From Acidobacteriota bacterium (GTDB lineage: Bacteria > Acidobacteriota > Thermoanaerobaculia > Multivoradales > JAGPDF01), in the NCBI GenBank assembly GCA_014584695.1, contig JACTMI010000010.1, forward strand, positions 1 through 64,000: a stretch of DNA of 64,000 nucleotides. Reading direction: 5' to 3'. Every line of letters begins with the position of its first letter. The first letter of the stretch is position 1. Below, in pieces: positions 1 through 64,000 of this stretch. Under the pieces are notes generated by a model. The model was not told the origin of the DNA and made no database searches. It saw nothing but the letters and a program-made list of their open reading frames with translations. The position numbers and the translations under genes were made by a program.

Positions 1-379
1 ACCGGAGGCAGGGCCGCCGTCATGCGGCCTGCCTCAGTGCCGCGACTTCCCGAAGCCAGGAAACCAGGGTGTTCGAATCTCCAGGGGTGTTCGAACTCAG
101 AGTGATTTGGTCCACCATTCCTAAATCACTACACGACAAGCACTTACGCCGGCCGCCAAACGACCCGGCGTGCTCGACACGGAGCGGTAACCCGCGCCGT
201 TTCAGCGGGTTGAGCGGTGTTCGAAACCTCGTGGCCGCGCGCCAACGCGCGCGCCGCGCACGGACTCGGCCGGTCGAAGGTCGACCTTCCGAGTCGCTGG
301 CCTCTGGGGTCGAGTCGCATCCGTGATGGCCAAGCCCTGCGACCCCGCTCGCTCCAGGTAGCGTTCCAATCGTCGGGAC
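1..379. other. Intergenic region upstream of the AbiE-type operon
   Basis: No convincing gene. It holds the first copy of the ~100-bp direct repeat (19-120) and a hairpin with 7-bp arms AACCCGC/GCGGGTT around a 9-nt loop at 189-211. The left edge is cut by the window. Long open frames here are unsupported by any family resemblance and look like GC-rich read-through. Confidence 0.5.
19..120. repeat. Direct repeat R1 of a three-copy ~100-bp family
   Basis: This 102-bp block is about 96% identical (4 mismatches, no gaps) to the copy at 5295-5396 and clearly related to a more diverged copy at 4119-4215. All three have the same orientation. On the minus strand each can be read as a ~32-codon peptide containing SWLREVAAL or SWLPEVAAL. 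In this copy and the 5295 copy the match starts just before the ATG and stops just after the TGA. Flanking sequence differs between copies, so the block itself is the repeated unit. Three of the four differences from the third copy would change the peptide, so coding is not proven. Confidence 0.85.
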
Positions 380-409
380 TTGTACGCAACAGCCGACGTT
401 TTGTATCAT
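380..409 (+). promoter_or_regulatory. Candidate sigma-70 promoter of the AbiE-type operon
   Basis: A -35-like TTGTAC (380-385) and a -10-like TATCAT (404-409) are separated by 18 bp. The expected transcription start falls at about 416-418, directly before the GTG at 419, so the first gene may be translated from a leaderless message. This supports the GTG at 419 over the upstream in-frame TTG at 380, which overlaps the -35. Confidence 0.5.
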
Positions 410-418
410 TGTTCGAGC

Positions 419-1021
419 GTGGCCACCCCATCCGAAGCTCAGGCCCTGCGTGTGCTCCGACGACTGGGTATCGTGCGCGCGGCGGAGCTCGAAGCGCACG
501 GAATCCCCCGCGGTCGGCTCTACCGCCTCGTGCGCAAGGGTCTCGTCGAGCGGCAAGCGCGCGGGATCTACGTTGCCGGCAACCATCCCATCACCGCCGA
601 ACATTCCCTCGCACACGTCGCCAAGCGGGTCCCGGGCGGCGTCCTCTGCCTGCTTACGGCGCTGCGTTTCCACGAGCTGACGACGCAGGCCCCGGCCGAG
701 GTGTGGATCGCGCTGCCTGAGAAGGCGCGTCGACCAAAGCTCGACTACCCGCGCCTGCGGGTCGCACGCTTCTCGGGCCCGGCGTTCACCGAGGGCATCG
801 AGGTCCATCGGCTGGAGGGCGTCGAGGTCCGCGTCTACTCGGCAGCCAAGACGGTCGCCGACTGCTTCAAGTACCGCAACAAGGTGGGCGTGGATGTCGC
901 GGTCGAGGCGCTGCGCGATTTCTGCCGGCTGCACCGGGGCCGCGCGGCCGATCTCGCCCGCTACGCGCGGATCTGCCGTGTGTCGCGCGTGATGCAGCCC
1001 TACTTGGACGCAATCGCATGA
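419..1021 (+). CDS. abiEi: AbiEi-family antitoxin (type IV TA)
   Basis: Predicted antitoxin and transcriptional repressor of an AbiE-type system. The first ~60 residues form a winged helix-turn-helix typical of AbiEi (a RLGIVRAAEL stretch, then RGRLYRLVRKGLVER and the YVAG turn). The rest matches the AbiEi C-terminal fold, with VYSAAKTVADCFKYRNKVG near the end, a conserved signature in the family. The protein is 200 aa from the GTG start chosen because a promoter lies immediately upstream; a TTG at 380 would add 13 residues. Its stop overlaps the start of the toxin gene in ATGA, so the two are translationally coupled. Family knowledge: AbiEi neutralises the toxin without stable binding and represses its own promoter. 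Confidence 0.88.
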   Translation: MATPSEAQALRVLRRLGIVRAAELEAHGIPRGRLYRLVRKGLVERQARGIYVAGNHPITAEHSLAHVAKRVPGGVLCLLTALRFHELTTQAPAEVWIALPEKARRPKLDYPRLRVARFSGPAFTEGIEVHRLEGVEVRVYSAAKTVADCFKYRNKVGVDVAVEALRDFCRLHRGRAADLARYARICRVSRVMQPYLDAIA

Positions 1022-1953
1022 CTGGCGGCAAGAGCAACCTGCCCGCCTCCGTCGCCGCGCGCCTCCTCCGTCGGGCGAGAGAAACCGGCGACGTCTACCA
1101 GGCGCTGCTCACGAGCTACTGCTTCGAGCGCTTTCTTTACCGCCTCGGAAAGTCCGCGGCCCGCGAGCGTTTCGTGCTCAAGGGCGCCATGCTGCTTCGT
1201 CTCTGGTCGGAGCAACCCTACCGCGCCACGCGAGATCTGGATCTCCTGCGTAAGGGCGATGGGTCCCTCGCGGCCATCCGCGGCGACGTTCAGGAGATCT
1301 GCGCGATTCCGGTGGTGCCGGACGGGATCGTCTTTGACGCCGACGCACTTCGCATCGAACCGATTCGCGCCGAGGACGAGTACGCTGGCACGAGAGTGAC
1401 CCTGCTGGCGCGTTGCGGCACGGCTCGCCTGACCCTCCAGATCGACATGGGACTCGGCGACTCGGTGTGGCCCGCAGCCCGGTCGTGTCTGTACCCGACG
1501 CTGCTCGACTTCCCTCCGCCCCGGATTCTGGCCTATCCGCGCGAGGCCGTTGTCGCGGAGAAGCTCGAGGCCATGGTCGTCCTCGGCGACCGCAACAGCC
1601 GCATCAAGGACTTCTTCGACCTGCACCACCTGGCGAGCCACTTCGAATTCGATCGCGCGACCCTGTCCGAGGCGATCCGCAGGACGTTCGACAGACGGCA
1701 CACGCCGATTCCGGAGGAAGAGCCGCTCGGCCTGACAGCGGCCTACTGGGAGAATCCATCACGTCCAGCGCAAGTGCGGGCGTTCGCCCGGCGCGCTGGA
1801 CTTACCCTGGCTGCCGATCCCGGTGCCGAGTTCGCCCACGCGCTCGCTGCGTTCCTGTCGTCGGTGCTCGCCGACGTGCGAGAAGGCAACCGGCGCGAAG
1901 GAACCTGGCCGCCAGGCGGACCGTGGCAGTCCGCCGCGGAGCCGATCACATGA
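1018..1953 (+). CDS. abiEii: AbiEii-family nucleotidyltransferase toxin
   Basis: A 311-aa nucleotidyltransferase of the AbiEii/AbiGii (COG2253) type. The N-terminal part has FVLKGAMLLRLW followed by RATRDLDLL, the usual GG/GA plus D-x-D arrangement of the nucleotidyltransferase core. The middle has YPREAVVAEKLEAMVVLGDRN and then SRIKDFFDLH, both standard AbiEii signatures. Known members modify nucleic acid or tRNA and cause reversible growth arrest, aborting phage infection. It is coupled to the antitoxin upstream (ATGA overlap) and to a third gene downstream by another ATGA overlap. Length is normal and no key motif appears lost, so it is probably functional. Confidence 0.9.
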   Translation: MTGGKSNLPASVAARLLRRARETGDVYQALLTSYCFERFLYRLGKSAARERFVLKGAMLLRLWSEQPYRATRDLDLLRKGDGSLAAIRGDVQEICAIPVVPDGIVFDADALRIEPIRAEDEYAGTRVTLLARCGTARLTLQIDMGLGDSVWPAARSCLYPTLLDFPPPRILAYPREAVVAEKLEAMVVLGDRNSRIKDFFDLHHLASHFEFDRATLSEAIRRTFDRRHTPIPEEEPLGLTAAYWENPSRPAQVRAFARRAGLTLAADPGAEFAHALAAFLSSVLADVREGNRREGTWPPGGPWQSAAEPIT

Positions 1954-2486
1954 CCACAGCTCCCCGCCCCTCCCGCGCCGTGCCCCGCCCGCGGCCGGCG
2001 CGGCTCTACAGGCTCGAGGTCTCGATCCTGAGCGGTCCGGTCACCGAGCGCTTCGCGCGCGCGAACCCGGTCGTGGCGAGGACCATCGAGATCCGTGGAG
2101 ACCAGACCCTCGCGCGGCTTCACGCTGCGATCTTCAACGCCTTCGATCGCGACGACGAGCACCTCTACGAATTCCAGATCGGCGGGCGCCGGCCGATGGA
2201 CCCGCGGGCCAGCCGCTTCGGGCTACCGGAGCCGCCAAGCCCGTTCGGCCTACGCGATCCGATCAGGAGCGCGGCGCGCGCGAAGCTCGATTCGCTGGGG
2301 CTCGAGGTCAGCGACACCTTCGGCTACTGGTTCGACTTCGGCGACGACTGGTGGCACACGATTCGAGTGCTGTCGATCGCCGAGAGCGCTCCCGCTGGCC
2401 GCTATCCGAAGGTGACGGAGGCCATCGGCGAGAGCCCGCCGCAGTACCTCGATCCCGACGAGGAGGAAGATGAGGTGGACGCATGA
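1950..2486 (+). CDS. Plasmid pRiA4b ORF-3-like protein
   Basis: A 178-aa protein of the PRiA4_ORF3 family (PF07929). Recognised features are LYRLEVSILSG, the IEIRGDQTLARLHAAIFNAFD stretch, HLYEFQIGG, and the acidic-aromatic FGYWFDFGDDWWHTIRV motif that defines the family. It ends in a very acidic tail. The biochemical role of the family is not established. The start ATG overlaps the abiEii stop, and the protein begins with a proline/arginine-rich lead before the domain. Its position as the third gene of the AbiE operon suggests a linked accessory role in defence or stability; that is inference from context. Confidence 0.8.
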   Translation: MTTAPRPSRAVPRPRPARLYRLEVSILSGPVTERFARANPVVARTIEIRGDQTLARLHAAIFNAFDRDDEHLYEFQIGGRRPMDPRASRFGLPEPPSPFGLRDPIRSAARAKLDSLGLEVSDTFGYWFDFGDDWWHTIRVLSIAESAPAGRYPKVTEAIGESPPQYLDPDEEEDEVDA

Positions 2487-2548
2487 GCCGCTCGATTGGA
2501 AGCCGGCAAGCGCCGGCTAACGTTGGTGCTCGCGTAAGGGGCGCCTAG

Positions 2549-2565
2549 GGAAGCTCTGATCAAGT
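2549..2565. repeat. Left terminal inverted repeat of the IS5-family element
   Basis: GGAAGCTCTGATCAAGT, differing at one position from the reverse complement of the right end. It is preceded directly by the CTAG target duplication. Confidence 0.93.
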
Positions 2566-2696
2566 AGCGCGCAGCAAGTCAGCTTCGGAAGTGGTTCGCG
2601 GACCGATCGCGGATCCTTGCGTCACTGGCGCTGCCTGAGTGCCATTTGGCCGCCCGTCTCGCGTTTTCCAGGCCATCCCCGCGCCGCTCGAGGACA

Positions 2697-3668
2697 CTAC
2701 GGCTCCTGAAGTGCCAGCAATCTGTTGCGCACCATGCAGAGATTCGCCAGCGCGCACGTCACGAGCGCTCGGTTCGTGTTCTTCGCGAGTCCGCGATAGC
2801 GGACCTTCACGAAGCCGAAGATTCGTTTGATGACCAGGAACGGATGCTCGCCCTTCGCGGGGACCTTCGACTTGTTGCGGTTCTTCGACAACTCCTCGTC
2901 GGAAAGCGCTCGGTTGCGCTCGGCTTTCGCCTGGATGAAACAAGCCGCCTTGGGCGCCACCCCTCGGATCTTCTCCCGCTGCTTCTGACCGAGGTAGGCC
3001 GAGTCGCCCCAAACGCGAGTCTCCCGACCGTGCAACAGCTTGTCCACGAGCTGACTGTCGTGCACGTTGGCCGGCGTCGTCTCCACCGAATGAATCAGTT
3101 TCTCTCGGCTGTCGACTCCGATGTGCAGCTTCATCCCGAAGTGCCACTGGTTGCCCTTCTTCGTCTGATGCATCTCGGGGTCTCTTTCCTTCTTGGCGTT
3201 CTTCGTCGACGACGGAGCCGCCAGAATCGTCGCGTCGACGATCGTTCCCCGACGGACCTCGAGTCCCAGGGCGGCGAGATGCTCGTTCACGGTCGCGAAG
3301 ATCTCCCGGCCAAGCTCCGCCTTCTCGAGCAAGTGACGACACTTGCACACCGTCGTCTCGTCCGGTACTGGCTCGCGGCCGAGGTCGATCCCGACGAAGG
3401 CACGCATCACCTGAGAGTCGTAAAGGGCTTCCTCGACACTGGGATCCGAGAGATTGAACCACTGCTGGAGAAAGTAGATCCGGAGCATTCGCTCCAGCCC
3501 TACGGGAGGCCGACCCTTACCTGCCTTGGGATAGTGCGGCTCGATCTTCTTCGAGATCTCGGCCCACGGGACCACCCTGTCCATCTCCGCCAGAAACCGC
3601 GCCCGTCGAGTCGTCTTCGCGAACTTCTCGAATCCCGTCGCCGTCGCCAGCGTCCTCTGCTCGCTCAT
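2697..3668 (-). CDS. IS5-family DDE transposase
   Basis: A 323-aa transposase. N-terminal part: WAEISKKIEPHYPKAGKGRPP, then MLRIYFLQQWFNLSDPSVEEAL, the usual IS5 N-terminal (DUF772-like) domain. Catalytic core: first Asp in TIVDATILAAPSS, second Asp in VWGDSAYLG, and Glu in the HPFLVIKRIFGFVKVRYRG region, where the DDE/Y-(2)-R-(3)-E-like signature of IS5 elements sits. The reading frame is uninterrupted and of full length for the group, so the element may still be active. It lies inside well-defined inverted repeats. Confidence 0.95.
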   Translation of the reverse strand: MSEQRTLATATGFEKFAKTTRRARFLAEMDRVVPWAEISKKIEPHYPKAGKGRPPVGLERMLRIYFLQQWFNLSDPSVEEALYDSQVMRAFVGIDLGREPVPDETTVCKCRHLLEKAELGREIFATVNEHLAALGLEVRRGTIVDATILAAPSSTKNAKKERDPEMHQTKKGNQWHFGMKLHIGVDSREKLIHSVETTPANVHDSQLVDKLLHGRETRVWGDSAYLGQKQREKIRGVAPKAACFIQAKAERNRALSDEELSKNRNKSKVPAKGEHPFLVIKRIFGFVKVRYRGLAKNTNRALVTCALANLCMVRNRLLALQEP

Positions 3669-3723
3669 CGCGGCCTCCCACTTCGAACTGCCTACAGTTG
3701 CTGTTGAGGCCGTAAACCGAGAG

Positions 3724-3740
3724 ACTTGATCAGAGGTTCC
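3724..3740. repeat. Right terminal inverted repeat of the IS5-family element
   Basis: ACTTGATCAGAGGTTCC, the partner of the left repeat, immediately followed by the second CTAG copy. That CTAG contains the stop codon (TAG on the minus strand) of the neighbouring repA fragment. Confidence 0.93.
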
Positions 3741-4214
3741 CTAGCGCTTCGACAGTCGCTGCTTTACATGCGTCGGCGATGGCCTGAGCAGCAATCCGGT
3801 GGCTGAGCTCTCGAGCCTTACCTCCGAGTAGTAGTCGACGACGCTCTTCAGGTAGCCAAGGAACCGCTTCTTGAAGTGGCGGGGGTTCGCGTACCCCGAC
3901 CCGAACTGGAGCGCCAGAGACGCCCACGGGATCGTCACCGGCTTCCGAAGGCGGAAGAAGCGCCACGTTAGCCAGACATAGATGTCGATCTCGAAAGGCG
4001 ACCGCAGGGCGCGAAGCACCCGGAGGTCGAGCGGAACCGGCGCCTCGGTCGCCTCCCGGTAGAACCCGTCGGCGCTTGCGGTGATGGCGTTCGGGAACCG
4101 GAGGCAAGCTCGCGATCCTGCGGTTTGCCTCAGCGCCGCGACTTCCGGAAGCCAGGAAATCAGGGGGGTCGAATCTCCAGGGTCGTTCGAGCTCGGAGTG
4201 AGGTGGTCGGCCAC
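3741..4214 (-). pseudogene. repA: C-terminal fragment of a plasmid RepA replication initiator
   Basis: The 157-codon frame contains a clear RepA_C (PF04796) region: FYREATEAPVPLDLRVLRAL, then PFEIDIYVWLTWRFFRLRKP, IPWASLALQFGSGY and the tail LLLRPSPTHVKQRL. Family members are about twice this long and initiate replication of broad-host-range plasmids, so the N-terminal half is missing. Upstream of the RepA homology the frame runs straight into the R2 repeat, so the truncation point coincides with the repeat. The stop codon TAG is formed by the target duplication of the IS5 element. It is probably a plasmid relic rather than a working initiator. Confidence 0.8.
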
Positions 4215-4215
4215 C
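4119..4215. repeat. Direct repeat R2, diverged copy fused to the repA fragment
   Basis: Same orientation and layout as the copies at 19 and 5295 but with more substitutions. On the minus strand it would read ..PGDSTPLISWLPEVAALRQ.., with no stop at the end, continuing in frame into the repA fragment. It separates the AbiE/IS cassette from the HigBA cassette. Confidence 0.75.
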
Positions 4216-4277
4216 GCTTTCTCGCCGACCGGGAGCGAGCCGTCTTCGCCCGTTCGAGAGCGGAAGAGGAGCTCGCG

Positions 4278-4592
4278 TCAGGCGCTCCTTCGCGCTCGCT
4301 CCGCTTCGGGCCAGGGCTTGATCCGCGCGAGCGTCTTGGCGAGCGCTGCCCGCGCCTTCTCGCGGTCGTAGTCGGCCTGGAGGCCGATCCAGAATCCGTC
4401 GGACATCGCGAAGAAGCGCGAGAGGCGCAGTCCGGTGTCCGGCGTGATGACGCGCGTGCCGGCGACGATCTCGCCGATCCGACGCTGCGACACGCCGATC
4501 TCCTTGGCGAGGCGGTACTGCGTGATGCCCATCGGCTTCAGGAACTCCTCGAGGAGGATCTCGCCGGGAGCGGGATAGGGAACCTTTCGCAT
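4278..4592 (-). CDS. higA: HigA-family antitoxin
   Basis: A 104-aa XRE-type helix-turn-helix antitoxin. It starts MRKVPYPAPGEILLEEFLKP, the classic HigA opening, followed by the HTH (MGITQYRLAKEIGVSQRRI then EIVAGTRVITPDTGLRLS) and FWIGLQADYD, another family signature. It lies 11 nt downstream of the toxin gene, in the toxin-first order characteristic of higBA. It should bind HigB and, through the HTH, the palindromic operator upstream of higB. The start at 4592 is set by the conserved MRKVP opening; the longer in-frame extension overlaps higB and is not credible. Confidence 0.92.
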   Translation of the reverse strand: MRKVPYPAPGEILLEEFLKPMGITQYRLAKEIGVSQRRIGEIVAGTRVITPDTGLRLSRFFAMSDGFWIGLQADYDREKARAALAKTLARIKPWPEAERARRSA

Positions 4593-4603
4593 CGTTCGCT
4601 CCT

Positions 4604-4882
4604 TCAGTGGTAGTCCACGATCTCGACGCCCTCGGGACCCGCGTCGGTCCAGCGGAAACAGACGCGATACTGGTCGTTCACGCGGATGCTGTGCTGCCCC
4701 GCGCGGCGCCCTCGCAGCGCCTCGAGCCGGTTCCCCGGCGGCACGCGGAGATCGCCGAGGTGACCGGCCTGGTTCAGCATCGCCAGCTTGCGCATCGCCA
4801 CCGCTTCGATCGCGACGAACCTCGCGACCCGGATGCCGCCGAACATCGCCTCCGTGTCGCGGCATCGAAACGACCGGATCAC
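4604..4882 (-). CDS. higB: HigB/RelE-superfamily mRNA interferase toxin
   Basis: A 92-aa toxin from a GTG start. Family signatures are MIRSFRCRDTE, LGDLRVPPGNRLEALRG, and the C-terminal block GQHSIRVNDQYRVCFRW followed by GVEIVDYH. These match the HigB (killer-protein) group of RelE-fold ribosome-dependent endoribonucleases, with the usual His/Arg/Tyr-rich active region near the end. It is first in the operon with its own promoter-operator five bases upstream. Length and motifs are normal, so it is likely functional together with higA. Confidence 0.93.
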   Translation of the reverse strand: MIRSFRCRDTEAMFGGIRVARFVAIEAVAMRKLAMLNQAGHLGDLRVPPGNRLEALRGRRAGQHSIRVNDQYRVCFRWTDAGPEGVEIVDYH

Positions 4883-4886
4883 GTCG

Positions 4887-4917
4887 CGATACTAACGTAT
4901 AACGTTAGTATCGTCAA
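4887..4917 (-). promoter_or_regulatory. higBA promoter with 12-bp palindromic operator
   Basis: On the minus strand, -35 TTGACG (4912-4917) and -10 TAGTAT (4889-4894) are spaced by exactly 17 bp. A perfect 12-bp inverted repeat CGATACTAACGT-ATA-ACGTTAGTATCG (4887-4913) covers the spacer and the whole -10. The toxin GTG begins five bases further on. This is the layout expected for HigA or HigBA autorepression. It is one of the few AT-rich patches in the region. Confidence 0.85.
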
Positions 4918-4961
4918 CGGACGAGACCGGTCTCCGTTGCCGACAGCCGCGTCCGGCTGAT

Positions 4962-5381
4962 GTGCCTGCGCGGACGCCCTGCACCGAGGACCGCGTGGTC
5001 GCCTGCTTCCGCGACTACCAGAGGGCGGACGGGCTCCGCGTCTTCCGAGCGGAGGTCGAAGCCAACCTAGCCGGCAGGCCCCAGGATCGCGTGTTCACGA
5101 CAGACCTCGGCCCGCTGCTGGCAGCGGGCGTCGAATGGGACCTGGACCGGGCCGCGCGGTTCGTGCGCGACGAGATCGCGCCGCGTCTCTCCGCCAAGGC
5201 CTGGAAGGCCCTGGAGGCCTCCGAGCAATCAGCGTACTGCTCGACCAGCCGGGAGGCAGCAGCGCATCCGCGCGACACGCGGCTGAACGTCGACGTCATG
5301 CGGCCCGCCTCAGTGCCGCGACCTCCCGAAGCCAGGAAACCAGGGTGTTCGAATCTCCAGGGGTGTTCGAACTCGGAGTGA
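4962..5381 (+). pseudogene. Probable C-terminal remnant of an AbiEii-type nucleotidyltransferase
   Basis: The frame encodes a stretch with ACFRDYQRADGLRVFRAEVE and RVFTTDLGPLLAAGVEWDLD, then AARFVRDEIAPRLSAKAW. It resembles the tail of AbiEii/DUF1814 nucleotidyltransferases (a 'DL.PLL..G..WD...A...V' pattern). The catalytic N-terminal part is absent, and the frame then runs into the R3 repeat. No promoter or ribosome-binding site stands out. The match is by eye and weak, so it could instead be a small unknown gene. The context of truncated defence genes bounded by the repeats favours a remnant. Confidence 0.4.
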
Positions 5382-5396
5382 GTTGGTCCACCATTC
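5295..5396. repeat. Direct repeat R3 of the three-copy family
   Basis: 102 bp, same length as R1 and differing from it at four positions. The match ends abruptly on both sides. It lies between the HigBA/AbiEii-remnant cassette and the winged-helix/nucleotidyltransferase cassette. Confidence 0.85.
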
Positions 5397-5459
5397 TTCC
5401 TTTTTCTTCATTCGAACAGGAATCGGGATTCGGATTCGCCGCCCGGTGATGGGCGGCAA

Positions 5460-6041
5460 TTAGCGAGTTCCTTCTGCCCTACCCTTCCGCGCTGCTCGGG
5501 ATTCCCTTCTTCTGCGGTCAACTTCTCGCTCGAACTCCTGGCAGCGAGCGGCATGCCCCTCGGCTTCGCTCCAGCGCCGAATCCTCGCGAGGTCGACTTC
5601 GTTGCGCAAGGCGATCTCGACCGCGACGGCGAGGCTCTGGCGATCGGACCAGTGAAAGAAAGCCTCGAGGCGATCGCGGCAGGAGTCCGTCGGTGAGAGT
5701 GCCAGCGTTCGCCGGCCTGGCCGCAGCAGCACCGGCTGAATCTCGAGATCCTTGCCGATGCCCAGTGGCCCCCGAGGAAACTCCACCCAGAAGGGCGAGT
5801 CGGGGTGCACGTAGCGGTTTCCCTTGCGCGAGAAGCCGAGGCTCTTCATCGCCGCGTCGAGCATCGGGAGCGTGACCCGACCTTCGAGCACGAAGTCGAC
5901 GTCCTGCGACGAGTAGAAACCTCCCGAGTAAATTCCGGCGCAGGCTCCTCCGGTCAAGACGGCCCGAATGCCTTGTCCGGCGAGCGCCTCGCCGACCGCG
6001 AGAGCGAGTGCCTCGAGCGCCGTGTTCGCGGTGATCCTCAT
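5460..6041 (-). CDS. Nucleotidyltransferase (AbiEii/DUF6036-like), probable TA effector
   Basis: A 193-aa protein starting MRITANTALEALALAVGEAL. The nucleotidyltransferase core is visible as IRAVLTGGACAGIYSGG followed by SSQDVDFVLEG, i.e. GG..., then D-x-D. The C-terminus is strongly basic (VDRRRRESRAARKGRAEG). The start ATG overlaps the stop of the upstream winged-helix gene in ATGA, which fixes the start. The pair has the architecture of a regulator/antitoxin plus nucleotidyltransferase toxin module; function beyond that is inference. This is the second of three nucleotidyltransferase cassettes in the first 16 kb. Confidence 0.75.
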   Translation of the reverse strand: MRITANTALEALALAVGEALAGQGIRAVLTGGACAGIYSGGFYSSQDVDFVLEGRVTLPMLDAAMKSLGFSRKGNRYVHPDSPFWVEFPRGPLGIGKDLEIQPVLLRPGRRTLALSPTDSCRDRLEAFFHWSDRQSLAVAVEIALRNEVDLARIRRWSEAEGHAARCQEFEREVDRRRRESRAARKGRAEGTR

Positions 6042-6373
6042 GCCGGCTTTCCGGTCGCGCGAGGTCGGCGGCGCAGCCGGTTCACCGCGACGCGCAGGTC
6101 CGCCTCCGCCTCCGAGAGCCGGGCGAGGTAGGACTCGAGCTCCTGGCGAGCGAAATACCCTGGATCGATTCGTACCAGGCGCGTCTTGCCGACCAGTCGA
6201 CCCGCCACGAGCCCGTCGCGCTCGAGGCTCGCGATCGCCTGCCGCACTCCGGACACCGGCGCGGCGAGCAGTCGCGCCAGCTCGCGCGGGAAGCTGGTTT
6301 CCAGAAGACTCAGCGCCACCAAGACGCGCGTCCGCGTCCTCCCCCCGAACGGGCTCGATTCGCCGAGCTTCAT
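6038..6373 (-). CDS. Winged helix-turn-helix regulator paired with nucleotidyltransferase
   Basis: 111 aa. It contains a winged-helix domain: RTRVLVALSLLETSFPRELA, then LLAAPVSGVRQAIASLERDG and LVAGRLVGKTRLVRID (wing). A charged helical tail follows (LESYLARLSEAEADLRVAVN), probably for dimerisation. It is the first gene of a two-gene operon with a 4-nt overlap. Its start lies 2 bp from a perfect 16-bp palindrome inside a sigma-70-like promoter, so autorepression is likely. It probably plays the antitoxin/repressor part for the nucleotidyltransferase; that role is inference. Confidence 0.75.
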   Translation of the reverse strand: MKLGESSPFGGRTRTRVLVALSLLETSFPRELARLLAAPVSGVRQAIASLERDGLVAGRLVGKTRLVRIDPGYFARQELESYLARLSEAEADLRVAVNRLRRRPRATGKPA

Positions 6374-6375
6374 AC

Positions 6376-6410
6376 GCGCTCATATGAGCGCTTTTTATGC
6401 TCGTTGTCAA
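6376..6410 (-). promoter_or_regulatory. Promoter with perfect 16-bp palindrome upstream of the winged-helix/nucleotidyltransferase pair
   Basis: On the minus strand a consensus -35 TTGACA (6405-6410) is followed after 17 bp by TCATAT (6382-6387), a weak -10. GCGCTCATATGAGCGC (6376-6391) is a perfect palindrome covering the -10. The ATG at 6373 would lie at or almost at the transcription start, implying a leaderless message and a repressor-occluded promoter. Confidence 0.65.
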
Positions 6411-6462
6411 GACCCTTCCAGCCGTTCGCTACCAGCGGATTCCGCCCTCTCCAGTCCGCGCC

Positions 6463-6479
6463 GAGGGTTCGAATCCCTT
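6463..6479 (+). other. tRNA T-arm-like remnant
   Basis: GAGGG-TTCGAAT-CCCTT forms a 5-bp T-stem (outer pair G-T) with a canonical T-loop, followed by CTGCTTCA in the place of an acceptor 3' strand. No matching 5' acceptor strand, D-arm or anticodon arm is found upstream, so it is not an intact tRNA. It may be the 3' part of a tRNA gene left by integration of a mobile element, or chance. Confidence 0.35.
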
Positions 6480-6717
6480 CTGCTTCACTTCGCCGGACCC
6501 TTCTCCACTGCGAAGGCTCGCCCCGCGAGGTCCCGAGCCGAGGTCCACGAGCCGGCTGCGGTTCGGCTCGCACCGGCTCGGGCCTGATCCTCACGGCCGA
6601 CGCGTTGCGGCACAGGGGCGAGGGACACGCGCCGGGACAGACCGTCATTCAGGCGTGGCGGCGGCGGTCCCGGGACCCCGGCGTCGACGGGACGGTGCTC
6701 TCGGTCCTGCTCTCGAA

Positions 6718-7149
6718 TCAAGCAGGTTGCGCGGCAGCCCGGCCTCGCTCGGGGATGGCGCGACGGAGCAACAGGATGGCGAGGAGCACCCCGAGCGCGA
6801 CGTCGATCGACCCGCAGAACGCCGGCCAGAACTCCGGCATGCCGGGGTTCTCGATCAGGCGGGAGTGCACCAGCCAGTCGAAGACTCCGTGGCCGGCGAT
6901 CCCAGCCGCGACCCACCACAGGCTGGTACGGAAACCGATGATCGCGACGACGACGAACACCGTCGCCGCGATCAACTCGCTCGGCAGCGCCTGCGCTCCG
7001 CCCATGGTCGCGAACAGGACGTAGTACGCCGCGATCACGATCAGCGCGACCGGATAGAGCGCGCGGTCGCGGTCGAGGCCCGATAGCCGTCCCAGCGCGA
7101 CGATGGCCAGCGCGAGCGCGACGCCGATGACTACCGGTGGGGTGAGCAT
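6718..7149 (-). CDS. Small multi-pass membrane protein, unknown function
   Basis: 143 aa from MLTPPVVIGVALALAIVALG. Four or five hydrophobic segments are visible: the N-terminus, VALIVIAAYYVLFATMGG, LIAATVFVVVAIIGF, a WWVAAGIAGHGVFDWLVH stretch, and VALGVLLAILLL near the C-terminus. The conserved-looking H and W residues in the fourth segment (GHGVFDWLVH) could be functional. No recognised domain. It stands alone on the minus strand, so operon context gives no clue. The longer in-frame extension upstream is proline/glycine-rich and unlikely to be translated. Confidence 0.65.
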   Translation of the reverse strand: MLTPPVVIGVALALAIVALGRLSGLDRDRALYPVALIVIAAYYVLFATMGGAQALPSELIAATVFVVVAIIGFRTSLWWVAAGIAGHGVFDWLVHSRLIENPGMPEFWPAFCGSIDVALGVLLAILLLRRAIPERGRAAAQPA

Positions 7150-7284
7150 GAGGTGGAAGCTACCACCACCCGTTCGTCCCGCCCGGAGTCTGCCCTCGAT
7201 GGGCCCTCCCGCCGACGCACTGCCCGCCACTCCCCCGCGCGATCCGCGCCACTCCGCGCCGAGGAGGAAATTCCTGCACGGCGA

Positions 7285-9396
7285 TCAACTGGCGACGAGC
7301 GGTAGGTCCTCTCTGACCTTCAGCACCACGAAGGTCATGTCGTCGTCGAGCGGCCGGCCGGCCGCCCACTCGTCGGCGACGCGACGGAGCTGCTCGACCA
7401 CCGCGGCTGGCCCGACCGGCCGAGCGGCCGCCGCGGCGCTGAACGCCGCGCTCGCGCGTTCGTAGCCGAGCATCTCGTCCGCGGGATCGAGCCGCTCCGG
7501 GAAGCCGTCGCTCATCAGCAGCACCGTGTCGCCGGGCGCCAGGCGCAGGGTCGCCTGACGATAGGGGAAGCGCGCCACGGCACCCAACGGCATGCCCGCC
7601 AGCAGGACCTGCTCCACGGCCCCGCCCGCCGCTCGGTAGACCAGCGCGGGCGGCATCCCGGCCGCCGCCAGGACCAACTCGCCGTCGCGATAGCGCGCCA
7701 GAGTCAGAGCCATCGTCAGCCTCGGGAGATTCAGACCTTTGAGCACCTTCGTCGACTTGCCGAGCGTCTCGACGAGTGGGTGCTCGTGCGCCAGCGCGTT
7801 GAACAGGCTCTTGGTCGCGGTGACCATGGTGCCCGCCCGCATGCCGTGCCCGGTGGCATCGCCGATCGCGACCAACAACGCGCCGTCGTCGCAAAGGCGG
7901 AAATCGTAGTAGTCGCCGCCCACCTCGGTCGCCGTCTCCATGTGGGCGGCGGTTTCCAGCCCGGCCGTTGCCGGCACCTCGCTGGGCAGCATGGAGAGCT
8001 GCAGCTCGCGCGCTTCCTCGAGCTCTCGCACCTTCTCCTGGTAGCGCGTCTCGAGCACCCGGCGCTCCACCTCCTCGTGACGGCGCAGCCGCTCCTGTTC
8101 GAGCTTCTCCGCGGCCAGTTGGCGCACCTCGACCAAGCGTGCTTCGAGGTCGCCGTGCACGGCGGCGAATCGACGTGAGAGGTGAATCGACATCATCACC
8201 AGCAGCACCATCACCGACAAGAAGGGAACGAGGAAGCTGGTCCAAGCGGTGGCCGGCAGGAAGCCGAGGTTGGCCAGCAGCCCCAACGCGAACCCGGATG
8301 CCAGGGCCAGCGCGCCGACGCCCACCAGACGCGCGCCGGGCTTCCGGCGCACTTGCGCGACGATCACGACACGCACCAGCTCGACGCTCGCGGCGAGCAT
8401 CAACAGGAAGACGAAGTTCACCGACGCCACGGTGTCGATCAGGCTCCACGCCGCCACCGGCACCGCCAGCACCAGGTAGACAACCAGAAACCGCGGTGCG
8501 CGCTCGTAGAACAGGCGATAACCGAAGCGCAGCGCCGTGGCACCGAAGGCGAGACCGACCAGGCTCATGGCCGGCTCGAAGAACAGAAAGAAGCGCGGGT
8601 CGGACTGAACGTGGCGATAGGTCATCAAGCAGACGAGCGAGGCGGTCGCCAGACAGAACAGGGCGAAATCGAGATTCGCCCGCAGCGCGGGATAGAAGAC
8701 GAAGAGCAGCAAGTGGAGGAGAGCGAAGGCGAGGAAGACGCCCGTGAACCAGCCGAACGAACGGTTGTAGAACTGCTGAAAGCGCAGCGCTTCGGCGACA
8801 CCGGAGCGCGCCTCCGCGAAGGCGACACTGACGCCGGTGGTGGCGCGACCGCGCAGGTAGCGAGCGACCTCGTGGTTGGCGAAGCGCACGGCCAGGAGAT
8901 GCCCTCCCGGCCGCGCGAAGACCACGAGGTCGGGCAACCGTTGGAGCCGCGGGAGCGTGGTCGCGGGGCTCGGCGTTGGCGTGCCGACGGCCGCCACCCG
9001 GGAACCTTCGAGGAACACCTCGGCCGCACCGTCGCCGCTCAAGATGAGAGCGAGCGGCTGCCCGACCAACTCCTCGTCGACCCACAGCTCCGCACGCAAC
9101 CAGCCGATTCCCCGCCAGTCGGCGGGCAACGGCTCGCCACGGCGAAAGAGCCGAGGCGGCACCACCGTCCAATCCCCGTCGGAGATCTCGCGGGTCGCCC
9201 ACTCCGGCCGGTCGCCTGGACGGAACCGCCAGCTCTCGACGCGCACCCGCGCGAAATCGGCGATCGCCCCGGCTTCGAGCCGCGTCTGCCGCGCCGTCAG
9301 CGGCTCCGAAGCGCGCGCGCCCAGCGCGTTCGGGCACCACGCCACCGCGAGGCTGGTGAGCAAGCCAAGGAGCCAGGAGACGGTTTGCCGGCGCAT
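7285..9396 (-). CDS. 7TMR-DISM-type receptor with SpoIIE/PP2C serine phosphatase output
   Basis: 703 aa. Signal peptide (residues 1-26), then an extracytoplasmic beta-rich sensor (about 45-185: WATREISDGDWTVVPP, GIGWLRAELWVD), matching 7TMR-DISM extracellular domains. About seven membrane helices follow (~210-400), then a coiled coil of Glu/Arg-rich heptads (~410-470). The C-terminal PP2C-type domain (~485-697) shows the metal-site signatures EVGGDYYDF, GDATGHGMRAGTM and LMSDGFPERLDP, and ends with DDDMTFVVLKV. It should dephosphorylate a protein partner, typically an anti-sigma antagonist, in response to an external signal. No STAS or anti-sigma gene is nearby, so the partner is encoded elsewhere. 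Confidence 0.9.
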   Translation of the reverse strand: MRRQTVSWLLGLLTSLAVAWCPNALGARASEPLTARQTRLEAGAIADFARVRVESWRFRPGDRPEWATREISDGDWTVVPPRLFRRGEPLPADWRGIGWLRAELWVDEELVGQPLALILSGDGAAEVFLEGSRVAAVGTPTPSPATTLPRLQRLPDLVVFARPGGHLLAVRFANHEVARYLRGRATTGVSVAFAEARSGVAEALRFQQFYNRSFGWFTGVFLAFALLHLLLFVFYPALRANLDFALFCLATASLVCLMTYRHVQSDPRFFLFFEPAMSLVGLAFGATALRFGYRLFYERAPRFLVVYLVLAVPVAAWSLIDTVASVNFVFLLMLAASVELVRVVIVAQVRRKPGARLVGVGALALASGFALGLLANLGFLPATAWTSFLVPFLSVMVLLVMMSIHLSRRFAAVHGDLEARLVEVRQLAAEKLEQERLRRHEEVERRVLETRYQEKVRELEEARELQLSMLPSEVPATAGLETAAHMETATEVGGDYYDFRLCDDGALLVAIGDATGHGMRAGTMVTATKSLFNALAHEHPLVETLGKSTKVLKGLNLPRLTMALTLARYRDGELVLAAAGMPPALVYRAAGGAVEQVLLAGMPLGAVARFPYRQATLRLAPGDTVLLMSDGFPERLDPADEMLGYERASAAFSAAAAARPVGPAAVVEQLRRVADEWAAGRPLDDDMTFVVLKVREDLPLVAS

Positions 9397-9581
9397 GGTC
9401 CGCAGGCGAGCTTACTGCGGCCGGTTCCGTGCCGGCGCGAGCCCTCGGGCCCGCGCCTGGACGAAGGTCGAGGCGGCAGGCTTGCCGCGCGGCAACCCAT
9501 GCCGCGAGCACGGCGAGCGACGACGGCCCGGCGACCGGCTCGACGACCAGCCGCGGCCCCTCCCTGCGGAGCGTGGCCACC

Positions 9582-9704
9582 CGGCCCGGCAACTCCACGT
9601 CGCGCGGGTAGCCTGCGATCATGGTCTCGAGGGTCGCCGCGTCGACCGGTTGGCGGAGCGCGGAATCCCCTGCGCGGCTGAGAGTACGCACAACACCGCT
9701 CGCT
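9582..9704 (+). pseudogene. Collapsed remnant of a small-protein/nucleotidyltransferase module
   Basis: The segment aligns in three blocks with the intact module at 15011-15815. Block 1 is the promoter region and first ~11 codons of the small gene (TGCGATCATGGTCTCGAGG). Block 2 is about 30 bp of the nucleotidyltransferase start (CCGGTTGGCGGAGCGCGGAA). Block 3 is its last codon(s) and downstream flank (CTGAGAGTACGCAC). Each junction falls in a short shared sequence (GTCG; CTGCRCG), as expected from two microhomology deletions. The -10 TATACT of the intact copy reads TAGCCT here. The rest of 9397-9907 holds no gene that can be supported. Confidence 0.75.
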
Positions 9705-9743
9705 CTGATGCTCGGCCCGAGGAGAGAATCCCGACTTGGCTGG

Positions 9744-9763
9744 CTGCAATTCGGCTGGCACCC
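9744..9763. repeat. Dispersed short repeat (CTGCAATTCGGCTGGCACCC variant)
   Basis: One copy of a short element whose core is GCGAATCGGCTGGCACC; other copies lie at 15882, 35031, 37972 and 38031. It always falls between genes. Confidence 0.5.
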
Positions 9764-9907
9764 TTGGGGTGCGCCTGCTGCGGGGTTCGAGGCCCGGGAC
9801 AGATCCCGAGCGCGCTCGACCCGGGGATCTCGCGTTTCCGACAAGGCCTCCAACACGGCGGCGCCGACCGAGTGGTCGCGCCGCCGTGCCGAGGGTGAGT
9901 CAGCGGC

Positions 9908-10729
9908 TCAGGCGGTCTGGCGGCGACGCCGCAAGACCAGGAAGGCGCCCAACGCCAGCGCGACGCCGACCGCGCCGAGGCCGATCCTGGACAGCGTCGG
10001 GATCTCCTGGATCAGAGGCGCGGGGAAGCCGCCGATCGTCCCCGAAACGACGAAGCAGAGATCGGGCTGCGTGCCGACGCCGCAGGTGACGCGGTTCGAC
10101 CAGGTGGTGCAGCCGCTGCCGAAGCCGTTCCCCGGGTTCTCCCACGCCGAGCCGCTGCCGCTCTGAACCGTGCGCTCGGTCCAACCCCACTGCCCGCCGG
10201 GCGCGAAGTCCATGTCGGCGCGCACCGTCACCCAGTAGGTGGTGTCGGCGGCGCCGACCGTCGGCAGCGTGCAGGCCGTCGGCAGGGAGATGGTGAGGCT
10301 GCCGGCCGCGTCAGCGAAGGAGGCGAGGTCGTTGTAGGTGCAGCCGGCGACGGCGGCACCCGGCAAGCTGCCGCTGTTGGTGAGGAACTGGACGTCGACC
10401 AGGGGAGTCGGGCCGGGGCCGTTGAAGTACACACCGGGGACGAACACCTGCTCGACCAGCCAGAAGCCGTCGATCGCCGGCACGACGAAGTCGTCGGCCG
10501 CCCGGTTGCTGAAGGCCGCGTTGCCGGCCTCGAACTCCTGGCTCGTGATGCTGTTGGTACCGCAGTTGTTGTTCTGGTCGTAGAGCACGGCCGGGCCGCC
10601 CTCGGGGGCGGCGTAGGAGCCCGTGCCGCCGGGCCCGACGAGCACTGGCTGGGCCGAGACGACCGTCGCGTGCGCCATCAGGGCGGCGATCCCGAGCGCA
10701 GCGATTCCAACGATTCGTGAACAGTTCAT
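9908..10729 (-). CDS. Secreted protein with IPTL-CTERM sorting signal
   Basis: 273 aa. Signal peptide: MNCSRIVGIAALGIAALMAH, cleaved near VVSAQP. The mature part is a beta-rich domain with several cysteines and SNRAADDFVVPAIDGFWLVE, a motif related to one in the protein at 49963-51180. The C-terminus is a tripartite sorting signal: EIPTLSRIG, a hydrophobic helix (LGAVGVALALGAFLVL) and RRRRQTA, the IPTL-CTERM pattern. A strong AGGAGG ribosome-binding site precedes the ATG. The protein is probably exported and processed at the cell surface by a dedicated sorting enzyme not encoded in this window; its specific function is unknown. Confidence 0.85.
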   Translation of the reverse strand: MNCSRIVGIAALGIAALMAHATVVSAQPVLVGPGGTGSYAAPEGGPAVLYDQNNNCGTNSITSQEFEAGNAAFSNRAADDFVVPAIDGFWLVEQVFVPGVYFNGPGPTPLVDVQFLTNSGSLPGAAVAGCTYNDLASFADAAGSLTISLPTACTLPTVGAADTTYWVTVRADMDFAPGGQWGWTERTVQSGSGSAWENPGNGFGSGCTTWSNRVTCGVGTQPDLCFVVSGTIGGFPAPLIQEIPTLSRIGLGAVGVALALGAFLVLRRRRQTA

Positions 10730-11134
10730 CTATGGTCCTCCTGTAGGACGCGATCGCACTTCTTCTCCTGAGGATAGGAGCATTCTTGGGGGGCACCTGT
10801 GGTACCGCCATCCTACCACCCTCGGCCGAGAATCGCGCGGGGGCAATGGCCGGCATGAGCTCCTGCTGACGCTGCTGAGAAGGCGCCTCTTCCTCGCCTC
10901 CCTGGTCGAGACGATGCCCTCCTGGCTCGCGACGGCGATCCACCCGCGCGAGCTCGACCCGGAGCCGCCTCGCGGCTGGACGTGCGCGTCGATCAGTTCG
11001 CCCAGCTTGGCTCTCCAAGGCCCGGTTCGCCGAGAACGCACGAGCGGCGGGTGCTCCCGTCTCGTCAGTCGGGTGGGCGTGAGCTCGGTGAGCCTTCGCC
11101 TCGACGCATCGAGGCAGACGTCGAGGCCTCTTGG
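10730..11134. other. Intergenic gap with no recognised gene
   Basis: It contains the AGGAGG ribosome-binding site of the IPTL-CTERM gene at its left edge and presumably that gene's promoter. No open frame here shows family resemblance, and I see no repeat or clear hairpin. Confidence 0.5.
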
Positions 11135-11842
11135 TCAGGGCACGGGAGCGGGCGCGGAGTGAAGCATCAGCGAGCGGATCGACACGCCGTCGCGCAGGCG
11201 GCTGCGGTCGGCGCCCTTCTCGACACCCGGGATCGTCGCGTCGCCCTGGAACTGCCACAGGAGCCACTCGGCCCAGCCCGCGGGGAGGGTCGGCTCGTCG
11301 ACGCCGTACTCGGCGACCCAGAGCGGGAAGCGAGCGAAGCTGGCGTCGAAATGCGCGTTCCAGAAACGCGCTCCGGTGTAGATGATCGGCGTCTTGCCCG
11401 TCTCGTGCTCGACCAGCTCGAGAAAGCGGCGGAGCGCCGGAGCCACGGGCCTCACGGTGTCGCGGCCCAGGGTCTCGACATCCACCACCGGAGGCAGGTC
11501 TCCCGCCGCCGGTCGCGCCACGCTCAGGAAGAAGCGCGCCTGCTGCTCGGGATCGTCTTCGGTGACGAAGAAGTGGTAAGCACCACGCGGGAGACCCAGC
11601 GCACCCAGCTGGCGCCAGTGCCCGGCGAAGGAGGGATCGGCGTCGTCGATCCCTTCGCTCGCCTTGAGATAGACGAACGCCGGGCCCTCGGCGGCCACCG
11701 CCTGCCAGTCGATCGCGCCGGAATGGTGCGATACGTCGATGCCCACCAACGCAGACGGCGGCCGCTGCGCGCTCCCGGCGCCAGCCGCGAGCACTCCGCC
11801 CGCGAGCAGCATCACGACAGCCAGCGAGAGCGGTCGCTCCAT
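11135..11842 (-). CDS. GH25-family lysozyme (N-acetylmuramidase), secreted
   Basis: 235 aa from MERPLSLAVVMLLAGGVLAAG, a signal peptide cleaved near AGSAQ. The glycoside hydrolase 25 fold is recognisable: VGIDVSHHSGAIDWQAVAA (first catalytic Asp), FVYLKASEGIDDADPSF, RGAYHFF, the catalytic DVE in LPPVVDVETLG, then TPIIYTGARFWNAHF, PLWVAEYGVDEPTLPAGW and LWQFQGDATIPGV. All strand-end acidic residues typical of GH25 are present and length is normal for a single-domain enzyme with no cell-wall-binding module. Predicted role is cleavage of peptidoglycan glycan strands. An upstream ATG at 11860 would add six residues without a better signal. Confidence 0.92.
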   Translation of the reverse strand: MERPLSLAVVMLLAGGVLAAGAGSAQRPPSALVGIDVSHHSGAIDWQAVAAEGPAFVYLKASEGIDDADPSFAGHWRQLGALGLPRGAYHFFVTEDDPEQQARFFLSVARPAAGDLPPVVDVETLGRDTVRPVAPALRRFLELVEHETGKTPIIYTGARFWNAHFDASFARFPLWVAEYGVDEPTLPAGWAEWLLWQFQGDATIPGVEKGADRSRLRDGVSIRSLMLHSAPAPVP

Positions 11843-11856
11843 GCGAGCATTCTGCA

Positions 11857-13449
11857 TCAACCTGACTCCCCGACGTTCCCACGCCGACCTTGCGCACCCG
11901 CTGGCCGGCTGCGTCGACCGGCCACTCCCGCTTCGGCTCGGACCGAACGATTCTCCGCCGTCGCGCAGCGGCTCGTCCGCAAGGGCTCGAGCGCTGTCGC
12001 GAGCTCTCGAGCTCCCCGCCGGATTTCGGCCGGGTCGACCGCCGCGAACCCGAGTTGGAGTCCCTGGCGAGCGAGTGGCCTACGGCTGAAGGCGTCGAGC
12101 GCGATGACCTCGACGTCGCGGGCGGCGGCGGCCCGCGCGGCCTCCGCCCCCCGGATCCCCGGCGCGAGCCAGCCGACCGTCTGCAGGCCGGCTTCGATCG
12201 GCAGCAGCTCGAGAAGACCGGCGAGACGCCGGCCGCACTCCTCGGTCAGTACGGAGAGGCGCTCGGCGTAGACCTCGCGCATTCGCCGCAGGTGGCGACC
12301 GAGGTGCCCCTCGACGAGGAAGTCGGCGAGGATCGCCTGGTCGGTGAGCGGTGCGTGGCGGGTCAGCACCGACTTGGCCGCGGCGAAGCGGTCAACGAGC
12401 GCTGGCGGCACCACGAGGTAGCCGAGTCGCAGCGCCGGGAAAAGGACCTTGCTGAACGAGCCGGCCAGGAGCGCGACACCGTGGCAGTCGAGCCCCTGGA
12501 GCGCGGCCAGCGGGCGCCCGGCGTAGCGGTACTCGGCGTCGTAGTCGTCCTCGAATATCCAGGCGTCGTTTGCTCGCGCCCAGTCGAGCAGCTCGAGCCG
12601 TCGCCCCAGTGACAGCGAGGCGCCGAGAGGATACTGATGGGCTGGAGTCACATAGAGCAATCGGACCCCCCGCCACCGGCGCGGCGTCGGCACGATGCCC
12701 TCGGCGTCGACCGCCGTCGCGACCACCGGCGCGCCGTTCGCCTCGAAGACGGCGGCGGCCCCCGCGTAGCCGGGATCCTCGACCACCGCCCGGTCCCCCG
12801 GCCGCAGGACGAGGCGCGCGACGAGGTCGAGCGCTTCCTGAACGCCAGAGACGACCAACACCTGCTCCGACCCGCAGACGGCGCCGCGCGACGTTCGCAG
12901 GTAGTCGGCGATCGCTTCGCGTAGAGGTGCGTAACCCGCCGGCTCGGAGCCGAGCAGGAGCCGGGTGCTCGCGCGGCGAAGCCGACGCCCGGCGATCTGC
13001 GCCCAGAGCTGCGTCGGAAACAGGTCGAGCGCCGGCTCGTTGGCGCGAAACGCGCGCAGAGGCCGCGGCTCGTTGCCGCGCATGAGGCCAACCTGCCGGC
13101 CGAACGCGGAGAGCCGGACGGCGCGCGTGGGCGGTGTCGGCGTCCGGGTCGTGGTCGATCGCTGCGCCTGCAGCAGCTCCTCGGGCAGCACGTCGGTCAC
13201 CCGCGTCCCCGCACCCACGGCGCCGACGACGTAGCCCTCGGCCTGCAGCTGGTCGAAAGCGCTCACCACGGTGCCGCGCGCCAGGTCGAGCTGCCGGGCC
13301 AGATCGCGGGTGGCAGGCAGTCGCTGGCCGGGCCGGAGACGCCCACCGAGGATCTGCTCCCGCAGCGCTCCGTAGAGCCAGCGCGCGGCGCCGACGCCCG
13401 CCGGCCGGAGCGGCAGGAGGAGCGGCAACGTGGCGACGCGCTTCGGCAT
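11857..13449 (-). CDS. MocR/PdxR-type regulator (GntR HTH + aminotransferase-like domain)
   Basis: About 530 aa from MPKRVATLPLLLPLRP. The N-terminal GntR winged helix spans roughly residues 20-85 (LYGALREQILGGRLRPGQRL, then DLARGTVVSAFDQLQAEGYV). A linker follows, and then a fold-type-I PLP aminotransferase domain with VVEDPGYAGAAAVFE, the Asp-containing IFEDDYDAEYRY and the PLP-lysine motif AGSFSKVLFPALRLGY. Such regulators bind PLP or amino compounds and control adjacent transport or vitamin B6 genes. It is divergent from an EamA exporter, a frequent pairing, so that exporter is the likely target. The tail beyond the domain is basic and low in conservation. Confidence 0.9.
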   Translation of the reverse strand: MPKRVATLPLLLPLRPAGVGAARWLYGALREQILGGRLRPGQRLPATRDLARQLDLARGTVVSAFDQLQAEGYVVGAVGAGTRVTDVLPEELLQAQRSTTTRTPTPPTRAVRLSAFGRQVGLMRGNEPRPLRAFRANEPALDLFPTQLWAQIAGRRLRRASTRLLLGSEPAGYAPLREAIADYLRTSRGAVCGSEQVLVVSGVQEALDLVARLVLRPGDRAVVEDPGYAGAAAVFEANGAPVVATAVDAEGIVPTPRRWRGVRLLYVTPAHQYPLGASLSLGRRLELLDWARANDAWIFEDDYDAEYRYAGRPLAALQGLDCHGVALLAGSFSKVLFPALRLGYLVVPPALVDRFAAAKSVLTRHAPLTDQAILADFLVEGHLGRHLRRMREVYAERLSVLTEECGRRLAGLLELLPIEAGLQTVGWLAPGIRGAEAARAAAARDVEVIALDAFSRRPLARQGLQLGFAAVDPAEIRRGARELATALEPLRTSRCATAENRSVRAEAGVAGRRSRPAGAQGRRGNVGESG

Positions 13450-13991
13450 GATTGGTCCAGCTAACTTCCTGAAAATGGATCTTTTCATGGATCCGCACAT
13501 CAATGAAACTGCGCCCTCATCGGCCGAGAGGGACGCCACGTCGTTCCATGCCGTCAGGAGGAGCGTCACCTTGGATCTTCTCGACAACTTCACGCTCGAT
13601 CGTGCCGTCGTCCGCTTCGTAAGTATCGGTCTCGGCGCTTCGTTCCCCCTGCCGGAGGGTGGGCCGATCGGGCCGTTGACAGAGTCTCCCCGTCCGATCC
13701 CTGGACTGGGTTTCTCGCCCTTGCGGCGGAGGTCCGTTCGCTTGCTCCGACCTCGACGGCCCGCATTTTCGCGGTCGTCGCAACGCTCGCGGCATCGACT
13801 CTCGGCCTTCTGCTGGTGGCCGGCGTCTGGCGCCGCCCGGCGACGCTCGCGAGTGACGCCCCGCTCTTTCTGTTCGGGGCGGCGATGACAACCTCCCTCG
13901 GGCCAAGGGAGTCACTCGACGACTCGGTCTTCCCAGCCTGCGCGGCCGCGCTGCTGCTCGCGCGGCACCATTTCGTCGCCAGGAGTGCCGG
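13450..13991. other. Divergent intergenic region between MocR regulator and EamA transporter
   Basis: This should hold both promoters. An AT-richer patch with CTTCCTGAAAATGGATC lies at 13465-13485. The right half (about 13690-13980) keeps an open frame reading FAVVATLAASTLGLLLVAG and FLFGAAMTTSLGPRESL, which looks like one or two membrane helices. It has no acceptable start codon before 13816 and runs into the EamA gene, so it may be a decayed small membrane-protein gene. AGGAG at 13981 is the ribosome-binding site of the transporter. Confidence 0.45.
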
Positions 13992-14903
13992 ATGCGCCCG
14001 CGCGAGCTCGGCACGCTGGTCGTCCTGGCTGCACTCTGGGGCGCGTCGTTCCTCTTCATCCGTATCGCCGCGCCGGCGCTCGGGCCATTTCCGCTGATGG
14101 CTGGCCGTGTCCTGCTGGCGGCGCTGGTGCTCGCGCTCGTCACCGCCGCACGCCGCACCAGCGTCCCGCTACGCCCCTTCGCCGGACGGCTCCTCGTGCT
14201 CGGCCTGCTGCACGCAGCCGCGCCGTTCGCGCTGATCGCGACCGCCGAAATCCACCTCTCCGCGTCGATGGCGGCCGTCCTGCTCGCAGTGCAGCCGATG
14301 TTCACTGCGCTGATCGGCGCGAGCTCCGGCGAGCGACCGACCGCGGAACGGATCGCCGGGCTCCTCCTCGGCATCGCGGGTGTCGCGGCGCTGGTCGGTT
14401 GGACGCCGGCCGGGCTCGACCGCGAGTCGCTGGTCTCGAGCGCGGCGGTGCTGCTCGCGGCGTTCCTCTACGCCGCCGGCACCGTCTACTCGCGGCGGCG
14501 GTTGGCCGACGCCCCGATCGCCACGCTGGCGCTGGGTCAGCAGCTTGCCGCTGCGGCGTGGCTGGCCGTGCCGGCGGCGCTGACGCTCCGATACGCACGC
14601 TTCGACTTCGCCGCGGTCGCCGCGATGGTCGCGCTAGCCGTGTTGTCGACAGCCATCGCCTATCTCTTGTTCTTCAGGTTGATTGCCCAGGCTGGAGCTG
14701 TCAATGCCTCGACCGTTACCTATCTGATTCCGTTCTTCGGCGTGTTCTGGGGAGTGACGCTGCTGGGAGAGGCCATCACCGCCGCCATGGCCGTGGGCCT
14801 CGCCGCGATTCTCGCCAGCCTGCTGCTGGTGGGCCGCAAGCCCGGCGCGCGGCCGAGCGTTCGCGAGACCAGCAGCGCCGGAACCGCGCCGGCGACGGAC
14901 TGA
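13992..14903 (+). CDS. EamA/DMT-superfamily transporter
   Basis: 303 aa with ten predicted membrane helices in two five-helix EamA repeats (about residues 8-135 and 145-285). The first shows LVVLAALWGASFLFIRIAAP and LAVQPMFTALIG. The second shows VLLAAFLYAAGTVYSRRRL and the late NASTVTYLIPFFGVFWG, the hallmark 'Y..P....' EamA segment. AGGAG lies 6 nt upstream of the ATG. Members export amino acids, nucleobases or other metabolites; the substrate cannot be read from sequence. Being divergent from a MocR regulator suggests control by an amino-acid or PLP-linked signal. Confidence 0.9.
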   Translation: MRPRELGTLVVLAALWGASFLFIRIAAPALGPFPLMAGRVLLAALVLALVTAARRTSVPLRPFAGRLLVLGLLHAAAPFALIATAEIHLSASMAAVLLAVQPMFTALIGASSGERPTAERIAGLLLGIAGVAALVGWTPAGLDRESLVSSAAVLLAAFLYAAGTVYSRRRLADAPIATLALGQQLAAAAWLAVPAALTLRYARFDFAAVAAMVALAVLSTAIAYLLFFRLIAQAGAVNASTVTYLIPFFGVFWGVTLLGEAITAAMAVGLAAILASLLLVGRKPGARPSVRETSSAGTAPATD

Positions 14904-15036
14904 GGCGCGGCTGCCGTCGGAGTCGGGCCGCTGTCTCACGCAGCGCGAGCGCCGGGTCAGGAGCATCGCGATCCGGCTGGAAGCACTTCGCACCTCTTCG
15001 GCACCTCCTCGGCCCGGCAACTCCATGTCGCGCGGG

Positions 15037-15042
15037 TATACT
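15037..15042 (+). promoter_or_regulatory. -10 element of the small-protein/nucleotidyltransferase module
   Basis: TATACT sits seven bases before the ATG at 15049, so transcription would start at or next to the start codon (leaderless). A matching -35 is weak (CGGCAA about 21 bp upstream). The equivalent hexamer in the collapsed copy at 9608 has decayed to TAGCCT. Confidence 0.5.
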
Positions 15043-15048
15043 GCGATC

Positions 15049-15267
15049 ATGATCTCGAAGGTCGCCGCGTCGTTGCGCCGGGATCAGCGCCGCGCCGAGT
15101 CGGCGCTCTCGCCTCTCGAGCGCCTGGCGCTCGCCCAGCGGCTGGGACGCGAGGCCGTCGCGGCGTTCGCCCGGCTGCACGGGATCACGACCGACCAGGC
15201 CCGGCGAGAGCTCGCGCGCCGTCGGCAGATCGGACGCCGGCCGTCCCGCTGCGCCGCCGGTAGATGA
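15049..15267 (+). CDS. Small basic helical protein, putative antitoxin partner
   Basis: 72 aa from MISKVAASLRRDQRRAESAL. Strongly helical and Arg-rich, with SPLERLALAQRLGREAVAAF and HGITTDQARRELARRRQIGR; no known domain recognised. It is the first gene of a two-gene operon and its stop overlaps the start of the nucleotidyltransferase in ATGA. The leaderless start, coupling and size fit an antitoxin or regulator, but no DNA-binding fold is obvious. A collapsed copy of the same module at 9582-9704 shows the pair moves or duplicates as a unit. Function is inference. Confidence 0.55.
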   Translation: MISKVAASLRRDQRRAESALSPLERLALAQRLGREAVAAFARLHGITTDQARRELARRRQIGRRPSRCAAGR

Positions 15268-15794
15268 CGCTTCTCGCGCGCATCGTCGACCGGTTGGCGG
15301 AGCGCGGAATCCTCTGCGCGTTGATCGGCGCCGAGGCGCTCGCGCTCCGCGGGGTGAGTCGGGCGACCGCCGATCGCGATGTCCTGGCCACGGATCCCGC
15401 CGCTCTCGACCCCGCGCTCTGGAGAGCTCTGGTCGACACTGGAATCCGGGTCGAGGTCCGACGCGGCGATCGCGACGACCCGCTCGCGGGAGTCGTCCGG
15501 TTCGACGCCGACGAGGATCGTCCCGTCGATCTGATCGTCGGCCGGCACGACTGGCAGACTCGCATCCTGCGGCGTTCGGAGCACCTCGATCTCGGCGAGC
15601 TCTCGATCGCGGTTGCCAGCGCCGCGGATCTCGTGCTCCTCAAGCTCTACGCCGCCGGACCCCAGGACGCCTGGGACATCGCGCAGCTACTCGACGCGGA
15701 CGATCGCGAGGCGCTGATCCGCGAGGTGGAGGCGCGGCTCGCCGAGCTGCCGGACGATTGTCGCCACCTCTGGGAGAAGCTCCTGCACGGCTGA
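15264..15794 (+). CDS. Nucleotidyltransferase-fold protein, probable TA effector
   Basis: 176 aa. Core motifs: LAERGILCALIGAEALALRG, then RATADRDVLATD (the D-x-D-like metal site after the G[GA]-containing strand), and VRFDADEDRPVDLIVG carrying a third acidic residue. Near the C-terminus, VASAADLVLLKLYAAGPQDA and DIAQLL match the conserved 'L..LK..A....D..D...L' pattern of AbiEii/DUF6036-type nucleotidyltransferases. Coupled to the small upstream gene through an ATGA overlap. It could be a toxin acting on nucleic acids or a small-molecule nucleotidyltransferase; context in a TA-rich island favours the former. Confidence 0.7.
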   Translation: MTLLARIVDRLAERGILCALIGAEALALRGVSRATADRDVLATDPAALDPALWRALVDTGIRVEVRRGDRDDPLAGVVRFDADEDRPVDLIVGRHDWQTRILRRSEHLDLGELSIAVASAADLVLLKLYAAGPQDAWDIAQLLDADDREALIREVEARLAELPDDCRHLWEKLLHG

Positions 15795-16179
15795 AGGTAC
15801 GCGCACCACCGCTCGCCCCGACTCTTCGGCGCCTCTTCGGCAGAGCGCCAGCCACCTGACAAGTTCATGCCCCTCAATCGCTTGCGAATCGGCTGGCACC
15901 TTCTCGCACCTTTTCCACCTTTTCGGGTCCGACCTGCGGGCCAGACCGGCGCTCGGCAGTCAACAGCCTTCCGTGAGGGGATCGACGGGGTAAGAATTGA
16001 AGGCGGGGGATGCGGCAGGGATACCGAAAACGGTTCTCCGCCGGTTGCTCAGTCGCCCGTGCCACATCGCGCCGGTGCTCCGCCGGGGTGACCCGGCCGA
16101 TCGGGTGGCGATGGATCCTGCTGCCGCGTTCATCGCGGTACGCGCGGCCAGGAAGGTACGAGTGCCGTCCAGCGGATAA
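15795..16179. other. Intergenic region with dispersed repeat
   Basis: The first ~30 bp match the downstream flank preserved in the collapsed module at 9675-9704. A copy of the dispersed 19-bp repeat lies at 15882-15900. No gene is supported; frames on either strand lack family resemblance. Confidence 0.5.
15882..15900. repeat. Dispersed short repeat (TTGCGAATCGGCTGGCACC)
   Basis: Shares the core GCGAATCGGCTGGCACC with a copy at 35031 and at 38031. It is followed by runs of CACCTT. Confidence 0.6.
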
Positions 16180-16866
16180 ATGCCAATGCCCGCCGACAGA
16201 GCTCCTTCGTCGTCCCTGGCCCTGCCCCGGCGCGTGACGTTGGCACTGCAGGCAGTCATCGGTCTGGGGTTGCTGCTGGAACTGTATGAGCGACAATGGC
16301 TGAACGCGGCCATCGTCGCTGCAATCCTGCTCCTGACGGCGCTGCCCGCGTTCGTGGCCCGCGGAACGAAGGTCACCATTCCGCCTCAATTCGAGCTGTT
16401 GGCGATCGCCTTCATCTTTGCGTCGCTGTATCTCGGCGAGCGGCGCGATTTCTATGCGCGGTTCTGGTGGTGGGACCTGGCCCTGCACTCGACCTCGGGT
16501 GCGCTCCTGGGCATCCTCGGCTTCCTGCTGGTCTACATCCTGAATCAGAACCCTCACATCGATCTGCACATGCAGCCGGGTTTCGTCGCCTTCTTCGCCT
16601 TCTGTTTTTCGCTGGCGGTGGGCGCCTCGTGGGAGATCTTCGAGTTCGCGATGGACCAGATTTTCGGAACCAACATGCAGAAGCCGATGTTCGGCGACCC
16701 ATCGGGCCTGACTGACACGATGTGGGACTTGATCGTGGATGCCTTGGGCTCGCTGGCGGTAGTGATCTACGGCTTCTCCTACATGCGTCGCGGGACGCCG
16801 TCGTGGATCGAACGCTCGATCGCGCGCTTCATCGAAGCCAATCCGCGGTTGTTCTCCCGGCGATAG
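16180..16866 (+). CDS. DUF2238/YjdF-like integral membrane protein
   Basis: 228 aa with about six membrane helices. Segments include RVTLALQAVIGLGLLLELYE, the NAAIVAAILLLTALPAF helix, FELLAIAFIFASLYLGERRD, WWWDLALHSTSGALLGILGF, VAFFAFCFSLAVGASWEIFE and DTMWDLIVDALGSLAVVIYG. The conserved D..LH, WE..E and D...D.LG residues are those of the YjdF/DUF2238 family, whose function is not established. The gene stands alone and converges with the P-type ATPase gene. Confidence 0.8.
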   Translation: MPMPADRAPSSSLALPRRVTLALQAVIGLGLLLELYERQWLNAAIVAAILLLTALPAFVARGTKVTIPPQFELLAIAFIFASLYLGERRDFYARFWWWDLALHSTSGALLGILGFLLVYILNQNPHIDLHMQPGFVAFFAFCFSLAVGASWEIFEFAMDQIFGTNMQKPMFGDPSGLTDTMWDLIVDALGSLAVVIYGFSYMRRGTPSWIERSIARFIEANPRLFSRR

Positions 16867-16879
16867 GCTCCGCTTCGTC

Positions 16880-16894
16880 GCGCCCGACGGGCGC
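16880..16894. terminator. Possible bidirectional terminator hairpin
   Basis: GCGCCCGACGGGCGC folds into a short GC-only stem between two convergent genes (stops at 16866 and 16921). There is no T-run on either side, so it is only a candidate. Confidence 0.3.
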
Positions 16895-16920
16895 CCCCGA
16901 TCGCGTAGCCCAGCCGGCGC

Positions 16921-19644
16921 TCACGCGAGCGAGCGGGCGCGGCGGCGGTTCCACCATTTGTCGAGCTCGCCACCGACGATCACCGACAGCCCGATCGCGA
17001 AGACGAACGACCACTCGGCGGCTCCGAGCGGCTGGGTGCGGAAGATCCGCTGCAGGGCGGGCAGATGGAGCACCGCCATGTGCGCCGCCGCGGCGACGAG
17101 CAGGCTCGCGAAGAGCAGGCGGTTCGAGAACGGCGGCACGCGGAAGATCGAGCGGTCGAGCGAGCGGCAGTTGAAGACGTGGAAGAACTGGAAGAGCACC
17201 ATCTGCGTCATCGCCACGGTACGCGCGAGGTCGAGATCGCCGCCACGCTCGAGCACCCACCAGAAGCTCGCCAGCGTCCCCGCGGCGAGCAGGACGCCGA
17301 CCGCCGCCAGGCGCTCGAGCAGCGCCCGGCCGAGCAGATCCTCGCCCGCCCGCCGCGGCGGCCGGTCGAGCAGGCCGGGCTCTCCCGGCTCGAAGGCGAG
17401 CGCCACGTCCTGCACGCCGTTGGTCACCAGATTCACCCACAGAATCTGCGCGGCGACGAAGGGGAGCGGCCAGCCGACCGCGAGCGCCGCGAGGATGGCG
17501 AGCACCTCGCCGACCGCCGTCGAGAGCAGGAAGAACGTGACCTTGCGCACGTTCGAGAAGACGACGCGGCCCTCTTCGACGGCGGCGACGATGGTCGCGA
17601 AGTTGTCGTCGGCGAGCACGATGTCGGCCGCCTCGCGGGCGACGTCGGTGCCGCTCGCGCCCATCGCGACGCCGAGATGCGCGGCGCGCAGCGCCGGCGC
17701 GTCGTTGACGCCGTCGCCGGTCACCGCCACGGTTTCACCGCGCGCCTTCAGCCGCTCGACGATGCGCAGCTTGTGCTCGGGAGCGACGCGCGCGAACACC
17801 CGCCCGCGCTCGAGCCGGCGGTCGAGCTCGGCGTCGTCGAGGGCGCCGAGCTCGCTGCCGACGAGCACCGGCTCGCCCTCCTCCTGCAGGCCGAGGCGGG
17901 CGCCGATCGCGCGCGCCGTGCGCTCGTGGTCGCCGGTCAGCATCAGGGTGCGGATGCCGGCGCGACGCGTCGCCGCCACCGCCGCGACCGCCTCCGGCCG
18001 TACGGGGTCCTCCATCCCCTGCAAGCCGACGAGGACGAGGCCGTCGCCGAGGCGCCGCTCGTCGATGCGCTCGGCGTCGGTGTCGCGGCAGGCCATCGCG
18101 AGCACGCGCAGGCCGGCGCGCGCCATCGCGTCGGCCGCCGCGCGCACGGCGGTCGGATCGAGCGGCGCCTCGCCCCCGTCGGCCGCGAGCTGGCGCGAGC
18201 AGAGCGCGAGCAGGCGCTCCGGCGCTCCCTTGACGTGGAGCCGGATCGTGCCGCCCGGGCCCTCGTCGAGGCTCGCCATGGCCATCCGCTCGGGCTCGAA
18301 CGGCAGCAGATCGCGCTGCCGCCATTCGGCGCGCAACCGCGCCGGGTCGACGCCGCCCTTCGCCGCCGCGACGTGGAGCGCGACCTCCGTGGGATCCCCG
18401 ACGGGAGCGTCGTCGTCGTGCCGGGGCGGTGGGGCCTCGTTGGCGAGGCTCGCGGCGGCGAGCAGGCGTGCGAGCGCGGGAGCGTCGGCCGCCGCCACGG
18501 CGCGACCGTCGCGCCGGATCTCGCCCTCGGCGCGGTAGCCGGTGCCGGTCACCTCGTAGGCGGTGCCTCCCGCCCAGAGCGCGACCACGGTCATCTCGTT
18601 GCGCGTCAAGGTGCCCGTCTTGTCGGAGCCGATCACGGTCGTGCTGCCGAGCGTCTCGACGGCGGGAAGTGAACGGACGATCGCTCGCCGCTGGGCCATT
18701 CGCCGCACGCCGATGGCGAGCGTCACGGTGAGCACGACCGGCAGACCCTCGGGAATGGCCGAGACGGCGATCGCGACGGCGGCGAGGAAGAGTTCGGCGG
18801 CGGGCAGGCCGCGTGCGAGCCCGATCGCGACGACGAGCAGGGCCAGGCCGACGACGACGAGGCCGACGCGACGGCCGAAGCGAGCGATGCGGGCCTGCAG
18901 CGGCGTCGTCGTCGCCGCCTGCGCCCGCACTGCTGTCGTGATCCGGCCGATCTCGGTCGCGCGGCCGGTGCGCACGACGAGGCCGCGCCCCCGCCCGCGG
19001 GTAACCACCGTGCCGGCGAAGGCGAGGTTCGTCTGGTCACCGGCAACGAGCCCCTCGTCGGCGAGCGGAGCCGTCGACTTGCGGGCGGGCAGCGACTCGC
19101 CGGTGAGCGCCGACTCGTCGATCTCGAGCCCGATTGCGGCGAGCAGCCGCAGATCGGCGGGGACGCGAGCTCCCGAGGCGAGCAGCACGACGTCGCCCGG
19201 CACCAGCTCGCGGCTCGCGACGCTGCGCGGCGCGCCGTCGCGCAGCGCCTCGGCCCGCGGCGCGGCGAGATTGGCGAGTGCCGCCATTTCGCGCTGCGCG
19301 CGCGACTCCTGGAGGTAGCCGATCAGCGCGTTGATCAGGAGCACCGCCAGGATGACACCGGTGTCGGTGTAGTCGCGCAGGGCGAAGGTCACCGCCGCGG
19401 CGACGAGCAAGATGTAGATCAGCGGATCGCGAAACTGGTGGAGCAAGAGCTCCCAGCGGGACTGCAGCCGCTCCCGCTCGATCTCGTTGGGTCCGACCTC
19501 CCGCAGGCGCCGGGCCGCCTCGGCATTCGTCAGCCCGTCGGATCCGCTCGCGAGCCGGGCGAGCGCCGCTTCGAAAGTGAGCCGGTGCCAAACGGGCTCT
19601 TCGGCGGCGGCAGGGAGGGCGGTGCTCGGCCGGTCGACGGGCAT
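16921..19644 (-). CDS. P2A-type cation-transporting P-type ATPase
   Basis: 907 aa with complete P-type architecture: an N-terminal cation-ATPase domain (LTNAEAARRLREVGPNEIER), membrane helices M1-M2, an actuator domain with DESALTGESLPARKS, and M4 with AVSAIPEGLPVVLTVTLAIG. The PEGLP form is typical of Ca2+-type P2A pumps. The phosphorylation site is SDKTGTLTRNEMTV (~340), the nucleotide-binding domain carries LHVKGAPERLL, the hinge reads VTGDGVNDAPALRAAHLGVA, and C-terminal helices follow. It should pump a cation (Ca2+, possibly Mn2+ or Na+) at ATP cost. It starts 3 nt after the last antiporter-like gene and so is probably the distal gene of that operon, linking it to cation homeostasis. Confidence 0.92.
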   Translation of the reverse strand: MPVDRPSTALPAAAEEPVWHRLTFEAALARLASGSDGLTNAEAARRLREVGPNEIERERLQSRWELLLHQFRDPLIYILLVAAAVTFALRDYTDTGVILAVLLINALIGYLQESRAQREMAALANLAAPRAEALRDGAPRSVASRELVPGDVVLLASGARVPADLRLLAAIGLEIDESALTGESLPARKSTAPLADEGLVAGDQTNLAFAGTVVTRGRGRGLVVRTGRATEIGRITTAVRAQAATTTPLQARIARFGRRVGLVVVGLALLVVAIGLARGLPAAELFLAAVAIAVSAIPEGLPVVLTVTLAIGVRRMAQRRAIVRSLPAVETLGSTTVIGSDKTGTLTRNEMTVVALWAGGTAYEVTGTGYRAEGEIRRDGRAVAAADAPALARLLAAASLANEAPPPRHDDDAPVGDPTEVALHVAAAKGGVDPARLRAEWRQRDLLPFEPERMAMASLDEGPGGTIRLHVKGAPERLLALCSRQLAADGGEAPLDPTAVRAAADAMARAGLRVLAMACRDTDAERIDERRLGDGLVLVGLQGMEDPVRPEAVAAVAATRRAGIRTLMLTGDHERTARAIGARLGLQEEGEPVLVGSELGALDDAELDRRLERGRVFARVAPEHKLRIVERLKARGETVAVTGDGVNDAPALRAAHLGVAMGASGTDVAREAADIVLADDNFATIVAAVEEGRVVFSNVRKVTFFLLSTAVGEVLAILAALAVGWPLPFVAAQILWVNLVTNGVQDVALAFEPGEPGLLDRPPRRAGEDLLGRALLERLAAVGVLLAAGTLASFWWVLERGGDLDLARTVAMTQMVLFQFFHVFNCRSLDRSIFRVPPFSNRLLFASLLVAAAAHMAVLHLPALQRIFRTQPLGAAEWSFVFAIGLSVIVGGELDKWWNRRRARSLA

Positions 19645-19647
19645 GGG

Positions 19648-21363
19648 TCAGGCCAGCAGGCTGAGGAGGGCGAGCGCGAGCACCGCGAGCAGCGTCCAGG
19701 CGAGCGGCGCGCCCACCGGCTCGCGCGCGCGGTCGGGGTCGAAATCGCGCGCCGGCAGGCGGCGCCGGCGGAGGGTCGCGAGCGGATCGGTCGCCGCGCG
19801 CGCCAGGACGGCGGCCGCGCGCTCGACCGCCGCTTCGCACGCGACGAAGATCCGCTCCGTGCCGCCGACCACGATCCGGCCGAGCGCCGCCGCCGGGCGG
19901 CGATAGAACCAGTCGGTGTCGAGCGCCACCGTCGGCTGCCCCGCGAGCTGCCGGCGGCAGAGCCAGAAAGCGACGAAGGTGAAGGTGAGCAGCTGCACGG
20001 TTTCGACCAGGTGCGCCGCCGTGTAGGGCGCGAAGGTCATGGCGTAGGGCAGCTCGCGGTAGAGCAGCCCGGGCGCGACGCCGAAGAGGATGCACAACGC
20101 CCCGGTGAGGGCCATCGCGGCGAGCATGTTGGGCGGCGTGCGCCGGGGCTCGATGCCGCGGTCATCCCCCCCCCAGGTCCAGTAGGGCAGCTTGAGCCCG
20201 GTATGGAGGAGGGTGCCGACCGAGGCGAGAACCAGCAAGAGCTTCGCGGCGTAGAGGTGCGCCTCGCCGGCGGCGGCCACCACCGCCGCCTTGCTGACGA
20301 AGCCGTTGAAGAGCGGAAAGCCGGAGATCGAGAAGGCGCCGATCATGTAGAGCCAGTAGACGCCACGCTGGCGCCGGCCGAACCCGCCAAGCTCGGTGAG
20401 CTTGCTCCGCCCGGTGGTGTGCAGCACCGCGCCGGCGCCCATGAAGAGCAGCGCCTTGTAGAGAATGTGGCTGAAGGCGTGCGCCGCGGCGCCGTTGATC
20501 GCCAGCTCGCTGCCGATCCCCACGCCGGCGACCATGTAGCCGACCTGACTGACGATGTGGTAGGCGAGGATCTCGCGGATGTCGTTGGCGAGCACCGCGT
20601 AGACGACGCCGTAGAGCGCCATCGCGACGCCCAGCGCGACCAGCAGCGACCAGCCGGGGAAGACGGCCGCGAGCACGTAGACCGCGCTCTTGGTGGTCAG
20701 CGCCGAGAGGAAGACCGCGCCGGTGACCGTCGCGCGCGGATAGGCGTCGGCGAGCCAGGCGTGGAGCGGCGGGATCGCGGCGTTGAGCGCCACGCCCGCG
20801 AGGATCAGCCACGCCGCGGCCGACTCGCCGGGCGCGAACGGTGCGATCGCGAGCGCGCCGCTGCGCGCGACCTGGAGCGCGATGCCGGCGAGCAGCACGC
20901 TCCCCCCCGCGAGGTGGACGAGCAGGTAGCGCCCGCCGGCGCGCTCCGCCTCCGGCGTCCGGCGCGCCCAGACGAGCACCGTCGAGGCCACCGCCATCAG
21001 CTCCCAGGCGACGAAGAGCGTCAGCCAGTCGCCGGCGAAAGTGACGCCGAGCGCGCCGGCGCCGTAGAGGAGCGCCGCCACCTGCTGGCCGAGCGAGCGC
21101 TCGTGGAAGGCGTAGAGCCCGGCCAGGAATCCGACCAGCGCGAAGATCAGGCCGAACAACCGCGCGAGCGGCGTCGCGCGCAGCGGCTCGAGCTCGTAGC
21201 CGGCGAAGGGGAGCGCCAGCCGCGCGTCGCCCGCGAGCGCGAGCACGGCCCCGAGCGCGACCAGCGGAAAGAGCAGGAAGAACGCCGGCCGCCAGCGCGC
21301 GGGCGCGAGCGGCAGCAGGAGCGCGCCCGCCAGCAGTGGTGCCGCCGGATGGAGCTCAGTCAC
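19648..21363 (-). CDS. NuoL/M-like (Mrp D-type) antiporter subunit, third copy
   Basis: 571 aa with about 14-16 membrane helices and the Proton_antipo_M core. Visible signatures: FAGDWLTLFVAWELMAVAST (the TM Glu), LNAAIPPLHAWLADAYPRAT, LSALTTKSAVYVLAAVFPGW (the TM Lys), DIREILAYHIVSQVGYMVAG, HAFSHILYKALLFMGAG, and FNGFVSKAAVV. The C-terminal extension after residue ~470 includes DTDWFYRRPAAALGRIVV and is longer than in MrpD. It is one of three D-like subunits in this operon and overlaps the 69-aa gene upstream by 8 nt. The role is proton/sodium translocation as part of a membrane complex. Confidence 0.88.
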   Translation of the reverse strand: MTELHPAAPLLAGALLLPLAPARWRPAFFLLFPLVALGAVLALAGDARLALPFAGYELEPLRATPLARLFGLIFALVGFLAGLYAFHERSLGQQVAALLYGAGALGVTFAGDWLTLFVAWELMAVASTVLVWARRTPEAERAGGRYLLVHLAGGSVLLAGIALQVARSGALAIAPFAPGESAAAWLILAGVALNAAIPPLHAWLADAYPRATVTGAVFLSALTTKSAVYVLAAVFPGWSLLVALGVAMALYGVVYAVLANDIREILAYHIVSQVGYMVAGVGIGSELAINGAAAHAFSHILYKALLFMGAGAVLHTTGRSKLTELGGFGRRQRGVYWLYMIGAFSISGFPLFNGFVSKAAVVAAAGEAHLYAAKLLLVLASVGTLLHTGLKLPYWTWGGDDRGIEPRRTPPNMLAAMALTGALCILFGVAPGLLYRELPYAMTFAPYTAAHLVETVQLLTFTFVAFWLCRRQLAGQPTVALDTDWFYRRPAAALGRIVVGGTERIFVACEAAVERAAAVLARAATDPLATLRRRRLPARDFDPDRAREPVGAPLAWTLLAVLALALLSLLA

Positions 21364-21565
21364 GCTCGTAGTACCTCTCGTCGCGCTCGAGGAGGCGCTT
21401 GCCCAGCCACTTCGAGACGAACACGATCGCCAGGCAGCCGAGGAAGCCGTAGGCGGCGTAGAAGCCGGGAATCCGCTCCCAGGCGTAGGCGAGCTCGGCG
21501 CGCGCCTGCAGGGCGAGCGAGGCGGCGAACAGCGCCGCGAGCGCCACCCAGCGACCGCGCGTCAC
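21356..21565 (-). CDS. 69-aa two-helix membrane protein within the antiporter operon
   Basis: Starts at a GTG that overlaps the stop of the upstream NuoM-like gene (GTGA) and ends 8 nt inside the next one, so the frame is fixed by its neighbours. Two hydrophobic segments (WVALAALFAASLALQA; AAYGFLGCLAIVFVSKWL) are joined by a short loop with YAWERIPGFY, and the tail is charged (GKRLLERDERYYERD). No family recognised. Position and coupling argue for a small structural subunit of the complex. Confidence 0.7.
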   Translation of the reverse strand: MTRGRWVALAALFAASLALQARAELAYAWERIPGFYAAYGFLGCLAIVFVSKWLGKRLLERDERYYERD

Positions 21566-23079
21566 GACGCCCCCCCGCCGCCGAGCGCGCTCACCGCCAC
21601 CGCGCGCGCGAGCTCGAAGAGCCCGAGCGCCGCGTCCGGGAACGCGCCCAGCGCGAGCGACGCCAGGGCCGTGGTGACGAGCGGCACGACCAGCAGCGGC
21701 GACGCCTCCCCCTTCCGCTTCGCTTCGTCGCTCTGCGCCGCGGCCGGACGGAAGAAGGCGCGGTGAACGATGGGAAAGAAGTAGGCCGCGTTGAGCAGCC
21801 CGCTCGTGAGCAGGACGGCGAGCGCCCACGGCGCTCCCGCCTCGAGCGATCCCAGGCAGAGAAGCCACTTCGACAGGAAGCCGTTGACCGGCGGCACGCC
21901 GGCCAGGCCCGCCGCGCCCACCGCGAAGGCGCCCATCGTCCAAGGCATCTCGCGGCCCACGCCGTCCAGCTGCGAGATGCGGTCTTTTTTCAGGTGCACG
22001 TAGATCGCCCCGGCGCAGAAGAAGAGCGTGATCTTCATCGTCGCGTGCGTCGCCAGGTGGAAGACCCCGCCGGCGAAGCCGGCGGGTGAGAGCAGCGCCA
22101 CGCCGAGGACGATGTAGGAGAGGTGGCCGATTGTCGAGTAGGCGAGCCGGGCCTTGAGGTTGTCCTGCTTCAGCGCGAGCAGCGAAGCGAGCAGGATGGT
22201 GGCGCCGGCGACGCCGGCGAGCAGGAGGTCGAGCCCCAGCTCGCGCATCCACCCGGGGCCGAACACGAATCCCACCACGCGCACGACGCCGAAGACGCCC
22301 GATTTGACGACCGCCACCGCGTGCAGCAACGCCGAGACCGGCGTCGGCGCCACCATCGCCGCCGGCAACCAGCTCTGGAGCGGCACGATCGCCGCCTTGA
22401 CGCCGACGCCGCCGAGGAAGAGCAGGAAGAGCGCCCGGCCCGCGCCCGGCGCGAGCGCCACGTCCTCGAGCAGGCCGCCGGCGACGAAATCGAGCCGGCC
22501 CGCGAGCGTGTGCGTCCAGGCCACGGCGGCGATCAGCGCCACCCCGGCCGAGAGCGCGAAGGCGAGGTACTTGCGGCCGGCGGCGATCGCCTCGCGGCTC
22601 TCCTTGTGGACGACCAGCGGGTAGGTGGCGATCGTCAGCACCTCGTAGAAGACGAGGAAGGTGAGCAGGTTGGCCGCGAAGGCGATGCCGACGGTCGCCG
22701 AGAGACAGACGGCGAAGCTCGCGAAGTAGCGCGTCTGGCGCTTCTCGCCGGCGCCGCGCACGTAACCGATCGAGTAGAAGGAGGTCAGCACCCAGAGCGC
22801 GGAGGCGACGAGCGCGAAGAAGACGCCGAGCGGATCGGCGCGCAACCCGAGGGCGACGCCGGGGGAGAGCTCGAGCAGGCGCGTCTCGGCGACGCGTCCG
22901 GCGAGCGCGCCCGGCAGCAGCGCGACCACCAGCGCGAGCTTGGCGAAGGCGGCGGCGAGCGTCCAGAACTCGCGCAGGTTGGGGCGCCGCGCGGAGAGCA
23001 GGATGAGCGGCACCGCGGCGAGCGAGACCAGCACCGCGGCGAGCGGCACCAGCGAAGAAACGAGCACCGGCGCGGGCAT
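21562..23079 (-). CDS. NuoL/M-like (Mrp D-type) antiporter subunit, second copy
   Basis: 505 aa from MPAPVLVSSLVPLAAVLVSL. Proton_antipo_M signatures: FAANLLTFLVFYEVLTIATY (TM Glu), GGVGVKAAIVPLQSWLPAAM with APTPVSALLHAVAVVKSGVF (TM Lys), DNLKARLAYSTIGHLSYIVL, FHLATHATMKITLFFCAG and PPVNGFLSKWLLCLG. About 14 helices. It is translationally coupled to the 69-aa gene downstream and lies 8 nt after the canonical MnhD. The longer upstream frame overlaps mnhD out of phase and is rejected. The role is a cation/proton channel subunit, by homology. Confidence 0.88.
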   Translation of the reverse strand: MPAPVLVSSLVPLAAVLVSLAAVPLILLSARRPNLREFWTLAAAFAKLALVVALLPGALAGRVAETRLLELSPGVALGLRADPLGVFFALVASALWVLTSFYSIGYVRGAGEKRQTRYFASFAVCLSATVGIAFAANLLTFLVFYEVLTIATYPLVVHKESREAIAAGRKYLAFALSAGVALIAAVAWTHTLAGRLDFVAGGLLEDVALAPGAGRALFLLFLGGVGVKAAIVPLQSWLPAAMVAPTPVSALLHAVAVVKSGVFGVVRVVGFVFGPGWMRELGLDLLLAGVAGATILLASLLALKQDNLKARLAYSTIGHLSYIVLGVALLSPAGFAGGVFHLATHATMKITLFFCAGAIYVHLKKDRISQLDGVGREMPWTMGAFAVGAAGLAGVPPVNGFLSKWLLCLGSLEAGAPWALAVLLTSGLLNAAYFFPIVHRAFFRPAAAQSDEAKRKGEASPLLVVPLVTTALASLALGAFPDAALGLFELARAVAVSALGGGGAS

Positions 23080-23087
23080 CTCGCCTC

Positions 23088-24587
23088 TCAGAGTCCCGGC
23101 GGCAGCATCGGCCGCAGCAGGACCTCGACGATGCGGGCGTTGAGCAGTCCGAGCACGACGAGGCCCGCAGCCAAGGCCACGGTCGGCAGCGTCGCCCAGG
23201 CGATCCCCCCCTCGCCCGGCACCGGCGCGGGCGCGGCGATCTCGGCGGCGTCGGCCGCGGGAGCGCGCAGGTAGACCCGCTCGAGCACGCGGAAGAAGTA
23301 GACGGCCGAGAGCAGCGTGCTCACCAGGATGGCGGCGAGCAGGAGCCAGCGACCGCGCTCGAGCGCGCCGAGCGCCAGGTACCACTTGCTGAAGAACCCG
23401 GCCGTCGGCGGCAGGCCGATCATCGACAGCGCCGCGGTCGCGAAGGCCGCCGACGTCCAGGGCAGCACGCGCCGGGTCCGCGCGTCGAGCGCCGAGAGCC
23501 GGCTGTGGCCGAGCTCGCGCCGCAGCGTGCCGCTGACCATGAACAGGCAGGCCTTCATGCAGGCGTGGTTGAGCACGTGCAGCACGGCGCCGATCAGGCC
23601 GAGCGGCGAGGCGAGCCCGATGCCGACCGCGAGGTAGCCGGCCTGGGCGACACTCGAATAGGCGAGCATGCGCTTGAGATCGTCCTGGGCGATCGCCATC
23701 ACCGAGCCCCAGACGATGCCGATCGCCCCGAGATAGCCGACGACGTCGAGAAGGGGCAGCGCCGAGCGCGCGTGCTCCGGATCGACGACGAAGAAGAAGA
23801 ACCGGATCAGCACGTAGGCGGCGACCTTGGTGCCGATCGGCGCGATCAGCGCCACGGCCGGCGAAGAGGCGTGCGCGTAGGCATCCGGCATCCAGGCGTG
23901 GAGCGGGAACAGCGCCATCTTGAGTCCGATGCCGAGGGCCACCAGCACCAGCGCCACGGTGGCGGTGGGCGAGTCGAGCACGCCGGGCAGCAGCGCGGCC
24001 ACGTCCGCCATGTTGAGCGAGCCGGTGAGCATGTAGAGGAACGCGATGCCCAGCAGGTAGAAGCTCGCGCCCGCGGTGCCGAGCAACAGGTAGCGGAACG
24101 ACGACACCGGCGCGCGCGCGTCACCCACGGCGAGCAGGGCGTACATGGCGAGCGAGCTGATCTCGAGGAAGACGTAGAGGTTGAACAGATCGCCGGTGAG
24201 CGCGATGCCGAGCAGGCCGGTGACGAGGAGCGTGGCGGCGGCGTAGAAGGGCGTCAGCCGGCCGGCGAGCTCGCGCGCGGCGATGCGCCGCGAGTGTGCG
24301 AGCACGAGCAGCGCCACGGCGGCCACCACCGCGCAGAGGAAGGCCGAGAGCGGATCGAGCACGAGCTCGATGCCGACCGGCGGCTGCCAGCCGGCGAGGC
24401 GGTAGGCGACGCGGCCACCGCCCGCGGTATGCGCCAACCCGCCGAGCGCGAAGACGAGCGCGGCGAGGGTGCCGGCGCTCGCCACCCAGAACGCCGCCCG
24501 CCCCCGCCGCTGGCCGCAGAAGGGCACGACCAGCGTCGCGACGAGCGTCGCCAGCGGGATCAGCACCGGCAGGTGCTCGGGGGTCAT
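23088..24587 (-). CDS. mnhD: Na+/H+ antiporter subunit D (MnhD/MbhH-like)
   Basis: 499 aa. FNLYVFLEISSLAMYALLAV (key TM5 Glu), GLKMALFPLHAWMPDAYAHA, SPAVALIAPIGTKVAAYVLI (TM7 Lys), DDLKRMLAYSSVAQAGYLAV, HVLNHACMKACLFMVSG and LPPTAGFFSKWYLALGALE are all intact. This subunit forms one of the antiporter channels in Mrp and Mbh complexes. ATGA overlap with the C subunit upstream and an 8-nt gap to the next D-like gene place it mid-operon. Confidence 0.92.
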   Translation of the reverse strand: MTPEHLPVLIPLATLVATLVVPFCGQRRGRAAFWVASAGTLAALVFALGGLAHTAGGGRVAYRLAGWQPPVGIELVLDPLSAFLCAVVAAVALLVLAHSRRIAARELAGRLTPFYAAATLLVTGLLGIALTGDLFNLYVFLEISSLAMYALLAVGDARAPVSSFRYLLLGTAGASFYLLGIAFLYMLTGSLNMADVAALLPGVLDSPTATVALVLVALGIGLKMALFPLHAWMPDAYAHASSPAVALIAPIGTKVAAYVLIRFFFFVVDPEHARSALPLLDVVGYLGAIGIVWGSVMAIAQDDLKRMLAYSSVAQAGYLAVGIGLASPLGLIGAVLHVLNHACMKACLFMVSGTLRRELGHSRLSALDARTRRVLPWTSAAFATAALSMIGLPPTAGFFSKWYLALGALERGRWLLLAAILVSTLLSAVYFFRVLERVYLRAPAADAAEIAAPAPVPGEGGIAWATLPTVALAAGLVVLGLLNARIVEVLLRPMLPPGL

Positions 24588-24961
24588 CGCATCCGCTCCA
24601 GCAGCTCGTCCTCCTCGAGCGTGCCGAAGCGCTCGTGGATCGCGACGAGCAGGGCGAAGGCCACGCCGGTGATCGCGACGCCGACGACGATCGCCGTCAG
24701 CATCAGGGTCTGCGGCAACGGATTCATGTACAGCGCCGGGTCGGCGACCGGAATGGACTGGTCGAGCACCGGCACGGTGGCGTCGCGCTTGTAGGCCGCG
24801 GCGATCCAGAGCAGGACGATCGCGCTCTGGAAGATGTTGAGGCCGATCACCTTGAGCACCAGGTTGCGCTTGACCAGCATGCCGTAGAGTCCGATGCCGA
24901 GCAGCGCCATCGCCGTCCAGTAGACGTAGTGGGTGCCGGCGAGCTCGCGCAGAACCGACAT
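24584..24961 (-). CDS. mnhC: Na+/H+ antiporter subunit C (NuoK-like)
   Basis: 125 aa with three helices. WTAMALLGIGLYGMLVKRNL, KVIGLNIFQSAIVLLWIAA and then DPALYMNPLPQTLMLTAIVV with GVAITGVAFALLVAIHERFG match MrpC/MnhC, including the 'NPLPQ.L.LTAIV' signature. Lies 1 nt downstream of subunit B and overlaps subunit D by 4 nt. Confidence 0.93.
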   Translation of the reverse strand: MSVLRELAGTHYVYWTAMALLGIGLYGMLVKRNLVLKVIGLNIFQSAIVLLWIAAAYKRDATVPVLDQSIPVADPALYMNPLPQTLMLTAIVVGVAITGVAFALLVAIHERFGTLEEDELLERMR

Positions 24962-24962
24962 C

Positions 24963-25418
24963 TCAGCTCCCGCCGCGGTCCTCGCGCGTGCTGCCGAGGA
25001 GCAAGTCGTCGTAGATCGACACCAGCGCCCCGGCGACCGCCACGCCCACCGCGACCTCGACGATCAGCATCCCGTAGTAGCGCGCGGCGGCGGGCTCGGC
25101 CCCCAGCCAGGAGATCGCCGCGTAGTCGAGGAAGTTGCCGGAGCCGGCGAGCGCCAGGGCGCCGAGGCCGGCGAAGGCGAGCGCGCCGGCGGCGCTCCAG
25201 AGGGTGGCCTTGCCGGTGGTCACCTGCTGCCGCCCGACGCGGTCGCCGAGGGCGAGGCGGAGCAGCAGCAGGCTCGCCGCCAGCAGCACGCCCCCCTGGA
25301 ATCCGCCGCCCGGGCTGTAGTGGCCGTGGATGATGACGTAGAAGGCCATGACCTGGATCGCCGGCGCCATGGTGCGCGCGGCGACCAGCACGATCGGGCT
25401 CTTCGAGGGGTGGATCAC
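24963..25418 (-). CDS. mnhB: Na+/H+ antiporter subunit B (MnhB/MbhF-like)
   Basis: 151 aa. ARTMAPAIQVMAFYVIIHGH followed by YSPGGGFQGGVLLAASLLLL is the hallmark of the MnhB domain. Two further helices are visible (WSAAGALAFAGLGALALAG and MLIVEVAVGVAVAGALVSIY). It overlaps the MbhE-like gene upstream by 4 nt. Here B is a separate gene; in the divergent operon the same domain is fused to subunit A. Confidence 0.92.
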   Translation of the reverse strand: MIHPSKSPIVLVAARTMAPAIQVMAFYVIIHGHYSPGGGFQGGVLLAASLLLLRLALGDRVGRQQVTTGKATLWSAAGALAFAGLGALALAGSGNFLDYAAISWLGAEPAAARYYGMLIVEVAVGVAVAGALVSIYDDLLLGSTREDRGGS

Positions 25419-25714
25419 GGCAGCGGCCTCCGCCGCAGGACGAAATAGCAGGCGAGCCCGCTCGCGAAGACCACGACCACCTCGCCGAGGGTGTCCCAGC
25501 TGCGGTAGTCGGCGAGCACCACGGTGACCATGTTGGGCGTGCGCGCGTCCCGGTAGGCGTTCTGCAGGTAGTAGGTGCCCGCCACCGCCGTGCCGGCGGC
25601 GCTGCGCTCGCGGTGCGCGGGCGCGTGCGGGTCGCCGTAGGCGGGCAGGCCGCTCACGGCGAAGACGAGGAGCGCGGTGAAGCCGGCGACGGCGGCGATG
25701 CCGAGGAGTCTCAC
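25415..25714 (-). CDS. mbhE: MbhE-like subunit (second MrpA C-terminal domain)
   Basis: 99 aa. An N-terminal helix (LLGIAAVAGFTALLVFAVSG), then a short exposed loop, then YYLQNAYRDARTPNMVTVVL with DYRSWDTLGEVVVVFASGLA, the 'N.V..VL.D.R..DT.GE..V' signature of the MrpA/MbhE C-terminal domain. Overlaps by 4 nt with both neighbours. In Mrp complexes this domain is part of MrpA; here it is a stand-alone gene as in archaeal Mbh. Confidence 0.88.
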   Translation of the reverse strand: MRLLGIAAVAGFTALLVFAVSGLPAYGDPHAPAHRERSAAGTAVAGTYYLQNAYRDARTPNMVTVVLADYRSWDTLGEVVVVFASGLACYFVLRRRPLP

Positions 25715-25956
25715 GAGCGGCTCTTCCGCGAGGTCTGGTGGAGCGTGGCGATGAGCAGGATGCCGACCACGCCGGCGCCGACCACGGCCTCGGTGAAGCC
25801 GACGTCGACCGCGCCCATCGAGGCGAACAGCAGCGCCAGGACGAAGCTGTAGATGGTGAAGGTCGCCGCCGCGGCCAGCAGGCTGCGGAAGGCGAGCGAG
25901 CTCGCGGCGGCGATGACCAGGAAGGCGAGCAGCAGGATCTCGGCGACCAGACGCAT
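25711..25956 (-). CDS. mbhD: MbhD-like subunit (DUF4040, first MrpA C-terminal domain)
   Basis: 81 aa with two to three helices. LAAAATFTIYSFVLALLFAS followed by MGAVDVGFTEAVVGAGVVGI is the DUF4040/MbhD signature ('D...TE..VG.G'). Coupled by 4-nt overlap to the MbhE-like gene. The stand-alone gene is characteristic of Mbh-type rather than Mrp-type operons. Confidence 0.88.
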   Translation of the reverse strand: MRLVAEILLLAFLVIAAASSLAFRSLLAAAATFTIYSFVLALLFASMGAVDVGFTEAVVGAGVVGILLIATLHQTSRKSRS

Positions 25957-25961
25957 CGACC

Positions 25962-26282
25962 TCAGCCCTCTCCGCGCTCGTTCTCGAGGCGCGGGCGCAA
26001 GCCGATGCGGAAGGCGGCGCGCGCCAGCGCGTGGATCGCCACCGGGTTGGCGATGCCGGCGAACAGCGCCACGAGAGCGAGCTTCGCCGAGGCCATGGTC
26101 CAGCCCTCGAAGACCATCAGGCCGGCGATGATGACGACCATTCCGAGCGTGTCGGTGTTGCTCGCCAGGTGGCTGCGCGAGTAGAACTCGGGCAGTCGCA
26201 GCAGCCCGATGCTGCCCACTAGCATGAGCAGCGCGCCGGCGATCAGCAGGGTGACGGCGAGGGCCTCCTGCACGGCGCTCAT
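25962..26282 (-). CDS. mnhG: Na+/H+ antiporter subunit G
   Basis: 106 aa, three helices. LLIAGALLMLVGSIGLLRLP then EFYSRSHLASNTDTLGMVVI match the MnhG signature ('GLLRLPDFY.R.H....TLG'). Overlaps subunit F by 4 nt and precedes the MbhD-like gene by 5 nt. Confidence 0.92.
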   Translation of the reverse strand: MSAVQEALAVTLLIAGALLMLVGSIGLLRLPEFYSRSHLASNTDTLGMVVIIAGLMVFEGWTMASAKLALVALFAGIANPVAIHALARAAFRIGLRPRLENERGEG

Positions 26283-26539
26283 CGGGCCTTCTCGAAGTAT
26301 TCGGCCAGCGCGATGACGCTCAGGAAGCCGAGCACCGCGTAGGCGATGGCGATGTCCATGAACATCCCCTCGCGCCCGTAGAGCCGACCGATCAGGCAGA
26401 TCAGCACGACGGTCTTGCCGCCCACCGCGCTGACGCCCAACAGGCGATCGAAGACGGTCGGCCCGCGCAGCACGCGCACGAGCGGCAGCAGCACGATCAG
26501 CGTCAGCGCGCCGGCGTAGACGGTGAGAAACTCGCTCAC
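26279..26539 (-). CDS. mnhF: Na+/H+ antiporter subunit F
   Basis: 86 aa from a GTG that overlaps the subunit E stop (GTGA). Three helices with ALTLIVLLPLVRVLRGPTVF then DRLLGVSAVGGKTVVLICLI and DIAIAYAVLGFLSVIALAEY, the MnhF pattern ('R...GP...DR....D'). The longer frame upstream lies antiphase inside subunit E and is rejected. Confidence 0.9.
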   Translation of the reverse strand: MSEFLTVYAGALTLIVLLPLVRVLRGPTVFDRLLGVSAVGGKTVVLICLIGRLYGREGMFMDIAIAYAVLGFLSVIALAEYFEKAR

Positions 26540-27156
26540 CGGCGCCGCAGCTCGGAGCGCAGTCGGATCTTGCGCACGTCGGTGATCAACGGCTCGGGCG
26601 CGCCGCCGAAGAGCGCCGCCACCCGCCGCGCCATCGAACCGGCGAGCAAGGCGTCGGCCGAGTGCTCGTTGATGGCGTGGACGGTGAGCTCGTCGCCCTC
26701 GATGTCGAGCGTCAGCGTCCCGGGAGTGAGCGTGATCGAGTTGCCGAGGAATACCTGTGCCGTATAGGAGGGCTGGTGGCTGCGGAAGCGCAGGATGAGC
26801 GGCGCGATGCGGGGGCGGCGCGCGAGCGGCAGGTGGGCGACGTAGATGCCCGACATCAGCATCTGCCAGAACAGCCACGGCAGGTAGAGGAGCAGCCGGA
26901 AGAAGCGGATCGGCGCCTCGGCCGTGCCGCCGAGCGGGTCGAGCGTCGGCCGCTCGGGATCCACCTCGATGGCGCGCGCGGGACGGTTGAGCCAGAGCAC
27001 GAAGGCGACGGTGACGACGCCCAGACCGACATGGAAGGGATCGAAATAGCCGCTCAGGGAGAGCCAGATCGCGAGCAGGATCAGCCCTTCGAAGAGCAGG
27101 AAGCGCCGCCGGTGGCGCTGCGATTCGCGCGAGCTGGCGCGCGGCTCGTTCGTCAT
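26536..27156 (-). CDS. mnhE: Na+/H+ antiporter subunit E, first gene of the leftward operon
   Basis: 206 aa. Two N-terminal helices (FLLFEGLILLAIWLSLSGYF; GLGVVTVAFVLWLNR), then RFFRLLLYLPWLFWQMLMSG and the cytoplasmic domain with FLGNSITLTPGTLTLDIEGD and ELTVHAINEHSADAL. The NSITLTPGT motif is diagnostic for MnhE. Gene order from here, E-F-G-MbhD-MbhE-B-C-D, equals that of archaeal mbhA-H. Confidence 0.93.
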   Translation of the reverse strand: MTNEPRASSRESQRHRRRFLLFEGLILLAIWLSLSGYFDPFHVGLGVVTVAFVLWLNRPARAIEVDPERPTLDPLGGTAEAPIRFFRLLLYLPWLFWQMLMSGIYVAHLPLARRPRIAPLILRFRSHQPSYTAQVFLGNSITLTPGTLTLDIEGDELTVHAINEHSADALLAGSMARRVAALFGGAPEPLITDVRKIRLRSELRRR

Positions 27157-27251
27157 CGTCGACCGGAACTCGGGCGTTTGTGGCGTGGCCCGCCTGCCGG
27201 AGCTGGGCGCTCTCGGCGCCAGCGTCCGGGCCGCCCCGCGAGCCGCGCGCC

Positions 27252-27257
27252 AGTATA
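27252..27257 (-). promoter_or_regulatory. Candidate -10 of the leftward antiporter operon
   Basis: Minus-strand TATACT about 95 bp upstream of the mnhE start, in an otherwise GC-only region. No good -35 is visible at the right spacing, so an activator or another sigma factor may be involved. Confidence 0.4.
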
Positions 27258-27295
27258 TCGGTTCGCTGCCCCCCGTACGGGCGCGCGCGAACGCG

Positions 27296-27324
27296 TTGAC
27301 CCGCCCCGGGTGGGGAGGTAAGTT
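27296..27324 (+). promoter_or_regulatory. Candidate promoter of the rightward antiporter operon
   Basis: TTGACC (27296-27301), 17-bp spacer, TAAGTT (27319-27324). The -35 is good and the -10 weak. It would give a ~90-nt leader before the mnhA ATG at 27420. Only 263 bp separate the two divergent operons, so they could share regulation. Confidence 0.45.
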
Positions 27325-27419
27325 ATGCCGCCTTGGCCATCCCCGAGGCAGAGCTCGTGGCCGGGCCGCGGGCCCGAGGGTGACGCGGACGGAGCGGAGT
27401 CGAGGATCCCCCCGAGCGC

Positions 27420-30221
27420 ATGAGCTTGACCCTGATCGTCCTCCTGCCGTTCGCCGGCGCGCTGCTGCCGGCGTGGGCGGCGCGGCGGAGCCGCAGCGCG
27501 AGCGCCTGGACGGCCGGCGCGGTCGCCGCGGCGTCCTTCGCGCTGCTGCTCGCGCGCGCGCCCGCGCTGTTCGCGGGCGAGGTGGCGCGTGCCGCCTGGG
27601 AGTGGGTGCCCGAGCTCGGCCTGCGCGCCTCGTTCCGGCTCGACGGCCTCGGCTTCCTCTTCGCCTTCCTGATCCTCGGCATCGGCCTGCTCATCGTGCT
27701 CTACGCGCGCCACTACCTGGGCGCCGGGGACGCGATGGGGCGCTTCTACGCCTACCTGCTGCTGTTCATGGGCTCGATGCTCGGCATCGTCCTGTCCGAG
27801 AACCTGGTCCTGCTGCTCGTCTTCTGGGAGCTCACCAGCCTGACCTCCTTCCTGCTGATCGGCTTCTGGAGCCACAAGGCGGCCGGACGGCAGGGGGCGC
27901 GCATGGCGCTCGTCGTCACCGGCGGTGGCGGCCTGGCGCTGCTCGCGGGGATCCTGCTGCTCGGCGCGATCGTCGGCTCCTACGAGCTCACCGACGTGCT
28001 CGCGGCGGGCGAGCAAATCCGGGCGAGCCCCGCGTACCTGCCGGCGCTCGCGCTCGTGCTGCTCGGCGCGTTCACCAAGTCGGCGCAGTTCCCCTTCCAC
28101 TTCTGGTTGCCGCACGCCATGGCGGCACCGACGCCGGTGAGCGCCTACCTGCACTCGGCGACGATGGTCAAGGCGGGCATCTTCCTGCTCGCCCGCCTCC
28201 ACCCGGCGCTCGCGGGGACACCCGAGTGGTTCTTCCTGGTGACCGGCGCGGGGCTCGCGACGCTCGTCGTCGGTGCCTACGTGGCGCTCGTGCAGCACGA
28301 CCTCAAGGCGCTGCTCGCCTTCTCGACCGTGAGTCACCTCGGGCTGATGACGGCGCTGCTCGGCTTCGGCACGGCGGCGGCGGCGCAGGTCGCCCTGTTC
28401 CACGTGTTCAACCACGCCGCGTTCAAGGCCGCGCTCTTCATGAATGCCGGCATCGTCGGCCACGAGACCGGCAGGCTCGACCTGCGCCGGTTGGGCGGCC
28501 TGCGGCGCTACCTGCCGGTGTCGGCGGCGCTCGCCGTGCTCGCGGCGGCGGCGATGGCCGGCGTCGCCCCGCTCAACGGCTATCTGAGCAAGGAGATGTT
28601 CCTCGCCGAGTCGCTCGATCTCGCCGAGCTGCGAGCCCTGCCCTGGCTCGTGCCGGCGATCGCGACGCTGGCGGTGGCGCTGTCGCTGGCGTACGCGCTG
28701 CGCTACGTGGTCGGCGTCTACTTCGGCGAGCCAGCGCGCTTCGATCGCCCGCCGCACGAGCCGCCGCGCGCCATGCGGCTGCCGGTCGAGCTGCTGGTCG
28801 GCGTCTGCGTGGCGGTCGGCCTGATGCCGATGCTGCTCGCCGCGCCGGTCGTCGCGGTGGCGGCGCGAGCGGCGGCGGGTGGCGGCGCCGTCCCCGAGCT
28901 CCACCTGGCGCTCTGGCACGGACTGAACCTGCCGCTGCTGCTGAGCGCCGTCGGGCTGGCCGCGGGCGTCGTCGTCTGGCGCGGCGCGCCGCGGCTCGAG
29001 CGGTTGCACGAGAGCGCCCTGCCGCTGCCCGAGGCCAAGCGAATCTACGACCGCGCGCTCGAGGCCTGCGCCGCCGCGGCGCGCTGGTTGACCGCGCGGC
29101 TGGAGAGCGACTCGCTGCAGCGCTACCTGGCGTTGCTGCTCGCGACGGCGCTGGTCGCGCTCGCCGGGCCACTCGTCGCCGCGCCGGTCGAGGCTGGCGA
29201 CGCTCCGCGGATCCCTGCCGATCCGCTCTCGCTCGCCGCCTGGGTGCTGCTCGTCGCCGGCGCGCTCGGGACCGTGCTCCGTCACCGCGAGCGGATCGTG
29301 GCCGTGGTCCTGGTCGGCGTCGTCGGGCTGGTCGTGTCGCTCGCCTTCGTCCACCTGTCGGCCCCCGACCTGGCGCTGACCCAGCTCGCGGTCGAAGTGG
29401 TCACCGTCGTCCTCATCCTGCTCGCGCTCGAGCTGCTGCCGCGCAGGACGCCGGTGGAGAGCTCGCGGGCGCGCAAGCTGCGCGACGGCGCGCTCGCGGT
29501 CGCGGCCGGCGCCGCCGTCGGCTGGGTGAGCTGGCTGCTGCTGACGCGGCCGTTCGAGAGCATCTCGGGCTATTTCCTCGCCGAGAGCAAGCCGCGCGGC
29601 GGCGGCGCCAACGTCGTCAACGTCATCCTGGTGGACTTCCGCGGTTACGACACCTTCGGCGAGATCACCGTGCTGGCGATCGCGGCGCTCGGCGTCTTCG
29701 CGCTCATCGACGGCCTCGGGCTGCCCAACGCGTTCCGGGTCGCGCCCGACGACGAGGCGCGCCACCCGCTGATGCTCGCCGTGGTCGCGCGGCTGGTGCT
29801 GCCGCTCGCGCTCCTGGTGGCGGTCTTCCTCTTCCTGCGCGGCCACCAGCATCCGGGCAGCGGCTTCGTCGCCGGCCTGGTCGTCGGCGTGGCGCTCATC
29901 CTGCAGTACATCGCGAGCGGTATCGGCTGGACGCGGACGAAGATGCCGCGCGACTTCCATCCGCTGGTCGCGAGCGGACTGCTGCTCGCCGGCCTGATCG
30001 GCATCGGCAGCTTCCTGTTCGCGCACCCGTTCCTCACCGGCTGGTTCGACTACTTCACCCTGCCGGGCATCGGGAAGTTCGAGCTGACGAGCGCTCTGGT
30101 CTTCGATCTCGGGGTCTTCCTCACCGTCGTCGGCGGCGTGCTCCTGATCCTCGTCCACATGGGCAAAGCGGCGGAGTCGGACGCGGTCCGCCTGCCCGAG
30201 ACCGGGCCGCGGGGAGAGTAG
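27420..30221 (+). CDS. mnhA: Na+/H+ antiporter subunit A fused to subunit B (MnhA/PhaAB-like)
   Basis: 933 aa. The N-terminal NuoL-like region (1-~500) has VLLLVFWELTSLTSFLLIGF (TM Glu), LVLLGAFTKSAQFPFHFWLP, PTPVSAYLHSATMVKAGIFL (TM Lys), DLKALLAFSTVSHLGLMTAL and FNHAAFKAALFMNAGIVG. Next come the MbhD-like domain (LAFVHLSAPDLALTQLAVEV) and the MbhE-like domain (GGGANVVNVILVDFRGYDTF). The last ~160 aa form an MnhB domain (RGHQHPGSGFVAGLVVGVAL). All of A and B are thus one polypeptide, as in Pha/Shaa-type complexes. First gene of the rightward operon, followed 7 nt later by subunit C. Confidence 0.94.
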   Translation: MSLTLIVLLPFAGALLPAWAARRSRSASAWTAGAVAAASFALLLARAPALFAGEVARAAWEWVPELGLRASFRLDGLGFLFAFLILGIGLLIVLYARHYLGAGDAMGRFYAYLLLFMGSMLGIVLSENLVLLLVFWELTSLTSFLLIGFWSHKAAGRQGARMALVVTGGGGLALLAGILLLGAIVGSYELTDVLAAGEQIRASPAYLPALALVLLGAFTKSAQFPFHFWLPHAMAAPTPVSAYLHSATMVKAGIFLLARLHPALAGTPEWFFLVTGAGLATLVVGAYVALVQHDLKALLAFSTVSHLGLMTALLGFGTAAAAQVALFHVFNHAAFKAALFMNAGIVGHETGRLDLRRLGGLRRYLPVSAALAVLAAAAMAGVAPLNGYLSKEMFLAESLDLAELRALPWLVPAIATLAVALSLAYALRYVVGVYFGEPARFDRPPHEPPRAMRLPVELLVGVCVAVGLMPMLLAAPVVAVAARAAAGGGAVPELHLALWHGLNLPLLLSAVGLAAGVVVWRGAPRLERLHESALPLPEAKRIYDRALEACAAAARWLTARLESDSLQRYLALLLATALVALAGPLVAAPVEAGDAPRIPADPLSLAAWVLLVAGALGTVLRHRERIVAVVLVGVVGLVVSLAFVHLSAPDLALTQLAVEVVTVVLILLALELLPRRTPVESSRARKLRDGALAVAAGAAVGWVSWLLLTRPFESISGYFLAESKPRGGGANVVNVILVDFRGYDTFGEITVLAIAALGVFALIDGLGLPNAFRVAPDDEARHPLMLAVVARLVLPLALLVAVFLFLRGHQHPGSGFVAGLVVGVALILQYIASGIGWTRTKMPRDFHPLVASGLLLAGLIGIGSFLFAHPFLTGWFDYFTLPGIGKFELTSALVFDLGVFLTVVGGVLLILVHMGKAAESDAVRLPETGPRGE

Positions 30222-30228
30222 CGGCGCG

Positions 30229-30579
30229 ATGGAGCTGCTCCTGGCCTCCGCGATCGGCGTCCTCGTCGCCGCCGGCGTCTATCTGCTGCTGCGCGCGCGC
30301 AGCTTCCCGGTGATCCTCGGCCTGGCGCTGCTCGGCTATGCCACGAACCTGTTCCTCTTCGCCTCGGGACGAGTGCGCGTCGGCCTCTGGCCGGTGATCA
30401 CCGACGGCATGAAGGAGTACCCCGATCCGCTGCCGCAAGCGTTGGTGCTGACCGCGATCGTCATCGGCTTCGGCATGACCGCGTACGTGCTCGTGCTCGC
30501 TCTGCGCGCCCGGATCGAGCTCGGCAGCGATCACGTGGACGGCGATGCCGACGACGCCGACCGGGGAGGCGCGCCGTGA
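30229..30579 (+). CDS. mnhC: Na+/H+ antiporter subunit C
   Basis: 116 aa, NuoK-like with three helices: IGVLVAAGVYLLLRARSFPV, ILGLALLGYATNLFLFASGR, then EYPDPLPQALVLTAIVIGFG, the 'DPLPQALVLTAIVI' signature of MrpC. Acidic tail. Overlaps subunit D by 4 nt. Confidence 0.94.
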   Translation: MELLLASAIGVLVAAGVYLLLRARSFPVILGLALLGYATNLFLFASGRVRVGLWPVITDGMKEYPDPLPQALVLTAIVIGFGMTAYVLVLALRARIELGSDHVDGDADDADRGGAP

Positions 30580-32096
30580 GCCACTGGATCGTCCTGCCGG
30601 TGCTCCTCCCCGCCTTCGCGGCAGTGCTCCAGCTGCTCGTCCAGCGCCGGTCGCTCGCCGTGCAGCGCGGCGTCGGCTTCACCGCCACCCTGGCGCTGCT
30701 CGCCGTGGCGCTGCGGCTGCTGGCCGAGGCGGCGACGGGGGACCGCGTCGTCTATCGGCTGGGCGACTGGCCGGCGCCGTTCGGCATCGTGCTCGTGCTG
30801 GACCGGCTGAGCGCGCTCCTGGTGCTGCTCACGGCCAGCGTGGCGCTCGTCGCGCTCGTCGCCGCGGCGCGCGGCTGGGACGGCCGCGGGCGCCACTTCC
30901 ACGCCCTCTTCCAGTTCCAGCTCATGGGGCTGTGCGGCGCCTTTCTCACCGGCGACATCTTCAACCTCTTCGTCTTCTTCGAGATCCTGCTCATCGCCTC
31001 GTACGGCCTGCTCGTTCACGGCGGCGGCGCCGCCCGGCTGCGCAGCGGCTTCCGCTACGTGATCTTGAACCTCACCGCCTCGAGCCTCTTCCTGATCGCG
31101 CTGGGGATCTTCTACGGCACCACCGGCACGCTCAACCTGGCCGACCTGGCCCTGAAGGTCGCGACGCTGGGGGCGCCGGAAGCGACCCTGCTGCACGCCG
31201 GCGCGCTGCTGCTGCTCGTCGTCTTCGCGGTCAAGGCGGCGGCGCTGCCGCTCTACTTCTGGCTGCCCGGCGCCTACGCGGCGGCGAGCGCGCCGGTGGC
31301 GGCGCTGTTCGCGCTGCTCACCAAGGTGGGGATCTATTCGATCCTGCGCGTCTTCCCGCTCGTCTTCGGCGGCCGGGCCGGCGCGCTCGCGGAGCTCGCG
31401 CCGCCGGTGCTGGTACCGGCCGGCCTCGCGACGCTCGCCGCCGCGGTGGCCGGCGTGCTCGCGGCGCGCGAGCTCGGGCGCCTCGTCGCCTACCTGGTCG
31501 TCGCTTCGGTCGGCACCCTGCTCGTCGCCGCCGGGATCGCTTCCGAGCCGGCGGTCGCCGCCGCGCTGTTCTACCTGCTGCAGAGCACGGTCGTCGTCGG
31601 CGGCCTCTTCCTGCTCGTCGAGCGGATCGCCGAGCAGCGCGGCGAGCTCGCGGACCGGCTGCAGCCGGGGCCGGCCGTCGCCCAGCCCGGCGTCTTGGGC
31701 TCGCTCTACTGCGTCGGCGCCATGGCGGCTGTCGGGCTACCGCCGTTGAGCGGCTTCTTCGGCAAGCTGTTCGTGCTGCGCAGCGCGCTCGACGCGCCCG
31801 CCGCGGTCTGGATCCTGGCCGTCGTCCTGACGAGCAGCCTGCTGCTGCTCGCGGCGCTGGCGCGGGCCGGGAGCGATCTGTTCTGGCGCGCCGAGCCCGG
31901 CCGCGGCGCGCCCGCGCCGCGCCCGGCGACGGCCGCGGAGCTCTTCCCCACGGCGGCGCTGTTCGCCGCCAGCGTGCTGCTGGTCGTCGCGGCCGGACCG
32001 GTCTGGAGCTACGCCCAGGCGACCGCGGCGCAGCTCGCCGACGTCGAGGCCTACGTGCGCGCGGTGCTCGGCGTCCCCTGGAGCGCAGCGCGGTGA
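30576..32096 (+). CDS. mnhD: Na+/H+ antiporter subunit D
   Basis: 506 aa with about 14 helices. FLTGDIFNLFVFFEILLIAS (TM Glu), FAVKAAALPLYFWLPGAYAA, SAPVAALFALLTKVGIYSIL (TM Lys), RELGRLVAYLVVASVGTLLV, LFYLLQSTVVVGGLFLLVER and GLPPLSGFFGKLFVLRSALD. It matches PhaD/MrpD better than the leftward-operon D subunits do. 4-nt overlaps on both sides. Confidence 0.93.
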   Translation: MSHWIVLPVLLPAFAAVLQLLVQRRSLAVQRGVGFTATLALLAVALRLLAEAATGDRVVYRLGDWPAPFGIVLVLDRLSALLVLLTASVALVALVAAARGWDGRGRHFHALFQFQLMGLCGAFLTGDIFNLFVFFEILLIASYGLLVHGGGAARLRSGFRYVILNLTASSLFLIALGIFYGTTGTLNLADLALKVATLGAPEATLLHAGALLLLVVFAVKAAALPLYFWLPGAYAAASAPVAALFALLTKVGIYSILRVFPLVFGGRAGALAELAPPVLVPAGLATLAAAVAGVLAARELGRLVAYLVVASVGTLLVAAGIASEPAVAAALFYLLQSTVVVGGLFLLVERIAEQRGELADRLQPGPAVAQPGVLGSLYCVGAMAAVGLPPLSGFFGKLFVLRSALDAPAAVWILAVVLTSSLLLLAALARAGSDLFWRAEPGRGAPAPRPATAAELFPTAALFAASVLLVVAAGPVWSYAQATAAQLADVEAYVRAVLGVPWSAAR

Positions 32097-32638
32097 ACGA
32101 GCGCAGAGGCATCCCCGCCGCGCCGCCGGCGATGCGCGAGAAGCCACGCGTCTGGTACTGGCTGCCGCACCCGTACATGACCCTGGTGCTGGTCGGCGTC
32201 TGGCTGATGCTCAACAACACGCTGCACCCGCGGCACGTGCTGATCGGCGCCGTGCTCGGCTTCGCGATTCCGCTCTTCGCCCAGCACTTCCTCCCCGAAG
32301 CGCCGAGGATCCGCTCCTGGCGCGCGGCCATGCGCTTCCTGCCGCTCTTCCTCTGGGACGTCGTGGTCGCCAACTTCGTCGTCGCCGGCCTGATCCTGAA
32401 CCTGCGTCGCCGGATGCGTCCGAGCTGGGTGGCGGTGCCGCTCGACCTCGTCGATCCCTACGCCATCACCACCCTCGCCAACGTCATCTCGCTCACGCCG
32501 GGCACCGTTTCCTCGCGGCTCGACGACGGGCGCCGCACGCTGCTCGTGCACGTGCTCGACACCGCCGATCCCGCCGCCGAGGTGGCGCGCATCAAGTCCC
32601 GATACGAACGGCCGATCCGGGAGATCTTCGAATGCTGA
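32093..32638 (+). CDS. mnhE: Na+/H+ antiporter subunit E
   Basis: 181 aa from a GTG overlapping the subunit D stop; an internal ATG at 32132 is an alternative start closer to the conserved region. PYMTLVLVGVWLMLNNTLHP, FLPLFLWDVVVANFVVAGLI and ANVISLTPGTVSSRLDDGRR carry the MrpE signature (NVISLTPGT). The tail ends in SRYERPIREIFEC. Confidence 0.92.
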   Translation: MNERRGIPAAPPAMREKPRVWYWLPHPYMTLVLVGVWLMLNNTLHPRHVLIGAVLGFAIPLFAQHFLPEAPRIRSWRAAMRFLPLFLWDVVVANFVVAGLILNLRRRMRPSWVAVPLDLVDPYAITTLANVISLTPGTVSSRLDDGRRTLLVHVLDTADPAAEVARIKSRYERPIREIFEC

Positions 32639-32901
32639 GAGCCGCGCTGCACTTCGCCTCCGCCGCGGTCGCGCTCGCGATGCTGCTCAGCCTCTACCGG
32701 CTGGTGCGCGGCCCGAGCCTGCCGGATCGCATCGTGGCGCTCGACACGCTCTACATCAACACCATCGCGCTCGTGATGCTGGTGGGGATCCAGCTCTCGC
32801 AGGCGGTCTTCTTCGAGGTCGGACTGCTCGTCGCCATGATGGGTTTCGTCGGCACCGTGGCGCTGTGCAAGTACGTGCTCGGTCGGAGCATCATCGAGTG
32901 A
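32632..32901 (+). CDS. mnhF: Na+/H+ antiporter subunit F
   Basis: 89 aa, three helices. LSLYRLVRGPSLPDRIVALD then TLYINTIALVMLVGIQLSQA match MrpF ('R..RGP..PDR..A.D'). Overlaps subunit E by 7 nt and subunit G by 4 nt. Confidence 0.93.
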   Translation: MLRAALHFASAAVALAMLLSLYRLVRGPSLPDRIVALDTLYINTIALVMLVGIQLSQAVFFEVGLLVAMMGFVGTVALCKYVLGRSIIE

Positions 32902-33254
32902 TCGCCGAGCTCGTCATCAGCGCCTGCCTCGTCCTCGGCGGCTTCTTCGCGCTCGCCGGCTCGATCGGTCTCGCCCGGCTGCCGGATTTCTACTGCCGCC
33001 TGCACGGTCCGACCAAGGCCACCACGCTCGGCGTCGGCGGCCTGCTGCTCGGCTCGATGCTCTACTTCAGCCTGCTCGAGGAGGGCGTGATCGTGCACGA
33101 GCTGCTGATCGCCGTCTTCCTCTTCATGAGCGCGCCGGTGAGCGCCCATCTGCTCGCCCGGGCGGCGCTCCACCTGGGCATCGACGCCGGCACGGCGGGA
33201 TCGCCCGCCGCCGGCACCGATCCCCCCGACCACGAGCCGCCGCCGGCGGGCTGA
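32898..33254 (+). CDS. mnhG: Na+/H+ antiporter subunit G
   Basis: 118 aa from a GTG overlapping the F stop. GGFFALAGSIGLARLPDFYC then RLHGPTKATTLGVGGLLLGS match MrpG. The C-terminal ~20 residues are Pro/Gly/Ala-rich (GSPAAGTDPPDHEPPPAG). Last gene of the rightward operon; no clear terminator hairpin follows. Confidence 0.92.
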   Translation: MIAELVISACLVLGGFFALAGSIGLARLPDFYCRLHGPTKATTLGVGGLLLGSMLYFSLLEEGVIVHELLIAVFLFMSAPVSAHLLARAALHLGIDAGTAGSPAAGTDPPDHEPPPAG

Positions 33255-33441
33255 GCGCCGGCCGGAGTCCCAGCGCTACATCCGGCGGACCAGCGCCTCT
33301 TACCCCTGGCGGCCGGCTCACCGCGGTGGCCGATCCGCTGCTCGGGCGCCACGGAAGGCCTGTCCTGGCGGCTGCCGTGGCCCCTGACCGCCGCGTTAGA
33401 CGATCTGGAGGCAGCAAGCAGGCAGTCCACGGGAGGATGCC

Positions 33442-34860
33442 ATGCCCTGTCGCGCCATTCGCGCCCTCGCTCTCTGCATCGCCGCGCTGCTCGCGGCCGC
33501 GCCGCTGCTCGGCGCCGACGGCTACGTCGACACCTCCTTCGGGACCGGCGGCCTCGCCACCTGGGGCGCCTTCGGTGCCGTGCGGCTTCAGGACGTGACG
33601 AGCACGGACGACCTGCTGATCGCGGTCGGCGGGTACGACTACGCCGGCGGCGACTCCCATCTCCACTGGTGGTCGGTCGGCCGCGACGGCTCGATCGAGC
33701 CGGATCACTTCTGCGAAGGCCTCACGAGCGACACCTTCCCGCTCTCTTTCGGCCTGTCCTCCGAGGCCCGGGTGGGCATCGTCGACCGCCAGGGACGCCT
33801 GGTCGTGGCCGGCTGGATGACGCAGCTCGGCAGCCCGGCCCAGAAGCGTCCGCTGGTCGCCCGGTTCGCCCTCGACACCGCCGGATGTGCTCTCGACGCG
33901 ACGTTCACGAGCAACGGCTGGGAGCTCTACGACGACGAGAGCTTCTGCGTCGCCGCCAGCTGCGAGGTCCTGGGGCTGGCCGCGGTGGCGGTGGAGACCG
34001 GAGCGGTGGCCTCGCTGCGGCTCGTCGCCCTAGTGCGCGCCGCTAGCGGCGGGCTCGGCGCATCGCGGCTCTTCCTCGTCCGGCTGACCTCTTCCGGCGC
34101 CCTCGATACGGCCTTCGGCGGCAACGGCTGGCTCGAAGTCCAGCACCCGCACCCGACGCACCCGACCCTGTTTCCGGAGGCGGCCCTGGCCATCGACTTG
34201 CGAGGCCGGCTGTACGTGGCCTTCACGCACTCGGACCCGGCCGACGCGCTGGACCTCGACGTGGGCGTCATGCGCTACAGCGCCGGCGGCGTTCGCGACA
34301 CCGGCTTCGGCACCTCCGGCCTGCTCGAAGTCAGGAACACGCCGCCCGGACCCGACCTCTGGGACTCGCGAGCGCACGAGATCGAGGTCGCCCCCACTGG
34401 CAACCTGGTGGTCACCCTGCGCGCAGTGGGACCAGGTGAGACTAGGTCCTACTCCTTCCTCTACCCGCCGAACGGCGGGCCGGCCATGAAGCTCCGGAGC
34501 TGGCAGGACACGCCGCCGCCCAGCGCCGTGGCGCAAGGCAACGGCTATTTCGTGGAGGCGGGGCGCATGCCGTTCTACGGCGCTGACTTCGACGCCCGTC
34601 GCTACCCGACGGCCGACCCGGAGACGCTCGATTCCTCCTTTGGCGACGACGGCGCGGCGCTCTATCACCTGCAGCCCGAGTGGGGTTTGCCGCACTTGGT
34701 CAAGGTCCATCTCTGGCACGGGCGGCTCGTCTACGCCGGCACGCGGCCGGCTCCGGCGTCCACGCAGTCGTTCCTCCTGCGCGCGACCAATGCCTATGTC
34801 TTCGCGGACGGCTTCGAGGGCGGCACCCTGGCGGCCTGGGGAGGTGGCGATCCGGATTGA
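33442..34860 (+). CDS. Secreted delta-60-repeat protein with DGFEGG C-terminal tail
   Basis: 472 aa. Signal peptide (MPCRAIRALALCIAALLAAA, cleavage near LLGADG). The mature protein contains spaced 'LD.(S/A/T)F(G)..G' repeats typical of delta-60 (beta-propeller-like) proteins: YVDTSFGTGGLATWG, ALDTAFGGNGWLEV, GVRDTGFGTSGLLEV and TLDSSFGDDGAALY. The last 20 residues read VFADGFEGGTLAAWG, a tail also found in the protein at 57709-58338. GGGAGG lies 5 nt before the ATG. Probably exported; function unknown. Confidence 0.85.
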   Translation: MPCRAIRALALCIAALLAAAPLLGADGYVDTSFGTGGLATWGAFGAVRLQDVTSTDDLLIAVGGYDYAGGDSHLHWWSVGRDGSIEPDHFCEGLTSDTFPLSFGLSSEARVGIVDRQGRLVVAGWMTQLGSPAQKRPLVARFALDTAGCALDATFTSNGWELYDDESFCVAASCEVLGLAAVAVETGAVASLRLVALVRAASGGLGASRLFLVRLTSSGALDTAFGGNGWLEVQHPHPTHPTLFPEAALAIDLRGRLYVAFTHSDPADALDLDVGVMRYSAGGVRDTGFGTSGLLEVRNTPPGPDLWDSRAHEIEVAPTGNLVVTLRAVGPGETRSYSFLYPPNGGPAMKLRSWQDTPPPSAVAQGNGYFVEAGRMPFYGADFDARRYPTADPETLDSSFGDDGAALYHLQPEWGLPHLVKVHLWHGRLVYAGTRPAPASTQSFLLRATNAYVFADGFEGGTLAAWGGGDPD

Positions 34861-35363
34861 CCGCCCGATCGGGAACCGCCGCTCCAGGGACCGTGCCCGA
34901 GAAGGTGCCGCATCTGCCGCCACCACGGCTGGTCCGGAGCCACTGAGGCTGCAGTGGCCTGCCCCTCAGAGGATCTGCTTCGACTCGACCGCCACCCCCG
35001 CCGCCCACCGGCCACTCCGCTGCGATTCCGCTGCGAATCGGCTGGCACCCGGAAGAGAGGGGGCGAGAGCTTTCATCGCCTCGAATCGGTCACGCGTCTC
35101 GACGATGGTGGGCTTCGTGTTCTCGATCTGAAAGACCTCGCCGCCCGAGCTGCGGTTCAGGCCGGCTCCAGCGCCGAGCGGCGCTACCTGGAGCCGATGG
35201 TCGGGGCGTTCCGATGCGACGACGCGCGAGACAGGCGCCGCTCGTACCACCATCAGGAACCTCTCGGAGAGGTCCGGAATCAGGCGTCACGGCGCGAGCG
35301 AATCGATGGCGGTCGCGAGCGGCTGGCACCCGGCGCGGTGGCGCGAGCTGCAGCGCTGGCGCT
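34861..35363. other. Intergenic region with dispersed repeats
   Basis: Contains a dispersed-repeat copy at 35031-35050 and a weaker one near 35318-35331 (GAGCGGCTGGCACC). A minus-strand frame reading GEVFQIENTKPTIVETRDRF near 35085-35145 looks protein-like but has no bounded gene around it. Possibly a decayed gene. Confidence 0.45.
35031..35050. repeat. Dispersed short repeat (CTGCGAATCGGCTGGCACCC)
   Basis: Shares an 18-bp core with the copies at 15882 and 38031, in the same orientation, and like those near 37972 and 38031 is followed by GGAAG. Confidence 0.6.
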
Positions 35364-36101
35364 TCAGCGCGGGCGGAAGGCTTCGGCGGGGGTGTCGACC
35401 AGGGAGGCGGCGGTGGCGCCCGGGTGCGCCGCGCGATAGCGGCTGACCAGCTCGAAGCCGATGCTGTAGCCGGCCCACACCGGCATCGTGCCGCGGCCGA
35501 TGAACCACGCGCCGTGGTCATAGCCCGGGGAGTCGAGCTCCTCGCGAGCCCGCTCGAGCCAGAGCTCGAGGTCACTCGCGGACAGCGCCCGACTCCAGGG
35601 CGGAACGATTGCCAGCAGGTCGACGGCGTAGTGGTCGGCCAGGCCCTCGGAGACCAGAGCTTCGAGCAGCGTCTGGCCGTAGCCTGGACCGCGATAGCGG
35701 GCGACGTGGTGGAGCTCGTGCGCGGCCATCTGAGGCAGCCGCTGGGCGAGCAACGCGTCGTCGAGCCGCGGGTCCACCGCCAACTCCACGTTCGCGGCGT
35801 TCAGGGTGAAGCCGCCGACGCCCCAGCCCGGGATCACGCGGCCGAGGTCGGTGGTCACGGTGACGATCGTGCCGGAGACCGAGATCTGGCGCGCTGCGGT
35901 GTCGAAGATGTCCTGGATCCACTGCCGGATCGCGTCCTCCCTGCCGGCGAGGGCGCCGTTGGGATCGGAGATCACGATGGTGAGCGCCGACGGACGGGGC
36001 GGCAGCTCGGGTGCGGTCGGGGAGGAGTCGTTGCAGGCGCTGCTCAGCAGGAGGGCGAGCGCCAGAGCGCGGAGGGGAATCGGCCGTGGGTGCGCTCGCA
36101 T
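35364..36101 (-). CDS. Lipoprotein with HELHH zinc-metalloprotease motif (DUF2268-like)
   Basis: 245 aa from MRAHPRPIPLRALALALLLS. A lipobox LSSAC at residues ~19-23 indicates a lipoprotein. The domain contains MAAHELHHVARYRGPGYGQT then LLEALVSEGLADHYAVDLLA, i.e. HExxH followed by a downstream Glu, as in DUF2268 predicted Zn-dependent proteases. The C-terminal part is WFIGRGTMPVWAGYSIGFEL, where the GY.IG segment is also conserved in that family. Likely anchored to a membrane and facing the periplasm. Stands alone on the minus strand. Confidence 0.75.
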   Translation of the reverse strand: MRAHPRPIPLRALALALLLSSACNDSSPTAPELPPRPSALTIVISDPNGALAGREDAIRQWIQDIFDTAARQISVSGTIVTVTTDLGRVIPGWGVGGFTLNAANVELAVDPRLDDALLAQRLPQMAAHELHHVARYRGPGYGQTLLEALVSEGLADHYAVDLLAIVPPWSRALSASDLELWLERAREELDSPGYDHGAWFIGRGTMPVWAGYSIGFELVSRYRAAHPGATAASLVDTPAEAFRPR

Positions 36102-36344
36102 CGAGAGTCGTCCTCGCCTCGGCAGGTCACCGCGGAAATGGGGCGCCATTCGATCCGGGTCGCCTCGACGGCGACCGTCTGGCCGACCTCGAGCTCGCGA
36201 ACGAGTGGATGCCGGCGAGCCATTCAACGCGGAACGCTGACGACCGTGGCCTGCGGACCTGCCGCCGAATTCGGCCGAGTGTAGCCATCGCGCCGTGGCG
36301 GCGGCTTGGACGAAGCGGCCGTCGGGGCGAGTGCGCCGCGGGCA

Positions 36345-37286
36345 TCAGGGGCGCCACGGGCCCGGTTGATCCACCCGGGCGAGGCGGCGTGCGAGCTCGC
36401 GGGGTGCCAGTCCGCTCAACCGTCGAAACTCGCGCACCAGATGGCTCTGGTCGGCGAAATGATGCTGCGCGGAGAAGTCGGACCAGTTGTCGGGGGCACT
36501 CTCGAGGATGGCGAGCGCGCAGCGCCGCACCCGCCAGGTGCCGATCAGCTCTTTCGGCGATAGATCCACGGCGGCGACGAAGCGGCGCCGAAACTGGCGG
36601 GCCGAGAGCTTCGCCGCCGCAGCCAGGGCGCCGACCGTCGGCGGCGGATCGGTGTTCGAAATCGCGGCCGTCGCGCGAGCGACCAGCGGATCGGGCGGAC
36701 GGGCGCGCTCGGCGACCAGCCGCAGCGCGCGGTCGAGCCGCGCCATGACTCCATCCTCGTCGTCGATCGACGCCACGGCGGCGGCGAGGCAGGTGGCCCA
36801 GGCGAGGTCCTCGAGGTCCGCGCCCGGGATCGTGCGATCTCGCAGCGGCAGCGCCGGTGCGAGCGCCAGGAACGGTCGCGCTCCCCCCGGCCGGAAGCGG
36901 ACGCCGAAGGCGCGGCGGCCGGGCTCGACGGCCACCTGGGTCGCCCGCGAGCGCGGCCCGCTGAGCCAAGCCTGGCCGTCGACGAGCGACAGGTGCGTGC
37001 AGCCGTCCGCCAACACCGTGTAGGTGCGCGCGGTGGTTCCACGGGCGATCGAGAGCGACCACAGCGAGCCCACCCAGGGGGCGAGCGCGCGGCTCGCTGG
37101 AGAGTCGCGAAAGGCGATCCCAGCCGATCGTTCGATGGCGGTGGATCGCGAGATCGAGGGGCGGCGAGCGCTGGTCACGAGCCAGGTACAGGTACGCGAG
37201 ACGAGCGGCTCGGGTTCTGGCCGAGGTCGCCCGGCACCTCGGGGCGTGACCGCTTCGTCCAAGACACGAAGCCGCCGGATCGGCAC
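36345..37286 (-). CDS. AraC-family transcriptional regulator
   Basis: Up to 313 aa. The C-terminal AraC domain (last ~110 aa) has two HTHs: VGALAAAAKLSARQFRRRFV and FSAQHHFADQSHLVREFRRL, followed by SGLAPRELARRL. The N-terminal half contains TRTYTVLADGCTHLSLVDGQ, FGVRFRPGGARPFL and LRDRTIPGADLEDL, resembling the sensor domain of DUF6597-type AraC regulators. The first ~50 residues are Arg/Ser-rich without homology, so the true start may be internal, near AIERSAGIAFRDSP. Divergent from the DUF4440 gene, its possible target. Confidence 0.8.
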   Translation of the reverse strand: MPIRRLRVLDEAVTPRGAGRPRPEPEPLVSRTCTWLVTSARRPSISRSTAIERSAGIAFRDSPASRALAPWVGSLWSLSIARGTTARTYTVLADGCTHLSLVDGQAWLSGPRSRATQVAVEPGRRAFGVRFRPGGARPFLALAPALPLRDRTIPGADLEDLAWATCLAAAVASIDDEDGVMARLDRALRLVAERARPPDPLVARATAAISNTDPPPTVGALAAAAKLSARQFRRRFVAAVDLSPKELIGTWRVRRCALAILESAPDNWSDFSAQHHFADQSHLVREFRRLSGLAPRELARRLARVDQPGPWRP

Positions 37287-37388
37287 GATCCGCGCGGTCC
37301 AGATGGGGTGCCGGGGCCCGCGGTGAGCGCTTCGACCTGGCCGCGACCGCGGTGGTCACCGAGCACCGATCGATCAGAGGAGATGTGC

Positions 37389-37886
37389 ATGAGGAGGACG
37401 CGCCGATTCATCGTCTTCGGTTGCCTCGCCATCTTCTGCGGCGCCGGCATGACTCCGCCGAGCCTGCCGCAGGCACCCGGCTCGGACGAGGCCCAATTGC
37501 GAGAGCTCAAGCAGGTGCTGTGGCCGCGCGCCTACCGCGAAGGGGATGCGGTGCTCCTCGATCGGATCCTCGCCGACGAGTTCCAGATGATCGATGCCGC
37601 TGGCGCCTGGTCGACGAAGCGGGAGGAGCTCGACTACGTGGCGAAGCACCGCCCCACGTACCAGTCGTTCCGCTTCGAGATCCGCCGCCTCGAGGTGTTT
37701 CCGAACGGAACCGCCGTGGTCGCCGGCCGCGGCGTGGTGATCGGGCAATCGACCGAACCCGACGGCAGCTTCGATTACCAGTCGTCGAACATCCTGATCT
37801 GGCGCGATGGACGCTGGCAGGCGATCGCGTCCCACGTTTCCGGGGTCAAGACCCGTCCAGCCGCGGAGCTGGCCGCGGCCGACTGA
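37389..37886 (+). CDS. Exported DUF4440/SnoaL-like (NTF2-fold) protein
   Basis: 165 aa. GAGGAG lies 6 nt before the ATG at 37389, which is preferred over the ATG at 37383. The N-terminus RFIVFGCLAIFCGAG looks like a signal peptide. The domain has LRELKQVLWPRAYREGDAVL, LDRILADEFQMIDAAGAW, REELDYVAKH and SSNILIWRDGRWQAIASHVS, the DUF4440 pattern. These NTF2-like folds bind small molecules or act in stress responses; the role here is unknown. It is divergent from the AraC-type regulator. Confidence 0.8.
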   Translation: MRRTRRFIVFGCLAIFCGAGMTPPSLPQAPGSDEAQLRELKQVLWPRAYREGDAVLLDRILADEFQMIDAAGAWSTKREELDYVAKHRPTYQSFRFEIRRLEVFPNGTAVVAGRGVVIGQSTEPDGSFDYQSSNILIWRDGRWQAIASHVSGVKTRPAAELAAAD

Positions 37887-37971
37887 GGCTGGCGATCGGC
37901 GGCGTGCCGATCGCGAACAGGATGCCATGCGCCCACCGTGAGCCGGCAAGCACCCGAAAGTCGCACGCCTC

Positions 37972-37993
37972 GGGCATCGGCTGGCACCTGGAA
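37972..37993. repeat. Dispersed short repeat, variant copy
   Basis: GGGCATCGGCTGGCACCTGG, sharing ATCGGCTGGCACCTGGAAG with the copy at 38031. Confidence 0.5.
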
Positions 37994-38030
37994 GGACCTG
38001 GAATCGCGGGCGGCGGGGCGGCGCCTCCCG

Positions 38031-38056
38031 GCTGCGAATCGGCTGGCACCTGGAAG
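38031..38056. repeat. Dispersed short repeat, full-length copy
   Basis: GCTGCGAATCGGCTGGCACC followed by TGGAAG. Same orientation as the other copies. Confidence 0.6.
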
Positions 38057-38202
38057 AGCCGCGAACACCTGGAGGGCTACCTTCGTCTGGGGATCGCGGT
38101 CGCGGAAGTCGCGCCAAACCTTTAATTTTACCCCCCACCGGGGGCGAGTCTCCCCCTCCGGCGGGGCTGGCGCGACGGGCCCGGCCCCCACTCTTCCGAC
38201 GG

Positions 38203-38231
38203 TTGACAGGGTGGAGGGGGGGGCGGACCAT
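38203..38231 (+). promoter_or_regulatory. Candidate promoter of the cytochrome operon
   Basis: TTGACA (38203-38208), a 17-bp G-rich spacer, GACCAT (38226-38231). The -35 is perfect; the -10 is poor. Confidence 0.4.
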
Positions 38232-38264
38232 GACCCGAGGGATCTTCTTTCCGAGGAGGCCCCG

Positions 38265-39641
38265 ATGCCCGCCCGAAATCCCGTCCCCGCGCTTCTCGCC
38301 GCCTGCGCCTTCACGGCTGGAGGCGCCCTCGCCCAGACCACGCCGAAGGCCGGCGACGAGGCCCTCGGCACGCAACCGTACGCCCGCTACGAGCGCCCCG
38401 CCGCCTGCGCCAGCTGTCACGTCGACATCGCGCGCCAGCACGAACAGGCGATGATGTCGCAGGCCTATACCCACCACTGGGACGAGATCGAGTACTTCGA
38501 GCTCGCCGTTCCTCACGCCGAGAAAGTGGCGAAGGTGGCGGGGGTGAAGGCCGGCTGCAACGGCTGCCACGCGCCGCTCGCCTTCCTCGCCGGCGACATC
38601 CCGCCCAAGCCGCCGTCGGCCGGAACACGCGCCAACGAGTCGGTCTCCTGCGACCTCTGCCACACCATCGTCGGCTTCCACGGCGAGGTCCCGGTCAACT
38701 TCAACTGGATCACCGAGCCGGGGAGGGTGAAGCAGGGGCCGCGGCCGGGCCTCGTGAGCCCGCACCACGAGACGCGCGAGAACCCGTTCCTGCGCTCGGC
38801 CGAGTTCTGCGGCACTTGCCACAACGAAATGGACGCCTGGGGTCTCTACGTGAAGTCGACCCACCTCGAGTGGCGGGAGGGGCCGCACGGCAGAGCGGGA
38901 ATCGTCTGCCAGGACTGTCACATGCCCCCCGCCCCGGGGCGCAGCGCGCGCATGGGCTCGGAGCTCCCCGACGTCCGCCAGCACCTCTTCCACGGCGCTC
39001 ACGACCCGGGCAAGCTCGCGGGCGTCGCCGAGGTGCGGATCCACCCGGAGGCCCGCGAGGCGGAGCCCGGCGACACGGTGCGCTTGACCGCCGTCGTGGT
39101 CAACGCCAAGGCCGGGCACAAGATCCCCAGTGGCTCGGCCGAGGAGCGAGTGCTCTGGCTCCACGTCGAGGCGAAGGACGCCCGCGGCCGGACCTTCCAC
39201 CTCGCGGTCGACAGCAAGGGCTTCCCGGGCGAGGAGTACACGATCGCCTCGGCCACCGCGCTCGCCTACCAGGACATCGGCGACATCCGCGGCATCCCGG
39301 ACTTTCCGGGCCTCAAGCGCGACGGCACCTACGCGGCGATGGCCGAGGGGGACCGCATCTTTCGCCTCCCCTACCTCGACCCGCAGGGCCGCATGACGAT
39401 CTCCCAGTGGAATACCGCCGCGTTCTCGACCGACTACCGCCTCGCCCCGCTCGCCGCAGTGGCCGAGACCTTCACCTGGAAGGTGCCCGGCGACGCCGCC
39501 GCCGGCCCGGTGACGGTGACCGCGAGTCTCCACTACTCACGCCTCGTCTCCTCGGTCGGCGAGTACCTGGGTGTGCCAGCCGAGGAGTGGGAGCCAATCT
39601 TCATCAACGACCACGCGACGACATTCGAGATCCTCGACTGA
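38265..39641 (+). CDS. Secreted five-heme cytochrome c
   Basis: 458 aa from MPARNPVPALLAACAFTAGG with a signal peptide cleaved near GALAQ. Five CxxCH heme-binding motifs: CASCH (~48), CNGCH (~97), CDLCH (~128), CGTCH (~181) and CQDCH (~214), arranged as in cytochrome c554-like multiheme proteins. Scattered His residues (QHEQAMMSQAYTHHWDEI; SPHHE; STHLEW) may be distal ligands. The C-terminal 230 aa is a beta-rich domain (GDTVRLTAVVVNAKAGHKIP) without hemes. Expected role is periplasmic electron transfer. GAGGAGG precedes the start. Followed 17 nt later by a heme-motif beta-barrel gene, so the two likely work together. Confidence 0.9.
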   Translation: MPARNPVPALLAACAFTAGGALAQTTPKAGDEALGTQPYARYERPAACASCHVDIARQHEQAMMSQAYTHHWDEIEYFELAVPHAEKVAKVAGVKAGCNGCHAPLAFLAGDIPPKPPSAGTRANESVSCDLCHTIVGFHGEVPVNFNWITEPGRVKQGPRPGLVSPHHETRENPFLRSAEFCGTCHNEMDAWGLYVKSTHLEWREGPHGRAGIVCQDCHMPPAPGRSARMGSELPDVRQHLFHGAHDPGKLAGVAEVRIHPEAREAEPGDTVRLTAVVVNAKAGHKIPSGSAEERVLWLHVEAKDARGRTFHLAVDSKGFPGEEYTIASATALAYQDIGDIRGIPDFPGLKRDGTYAAMAEGDRIFRLPYLDPQGRMTISQWNTAAFSTDYRLAPLAAVAETFTWKVPGDAAAGPVTVTASLHYSRLVSSVGEYLGVPAEEWEPIFINDHATTFEILD

Positions 39642-39658
39642 GCCGAAAGGGAGACCTC

Positions 39659-40852
39659 ATGCGACGCCATCTACCGCTCTACGCTCTCCTCCCCGCGCTC
39701 GCCGTCGCCCTCGCCGCCTCTCTCCTCACGCCCGACGAAGCCGCGGCGATCCCGGCCTTCGCCCGCAAGTACCAGATCTCCTGCAACACCTGCCACGCCC
39801 CGGTGCCTCGCCTCAAGCCGTACGGCGAGGAGTTCGCCGCCCGGGGCTTCCGCATGGAGGACCCCGCGCAGGAGCCGCCGCGCGCCACCTACGACGTCGG
39901 CGACCCGCTGCTGAAGCTCGTCCGCGACCTGCCGCTCGCCGTGCGCCTGGACTTCTGGGCCTCCGCGAAGGACTCCGCGAGGGCCGACACCCGGGCCGAC
40001 TTCGAGTGGCCCTGGTCGTTCAAGGTCCTCTCCGGGGGCCCGATCACCGAGAAGATCTCCTACTACTTCTACGCCATCATCGAGAACGGTGAGTCGATCA
40101 AGCTCGAGGACACCTTCCTCGCCTTCTCCTCGCCGTTCGGGCTGCCGATCGACGTCACGGTCGGCCAGTTCCAGGTCTCCGACCCGCTCTTCAAGCGCGA
40201 GCTGCGGCTCGAGCGCAACGACTACGCGATCTACAAGACACGGGTGGGCTACGCGCCCACCGACCTGACCTACGATCGCGGCCTCGTGATCGGCTGGCAC
40301 GCTCCCGGCGAGGTGGAGGTGGTGGCGCAGCTCGTCAACGGCAACGGCATCGACGCCGCCGAGCACGGCGACTTCGACGACGACAAGCTCAAGAACACGG
40401 CGCTGCGCCTCGCTCGGGTCTTCGGGCCGGTGCGCGTCGGCGCCTTCGCCTACTGGGGCAAGGAAGAGATGACGCGCGGCGGGCCGACGTCGAAGATCAC
40501 CTACCTGGGTCCCGATCTCGTGGTCGACTTCGGGGAGAAGTGGCAGCTCAACGCCTCCTGGCTCGCCCGCCGCGACCACGACCCGTACTTCAGCGGCAGG
40601 CCGGGGCAGAGGGTGGAGACCGACGGCGGCTTCGCCGAGCTCCACTACTTCCCGCTCGGCCAGGACGGCCGCTGGGCGCTCACCGCCCTCTACAACAAGG
40701 TCGACTCCGACCTCGCCGAGGTGCGCCGAGAGAACGCCTCGCTCACGCTGAACTACCTCCTCGCCCGCAATCTCAAAGTCTCGGGCGAGCTCTACCACGA
40801 TCTAGAGGGCGACGACGACCGCCTGAGCCTCGGCTTCGTCGCCGCCTTCTGA
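39659..40852 (+). CDS. Outer-membrane beta-barrel protein with N-terminal CxxCH heme motif
   Basis: 397 aa. A signal peptide ends near DEAAA. Immediately after it comes FARKYQISCNTCHAPVPRLK, one c-type heme motif, then KPYGEEFAARGFRM. From residue ~90 on, alternating hydrophobic strands (LPLAVRLDFWASAK; ISYYFYAIIEN; LPIDVTVGQFQV; TALYNKVDS; LTLNYLLARNLKVSGELYHD) end in a terminal Phe (LSLGFVAAF), as expected of an outer-membrane barrel. The gene lies 17 nt downstream of the five-heme cytochrome. It may carry electrons across, or anchor a cytochrome at, the outer membrane; this is inference. Confidence 0.8.
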   Translation: MRRHLPLYALLPALAVALAASLLTPDEAAAIPAFARKYQISCNTCHAPVPRLKPYGEEFAARGFRMEDPAQEPPRATYDVGDPLLKLVRDLPLAVRLDFWASAKDSARADTRADFEWPWSFKVLSGGPITEKISYYFYAIIENGESIKLEDTFLAFSSPFGLPIDVTVGQFQVSDPLFKRELRLERNDYAIYKTRVGYAPTDLTYDRGLVIGWHAPGEVEVVAQLVNGNGIDAAEHGDFDDDKLKNTALRLARVFGPVRVGAFAYWGKEEMTRGGPTSKITYLGPDLVVDFGEKWQLNASWLARRDHDPYFSGRPGQRVETDGGFAELHYFPLGQDGRWALTALYNKVDSDLAEVRRENASLTLNYLLARNLKVSGELYHDLEGDDDRLSLGFVAAF

Positions 40853-40954
40853 CGGCCACGGACCGCGATCGAGCGCGGGCGCGAGCGCTCCCGGCGCGGG
40901 TCGCGGCGACCACTCGCGCCCGCGCTCGCTCGGCCCGTGTCGCGTCCGTCGCGA

Positions 40955-41368
40955 TCAGGCCGACGCGGTCGCGGCGGATCCTCCATTCGGCTTCGGAACC
41001 TCCGACATCAGGGCGAACACGTTGCCCTCTCCGTCCTCGAAATCGCTCAGCCAGAGCACCCGGTCGCCGAGGTCCGCGACAGCATGCGGCGCGCTCCGAA
41101 ACGCGATGCCGGCGCCGGACAGGTGCGCGTGCGCGGCCTGGATGTCTTGCACCGTGAAATAGAGGATGGACGCCGCGTGGTCGAGCTCACCGGGCTCCGG
41201 AGGGCTCAGCATCAGCCTCACCCCGCCGCAGTCGAAGAACGCGAGCCCGGGCGGCGCCCGGAACAGGAATCGGAGGCCGAGGATGTCGCGATAGGTCGCG
41301 ACCGCCCGCTCCAGGTCGAGCACCCGAATGGCAATCTGGCCAATGGACTCAAGCGTGGTCTCCGTCAT
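40955..41368 (-). CDS. VOC-superfamily (glyoxalase-like) protein
   Basis: 137 aa from MTETTLESIGQIAIRVLDLE. One glyoxalase fold in two beta-alpha-beta-beta-beta halves: RAVATYRDILGLRFLFRAPP with FFDCGGVRLML, then SILYFTVQDIQAAHAHLSGA and WLSDFEDGEGNVFALMSEVP. Metal-ligand positions (the His/Gln near the start of each half and the late Glu) are only partly evident: Q11, the E/D-rich end and N in GEGNVFAL. Substrate unknown. Monocistronic. Confidence 0.85.
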   Translation of the reverse strand: MTETTLESIGQIAIRVLDLERAVATYRDILGLRFLFRAPPGLAFFDCGGVRLMLSPPEPGELDHAASILYFTVQDIQAAHAHLSGAGIAFRSAPHAVADLGDRVLWLSDFEDGEGNVFALMSEVPKPNGGSAATASA

Positions 41369-41815
41369 GCGGTCCCCCCTGGCGCCCCTGCTGCCGACAC
41401 GCGAAGACTCCCCTCGAGATGCCGGAGCCGTCGCAACCCTCCGCGGAGAAGTCGACGCCTCATGAGTCAGCGAGCTGGTCTTCGCTCCAGCGGCGGGTCG
41501 CGCCTCGAATTCGGCCTCCGGTCGCGGTGGGTCCTCGCCGCGCCCCCGCGCGCGAGCGGGACGTTCACGAAGCGTTCCTGCCGAAGGCCGCACGCAGCAC
41601 CGCCGCAAGATCGCCGCTGGCCACGGAGAAGTTCCCGATCGCCTTCGCTCGACCTCAGGGGCTGAGCTTGGTCTGCTCTGGCCCGACTGTCAAGCGCGGA
41701 GTGCGACCGAAAAGGGCGGCGGGTACCCAATCGGCCGCGTCCCAGCGGAGCGCCGGTCATTCGGCGGACTGGGGTCACAGCGACCCTTGGTGCCATGGGC
41801 GCGATTCTGGCGACC
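41369..41815. other. Intergenic region, possible gene remnant
   Basis: No bounded gene. A minus-strand stretch near 41570-41640 reads IGNFSVASGDLAAVLRAAFG and then stops, which resembles a C-terminal end without a beginning. TTGACA occurs on the minus strand near 41690. Otherwise nothing recognised. Confidence 0.4.
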
Positions 41816-42094
41816 TCAGCCAGCGCCATCCGCGAGGGCTCGCAGCTGATCGACGTGGCGCAGAAAAGCGCGACGCCCCGCTGCGGTCAGCCGGTACCTA
41901 CTCCGCGGCCGCCGCCCGACGAAGCTCTTGTCCTCCTGGAGGTAGCCAGCGGCGACCAGGCGCGCCAAGTGCGAGCCGAGGTTTCCGTGGGTGGTCTCGA
42001 CCACCGCGGCGAGATCCGAGAACGGCACCCACTCCGCCGCGAGCAGGTGGGCCACGACCGCCAAGCGCACCTTCGACAGCAGCAGCTCATCCAT
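41816..42094 (-). CDS. Winged-helix transcriptional regulator (HTH_34-like)
   Basis: 92 aa from MDELLLSKVRLAVVAHLLAA. Winged helix: WVPFSDLAAVVETTHGNLGS (recognition helix), then HLARLVAAGYLQEDKSFVGR and RPRSRYRLTAAGRRAFLRHV (wing and tail). This is the small stand-alone HTH_34 type also found at 59462-59767. Its start overlaps the end of the membrane-protein gene upstream by 8 nt (ATGGATGA). It probably represses the operon through the palindrome at 42683-42694. Confidence 0.85.
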   Translation of the reverse strand: MDELLLSKVRLAVVAHLLAAEWVPFSDLAAVVETTHGNLGSHLARLVAAGYLQEDKSFVGRRPRSRYRLTAAGRRAFLRHVDQLRALADGAG

Positions 42095-42653
42095 GCCTCG
42101 GCCTCGCCGCCAGAACGACGCCGGGCGCCACCATGCCCGCCACCCAGCCCGAGGCGAGAGCGAGGTGGAAGAGCGACGGGAGGAAGCAGGCCGCGACGCC
42201 ACCGGCGAGAAGCGCCACGCCGCCAAGGGCGAGGACGCGGCTGCCGAGCAGGCCCACGATCAAGAGCGCCTGGGCGATTCCGAACGCCCAGACGACCGCC
42301 ATGCCGCGGTAAGGCAGCAGCTCGCCCTGGGCCACCACGCTGGCGACCACGAGCACCGCGCAGACGACCCCGAACGCCACAGCCGCCTCGCGATCGATCC
42401 GCGTTTCACGCCCCGAGCCGCGCTTCGCGGCCCATGCCGTCACCGCGATCGCGGTGAGGAACATCAGGGGCTGGAGCACCGAGTCGCTGGGCAGCGCGGC
42501 GCCGAGCCCGCGGGCGTGGGCCAGGACATTGATCATCGCTCCCACGAGGCCCCAGGCGACGAGCACCGCGGGCGGCATCCCCAGCCGCCGGTCGGCGTCG
42601 CGGAGGATTGTGGCGACGGAATCGAGGTGGTCGCGCGCCTGCGAAGGACCCAT
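42087..42653 (-). CDS. Multi-pass membrane protein paired with winged-helix regulator
   Basis: 188 aa. N-terminal cytoplasmic segment (ARDHLDSVATILRDADRRLG), then about five helices including PAVLVAWGLVGAMINVLAHA, LMFLTAIAVTAWAAKRG, VAFGVVCAVLVVASVVAQGE, GIAQALLIVGLLGSRVLALG and a final C-terminal helix. No named family recognised. The organisation of membrane protein followed by HTH_34-type regulator is repeated at 59.5-60.4 kb, suggesting a functional unit, perhaps with the membrane protein sensing and the wHTH regulating. GGGAGGAG lies upstream of the ATG. Confidence 0.75.
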   Translation of the reverse strand: MGPSQARDHLDSVATILRDADRRLGMPPAVLVAWGLVGAMINVLAHARGLGAALPSDSVLQPLMFLTAIAVTAWAAKRGSGRETRIDREAAVAFGVVCAVLVVASVVAQGELLPYRGMAVVWAFGIAQALLIVGLLGSRVLALGGVALLAGGVAACFLPSLFHLALASGWVAGMVAPGVVLAARPRHG

Positions 42654-42682
42654 GGGGCTCTCCTCCCTTGTTGTTTGTCGTA

Positions 42683-42712
42683 CAGATTAGTCTGCATGTC
42701 AGAGGAAGTCAA
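42683..42712 (-). promoter_or_regulatory. Promoter with operator-like palindrome for the membrane/wHTH operon
   Basis: Minus strand: TTGACT (42707-42712), 17-bp spacer, TAATCT (42684-42689). The near-palindrome CAGATTAGTCTG (42683-42694) covers the -10. Layout matches the paralogous operon at 60.4 kb. Confidence 0.7.
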
Positions 42713-42815
42713 CCCCTAGCTCGTTCGCCGCGCCGCCGCGACCCTGGGATCGGGCGCCGCCCACCGGCTGGCCGTCCAGTTCTCCGCGCCGTCGCTGCCG
42801 AAGGTCTTCCTCGCT

Positions 42816-43025
42816 TCACCCCACCGGTCGGCGGGCGGCCTCGAGCTCGAGTCGCCGGATCTCGCGCAGCACCCGATTGGACTCCATCCGCAGGCAGAGC
42901 CAGACCTTCAGGAATCCGACCGCGACCATCAAGGCGAGGCCGTCCGAGGGATCGCGGGCCGCTGGCAGCCCCGCAAGCAGGGCCAGTCGAGCCAGATGCA
43001 GAGGCCACCCGCGCCGCGGGGTCAG
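42816..43025 (-). CDS. Possible small membrane protein downstream of doxX
   Basis: The frame reads RRGWPLHLARLALLAGLPAA then DGLALMVAVGFLKVWLCLRM and a charged helix ESNRVLREIRRLELEAARRP. It looks protein-like (one or two helices plus an amphipathic tail) and lies directly after the DoxX stop. No ATG/GTG/TTG occurs at a sensible place: the frame begins at a CTG overlapping the doxX stop. It could be a non-canonical start, a short protein starting at an internal ATG, or a decayed gene. Confidence 0.35.
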   Translation of the reverse strand: MTPRRGWPLHLARLALLAGLPAARDPSDGLALMVAVGFLKVWLCLRMESNRVLREIRRLELEAARRPVG

Positions 43026-43489
43026 GTGCGGAGACCCGCCTGGGTGATCGAGCGGAAACCGAGCTGACCGGGTCGCCGCGGGCGCCGTGACCAGGCTTCG
43101 AGCGCGAGCGGGCCGGGGCCGAAGGCGGTGAAGGCGAGCAGGCCGCCCGCGATCGCCAGGTTCTTGTAGACGTGGATCCACTGCATCTGCGCCGCGGCGG
43201 CGTCCAGCCCGAGCGGGTTGTGGAAGAACCAGGTGGTCGGCACCAGGAAGAGCGCCAGGGCGAGCGCGGCCCAGCGCGTGCCGACTCCCAGCGCGATCGC
43301 GAGGCCGCCGAACAGCTCCAGCAGGGCGACCGCGAGCGCGCCCAGCTCCGCCGCGGGAAGCCCCTTCGAGGCGATGTAGGCGGCGGTTCCTTCGAGCCCG
43401 CCGACCTTGCTCCAGCCACCGTGGACGAAGATCGCGGCGACCGCGAGGCGGGCGACGAGCGAGCCGTACTTCTCGAATCTGCCGTTCAT
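43022..43489 (-). CDS. DoxX-family membrane protein
   Basis: 155 aa with four helices: LVARLAVAAIFVHGGWSKVG, ELGALAVALLELFGGLAIAL, TRWAALALALFLVPTTWFFH and YKNLAIAGGLLAFTAFGPGP. The 'R..........G..K' opening and G-rich second helix are DoxX features. 58 nt downstream of the YceI gene and in the same direction, so probably in one sigma-54-controlled operon. DoxX proteins are linked to quinone/thiol redox stress in several bacteria; the exact role is not established. Confidence 0.88.
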   Translation of the reverse strand: MNGRFEKYGSLVARLAVAAIFVHGGWSKVGGLEGTAAYIASKGLPAAELGALAVALLELFGGLAIALGVGTRWAALALALFLVPTTWFFHNPLGLDAAAAQMQWIHVYKNLAIAGGLLAFTAFGPGPLALEAWSRRPRRPGQLGFRSITQAGLRT

Positions 43490-43547
43490 GTCCGTGCTCC
43501 TCTCCGATGGGTTCTGTCGATGGCGCGATGTCGTCCGCTCACCCGGC

Positions 43548-44096
43548 TCAAGCGGCCGCGGTCGCCTCCTGACGCACCGCCTCGATTTCGATCTCGATCT
43601 CGACCCGGTCGCCGACCATGACGCCGCCGGCTTCTAGCGCCTGGTTCCAGGTCAGGCCGAACTCCTTGCGGTCGATCGCCGTGCGCGCCGCGAAGCCGGC
43701 GCGGACGTTGCCCCACGGGTCCTTGGCCTGCCCGGCGCTGTCGACGTCGAGCGTCACCCCACGCGAGACGCCGCGGATGGTGAGGTCGCCGACCAGGGCG
43801 AAGCGGTCGCCACCCCTGGGCTCGACCCGTCGGCCGCGGAAGGTGAGCTCCGGGAAGGTCGCGACGTCGAAGAAGTCGGCCGACTTCAGGTGCGCGTCGC
43901 GGTCGGCCACGCCGGTGTCGATCGAGGTGGCGTCGATCGTCACGTCGACGGTGGCCTTCGAGAAGTCGCCGTCCGGCACCGTGAGCGCGCCGGTCCAGCG
44001 GCTGAACTGCCCGCGCACCTTCGCGATCACCAGGTGCCGCACGGAGAAGTGGATGCCCGAGTGGGCGCTGTCGATCTGCCAGGTCTGGGTGGTCAT
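43548..44096 (-). CDS. YceI-family protein (lipocalin-like)
   Basis: 182 aa from MTTQTWQIDSAHSGIHFSVR. YceI signatures: WQIDSAHSGIHFSVRHLVIA, GQFSRWTGALTVPDGDFSKA, IDATSIDTGVADRDAHLKSA, DFFDVATFPELTFRGRRVEP and GLTWNQALEAGGVMVGDRVE. The fold binds isoprenoid quinones or fatty acids in a hydrophobic pocket. No signal peptide, so probably cytoplasmic. First gene of the YceI-DoxX pair; GAGGAG lies upstream of the ATG, and a sigma-54 promoter lies ~55 bp upstream. Confidence 0.92.
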   Translation of the reverse strand: MTTQTWQIDSAHSGIHFSVRHLVIAKVRGQFSRWTGALTVPDGDFSKATVDVTIDATSIDTGVADRDAHLKSADFFDVATFPELTFRGRRVEPRGGDRFALVGDLTIRGVSRGVTLDVDSAGQAKDPWGNVRAGFAARTAIDRKEFGLTWNQALEAGGVMVGDRVEIEIEIEAVRQEATAAA

Positions 44097-44149
44097 GGTC
44101 GTCTCTCCTCTCTCGTTGAAGCCCGCCGTTGGGCTCGACTCTCGAGAGA

Positions 44150-44179
44150 GCAGGGTTCGTGCCATGATTGACTAGTCAA
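44150..44179 (-). promoter_or_regulatory. Sigma-54 promoter and adjacent palindrome for the YceI-DoxX operon
   Basis: Minus strand TGGCAC (44159-44164), five bases, CTGCT: the -24 GG and -12 GC dinucleotides are exactly 12 bp apart, fitting TGGCAC-N5-TTGCW at all but one position. A perfect 12-bp palindrome TTGACTAGTCAA (44168-44179) sits just upstream and could bind the divergent activator, whose family uses TTGA...TCAA-type sites. The site is closer to -24 than usual for an enhancer. Confidence 0.75.
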
Positions 44180-44247
44180 CTAAATCAAGAGGTTGGCTCC
44201 CACCCGGCGCGCTGCACCTGCTCACTTTGATAGGCTTATCTCTCAAA

Positions 44248-45903
44248 ATGAAAGGGGGCTCCGCCGTGCGAGCTCGTGATCTCGACCTGCGGGAACTGCT
44301 CAGCTTCGAGCCGGGCGGTGGACCGCTGCGCTTCGCCGGCGAGCGGGCGCTGCTGCTCGACGCCGTCGCGCTCGGCCTGCTGCGCAAGCTCCTGATCGAC
44401 ACCCTCGGCGAGGCGGGCGCGCACGGGCTGCTCGCCCGCTTCGGCTTCGCCCACGGCTGGCGGACGGCCGAAGCGCTGCACACCGCCTTCCCCTGGGACG
44501 ACGAGGACGAGTGGCGCCACGCCGGCGGCCGGCTCCACACCTTGCAGGGCTTGGTCGTCGCGGTGGCGCCGGAGGGCGACCCTTCGCCGGCGCCGAAGCC
44601 GCTCGGCGACTCGATCTGGCTCGACTCCTACGAGGCCGAGCAGCACCTGGTGCAGGTCGGCCAGTCCGATCGGCCGGTCTGCTGGACGCTCACCGGGTTC
44701 GCCAGCGGCTACCTGTCCCGCGTTTGGGGCCGCGAGATCTTCGCGCTCGAGACCCGCTGCCGCGGCAAGGGCGACGCCGTCTGCCGGGTCCTCGCCCGGC
44801 CGCGCGAGCAGTGGGGCGACGAGATCGCCGCGGAGCTCCCCTACTACTCGCAGGACTGCCTCGCGGAGACCGCCGGACGGCTGACGAGCGAGCTGCGCCA
44901 GGTCGAACGCAAGCTGCGCAGCCGTCGGCAGGAGCTGGGGGCGCGCATCGCCAAGCAGGTCGACCCGGCGGGGATGGTGATCGCGAGCGAAGCGATGCGG
45001 CGGGTGGTCGATCTCGCCCGCCGCGTCGGCCAGGTCGATTCGACCGTGCTCGTCACCGGCGAGAGCGGCGTCGGCAAGGAGCGGGTGGCGCGCCTGATCC
45101 ACGACGCCTCGACCCGCACCGGCGGGCCGTTCGTCGCCATCAACTGTGGCGCCGTGCCGGAGACCCTGCTCGAGAGCGAGCTGTTCGGCCACGCGCGCGG
45201 CGCCTTCACCGGCGCCGCCCAGGACCGGCCCGGCCTGTTCGAAGCGGCCCAGGGCGGCACGCTCTTCCTCGACGAGATCGGCGAGGTGCCGGCAGCCATG
45301 CAGGTCAAGCTCCTGCGCGCGCTCCAGGAGCGCGAGGTGCGGCGGGTCGGCGAGAACAAGAATCGCAAGGTCGACGCGCGCGTGGTCGCGGCCACCAACC
45401 GCGATCTCGCCGCCGAGGTGCACGCCGCCCGCTTCCGGCAAGACCTCTTCTACCGGCTGCGGGTGATCGAGATCCGTGTCCCGGCGCTGCGCGAGCGCCC
45501 GGACGACATCCTGCCGCTGGCGCGCACCTTCCTGATCGACGCCGGCGCCCGGCTCGGCCGCAAGGTGACCGGATTCACCCCGGCGGCGGCCCAGCAACTG
45601 CTCCGCCACCCCTGGCCCGGCAACGTGCGCGAGCTCGAGAACGCCGTCGAGCGGGCGGTCGTCCTGGCGCGCAGCCCTCGCATCGACGTCGACGACCTGC
45701 CGGAGGAGATCGGCGTGGCGACCTCGCCGGCGCCGGCCGCGGGCAGCGTGCGGACCCTGCGGGAGATCGAGCGCGACCACATCGCGGCCCTCCTGCGCGC
45801 CAACGACGGCAACCGCACCCGCACCGCCCGGCAGCTCGGCATCGGCGCGGCCACGCTCTACCGCAAGATCAAGGAGTACCAGCTCCCGGCCGCGCGGCCA
45901 TGA
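44248..45903 (+). CDS. XylR/DmpR-like sigma-54-dependent transcriptional activator
   Basis: 551 aa from MKGGSAVRARDLDLRELLSF. The N-terminal XylR_N sensor (~10-105) is followed by a V4R domain (~125-195: FASGYLSRVWGREIFALETR, CRGKGDAVCRV) and a linker helix (ETAGRLTSELRQVERKLRSR). The AAA+ domain has Walker A GESGVGKE (~270), the sigma-54 contact loop HARGAFTGA (~315), Walker B GGTLFLDEIGEV and RQDLFYRLRV. A Fis-type HTH is at the end (NRTRTARQLGIGAATLYRKI). Known members respond to aromatic compounds through the N-terminal domains. It is divergent from YceI-DoxX, whose promoter is sigma-54 type, so they are the likely targets. Confidence 0.93.
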   Translation: MKGGSAVRARDLDLRELLSFEPGGGPLRFAGERALLLDAVALGLLRKLLIDTLGEAGAHGLLARFGFAHGWRTAEALHTAFPWDDEDEWRHAGGRLHTLQGLVVAVAPEGDPSPAPKPLGDSIWLDSYEAEQHLVQVGQSDRPVCWTLTGFASGYLSRVWGREIFALETRCRGKGDAVCRVLARPREQWGDEIAAELPYYSQDCLAETAGRLTSELRQVERKLRSRRQELGARIAKQVDPAGMVIASEAMRRVVDLARRVGQVDSTVLVTGESGVGKERVARLIHDASTRTGGPFVAINCGAVPETLLESELFGHARGAFTGAAQDRPGLFEAAQGGTLFLDEIGEVPAAMQVKLLRALQEREVRRVGENKNRKVDARVVAATNRDLAAEVHAARFRQDLFYRLRVIEIRVPALRERPDDILPLARTFLIDAGARLGRKVTGFTPAAAQQLLRHPWPGNVRELENAVERAVVLARSPRIDVDDLPEEIGVATSPAPAAGSVRTLREIERDHIAALLRANDGNRTRTARQLGIGAATLYRKIKEYQLPAARP

Positions 45904-45922
45904 GCTGCCGAGAAAGAGCCCG

Positions 45923-47167
45923 TCAGAGGTTCGCGGCTCGCGCCCGCCTCGCGGCGGCGCGCATCGGCGGCAGCAGGGCGAGGAAGGCGATCGACAGCAC
46001 GGTGGCAAGACCGAAGAGGACGGAGTAGGAGGTGTGGGCGGCGACATAGCCCGAGGCCCAGGCGGCGGGCAGCTTGCCCCACACTTCGATCGTCGCCAGC
46101 AGCGTGTAGTGGGTGGCGCCGATGCGCCGATCGACCCGTCCCATCATGAAGGCGAACATCGCCGTCGTGAGCGCGCCTCCGAACAGGTGCTCGAAACAGG
46201 TGACGGTGAGCACCCGGTGCGGCGTCGGCTCGACCAGCGACAGCCACCACTCGCCGGCCACCGGTATCGCCCGCAGGGCGGCCGCGATACCCACCGCCTC
46301 GAGCAGCGGCCTGCGCCGTGCCAGCCAGCCGCCACCGATCGAACCGACGATCGAGAAGAGCATTCCCCAGGTGCCGACCCAGAGGCCGATCTGCTGCCCG
46401 CCATAGCCGGCGTCGACGAGGAAAGGCTTGAACATCGTGTCGGCCATCGATTCGCCCAGCTTGTAGGTGGCGATGAACAGCAGCAGCCAGCCGGCGCCCG
46501 GGTTCCGAAGGCTCCGCGCCAGGGCACCGAGGATTTCGCCGAAGCCCGCATGGACGCGCCGATTCCGCGCCTCGTTGGGCACTCCGGCCGTCGGCTCACG
46601 CCAGGACAGGCTCACCAGGAAGCAGGCACCGACCAGCCCCGCCATCGCAACGAAGAGCCCCTCCCAGCCGATCGCGCCACTCGCCCAGACCAACAGCCCA
46701 CCGCCGGTCAACATGCCGACCTTGTAGCCGACCACCTGCGCGACGTTGCCGGGACCGAGCTCGGCGCGCGGCAGCACGTCGACCGCCAGACCGTCGACGG
46801 CGATGTCGAGCGTGGCGGCGAACAGGTTCATCACCAGCACCAGGAGGAGAATCGGCGCGAGACCCTCGTGGGGCGGCACCAGGGCGGCCGCGGCGCAGCT
46901 CGCCGCGAGCAGGAGCTGGAGCGGCAGGATCCAAGATCGACGGCGGCCGAAGCGGCCGCCTCCGAACCGGTCGATCAGTGGCGCCCAGAGGATCTTGAGC
47001 GACCAGGGCAGCGCCAACGCGGTCGCCAACCCGACGCCCTCGAGGGACATGCCCTCGGAACGCAGGTAGACCGGCAGCGCCGTCGCCTGGAATCCGAAGG
47101 GCAGGCCCTGGACGAAGTACAGGGTCCACAGGATCCCGAGTCTGCCGAGCCTGCCGGGGCGCCGCAC
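45923..47167 (-). CDS. MFS transporter, AmpG/acetyl-CoA-transporter-like
   Basis: 414 aa with 12 helices. LWTLYFVQGLPFGFQATALP, SLEGVGLATALALPWSLKIL, WAPLIDRFGGGRFGRRRSWI and LFAATLDIAVDGLAVDVL match the AmpG/SLC33 branch, as do QVVGYKVGMLTGGGLL and YKLGESMADTMFKPFLVDAG. Proteins of this branch import muropeptides or transport CoA-linked or related solutes; a cell-wall recycling role is a guess. It converges with the sigma-54 activator gene (20 bp between stops). Confidence 0.85.
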   Translation of the reverse strand: MRRPGRLGRLGILWTLYFVQGLPFGFQATALPVYLRSEGMSLEGVGLATALALPWSLKILWAPLIDRFGGGRFGRRRSWILPLQLLLAASCAAAALVPPHEGLAPILLLVLVMNLFAATLDIAVDGLAVDVLPRAELGPGNVAQVVGYKVGMLTGGGLLVWASGAIGWEGLFVAMAGLVGACFLVSLSWREPTAGVPNEARNRRVHAGFGEILGALARSLRNPGAGWLLLFIATYKLGESMADTMFKPFLVDAGYGGQQIGLWVGTWGMLFSIVGSIGGGWLARRRPLLEAVGIAAALRAIPVAGEWWLSLVEPTPHRVLTVTCFEHLFGGALTTAMFAFMMGRVDRRIGATHYTLLATIEVWGKLPAAWASGYVAAHTSYSVLFGLATVLSIAFLALLPPMRAAARRARAANL

Positions 47168-47195
47168 CCGCCGATGATACGCAGCCTCGCCCCGC

Positions 47196-48494
47196 TCACC
47201 CCAGCAGCTTGCGCTCCCGCGCCGCGTCGAGCAGCGACTGGCGGTGCTCCGGCGCGGCGATCTCGATCAGCGCCTCGGCGCGCTGGCGCAGGTTCTTGCC
47301 GAAGAGGTTGATCACACCATGCTCGGTGACCACCCAGTGCACGTCGGCGCGGCTGGTCACGACACCGGCGCCGGTCTTGAGAAACGGCACGATGCGCGAG
47401 GTCTTCCCCCCCTGGGCGAGCGACGGGATGGCGATCACCGGCCGGCCCCCCTTCGAGCGCGCGGCGCCGCGGATGAAGTCGACCTGACCGCCGAAGCCGG
47501 AGTAGATGCGCGGGCCGATCGAATCCGAGCAGACCTGGCCGGTCAGATCGATCTCGATCGCCGAGTTGATCGCCACCAGATTGTCGTTCTGGCTGACCAC
47601 GACCGGATCGTTGACGTAGTCGACCGGGTGGGCCTCGATGAACGGGTTGTTGTTCAAGTAGTTGTAGAGATCGTTGCTGCCGAGGGCGAAGGTGATCACG
47701 ACCTTGCCGGGGTGCAGCGACTTGCGGTTGCCGGTCACCGAGCCGCGCTCGATGGCGCGCATGGCGCCGTCCGAGATCATCTCGGTGTGGATGCCGAGGT
47801 CGAGCGGCCCGTCGATCGCCGCATAGACCGCGTCGGGGATGCCGCCGATGCCCATCTGCAGCGTCGCGCCCGGCTCGATCAGCCCGACGATGTTGCGGCC
47901 GATCCGCTGCTCGACCTCGCTCGCCGGCTTGGGCACCAGGTTCGGTAGCGGCTCGGTGGCCTCGACGATCGAGGCGACGCGGCTGACGTGCAGGAACGAA
48001 TCGCCGAGCACGCGCGGCATCTTCTCGTTGACCTGCGCGATCACGATCCTGGCGGCGCGGCAGGCCGCCTTCGAGGCCAGCGTCTCGACGCCGAGGCTCA
48101 TGAAACCGTGCTCGTCGGGGGGCGAGACCATGACCATCGCCACCTCGAGCTCGACCACGCGATCGCTGAACAGGCGCGGAATCTGGTGCAGGAAGATCGG
48201 CACGTAGTCGGCCCGCCCCTCGTTGACCGCGGCGCGGTCCGCGGGGCCGACGAACAGCGAGTTGTGGCGGAAGTGCGACTCCATGCCGGGAGCGGAGAGC
48301 GGATCCTCGCCCAGGAGCAGCACGTGGTGGAGCCGCACGTCGGTGAGCTCGTCGCGGCGCTCGGCGAGCGCGCGCACGAGGGCGGCGGGGATCGCCGCGT
48401 TGCCGCCGTAGTAGACGTCGTCGCCGCTCGCGATCCGGCCGACCGCCTGGGCCGCGGTCTGCAGCTTCGCCTTGTAGTCGTCGAACCAGCTCAT
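47196..48494 (-). CDS. Acetyl-CoA hydrolase/transferase family protein (4-hydroxybutyrate CoA-transferase-like)
   Basis: 432 aa from MSWFDDYKAKLQTAAQAVGR. AcetylCoA_hydro domains: IASGDDVYYGGNAAIPAALV, RHNSLFVGPADRAAVNEGRA, VSPPDEHGFMSLGVETLASK, GATLQMGIGGIPDAVYAAID and NLVAINSAIEIDLTGQVCSD. The last contains the conserved Glu that forms the CoA thioester in this family. SGFGGQVDFIRGAARSKGGR and WVVTEHGVINLFGKNLRQRA follow. Expected reaction is CoA transfer between acetyl-CoA and a short organic acid. ATGA overlap with the upstream dehydrogenase gene implies a shared pathway. Confidence 0.9.
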   Translation of the reverse strand: MSWFDDYKAKLQTAAQAVGRIASGDDVYYGGNAAIPAALVRALAERRDELTDVRLHHVLLLGEDPLSAPGMESHFRHNSLFVGPADRAAVNEGRADYVPIFLHQIPRLFSDRVVELEVAMVMVSPPDEHGFMSLGVETLASKAACRAARIVIAQVNEKMPRVLGDSFLHVSRVASIVEATEPLPNLVPKPASEVEQRIGRNIVGLIEPGATLQMGIGGIPDAVYAAIDGPLDLGIHTEMISDGAMRAIERGSVTGNRKSLHPGKVVITFALGSNDLYNYLNNNPFIEAHPVDYVNDPVVVSQNDNLVAINSAIEIDLTGQVCSDSIGPRIYSGFGGQVDFIRGAARSKGGRPVIAIPSLAQGGKTSRIVPFLKTGAGVVTSRADVHWVVTEHGVINLFGKNLRQRAEALIEIAAPEHRQSLLDAARERKLLG

Positions 48495-49624
48495 CGCGTC
48501 CTCCCGCCTTCGAGCAGCTGGTCGATCGGCGTGACTTCGACGCCGAGCACGTGGCCGAGCGCTGGCTGGACCGCTTTTCCGCGGTAGAGCGAGGTGCCGG
48601 CGGCGAGCCCCGCGTTCTCGGCCAGCGCGCGCTCCAACCCCTTGTCCGCCAGCCCGATCAGGTAGGGCAACGCCGCGTGGGCGAGCGCGCGCGACGCGGT
48701 GCGCGCGATGCTCGCGGTCATGTTGGGCACGCAGTAGTGCACGATCCCGTGGAGGGTGAAGGTCGGATTGTCGAGCGAGGTCGGACGGCTCGTCTCGACG
48801 CAGCCGCCCTGGTCGATCGACACGTCGACGATCACGCTCCCCTTCTTCATCGACTGCACCATCTTCTCGGTGACCAGGAAGGGCGCGCGCTCGCCGGGGA
48901 TCAGCACCGCGCCGATCAGCACGTCGGCGATCGGCGTGTACTGCGCCAGCCGCGCCTCGGCGGCGAGCGCGGTGACCACCTGGTCGCCCACGCAGCGGTT
49001 GAGCGCGGTGAGCTTGTCGAGGTCCTCGTCGAGGACGATCACGTGCGCGCCCATGGCGAGCGCGAGGCGCGCCGCCGAGCGGCCGACGCCGCCGGCGCCG
49101 AGGATCAGCACGGTCGGCGGCGGCACACCCGGCAGGTTGCCGAGCAGCACACCGCGGCCGCCGGCCTCGATCTGCAGGTAGTGCGCCGCGAGCTGCACGG
49201 CCAGGCGTCCGCCCAGCTCGCTGAACGGCACCAGCACCGGGCGCACGTCGCCGTCGCCCCGGATCAGCTCGTAGCTGATCAGCGTGGTGTCGAGCTGCAT
49301 CAGGCGCGCGAGGACGTCGCGCGGCGCGACCGCCACGTGCTGGAAACCGCACACGGCCGAGCCCGGCCGCAGCAGCTCGAGGTCCTCCGCGCTGAGCATG
49401 GCCACGCGGCAGACGAGATCGGCCCGGCGGTAGGCCTCCTCGGCGGTGTAGACGATCTGAGCACCGGCCCGCTCGTAGTCCCGGTCGTGAAAATGGGCTT
49501 CTTCGCCGGCCCGTGTCTCGACGCACACGGTGTGGCCGTGCTGCACGAGACGCGAGACCGCGAACGGCGTCAGACCGACACGATGCTCGTGCCGGTGGAC
49601 CTCGCGCGGTACTCCGATGACCAT
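48491..49624 (-). CDS. Alanine dehydrogenase-like NAD(P)-dependent enzyme
   Basis: 377 aa, close in length and sequence to alanine dehydrogenase. MVIGVPREVHRHEHRVGLTP supplies the substrate-binding Arg15. The Rossmann fold is at VLILGAGGVGRSAARLALAM; other motifs are GAVLIPGERAPFLVTEKMVQ, GSVIVDVSIDQGGCVETSRP (catalytic Asp) and VHYCVPNMTASIARTASRAL (Asn). His is kept in VCGFQHVAV. However, the KVKEP motif that carries the pyruvate-binding Lys reads RVAML (73-77), so that Lys is absent and activity as AlaDH is doubtful. Coupled by ATGA to a CoA-transferase gene. GGAGAG precedes the ATG. Confidence 0.85.
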   Translation of the reverse strand: MVIGVPREVHRHEHRVGLTPFAVSRLVQHGHTVCVETRAGEEAHFHDRDYERAGAQIVYTAEEAYRRADLVCRVAMLSAEDLELLRPGSAVCGFQHVAVAPRDVLARLMQLDTTLISYELIRGDGDVRPVLVPFSELGGRLAVQLAAHYLQIEAGGRGVLLGNLPGVPPPTVLILGAGGVGRSAARLALAMGAHVIVLDEDLDKLTALNRCVGDQVVTALAAEARLAQYTPIADVLIGAVLIPGERAPFLVTEKMVQSMKKGSVIVDVSIDQGGCVETSRPTSLDNPTFTLHGIVHYCVPNMTASIARTASRALAHAALPYLIGLADKGLERALAENAGLAAGTSLYRGKAVQPALGHVLGVEVTPIDQLLEGGRTR

Positions 49625-49962
49625 GACTCTCCTCCCGGGCGCCCGGACTGGCGCCGGGGCCTTCTGCGTGGATTTCACCACGATCGGACGGCGCTCCGAA
49701 CGGAGCGCTGGGGTGGGGCCGGGCCCACCCCGCCCGCCGCGCGCGCGGCGGCGCCCTTCGTGCGACAATGTTTGGCTCGAAACCACGGTGACCACCCGGG
49801 TCGAGGGGGTTCGAGGGCCCACGGACCCGGTGGCCCGGAGGTGCCCCTGTGGCCAGCGTTGACAGCCCTGCGCTTTGCTGGGACGATTGCTCGGCGAACA
49901 GCGATTCCACAGCGCTCCTGAGGACAGTCTCCCGCGCCTCGCGCGGAAAAGGGGAGAATTCC
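49625..49962. other. Divergent intergenic region upstream of the dehydrogenase and the second IPTL-CTERM gene
   Basis: Two adjacent hairpins lie at 49691-49708 (GCGCTCCG-AA-CGGAGCGC) and ~49710-49731 (GGGGTGGG/CCCACCCC). A TTGACA at 49859-49864 points rightward but has no clear -10 at the right distance. No gene seen. Confidence 0.45.
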
Positions 49963-51180
49963 ATGAAGCGAATCACGATGATGCTCGCAGTGGCGCTCCT
50001 CGTCGCGCCCGCCCTCGGAGCGCAGGCGTACGACGAGGTCGGCTCACCCGCCGTGCCGGCACCCCCCGAGGGCCAGCCCGGACCGGTTTGGGCGGGTCCG
50101 GAAGGGTCGGTGCTCTACGACAACGGCCCCTTCGTCACCCACCCCGGAGGCGGCTTCGGCGGCGCCGACGCGAGCGCCCTCCAGACGAATCTCGGACTCA
50201 ATGTCTACGGCTTCGGCCACGCCCTCTCCTCCGGTTTCCGGGTGGCCGACGACTTCACCGTGCCGGCGCCGGGCTGGCAGGTGAGCGCGATCACCTTCTT
50301 CGCCTACCAGACCGGTTCGACGACGACCTCGACGATCAATCACGTCAATCTGCGCATCTGGGACGGTCCTCCCGGCGCTCCCGGCAGCGCCGTCGTCTTT
50401 GGCGATACCGCGACCAACCGCCTCGCGGGAACCAGCTTCACCAACGTCTATCGACCCATCATCACGAACCTCCTGGAGAGCGCGCGACCGATGATGGCCA
50501 ACGTGGCGACCGTGGTGACGACCCTCGCTCCGGGGACCTACTGGCTGGACTGGCAGACCGGCGGCACCCTCGCTTCCGGACCGTGGGTGGTGCCGGTGAC
50601 CATCCTGGGACAGACCGCACCCGCCGGCGCCAACGCCCGGCAGTTCGACACCGCGAACTGGAACGCGCTGATCGACACGGGAACGGCCGCGGCGCCGCAA
50701 GACCTGCCCTTCATCATCGAGGGCGAGATCCTCGGCACCGACCTCGCGATCGCCAAGAGCTGCTCCGGTGGCGCTTCGCCGGTTGCCTGCACGATCACGG
50801 TCCAGAACTTGGGCACTCCGACCGCCACCAACGTCGTGGTGACCGATGTTCTCGCCGCCGGGCTGAGCTTCGCCGGCAGCACCTGCGGCGCCAGCGCCGT
50901 GGGCAATACGATCACCTGGGCGGTTGGCAGCCTCGCCGGCGGCGCCAGCGCGAGCTGTGTCTTCTCGATCGCGGTCGCCGCGGCCGGGACTTACGCCAAC
51001 ACGGCGATCGTGGCGAGTGACACCACCGATCCGGAGCCGTCGAACAACACCGCCACGACCACCTTCAGCGGCTACCTGAGCGTCCTCGAGATCCCGACGC
51101 TCAGCGCGGTGGGTCTGGCGCTGCTGGTCGGTCTCCTGGGCCTCGCCTCGCTCTTCCTCTTGCGCCGGCGCGCGGCCTGA
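49963..51180 (+). CDS. Secreted DUF11-repeat protein with IPTL-CTERM sorting signal
   Basis: 405 aa. Signal peptide MKRITMMLAVALLVAPALGA (cleavage near AQA). The first domain includes SSGFRVADDFTVPAPGWQVS and HVNLRIWDGPPGAPGSAVVF, related to the IPTL protein at 9908. Residues ~260-375 form a DUF11 (CARDB-like) repeat: LAIAKSCSGGASPVACTITV, NLGTPTATNVVVTDVLAAGL, ASCVFSIAVAAAGTYANTAI. The C-terminus is LEIPTLSAVGLALLVGLLGL, a short hydrophobic end and RRRAA: the IPTL-CTERM signal. GGGGAG lies before the ATG. Exported and sorted; function unknown. Confidence 0.87.
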   Translation: MKRITMMLAVALLVAPALGAQAYDEVGSPAVPAPPEGQPGPVWAGPEGSVLYDNGPFVTHPGGGFGGADASALQTNLGLNVYGFGHALSSGFRVADDFTVPAPGWQVSAITFFAYQTGSTTTSTINHVNLRIWDGPPGAPGSAVVFGDTATNRLAGTSFTNVYRPIITNLLESARPMMANVATVVTTLAPGTYWLDWQTGGTLASGPWVVPVTILGQTAPAGANARQFDTANWNALIDTGTAAAPQDLPFIIEGEILGTDLAIAKSCSGGASPVACTITVQNLGTPTATNVVVTDVLAAGLSFAGSTCGASAVGNTITWAVGSLAGGASASCVFSIAVAAAGTYANTAIVASDTTDPEPSNNTATTTFSGYLSVLEIPTLSAVGLALLVGLLGLASLFLLRRRAA

Positions 51181-51203
51181 GCGCCGTCAGCCCTCGCCGA
51201 TGA

Positions 51204-51231
51204 CCAGGCCCCCGGGCAACCGGGGGCCTGG
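51204..51231 (+). terminator. Strong hairpin with GCAA tetraloop after the IPTL-CTERM gene
   Basis: A perfect 12-bp stem CCAGGCCCCCGG/CCGGGGGCCTGG closes a GCAA (GNRA) loop, 23 bp after the stop codon. There is no T-run, so termination may rely on Rho or the hairpin may protect the mRNA 3' end. Confidence 0.75.
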
Positions 51232-51378
51232 TGCACGGGCCGTGACCCGCCGGCCGACACAGCGAGGATCACCGCTCGATCCTCCCGGCCGCACGAGTAG
51301 CGGCGAACGAGATCCTCCTCGGCCTGGCCTCAGCTTGTCCGCGGGGTCGTGCGATACTCCTGCCGGGAGGTCGCAGCC

Positions 51379-51555
51379 ATGGCCACGAAGCGCACGACGC
51401 ATCGCAGCACGGCGGGCAAGAAGCTCTACGCGGTCCGCGACGAAAAGGGACGCTTCGTCGACATCCAGACCTACGAGCGCGCCCACCGCGCCGACCTCGC
51501 CAAGAAGAGCCGCGCCGAGAAGGCCGCGGCGGCCAAGAAGAGCAAGAAGAAGTAG
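51379..51555 (+). CDS. Small basic conserved protein
   Basis: 58 aa from MATKRTTHRSTAGKKLYAVR; GGGAGG is 10 nt upstream of the ATG. It continues DEKGRFVDIQTYERAHRADL and ends in a Lys/Ala-rich tail (KKSRAEKAAAAKKSKKK). This 'THRS..GKKLYAVRD.KG.F.DIQTY.RAH' protein occurs in many bacteria as an uncharacterised small protein; the basic tail suggests nucleic-acid contact. Confidence 0.8.
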   Translation: MATKRTTHRSTAGKKLYAVRDEKGRFVDIQTYERAHRADLAKKSRAEKAAAAKKSKKK

Positions 51556-51566
51556 CAGCGGCCGCC

Positions 51567-51809
51567 ATGGAGATCCTCTGGTTCCTGCTGATCGGCCTCG
51601 CCGCGGGCTGGCTGGCCGGGCGGATCATGAAGGCCGGCGGCTACGGCCTGATGGGCGATCTGGTCGTCGGCGTCATCGGCGCCCTCCTCGGCGGCTTCCT
51701 CTTCCGCCTGGCCGGCTTGGCGGCGACCGGCCTGCTCGGCTCGCTCGTCACCGCGACCGTCGGCGCCATCGTCCTGATCGCCCTGCTGCGCGTCGTCAAG
51801 CGCGCCTGA
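51567..51809 (+). CDS. GlsB/YeaQ/YmgE-family membrane protein
   Basis: 80 aa, three helices: MEILWFLLIGLAAGWLAGRI, GLMGDLVVGVIGALLGGFLF and GSLVTATVGAIVLIALLRVV. Matches the transglycosylase-associated (GlsB/YeaQ) family, often stress-induced; function unresolved. 11 nt after the small basic gene, likely cotranscribed. Confidence 0.9.
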   Translation: MEILWFLLIGLAAGWLAGRIMKAGGYGLMGDLVVGVIGALLGGFLFRLAGLAATGLLGSLVTATVGAIVLIALLRVVKRA

Positions 51810-51909
51810 GCCGGGCCGGGTTCCGCCCCCGCGGCGGCGCGCCCTCCGCGGGCGCCGCGGAGACCCTGCGACAGGAGATCGGCCCGGCGCCGGTGCCGAT
51901 GGTCACGAT

Positions 51910-51938
51910 CCGGGGTCACCTCTTCACCGTGACCCCGG
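51910..51938 (+). terminator. Terminator-like hairpin after the GlsB-family gene
   Basis: A 10-bp perfect stem CCGGGGTCAC/GTGACCCCGG closes a 9-nt loop, about 100 bp beyond the stop. A pyrimidine-rich stretch (CCCCCTCTTCC) follows. Confidence 0.55.
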
Positions 51939-51960
51939 TCACCCCCTCTTCCAGCATGGC

Positions 51961-51988
51961 TTGACAATCCGCCGAATCGGCGTAGAAG
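51961..51988 (+). promoter_or_regulatory. Candidate promoter of the large secreted-protein operon
   Basis: TTGACA (51961-51966), 16-bp spacer, TAGAAG (51983-51988). It gives a ~105-nt leader ending in an ideal AGGAGG ribosome-binding site (52092-52097). Confidence 0.6.
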
Positions 51989-52102
51989 GGGGGCAAGGCC
52001 CCCTTCGACGAGGCGTGCGCCCCTGGGGACCCCCATGGAGGGTCGGCTCTCGTGTCCTTTCCGACCCGTGACGGGGTTTCACTCTCCCCTCAGGAGGTAG
52101 TC

Positions 52103-55100
52103 ATGCGCTGCTCGCGGACGGCACCCGCCTGCCCCCTCGCCCTCGGCCTGCTCTTCGCTCTCCTGCCCGCCGCGGCGCTCGCGCAAGGCGGCTCGTACAC
52201 GGTCACCGCGCTCGCTGACAGCGGCCCCGGCACGCTGCGCGCGGCGATCGAGCTGGCCAACGCCGACAGCGGGCCGTCGACGATCGGCTTCGACCCCGGC
52301 CTCGCGGGAGGCACCATCCTCCTCGCGTCGCCGCTTCCGGACCTGTGGGAGAACGGGACCACGATCGACGGCGACCTCGACGGCGATTGCCAGCCCGACA
52401 TCCGCATCGATGGCGACGCGCTCGCGAACGGCGGGATGCTCTACGTGCACTCCGCGGAGAACCTGATCCGTGGGTTGGCTTTCACTCGTTTCCCCCCGTG
52501 CGGGCAGGGTGGGAGTTTCTGGCTGCAGGGCACGGCGACGTCGGGCAACGCCCTCGAGTGCAACTGGATCGGTCTCGACCTGGCCGGCACGGCGCTGCCG
52601 CGGCACTGCTACGGCGTGAAGCTCGTCGAGGGTGCCCACGACAACCGGATCGGGCCGGGCAACCGGATCACCGCCGGCGAGGCCGATGGAGTCTTCGTCG
52701 ACGACGGCAACAACAACGCCTTCCCGGAGTTCGTCGGCCTCACCCCTGATCTCGTGGCGGTCGTCCATCCGATCGACCTGGTCGACGACTGCGCCTTCTT
52801 GAGGATCCGCAACGGCGCGACGTTCTACGACTCGGGCGGCCATCCGTTCACCGAGAACATCGGCCTGCGGCTGACCGGGAGGGTCCAGATCTCCCAGGAC
52901 GGCGACTACTCGTTCGCGCTTCCTGGCCTCGACGACGCGGCGCGGCTCTTCGTGCTCGACGAGACTCTCGTCGACTGGCCCGGGGGCGGCACGCCGCCAC
53001 CTGCCGTCAAGCATCTCGCCGCGGGCGACCACGCGTTCCGCCTCGACTACTTCGAGGGCGGCGGCGCGGCGACGCTGCGGCTCGAGATCACCGGCCCGCA
53101 GCCGCCGGCGCTGACGACGTCCGGCAACACCGGCGGCTGCGCCTCGGGTCAGGTGGGGCTCTGCGGACAGTTCTACCAACTGCGCGTCCCGACCGAGCGG
53201 AACCGCATCACGAGAAACGCGATCTGGAGCAACAGCGGGAGTGGCATTTCGCTCGGGTGGGGCTGCGGTCCGCAGGTCGACGACCCGGACGATCTCGACC
53301 TCGGTCCCAACACCCTGCTCAACACTCCCGTCCTGACCGGCGTCTCGTGGGCGCAGATCCCCGGATCTGCCGACGCATTCAACGTCTCCGGAACCGCGCC
53401 CCCCGGCGCGACCGTGGAGGTCTTCGTCGGCGAGGGGATGCCCGACAGCCACGGCGAGGGGAAGGTCTACCTGGGCGACGGCGACGCCGACGGCAACGGC
53501 GACTTCTCCTTCCCGGTCGAGATCCCGCTCGGCCTCGTGGCGCCCCGCTTGACCGCCACCGCCACCGACGCGCTCGGCAACACCTCCGAGTTCGCGCTCA
53601 ACTTCGAATGGGAGAGCGGCCACGACGTGGTGACCGTGGCGAGCGGCGCGAGCGGGTTGCCCGACACGGTGGTGGAGATCCCGATTCACGTCCGCGACCT
53701 CGCGCACTCCCCGCTCGGCGTCGACCGGCCGGTCGGGGAGCGGAGCCAGGGCTTCGCGATCAAGGTCGCGTGGGATCCGGCCGGCGCCGTCGGCTACTCC
53801 GATTTCGCCCGCGCCGGGATCACCGCCGCTCTCACCCCCTCCTACGAGACCGTCGTCCGCTCGGGCAACACCGCGAGCTACGTTCTCCATTTCGACGAGA
53901 CCACGGATCCGGTGCCGTTCGCGCTCGACGCCGCCGCTCCCGGCGATCCGGTCGCGAAGCTCCTGCTCACCCTCGCGCCGCACGCTCCGGCGGGCCTGGT
54001 GACGCTCACCCTGGACCCCGTCACCGCCCTCGCCAATCAGGCCGGCACGATCGAGGAGACGGTCGGGCTCGGCACCCTCGTCCTGGTCTCCGGCGGCCTC
54101 GTGGTCGAGTCGAACGCAGTGCGCGACCTGCTCGCCTGGCCGCTCTCCGCCTCCGAGATTCACCTCGGCTGGAACGACCCGAACGCCGGCGAGACCGGCT
54201 TCCGCGTCGAGCGCTCGCCGGACGGCGCCTCCTGGGCCCCCATCGGCGCCGTGGGGCCCGATGACCTCGAGTTCCTCGACTCCGGGCTCGCCCCGGCGAC
54301 GCTCTACTTCTACCGGCTGGTCACGCTCCTGGCCGGCGGCGACGGCCACCCCTCTCCCGCCGTGGCCACCAGCACCCATGCGGCCACGGCCGCTCATGTC
54401 TGCGTCCGCGAGCTCTCCGGCCCGCGGACGGCGATCGGGCAGACCGCGATCGCGCGCGGCCCCGGCGAGTGGGCGGTGGTGTGGGCCGACCAGGTCGATG
54501 GCCGCCAGAGCGACCTCTTCTTCCAGCGGCTGGCGTCGGGTGACCTCTCGGCGCTGGGACCGTCGGTCCAGGTCACCGCGACGGACGCCGTCAGTTCCGT
54601 GCCGGTGCTGCTCTGGAACGGCTCGCACTACGGCCTGTTCTGGCGCGAGGAGCTGCGCGGCGCGCCCGGTCCCGAAGCGCTGCAGAACCGCCACTTCTTC
54701 GCCCTCCTGAACCCCGACGGCACGAAGGTACGCGGCGACGTGCCTCTTCCCGCCGCTCCAGGCTGGTCTCCCTTCAACATGGAGCACGCCTTTGGCTGGG
54801 ACGGCACCCACTGGGGCCTCTTCTTCGCCGAATGGACGACCTATCCGTACGTCAAGCTCGTCTACTACCGCCTCGACGAGGACGGTGACCTCGTGCTCGG
54901 CCCGCTCGACGTCGTCACCCCGCCCGACTCCTGGGCCGGGCAAGCCGTGGCCTGGGCCCCCGGCCCGGGCCTCTGGGGGCTCGCATGGAACGAGTCCCCG
55001 GACTGGTACGGCGAGTCCGAAATGCGATTCCAGCGCGTGGAGGCGTCGACCGGCCTGCCCGTCGGTCCCGTGGTGTTGCTCGGGACCTTCACCGGCCCCG

Positions 55101-57712
55101 ATCAGGGGGTGGCAGCAGCCTGGGATCCTTCGGCGCCCCCGGAAGGCGCGTGGGTGGTGGCCTGGAGCCAGTACGCCATGGACGGCACCGACGCCCCCGT
55201 CATGCTCCGCAGAATCGCGGCGGACGGCACCGTGCTGGGCGGCGCGCCGACGCGGCTCTCGGACGACTTCGATCCGGTCAACGGCGTCTACGACCTCCTG
55301 CCCACGCTGGCCGTGACCGGTTCCGGGGAGATCCGCGCCTTCGCCATGAGCTTCGATCCCGAGAGCGGTGCCGAGGAGGTCGGAATGCTGCGCGCCGACG
55401 GCGAAGGCAACCGCCTCGGCAGCCGGGTTTTCCTCACCCCGCCCGACGGCTGGAGGATCGACCGCCCCCACGTGGCGAACGAAGGCAGCGAGCAAGCGGT
55501 CGTCTTCCGGGATTCGACCCACGGCACGCTGGAGGTCTCCGCGGTCGCGGTCGACGTGCTCGGTGCCGCAGGGCCGCAGGTCTGGGTCACCGCCGGTCAC
55601 TCGAGGGCCGGCGCGGCCGGAATCCCGCCGGCCGGGCTGGCACCGCTCGGCTCCGGATTCGTGGCTCTCTGGTCCGATCACCCCACTTCCGATCCGAATA
55701 GCCCACCGCAGTTCTATGGCCAGATCGTCGATGGCACGGGCGGCACCGTGGCATCGCTCGCCCCGCTGGCGGCCAGTCCGAGTTTTGGACTGCCGGCCCT
55801 GGTGACGGTGGGGGGCGAGTTCGCCGTGGCTTGGCGGCCAGCGACCGGCGGCGTCGCCTTCGCCCGCTTCGACGGCATGGGGAACCCGATCGTCGGGGAG
55901 GTCCAAGTGGCCACCGTGGGCATGCAGCCCACCGCGGTCGGCTTCGACGGCGAGCGCTACGGCGTCGTCTTCCGTCGCGGCTCCCCGGATGCCTGGTGGT
56001 TCGTGCCGGTCTGGCCGGACGGTACCGTCGCCGGCACCGAGCGCTCGCTCTTCGCGCCGACCGCCGGGCAGCCGCCCGTCCTGCTCTGGGTCGGCAACGG
56101 CTGGGCGCTGGTCTGGCGCGGCAGCGACTCGCTGCTCTACTACGGCCTCTTCGACCGCGACGGCGGCGTCCTGGTGCCGGCGCTCCCGCTCACCGGCCCG
56201 CGCATGAACTCGGCGCGCAACCAGTTCAGCGCGTCGTTCGACGGCAGCCGGATCCTGGTCGCCTGGTCCGATCATCCGGGGGCCGATCCGCCGGCGACGG
56301 ACATCTACTTCACGATCTTCGAGCTCGACGGCTCGATCGTCGTGGCGCCTACCATCGCCATCGGCACGGTCGCGCGCGAGAGCTCGCCCCAAGTCGTCTG
56401 GCGAGACGGCGCGTTTCATCTCTTCTTTTCCGGAGGCATCGCGGGGTGGGTCCACGAGGTGGAGATCCAGTCGGACGGCACCCTGGTCCCGGGCGAGCGC
56501 CACTGGACGAACCGCGGCGGTCCGGCGGCGGTCGCGAGCAATGGCGCCGTGACGGCGCTGGTCTGGGGTCAGGGCGAGCTCTACCTGATGACCGACGCCT
56601 GCCTCGAGGACGCTACCGCGCCACCTTGCCCCGACCTGGGAGTCTCCTCGGTCGGCCACCAGGTCCACCTCGCCTGGTCCGGCGGCGACGACCCCGAGTC
56701 CGGGCACTGGCGCACCTTGCTCTACCGCGGCGAGGCGAGCCAGCCGGGCAGCGAGCGGAGCCTGGCCGAGCTGTTCGCCTCGACGGACCACTTCGACGAC
56801 GGCGGGTTCACCGCCGGCACCACCCACACGTATCAGGTGCTCGCCATCAACGGCGCCTTCCGCAGCTCGGAGAGCTGCCCGCTGCTCTCCTACTCGACCC
56901 TGCGCGGCGACGCCAACGGCGACGGGATTCTCGACCCCGCCGACGTCTTCTACCTGATCCACCACCTGCTCGCCGGCGGTCCGCCGCCGCGCGGTGACGC
57001 CGACGCCAATGGCTCCGGCGGGGTGACGGTCGCCGACGTCTTCTACCTCGTCAACTACTTCTATGCCGGCGGCCCGGCACCGGTCTGGAGTGGCGAGACC
57101 AGGTACCTCGCGGCGGTCTCGGGTTCACTCGCGGCCACCGCGACGGCAACCGACAGGGCCCTCGCCGGCGAGCTCTCGCGCGACGCGCCTGCGCCTCCGG
57201 CCTCCGTGCTCCGGATCGGCAAGGGCACCTCGACGCCGGGCGGTACATTGGCTCTCCCGGTCCACCTGCTCGACGCGACGGGCACCCCGCTCGGCGAGGA
57301 ACGCCGGTCGGGAGCGCGCATCCAGTCGCTCGCCCTGCAGGTGGTTGCGCTGCCGTCCTCCGCAGTGGCCTCGATCGAGCTGCGCCGCGCCGGTGCGACG
57401 CTCCGCTACGAGCCGCTGTTCGAGTCGAGACCCACGACGTCCTCTGGAGCGGCGCTGGTTGCCACCTTCGACGAGGCGCTCGCGCCGCTGCCGATCCCCG
57501 CCAGCAACCCGGCCTGGGGCCGCCCGGGTCCCGGCACCCTGGTCGCCGAGCTGGTGGTGACCCTGGCCGAAGGGACCCCCGCGGGCGGCTTCGTCGAGCT
57601 CCGGCTCGATCCCGCCGGCACCCTGCTGGCCAACCAGGCCGGCACGCTCAGCGAGAGCGCGCGCAACGGCTGGCTGACTCTGGTCGACGGGCGACTCGAG
57701 GTGCGACCGTGA
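52103..57712 (+). CDS. Giant secreted multidomain protein with dockerin-like and cohesin-like domains
   Basis: 1,869 aa; AGGAGG lies 5 nt before the ATG. Signal peptide 1-28 (ending AAALAQGG). A CSLREA-type beta-helix start follows (~30-210: YTVTALADSGPGTLRAAIEL), then a PA14-like domain (~245-335: RLTGRVQISQDGDYSFALPG). Cohesin-like domain 1 is at ~505-670 (DTVVEIPIHVRDLAHSPLG; TLTLDPVTALANQAGTIEET) and fibronectin-III 1 at ~675-757. A long series of ~45-70-aa 'WAVVWAD..DG' beta-propeller-like repeats spans ~765-1500, then fibronectin-III 2 (~1510-1595). A type-I dockerin-like pair is at ~1600-1660 (RGDANGDGILDPADVFYLIH; ADANGSGGVTVADVFYLVNY), and cohesin-like domain 2 ends the protein. GTGA overlap with the next gene. 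Confidence 0.88.
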   Translation: MRCSRTAPACPLALGLLFALLPAAALAQGGSYTVTALADSGPGTLRAAIELANADSGPSTIGFDPGLAGGTILLASPLPDLWENGTTIDGDLDGDCQPDIRIDGDALANGGMLYVHSAENLIRGLAFTRFPPCGQGGSFWLQGTATSGNALECNWIGLDLAGTALPRHCYGVKLVEGAHDNRIGPGNRITAGEADGVFVDDGNNNAFPEFVGLTPDLVAVVHPIDLVDDCAFLRIRNGATFYDSGGHPFTENIGLRLTGRVQISQDGDYSFALPGLDDAARLFVLDETLVDWPGGGTPPPAVKHLAAGDHAFRLDYFEGGGAATLRLEITGPQPPALTTSGNTGGCASGQVGLCGQFYQLRVPTERNRITRNAIWSNSGSGISLGWGCGPQVDDPDDLDLGPNTLLNTPVLTGVSWAQIPGSADAFNVSGTAPPGATVEVFVGEGMPDSHGEGKVYLGDGDADGNGDFSFPVEIPLGLVAPRLTATATDALGNTSEFALNFEWESGHDVVTVASGASGLPDTVVEIPIHVRDLAHSPLGVDRPVGERSQGFAIKVAWDPAGAVGYSDFARAGITAALTPSYETVVRSGNTASYVLHFDETTDPVPFALDAAAPGDPVAKLLLTLAPHAPAGLVTLTLDPVTALANQAGTIEETVGLGTLVLVSGGLVVESNAVRDLLAWPLSASEIHLGWNDPNAGETGFRVERSPDGASWAPIGAVGPDDLEFLDSGLAPATLYFYRLVTLLAGGDGHPSPAVATSTHAATAAHVCVRELSGPRTAIGQTAIARGPGEWAVVWADQVDGRQSDLFFQRLASGDLSALGPSVQVTATDAVSSVPVLLWNGSHYGLFWREELRGAPGPEALQNRHFFALLNPDGTKVRGDVPLPAAPGWSPFNMEHAFGWDGTHWGLFFAEWTTYPYVKLVYYRLDEDGDLVLGPLDVVTPPDSWAGQAVAWAPGPGLWGLAWNESPDWYGESEMRFQRVEASTGLPVGPVVLLGTFTGPDQGVAAAWDPSAPPEGAWVVAWSQYAMDGTDAPVMLRRIAADGTVLGGAPTRLSDDFDPVNGVYDLLPTLAVTGSGEIRAFAMSFDPESGAEEVGMLRADGEGNRLGSRVFLTPPDGWRIDRPHVANEGSEQAVVFRDSTHGTLEVSAVAVDVLGAAGPQVWVTAGHSRAGAAGIPPAGLAPLGSGFVALWSDHPTSDPNSPPQFYGQIVDGTGGTVASLAPLAASPSFGLPALVTVGGEFAVAWRPATGGVAFARFDGMGNPIVGEVQVATVGMQPTAVGFDGERYGVVFRRGSPDAWWFVPVWPDGTVAGTERSLFAPTAGQPPVLLWVGNGWALVWRGSDSLLYYGLFDRDGGVLVPALPLTGPRMNSARNQFSASFDGSRILVAWSDHPGADPPATDIYFTIFELDGSIVVAPTIAIGTVARESSPQVVWRDGAFHLFFSGGIAGWVHEVEIQSDGTLVPGERHWTNRGGPAAVASNGAVTALVWGQGELYLMTDACLEDATAPPCPDLGVSSVGHQVHLAWSGGDDPESGHWRTLLYRGEASQPGSERSLAELFASTDHFDDGGFTAGTTHTYQVLAINGAFRSSESCPLLSYSTLRGDANGDGILDPADVFYLIHHLLAGGPPPRGDADANGSGGVTVADVFYLVNYFYAGGPAPVWSGETRYLAAVSGSLAATATATDRALAGELSRDAPAPPASVLRIGKGTSTPGGTLALPVHLLDATGTPLGEERRSGARIQSLALQVVALPSSAVASIELRRAGATLRYEPLFESRPTTSSGAALVATFDEALAPLPIPASNPAWGRPGPGTLVAELVVTLAEGTPAGGFVELRLDPAGTLLANQAGTLSESARNGWLTLVDGRLEVRP

Positions 57713-58338
57713 GGCCTGCGACGCGCCGCGGTCTCCTGCTCGCCCTCGCGGGTCAGCTTGCGATCGTCAGCGTCGCCCACGGGCAGGACGAACTGAGGGT
57801 GGGAACGGGCACCGGCCTGCCGGGCGGATCGGCGAAGGTCGCGCTGCGGGTGCGCGATCTCGCCGGCACCCTGCTCGACGAGGGCGACGGGCCGGGGCTC
57901 GAGATCCAGGGCTTCGCCCTGCGCATCGAGTACCCGGCCGCCGCCATCACCTCCTGCGACTTCTTCCGGGCCGGCGTGACCTCGGGTCAGCCACCCCTGA
58001 TGAGCTCCGTTGGCCGGGGGGCCGGCTACTGTTACGTGCTGTTCGCCTTCTCCGAGACCAACGCATCGCTCACTTTCACCCTCGATCGCCCGCCGCCCGG
58101 CGACACGGTCGGCAACTTCCTCCTCGGCCTTTCGCCGGGACTCGTGCTCGGCGACGGCTTCGTCGTCAGCGCCGTGGCCTCGACGGCGATCCTGGACAAC
58201 GGCCAGGGCACGCTCTCGGAGACCCCGCAGAACGGCCATCTCGCGATCGCGGACGGCTGGGTCGAGGTCACGACGCTGGTTTTCCAGGACGGCTTCGAGT
58301 CCGGCGACCTCACCGCCTGGTCAGAGGCCCGACCCTGA
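57709..58338 (+). CDS. Small secreted cohesin-like protein with DGFESG tail
   Basis: 209 aa from a GTG overlapping the previous stop. Signal peptide RGLLLALAGQLAIVSVAHGQ. One domain resembling the two cohesin-like modules of the upstream protein: LRVGTGTGLPGGSAKVALRV, LEIQGFALRIEYPAAAITSC and AILDNGQGTLSETPQNGHLA, paralleling the 'ANQAGTLSE...G.L...DG' ending there. The tail VFQDGFESGDLTAWSEARP is shared in form with the delta-60 protein at 33442. Translational coupling suggests a partner of the large protein. The 3' end overlaps the convergent neighbour by 18 bp. Confidence 0.82.
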   Translation: MRPATRRGLLLALAGQLAIVSVAHGQDELRVGTGTGLPGGSAKVALRVRDLAGTLLDEGDGPGLEIQGFALRIEYPAAAITSCDFFRAGVTSGQPPLMSSVGRGAGYCYVLFAFSETNASLTFTLDRPPPGDTVGNFLLGLSPGLVLGDGFVVSAVASTAILDNGQGTLSETPQNGHLAIADGWVEVTTLVFQDGFESGDLTAWSEARP

Positions 58339-58971
58339 GAGGCCCCTGGCACCATCGGCGAGCTGGCGCCGGGCGGAGACTGCCGGAGGCAGCACCCACC
58401 ACTCGACCACGACCAGGTTGAGGACCCACGACAGCCAGGCGGCGGTGGCGTAAGCGGCGCCGAAGCGGAATCCGGCGGCGATGCCGAGACCGAGGTAGAC
58501 GCGGAGGGTGACCGCGGCGAAGGTGAGGGCGAAGGAGCGGAGCATCCAGGCGCGGTGGGCCACGAAGTCACGCCGCCGCGCCGCCGCGATTGCCAGGGCC
58601 GAGCTCGTCGTCCACAGCACCGCGAGGACCAGGAACCCGACCGTCGCGGCGAGCCCGCCGCGGGTATGGAACGCCAGCCAACCGCCGCTCGGCGCCGCCA
58701 GGCCGACCCCGAGCAGGTAGATGACGCCAGCGCGCCGATGCCACACCGGGTGCTTGGCGCGCAGCCCGGCGTGGAGCTGGAACGGTCCGAGCGCGAGCGC
58801 CACGGCACCCGCCAGCGCGTGGAGGACCAGCAGAGAGCGCAAGAACCCCTCGCGCGCCACCACGAAGTCGAGCGTCGAGGGCCGCAGGAGCGCCAGCGAG
58901 GCGTAGCCGGCCACGCCGACGGAAAGGGCGAGCAGCAGCCACCACCCGGAACGGCGGCGACAGCCGGTCAT
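58321..58971 (-). CDS. DUF2306-family membrane protein
   Basis: 216 aa from MTGCRRRSGWWLLLALSVGV. About six helices with LLVLHALAGAVALALGPFQL, RAKHPVWHRRAGVIYLLGVG, TVGFLVLAVLWTTSSALAIA and DFVAHRAWMLRSFALTFAAV. The conserved 'H...G......GPFQ...LR......HR..G..Y' and 'H..WM.RS...T' patterns identify DUF2306. Last gene of a four-gene operon joined entirely by 4-nt overlaps; function unknown, the His residues suggest heme or quinone interaction. Confidence 0.85.
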   Translation of the reverse strand: MTGCRRRSGWWLLLALSVGVAGYASLALLRPSTLDFVVAREGFLRSLLVLHALAGAVALALGPFQLHAGLRAKHPVWHRRAGVIYLLGVGLAAPSGGWLAFHTRGGLAATVGFLVLAVLWTTSSALAIAAARRRDFVAHRAWMLRSFALTFAAVTLRVYLGLGIAAGFRFGAAYATAAWLSWVLNLVVVEWWVLPPAVSARRQLADGARGLSGSGL

Positions 58972-59465
58972 GGCGGAGAACCCGCAGCGAGGGCCTCCTC
59001 GAGCCGCGCGACGACCCCGGCGAGATCCTCCTCGGCGTCGCCGCCGCTCGCGGCGAGCAGGAGACGTCCCGCGGCGTCGAGGAGGTAGACGTTCACCCGA
59101 TCGGGCTCGAACCCGAAGCGGCGCGCGAGCGCGCCGTGCCAATCCAGCAGGACCGCGGGGCTGTCGCGAAAGGCGCGACGGACCAGCGGGCGCGCCACCG
59201 CCGGAACGTCCGCGAGATGCGCGACGTCGATCAGGCGCAGCGCCGGCTCGAGGCCCACCAGGCGCCGCGACCAGCGCTTCGAAAAGCGCGAGCCGCCGCG
59301 GTCGCTGACCACGAGGAGCCGCGGCGGCAACCCCGGCTGCTCCGCGCCGAGCGCCACGCGTCGACCGCTCGAGTCACTCAGCTCGATCGGCGGCGGCTGG
59401 GCTGTGCCCGCCGCGCTGGCCGCCAGCAGCGCCAACAGCGCGGCGCCTCGCGCGGCCGCGCTCAC
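58968..59465 (-). CDS. Exported thioredoxin-fold-like protein
   Basis: 165 aa from a GTG overlapping the wHTH stop (GTGA). Signal peptide (ALLALLAASAAGTAQ). The domain has IELSDSSGRRVALGAEQPGL, RLLVVSDRGGSRFSKRWSRR, LIDVAHLADVPAVARPLVRR and LLDWHGALARRFGFEPDRVN with VYLLDAAGRLLLAASGG, resembling peroxiredoxin/thioredoxin-like periplasmic proteins. The usual CxxC is absent. The following gene start overlaps by 4 nt. Function unknown. Confidence 0.7.
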   Translation of the reverse strand: MSAAARGAALLALLAASAAGTAQPPPIELSDSSGRRVALGAEQPGLPPRLLVVSDRGGSRFSKRWSRRLVGLEPALRLIDVAHLADVPAVARPLVRRAFRDSPAVLLDWHGALARRFGFEPDRVNVYLLDAAGRLLLAASGGDAEEDLAGVVARLEEALAAGSPP

Positions 59466-59767
59466 GGCTCCCCCCGCACCATCGACTCGAGTGTCGCGAG
59501 GTGGCGGTCGAGCGCACGCATGCCCGCCTCCGTGATCTCGTAGTCGGTGGTCGGCTTGTCCTCGCGAAAGTACTTGCGCTCTCGGACGTAACCGGCGTCG
59601 CGCAGCTTCTTCATGTGGGCGCCCAAGTTGCCGTCACTCGCCCCGAGCCGCTCTTTCAGGTGCGGGAATGGAGCTCGACCGCTCATCGCGAGGAGGGTCA
59701 TGGCGGCGAACCGGAGCCTCCCCTGGAGCAGCGGGTCGAGGCGGCGATGGTCGTAGAGATCGCTCAT
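59462..59767 (-). CDS. Winged-helix transcriptional regulator (HTH_34-like), second copy
   Basis: 101 aa from MSDLYDHRRLDPLLQGRLRF. The HTH includes FPHLKERLGASDGNLGAHMK, KLRDAGYVRERKYFREDKPT and TDYEITEAGMRALDRHLATL, i.e. the same fold and DGNLG/HGNLG recognition helix as the regulator at 41816. Coupled by ATGA to the membrane-protein gene upstream and by GTGA to the thioredoxin-like gene. Likely binds the inverted repeats at 60372-60393. Confidence 0.88.
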   Translation of the reverse strand: MSDLYDHRRLDPLLQGRLRFAAMTLLAMSGRAPFPHLKERLGASDGNLGAHMKKLRDAGYVRERKYFREDKPTTDYEITEAGMRALDRHLATLESMVRGEP

Positions 59768-60369
59768 CCAGCGTCGGCGCGTCGGGCCGCCACGCGGGCC
59801 GCCGTCAGCGGCGCGATCAGCCAGGCCAGCATGGCCGCGGCGAAGACCAGCTGGCGCAGCGGCGGCGCCACCGCGAACAGTGCCAGCGACGTCGCCCACC
59901 AGCAGGCTCCGAGCCACGCCACCCAGGCCATCCGCACCAGCGCGCTGCTCGCCAGGTAGGTGGCGCCGAGGAGCCCGGCCACGATGGCCGGGATCACCGT
60001 CGCGGGCAGCGCGCCGGCGAAGTAGCCGCCGAAACCGATCAGCGTCATCGTTCCGAGCGCCGCCAGCCAGAGGGTCCCGAGCACCCGCTGGGCGAAGAGT
60101 TGCGGCGGCGCCCCGACCGGCCGCTGCGAGAGCCGCCACAGCGTGTAGACCCACGCGCTCGCGATCACGGCGAGCCAGGTCCAGGCGCTGTCGAGAGTCG
60201 GCGTCAGGTAGCTCGAGACCGAGGCCGCCACGGTCAAGAGCCCCCAAGCGATGAGCGGAACGACATCGACGCGCGCGGCCCGTTGGCTGGCCTCGACGGC
60301 CCGCCGGACGAAAGCGACATCCTGCTCGAGCTCGGCCTGGCTCATGGCTCCCCCGGTGTTCCCAGTCAT
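59764..60369 (-). CDS. Multi-pass membrane protein paired with winged-helix regulator, second copy
   Basis: 201 aa (or 193 aa from the ATG at 60345, MSQAELEQDVAFVRRAVEAS). A cytoplasmic N-terminal helix precedes VDVVPLIAWGLLTVAASVSS, TWLAVIASAWVYTLWRLSQR, LGTLWLAALGTMTLIGFGGY, VIPAIVAGLLGATYLASSAL, WVAWLGACWWATSLALFAVA and a last helix. Overall layout equals the protein at 42087: amphipathic N-terminus, then helices, followed by an HTH_34 gene. No family name recognised. Confidence 0.75.
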   Translation of the reverse strand: MTGNTGGAMSQAELEQDVAFVRRAVEASQRAARVDVVPLIAWGLLTVAASVSSYLTPTLDSAWTWLAVIASAWVYTLWRLSQRPVGAPPQLFAQRVLGTLWLAALGTMTLIGFGGYFAGALPATVIPAIVAGLLGATYLASSALVRMAWVAWLGACWWATSLALFAVAPPLRQLVFAAAMLAWLIAPLTAARVAARRADAG

Positions 60370-60371
60370 GA

Positions 60372-60412
60372 ACTCTACAAACTAGAGTACTCTGTGATTG
60401 GGCGGATGTCAA
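60372..60412 (-). promoter_or_regulatory. Consensus promoter with nested inverted repeats
   Basis: Minus strand: perfect TTGACA (60407-60412), 17-bp spacer, TACTCT (60384-60389). Palindrome AGAGTACTCT (60384-60393) covers the -10, and ACTCTA-N5-TAGAGT (60372-60388) overlaps it downstream. The transcription start would lie just before the ATG at 60369. This is a strong candidate operator for the wHTH in the operon. Confidence 0.8.
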
Positions 60413-60435
60413 TTCTCGACGGTACCTCTGCGGCC

Positions 60436-61596
60436 TCAGATCGGCGACCTGGCGGCGTGACGGGATAGCAGCTCGCGGTAGAGCTGGGCCAGCGTAGCCG
60501 CGCTGCCGGCCGCGGACCACGAGCGCGCCAGCTCGCGCGCCTCGGCACCGAGCCGGCGCCGCAGCCCCTGGTCATTCAGCAGCCGGACCAGTGCGGCGGC
60601 GAACTCGGGCTCGCTAGCCCGGGGAACGAGGGCGCCGCGCTCGCAGGCGAGCAAGTCGCGCGTGCCCCGCTCGGCCAGCGCGACGACCGGCACGCCGAGC
60701 GACATCGCCTCGAGCAGCACCAATCCCTGTGTCTCGGTGCGGGAGGAGAAAGCGAACAGATCGGCGGCGAGATAGACGTCGGCCAGCTCCGTGCGACGAT
60801 CGAGATATCCCAGCCAGAGGGTTCGCCCCGCCAAGCCGAGGTCCATCGCGAGCTGCTGGAGGCTCGCCTTCGCCGGGCCCTCCCCCGCCACCACCAGCAA
60901 GATCTCGGGCACCTCGCGCCAGGCGAGCGCGACCGCTCGCAGCAGGAAGGCGAGGTTCTTCTCGTGCGCGACCCGACCGACGTGGACCACCACCGGCCGA
61001 TCGACGGGGATGCCGTGCCGAGCCCGGAACCGTCCGCCATCCCCTCCCCCCAGGTCGTCGGTCGCGATGCCGGTGGCGATCACCGTCCGTGGCGTACCGA
61101 TACCGTAGCCGGCGAGCACCTCGGCCATCTCGCACGACGGCACCACCAGGTGATCGACGGCGCGCCCGATGCGCACCGCGAGGTAGCGGGCGCATGCCCG
61201 TGCCGCGAAGCGCGGCAGCAAGGGGACGTAGTGCTCGAAGTAGTTCTCGAAGTCCGTGTGCCAGGTCTCCACCAGCGGGACTCCCAGCTCGCGCGCCACC
61301 CGCACTCCGGCGGCGTGCGCGGCGAAGGGCGTGTGGACGTGGATCAGGTCGAAGACCTCCCGCCGCGCCGCGGCGGCGAACCGGCGCGGCCGGACGAAGC
61401 GATCCTCGCGGTCGAACGGGATCACCCGGCCTGGCAGACGGGTGACGCCGGGCTCCGCCGCCTCGGCGCTGTAGCGCGGGGCGACCAGCGGCGTCGCGAC
61501 GCCGAGCGCCGCCAGCTCCCGGCGGAAGACATCGATCGAGGTCGAGACGCCGTTGACCCGCGGCGCCGCCACGTCCGAGAGGAAGAGCGCCCGCAC
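60436..61596 (-). CDS. Glycosyltransferase family 4
   Basis: 386 aa. GT-B fold: N-terminal RALFLSDVAAPRVNGVSTSI, then LIHVHTPFAAHAAGVRVARE and ETWHTDFENYFEHYVPLLPR (the HTDFE..Y segment seen in lipid-linked GT4 enzymes such as diacylglycerol glucosyltransferases). C-terminal: VVVHVGRVAHEKNLAFLLRA, LVVAGEGPAKASLQQL and SSRTETQGLVLLEAMSLGVP with the E-x7-E motif. Predicted to glycosylate a lipid acceptor from a nucleotide sugar. Follows the PAP2 gene by 1 nt, so it is the last gene of the lipid operon. Confidence 0.9.
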   Translation of the reverse strand: MRALFLSDVAAPRVNGVSTSIDVFRRELAALGVATPLVAPRYSAEAAEPGVTRLPGRVIPFDREDRFVRPRRFAAAARREVFDLIHVHTPFAAHAAGVRVARELGVPLVETWHTDFENYFEHYVPLLPRFAARACARYLAVRIGRAVDHLVVPSCEMAEVLAGYGIGTPRTVIATGIATDDLGGGDGGRFRARHGIPVDRPVVVHVGRVAHEKNLAFLLRAVALAWREVPEILLVVAGEGPAKASLQQLAMDLGLAGRTLWLGYLDRRTELADVYLAADLFAFSSRTETQGLVLLEAMSLGVPVVALAERGTRDLLACERGALVPRASEPEFAAALVRLLNDQGLRRRLGAEARELARSWSAAGSAATLAQLYRELLSRHAARSPI

Positions 61597-61597
61597 T

Positions 61598-62158
61598 TCA
61601 GGAGACGGCGAGCACGACGGCGGCGAGCAGGCCGCCCACCATCGCGCCAGCGGCGACGTCGCTGGGGTAGTGGAGGCCGAGGACGACGCGCGACACCGCG
61701 ATCGCCAGCGTCCACGGCACGAGCCACGACGCGACCGTGGGAGCGTGGGGGATCAGCACGACCTGGAAGGCGACCGCGTGCACGGTGTGACCCGACGGGA
61801 AGCTCCAGGGATCGAGCGGCGCGCAACCGGCGGCGATCGACTGGTCGGCGTCACAGGGGCGCGGGCGGTCGACCCATTCCTTGAGCGCCCGGCTCGCCAG
61901 CGTGGCGAGAACCGCGACCGCGCTCAGCCGAGCGACGACAGCTAGTCCCGACGAGCCCTGGTGGAGGAGGATCCCCGCCGCGAGCGCGAACCAGCACGCA
62001 CCGTCGCCCGCGCGCGACACGAAGCGAAAGAACACCAGCGCCGAGCGAGAGCCCTGCACCCGGACGGCGCGGCGGCACAGCTCCAGGTCGTGCTCGAGAA
62101 TGCGACCGACCGCGACCTGACGCCACGGCGTGCTGGCTCCCCGGCCAAGCCACCTCAT
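61598..62158 (-). CDS. PAP2-superfamily phosphatase
   Basis: 186 aa from MRWLGRGASTPWRQVAVGRI. The three PAP2 phosphatase motifs are present: KEWVDRPRP, FPSGHTVHAV and SRVVLGLHYPSDVAAGAMVG. Five to six helices. Hydrolyses lipid phosphates (phosphatidic acid, undecaprenyl diphosphate and similar). ATGA overlap with the N-acyltransferase gene upstream; the operon setting suggests removal of a phosphate from an intermediate before glycosylation. Confidence 0.92.
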   Translation of the reverse strand: MRWLGRGASTPWRQVAVGRILEHDLELCRRAVRVQGSRSALVFFRFVSRAGDGACWFALAAGILLHQGSSGLAVVARLSAVAVLATLASRALKEWVDRPRPCDADQSIAAGCAPLDPWSFPSGHTVHAVAFQVVLIPHAPTVASWLVPWTLAIAVSRVVLGLHYPSDVAAGAMVGGLLAAVVLAVS

Positions 62159-62856
62159 GCCGACACCAGCGGTTCGAGCGTTGGCCGCCCGGACCGGGCG
62201 CGCTCGCGCAACCCTAGCAGTCGCCCCTCGAGCCCGCGCGCGAGCTCGGCCGCGACGCCGTGCCGGCTGCCCAGGCGCTCGAAGGCAGCCTGGAGATCCA
62301 GGCGCAGGAGGATCCGTCGGCTGCCGCAGGCCAGCTCGCCGCGCTCGTGCCAACCGATCCGCTCGAAGCCGAGGCGACGCTCGTGGAAGTCGAGGGGCGA
62401 GTGGGGGTCGTTCTCGAACACCGTCGTCAGCAGCTGCTCCGCGCCGCGCTCCAGACCCTCGGCGAGAGCCGCCCGCATGAGCGCCAGCACGACGCGAGGG
62501 TGGCTTCGCCAAGCCCGGCGCACCATCAACCTACCGACCTCCGCGAATCGCCCTTGCCGCGTCAGACGATCGATGTCGACACCCGCCGCGAAGTGGACGC
62601 CAAAGCTTTCCGGCATCTCGATCGGCGGGTCGACCATCAGGCGCAAGACGCCAACTGCTTCGACGCCGACGCGGGCCAGCAACCAGACCACGTTCTCCAC
62701 CACTGCTGGTTCCGGCGGGATCTCGGCGTCGGCAGCCGCCAGCCATCCCTTTTCCTCGCGGAAGACCTCGTCGATCACCTCGAGCGCCGCGGCGCGTTCG
62801 TCGGCACTCCTCACCACCACGACGTTCACCCGCTTCGCGTCGCTTCTCTGGCTCAT
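62155..62856 (-). CDS. GNAT-fold N-acyltransferase (FeeM/autoinducer-synthase-like)
   Basis: 233 aa from MSQRSDAKRVNVVVVRSADE. VIDEVFREEKGWLAAADAEI (the 'VF..E' opening), VGVLRLMVDPPIEMPESFGV, DRLTRQGRFAEVGRLMVRRA and DFHERRLGFERIG match the N-acyl amino acid synthase/LuxI-like acyltransferase fold. Such enzymes transfer an acyl chain to an amine (amino acid or homoserine lactone). The RFAEVGRLMV stretch is the acyltransferase core. Coupled by ATGA on both sides. Product unknown; an acylated amino acid or aminolipid is the natural guess. Confidence 0.78.
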   Translation of the reverse strand: MSQRSDAKRVNVVVVRSADERAAALEVIDEVFREEKGWLAAADAEIPPEPAVVENVVWLLARVGVEAVGVLRLMVDPPIEMPESFGVHFAAGVDIDRLTRQGRFAEVGRLMVRRAWRSHPRVVLALMRAALAEGLERGAEQLLTTVFENDPHSPLDFHERRLGFERIGWHERGELACGSRRILLRLDLQAAFERLGSRHGVAAELARGLEGRLLGLRERARSGRPTLEPLVSA

Positions 62857-63644
62857 GCCACGCTCCTCAGCTCCCCGGCACGGCGGGGGTCTCGAGCCGG
62901 CAGCTTGCGCGACAGCCGCGCGAGCTCGCCTTCGACGACCCGCAGCAGCTCGCGCGCCGCGGCGCGCCTCACATTCTCCGGCCCCGCCGACACCGCCTCG
63001 GGCGGCGCCACGATCGGCGCACCGATGCGCACGACGACGCGACCGATCCTCGGTTTGCGGCCGAGACGTGCCGCCGCCGGCAGGTCGATGCCGACCGGGA
63101 TCACCGGCGCGCCCGTGGCCATGGCCAGGTGCGCTACCCCGCGACGGAGGCGCGACAGGTGGCCCGCGCCAGTGCGGCGCGTGCCCTCCGGATAGAGCCC
63201 CACGTCGCCGCCGCGCTCGAGCGTCCAGACCGCCTCGGCGAGAGGGTCGAAGTGGCGACGCGCCCGCCGCCGACGCTCGCGCAAACCGAAGCGGGCCGGC
63301 TTGGCGTAGATCGGAATCGGATCGATCTCGCGCACGATCCAACCCGTCCACGGCAGCTCGGCGAACATCCAGTCGACGAGAAAGCGGATTGGCCGGCCGC
63401 GCCGGAGCGCTACCAGGGTCGCCGGCGCCAGCAGCGTCTCCCAGACTCCATGGTGGGAGAGGGCGAAGACCGAGCCGCCGGGCAGGCCATCGAGACGCGA
63501 CCGCCCCTCCACACGGAGCGCGCCGAGCGAGCAGCAGAGCAGTGCCCGCAGCAGGACACGCCGGCGTCGGCTAGGCATCTCCGAAAGGTCGAGCCCGGCG
63601 ACCCTCCGGGGGTCGAGTCGGAGCGCGTCCGCTACCGCAGCCAT
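62853..63644 (-). CDS. PlsC-like lysophospholipid acyltransferase
   Basis: 263 aa. Acyltransferase motifs: GGSVFALSHHGVWETLLAPA (motif I, here H-H-G-V-W-E, i.e. HX4E instead of the usual HX4D), RFLVDWMFAELPWTGWIVRE, then VGLYPEGTRRTGAGHLSRLR (motif III, EGTR) and APVIPVGI (motif IV). First gene of the operon and coupled by ATGA to the N-acyltransferase. The pair resembles the two acylations of ornithine-lipid type synthesis (N-acyl then O-acyl), though OlsB-type sequence was not recognised. Confidence 0.85.
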   Translation of the reverse strand: MAAVADALRLDPRRVAGLDLSEMPSRRRRVLLRALLCCSLGALRVEGRSRLDGLPGGSVFALSHHGVWETLLAPATLVALRRGRPIRFLVDWMFAELPWTGWIVREIDPIPIYAKPARFGLRERRRRARRHFDPLAEAVWTLERGGDVGLYPEGTRRTGAGHLSRLRRGVAHLAMATGAPVIPVGIDLPAAARLGRKPRIGRVVVRIGAPIVAPPEAVSAGPENVRRAAARELLRVVEGELARLSRKLPARDPRRAGELRSVA

Positions 63645-63816
63645 GGCGTCTTTCTAGCGCGCCGCCGCGACGGAACACCGACGGTCGTTCGACCGCGCCG
63701 TGACGATGTCGCCACGAGGCCGTCGCGCCCTCCTTCGCTGCACGCCCGTCGCGGCGCCGTCACGTCGGCGCCCGACGCCACACCTAGATTCACCGCCGCT
63801 ACCGGAGGCCCGGCCG

Positions 63817-64000
63817 ATGAAGCGACGCTGCGACATCCACGTCCACAGCAAGCATTCCGACCGTCCCAGTGAGTGGTACCTCGAACAGCTCGGCTCACCC
63901 GAGAGTTTCACCGAGCCGCTCGAGATCTACCGCCTCGCCAAGGCGCGCGGCATGGACTTCGTCACCATTTCGGACCACGACTCGATCGCGGGCGCGCTCG
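63817..64000 (+). CDS. PHP-domain protein, 5' part only
   Basis: At least 61 codons, cut by the window edge. MKRRCDIHVHSKHSDRPSEW carries the first PHP motif (HVHSKHSD) and FVTISDHDSIAGAL the second (SDHD), so a metal-dependent phosphoesterase domain begins here. GGAGG lies 9 nt upstream of the ATG. It is divergent from the lipid operon; in related genomes PHP proteins are often fused to or next to glycosyltransferases, which cannot be tested here. Confidence 0.85.
   Translation, partial: MKRRCDIHVHSKHSDRPSEWYLEQLGSPESFTEPLEIYRLAKARGMDFVTISDHDSIAGAL

Follow-up and report, generated by a model that had tools for sequence, protein, structure and literature searches.

A dockerin and three divergent cohesin-like modules in a two-gene operon of Thermoanaerobaculia (Acidobacteriota): a putative surface-display system

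Clostridia use cohesin and dockerin, a calcium-dependent pair, to assemble cellulose-digesting machines. What would both partners do together in one operon of a bacterium from another phylum? The question is raised by a locus in contig 6 of a 48-contig, 4.35-Mb genome of Acidobacteriota, class Thermoanaerobaculia, within a stretch of 64,000 nucleotides (the window). The original prediction was of two translationally coupled genes for secreted proteins, with a paired dockerin and three cohesin-like modules, that would form a self-assembling extracellular scaffold without visible glycosidase. Both open reading frames are present as first noted, and the features located in them are the following:

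52092-52098 (+): Shine-Dalgarno sequence AGGAGGT of the large gene
52103-57712 (+): large, putatively secreted protein P0001, 1,869 aa, ATG start
52853-53101 (+): PA14 domain of P0001 (Pfam PF07691, 26.2 bits, above the cut-off, in a scan of the N-terminal part alone)
53369-53590 (+): Big_6 Ig-like domain of P0001 (Pfam PF17936, 29.5 bits)
53621-54109 (+): cohesin-like module 1, P0001 residues 507-669 (member of the module family, fold by homology)
54116-54367 (+): fibronectin type III domain (fn3) of P0001 (Pfam PF00041, 25.1 bits)
56903-57082 (+): type-I-like dockerin of P0001 with two F-hand repeats (Pfam, phmmer, operon-type profile, loop ligands)
57200-57706 (+): cohesin-like module 2, C-terminal, P0001 residues 1699-1869 (AF2 model, Foldseek, VIA)
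57709-57712 (+): GTGA stop/start overlap of the large and small genes
57709-58338 (+): small, putatively secreted cohesin protein P0002, 209 aa
57784-58272 (+): cohesin-like module 3, P0002 residues 26-188 (AF2 model, Foldseek, VIA)
58288-58335 (+): C-terminal tag DGFESGDLTAWSEARP of P0002 (motif recurring near gene ends in the genome)

The GTG start of the small gene overlaps the TGA stop of the large one, and both products open with a signal-peptide-like segment, hence both are predicted to be exported, as had been proposed. P0001 begins with its signal peptide and a beta-helix-like region, followed by the PA14 and Big_6 domains, module 1, fn3, around 800 aa of propeller-like repeats, the dockerin, a linker and module 2, the beta-helix and propeller assignments being a reading of the sequence only. 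P0002 showed no Pfam domain match. The absence of a visible glycosidase also held, as no glycoside hydrolase domain was found in the operon. A scan for sigma-70 promoters gave no match, a result that is uninformative for a GC-rich genome. A DUF11 repeat protein with a tail of the IPTL-CTERM / midcut-by-XrtH type is encoded nearby (49966-51180 of the window, +).

The dockerin occupies residues from about 1602 to 1656 of P0001 and, like a type I dockerin (PF00404), has two EF/F-hand repeats whose calcium ligands are intact: the ligand positions of its loops, DANGDGILDPAD and DANGSGGVTVAD, are canonical in both (DNDDD and DNSTD). Thus the paired dockerin outside Clostridia is confirmed. In the Pfam profile checks, Dockerin_1, with a cut-off of 22.9 bits, fell on either side of it, with 25.6 bits in a frame search and 19.1 bits in a whole-protein scan, and Cohesin gave no match to the three modules. 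A phmmer search with this dockerin ranked cellulosomal dockerins of solved structure highest (2y3n_B, E 1.4e-5). The dockerins of relatives belong with it to one class, with the consensus GDANGDGxVxxxD[IV]FYL[VI]NYLFxGGPAP in both repeats, and the profile of this operon-type class, which includes the P0001 sequence itself, gave 104 bits on P0001. Type I dockerins recognise their partner through loop positions 10-11, and matching recognition residues in their two repeats permit two binding orientations. Here the two repeats agreed at these positions in 16 of 28 cases, versus 6.8 expected (p 1e-4); in the window dockerin just one of the two is equal.

The three modules are mutually homologous (around 165 aa in P0001, 33-41% identity, BLASTP E 1e-21 between modules 1 and 3) and conserve a stretch of around 20 residues, RDxSGTPLGxDxxxGxRIQ, between strands 2 and 3. 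None of them matched Pfam Cohesin (PF00963) over its cut-off, and nothing useful came from scanning them against Pfam and NCBIfam. Among 22 members of the module family, Pfam Cohesin produced weak matches in four, with a best E of 0.0046. When a profile of these 22 members was run against the PDB sequences, its first four matches were scaffoldin cohesins (E 0.0019-0.061), and a profile of three sequences found no cohesin there.

The fold was studied through AF2 models of P0002 and of the P0001 tail (dockerin plus module 2), built on alignments of 6 and 7 rows, respectively, taken from the window and locus L025 only. Mean pLDDT was 64 for P0002 and 67 for the tail, with values of 80-95 in the sandwich core and low ones in the dockerin part. 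Solved cohesins came out on top in Foldseek: they were all 22 matches of the P0002 model with E<=0.001 (best E 6.4e-7) and all 50 matches listed for module 2 (best E 3.5e-11). In VIA-align, where models without a clear match typically peak at Z 7-8, module 2 aligned with the ScaC cohesin 4uyp at Z 16.9 (140 of 144 residues, rmsd 2.0) and module 3 at Z 14.6 (138 residues, rmsd 2.9), so that both models match the nine-stranded cohesin jelly-roll across the whole domain. The structural check on which the original prediction had made its cohesins depend thus came out in favour of modules 2 and 3, and module 1 is assigned the same fold because it is homologous to modules 2 and 3; a dockerin and three cohesin-type modules do share one operon. 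As fold and sequence evidence agree, the family is best described, on these models, as a divergent cohesin lineage overlooked by sequence models, and we do not file it under PF00963 because it stays below that cut-off.

A genome-wide count, also proposed at the outset, placed the new-type cohesins of the window genome, three in number, all in the operon (52103-58338). Pfam detected two dockerins, in P0001 and in an SGNH-type hydrolase, and a single Cohesin, within a GspD-like secretin open reading frame (L001, contig 7 of the window genome, G000, 170068-170433). The C-terminal region of GspD-like secretins of the class (L001, L094-L104) scores as Pfam Cohesin; hhalign found no relationship between these Pfam-detected secretin cohesins and the operon-type modules. 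The hydrolase, an SGNH/GDSL-type protein that appears from its sequence to be secreted, carries a C-terminal dockerin of another type (L002, L074, L077), and the secretin cohesin could be the partner of that dockerin.

If the modules keep a cohesin fold, do they bind dockerins? Their role could be confined to that of a beta-sandwich spacer or a ligand-binding part in surface proteins, the dockerin having some other partner or serving as a calcium-stabilised cap. Cohesin folds with no known dockerin partner do occur (in TMEM132, PMC6030884, and in the GspD-like secretins of the class), and module 1, between Ig-like and fn3 domains, is placed like a spacer. We nevertheless consider this reading unlikely, since the modules are tightly linked to, and co-occur with, one dockerin class across architectures, and since a spacer role would hardly account for genes that encode a lone module next to a dockerin gene.

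The linkage was measured in relatives. Of 396 genomes sampled in the phylum, 8 carry the module family, as do 12 of 149 genomes of the class, and its spread is patchy: within family f1 only the window genome and G413 have modules, and the same two alone have an operon-type dockerin. Of the 32 Pfam dockerins in the 12 genomes, 17 are less than 4 kb from a full module, most of them less than 700 bp (0.10 expected), and the operon-type profile detects dockerins in 12/12 module genomes versus 7/137 other genomes of the class, the latter as weak matches, both statistics ignoring the relatedness of the genomes; in G496 the match is partial, at a contig end. The usual gene order is a dockerin gene followed by one or two cohesin genes (L027 is divergent). 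The linked dockerins sit in the C-terminal part of proteins of unrelated make-up:

L028, L029, L033: Ig/PKD/TIG repeats, adhesin-like
L030: DUF7948/propeller/DUF11
L031: esterase-like protein
L027: glucose/sorbosone dehydrogenase-like
L035: Kelch
L115: RHS
L112, L114: FG-GAP

The linkage is therefore not solely due to the inheritance of one gene, and this variety of carriers, as read from their predicted domains, is a stronger point than the linkage and co-occurrence statistics. A reduced cohesin-like module that lacks the strand 2-3 loop directly follows the dockerin at the C-termini of L028, L029, L032, L033 and L026. The most extended case is the metagenome-assembled genome G492, with 23 operon-type dockerin matches in at least 20 dockerin proteins and only two cohesin genes detected (loci L171-L185, L116, L118). 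Most of its dockerins form the very end of the protein, preceded by a TIG domain, many are missed by Pfam Dockerin_1, and the carriers include subtilase, Calx-beta, PD40 and FG-GAP proteins. Many clients for few receptors is the pattern that would be expected of a display system, though this genome is 83% complete. None of the papers searched mentioned Thermoanaerobaculia together with dockerin.

How could the small cohesin protein act as a receptor? The dockerin gene of family f7 is followed by a gene for a cohesin protein of around 220 aa with an IPTL-CTERM tail (23.1 in L028 and 21.5 in L033, versus the NCBI cut-off of 20.5). IPTL-CTERM tails are taken as envelope-sorting signals of exosortase systems. 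NCBIfam recognises no sorting signal in P0002, whose end is FQDGFESGDLTAWSEARP, with the motif DGFESGD. This motif lies 15-20 residues or less from the stop in 10/10 exact-pattern genes of the window genome, and 23 of 29 further samples were C-terminal, most of the others preceding a domain of around 200-260 aa. Tags of this type occur in 59/148 genomes of the class, with as many as 111 copies in a single genome of the order, and are absent from family f7; a reversed-pattern control gave 0 in every listed genome. The consensus is [LF]FxDGFE[ST]GDxSxWS, seen in the window at 58288-58335 and at 34807 (+) and elsewhere at loci L122-L160. With no match in NCBIfam and none found in a literature search, it is a candidate for an uncatalogued sorting or secretion tag. 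The presence of different tails at the same place of the same protein, IPTL-CTERM in f7 and DGFESGD in the window, fits an anchoring role.

Based on these equivalent tails of the small cohesin proteins, we propose P0002 as an envelope receptor for P0001. Both proteins would be exported via their signal peptides, and P0002, a single-cohesin receptor, would be kept at the cell envelope by its C-terminal tag. The P0001 dockerin would then bind the P0002 cohesin with calcium, and the docking would display the PA14, Ig-like, fn3 and propeller-like parts of P0001 on the surface. The two cohesins of P0001 may be extra docking points, as in an adaptor scaffoldin, recruiting another copy or another dockerin protein. 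The operon would thus be a non-cellulosomal cohesin-dockerin surface-display system of Thermoanaerobaculia, with P0002 anchoring P0001, a reading that we hold with moderate confidence. The self-assembling scaffold first imagined is possible, yet it is not the best-supported version: since relatives keep the pairing of a dockerin gene with a following cohesin gene, and a sorting tail, the evidence favours anchoring over head-to-tail polymerisation, and surface display through a single-cohesin receptor over self-assembly.

The C-terminus of P0001 suggests another arrangement, in which the dockerin folds back on the module around 40 residues downstream and stiffens or locks the end of the protein, the small protein being secondary. 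In families f1 and f7 the large proteins do usually end in a dockerin with a module, often reduced, right behind it. But the reduced modules lack the N-terminal part (they cover profile positions 42-161 only), separate full modules are usually retained next door, and linked dockerin proteins of other lineages (L030, L031, L027, L115) have no C-terminal module, all of which makes such capping in cis quite improbable.

A minimal cellulosome-type scaffold with client dockerin enzymes encoded elsewhere is very unlikely, because, although the second dockerin of the window genome is on a hydrolase that seems to be secreted and G492 has one subtilase among its dockerin proteins, none of the dockerin proteins scanned has a glycoside hydrolase domain and the hydrolase dockerin is conserved in family f1 even in the module-free genomes G414 and G412. 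Being of another type and present without modules, this dockerin is not a clear client, and the hydrolase as a dedicated client was rejected as the main idea. Neither of the two Pfam dockerins of the window genome is borne by a glycoside hydrolase, and in P0001, with its two cohesins and dockerin, Pfam detects no cellulose-binding module.

A broader version of the surface-display proposal, possible but at present doubtful, is that a system of this kind replaces direct surface attachment throughout the Acidobacteriota, with divergent cohesins, anchored by C-terminal tags specific to each lineage, that would receive many unrelated, mostly non-enzymatic secreted proteins ending in a dockerin, and G492 as its extreme.

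Few known receptor-ligand pairs bind as strongly as cohesin and dockerin (PMC6030884). A survey that covered 305,693 bacterial genomes and required HMM-detected cohesins and dockerin-fused hydrolases reported cellulosomes chiefly in the four genera Acetivibrio, Ruminococcus, Ruminiclostridium and Clostridium, and its use of AlphaFold revealed that HMM models undercount cohesins (PMC11557425). The Acidobacteriota modules are a lineage missed by the sequence models with which such pairs are counted. Here a cohesin family missed by Pfam is paired with a dockerin in an operon, with no digestive enzyme. The operon points to a means by which large secreted proteins are held at the cell surface and, if this is true, a hydrolase-free family of another phylum, operon-paired with dockerins, would mean that cohesin and dockerin serve surface display in general. 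Each cohesin gene adjoins its presumed partner, and these are candidate orthogonal pairs for binding tests and protein engineering.

We compared the operon with known systems. With the cellulosomal type I pair (CipA/ScaC of Acetivibrio/Clostridium; 4uyp, 1ohz) it has in common the cohesin fold, a calcium dockerin of two repeats whose recognition residues are nearly symmetric, and the combination of an adaptor-like protein, bearing cohesins and a dockerin, with a separate single-cohesin protein. Whereas the cellulosomal systems use SLH domains as anchor, a putative sorting tail is found here, in an acidobacterial host; the operon has no cellulose-binding module or glycoside hydrolase, and its modules are only about 10-20% identical in structural alignments, lie under Pfam Cohesin and add the loop of around 20 residues between strands 2 and 3. 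Peer et al. reportedly described cohesin and dockerin modules outside cellulosomes in 2009, and the cohesins of Archaeoglobus (2xdh, Z 13.7) and of Clostridium perfringens GH84C (2w1n, Z 12.0) share their fold with the module 2 model; by contrast, the operon family is invisible to Pfam and its partners are in one conserved operon, with the receptor gene directly downstream. The tail here is IPTL-CTERM in f7 or DGFESGD in the window genome, and not a Gram-positive sortase signal as in the cell-surface proteins ScaE and ScaG of R. flavefaciens (2zf9, 4wkz; Z 12.3 and 11.7), which, like P0002, have one cohesin of this fold in a small protein.
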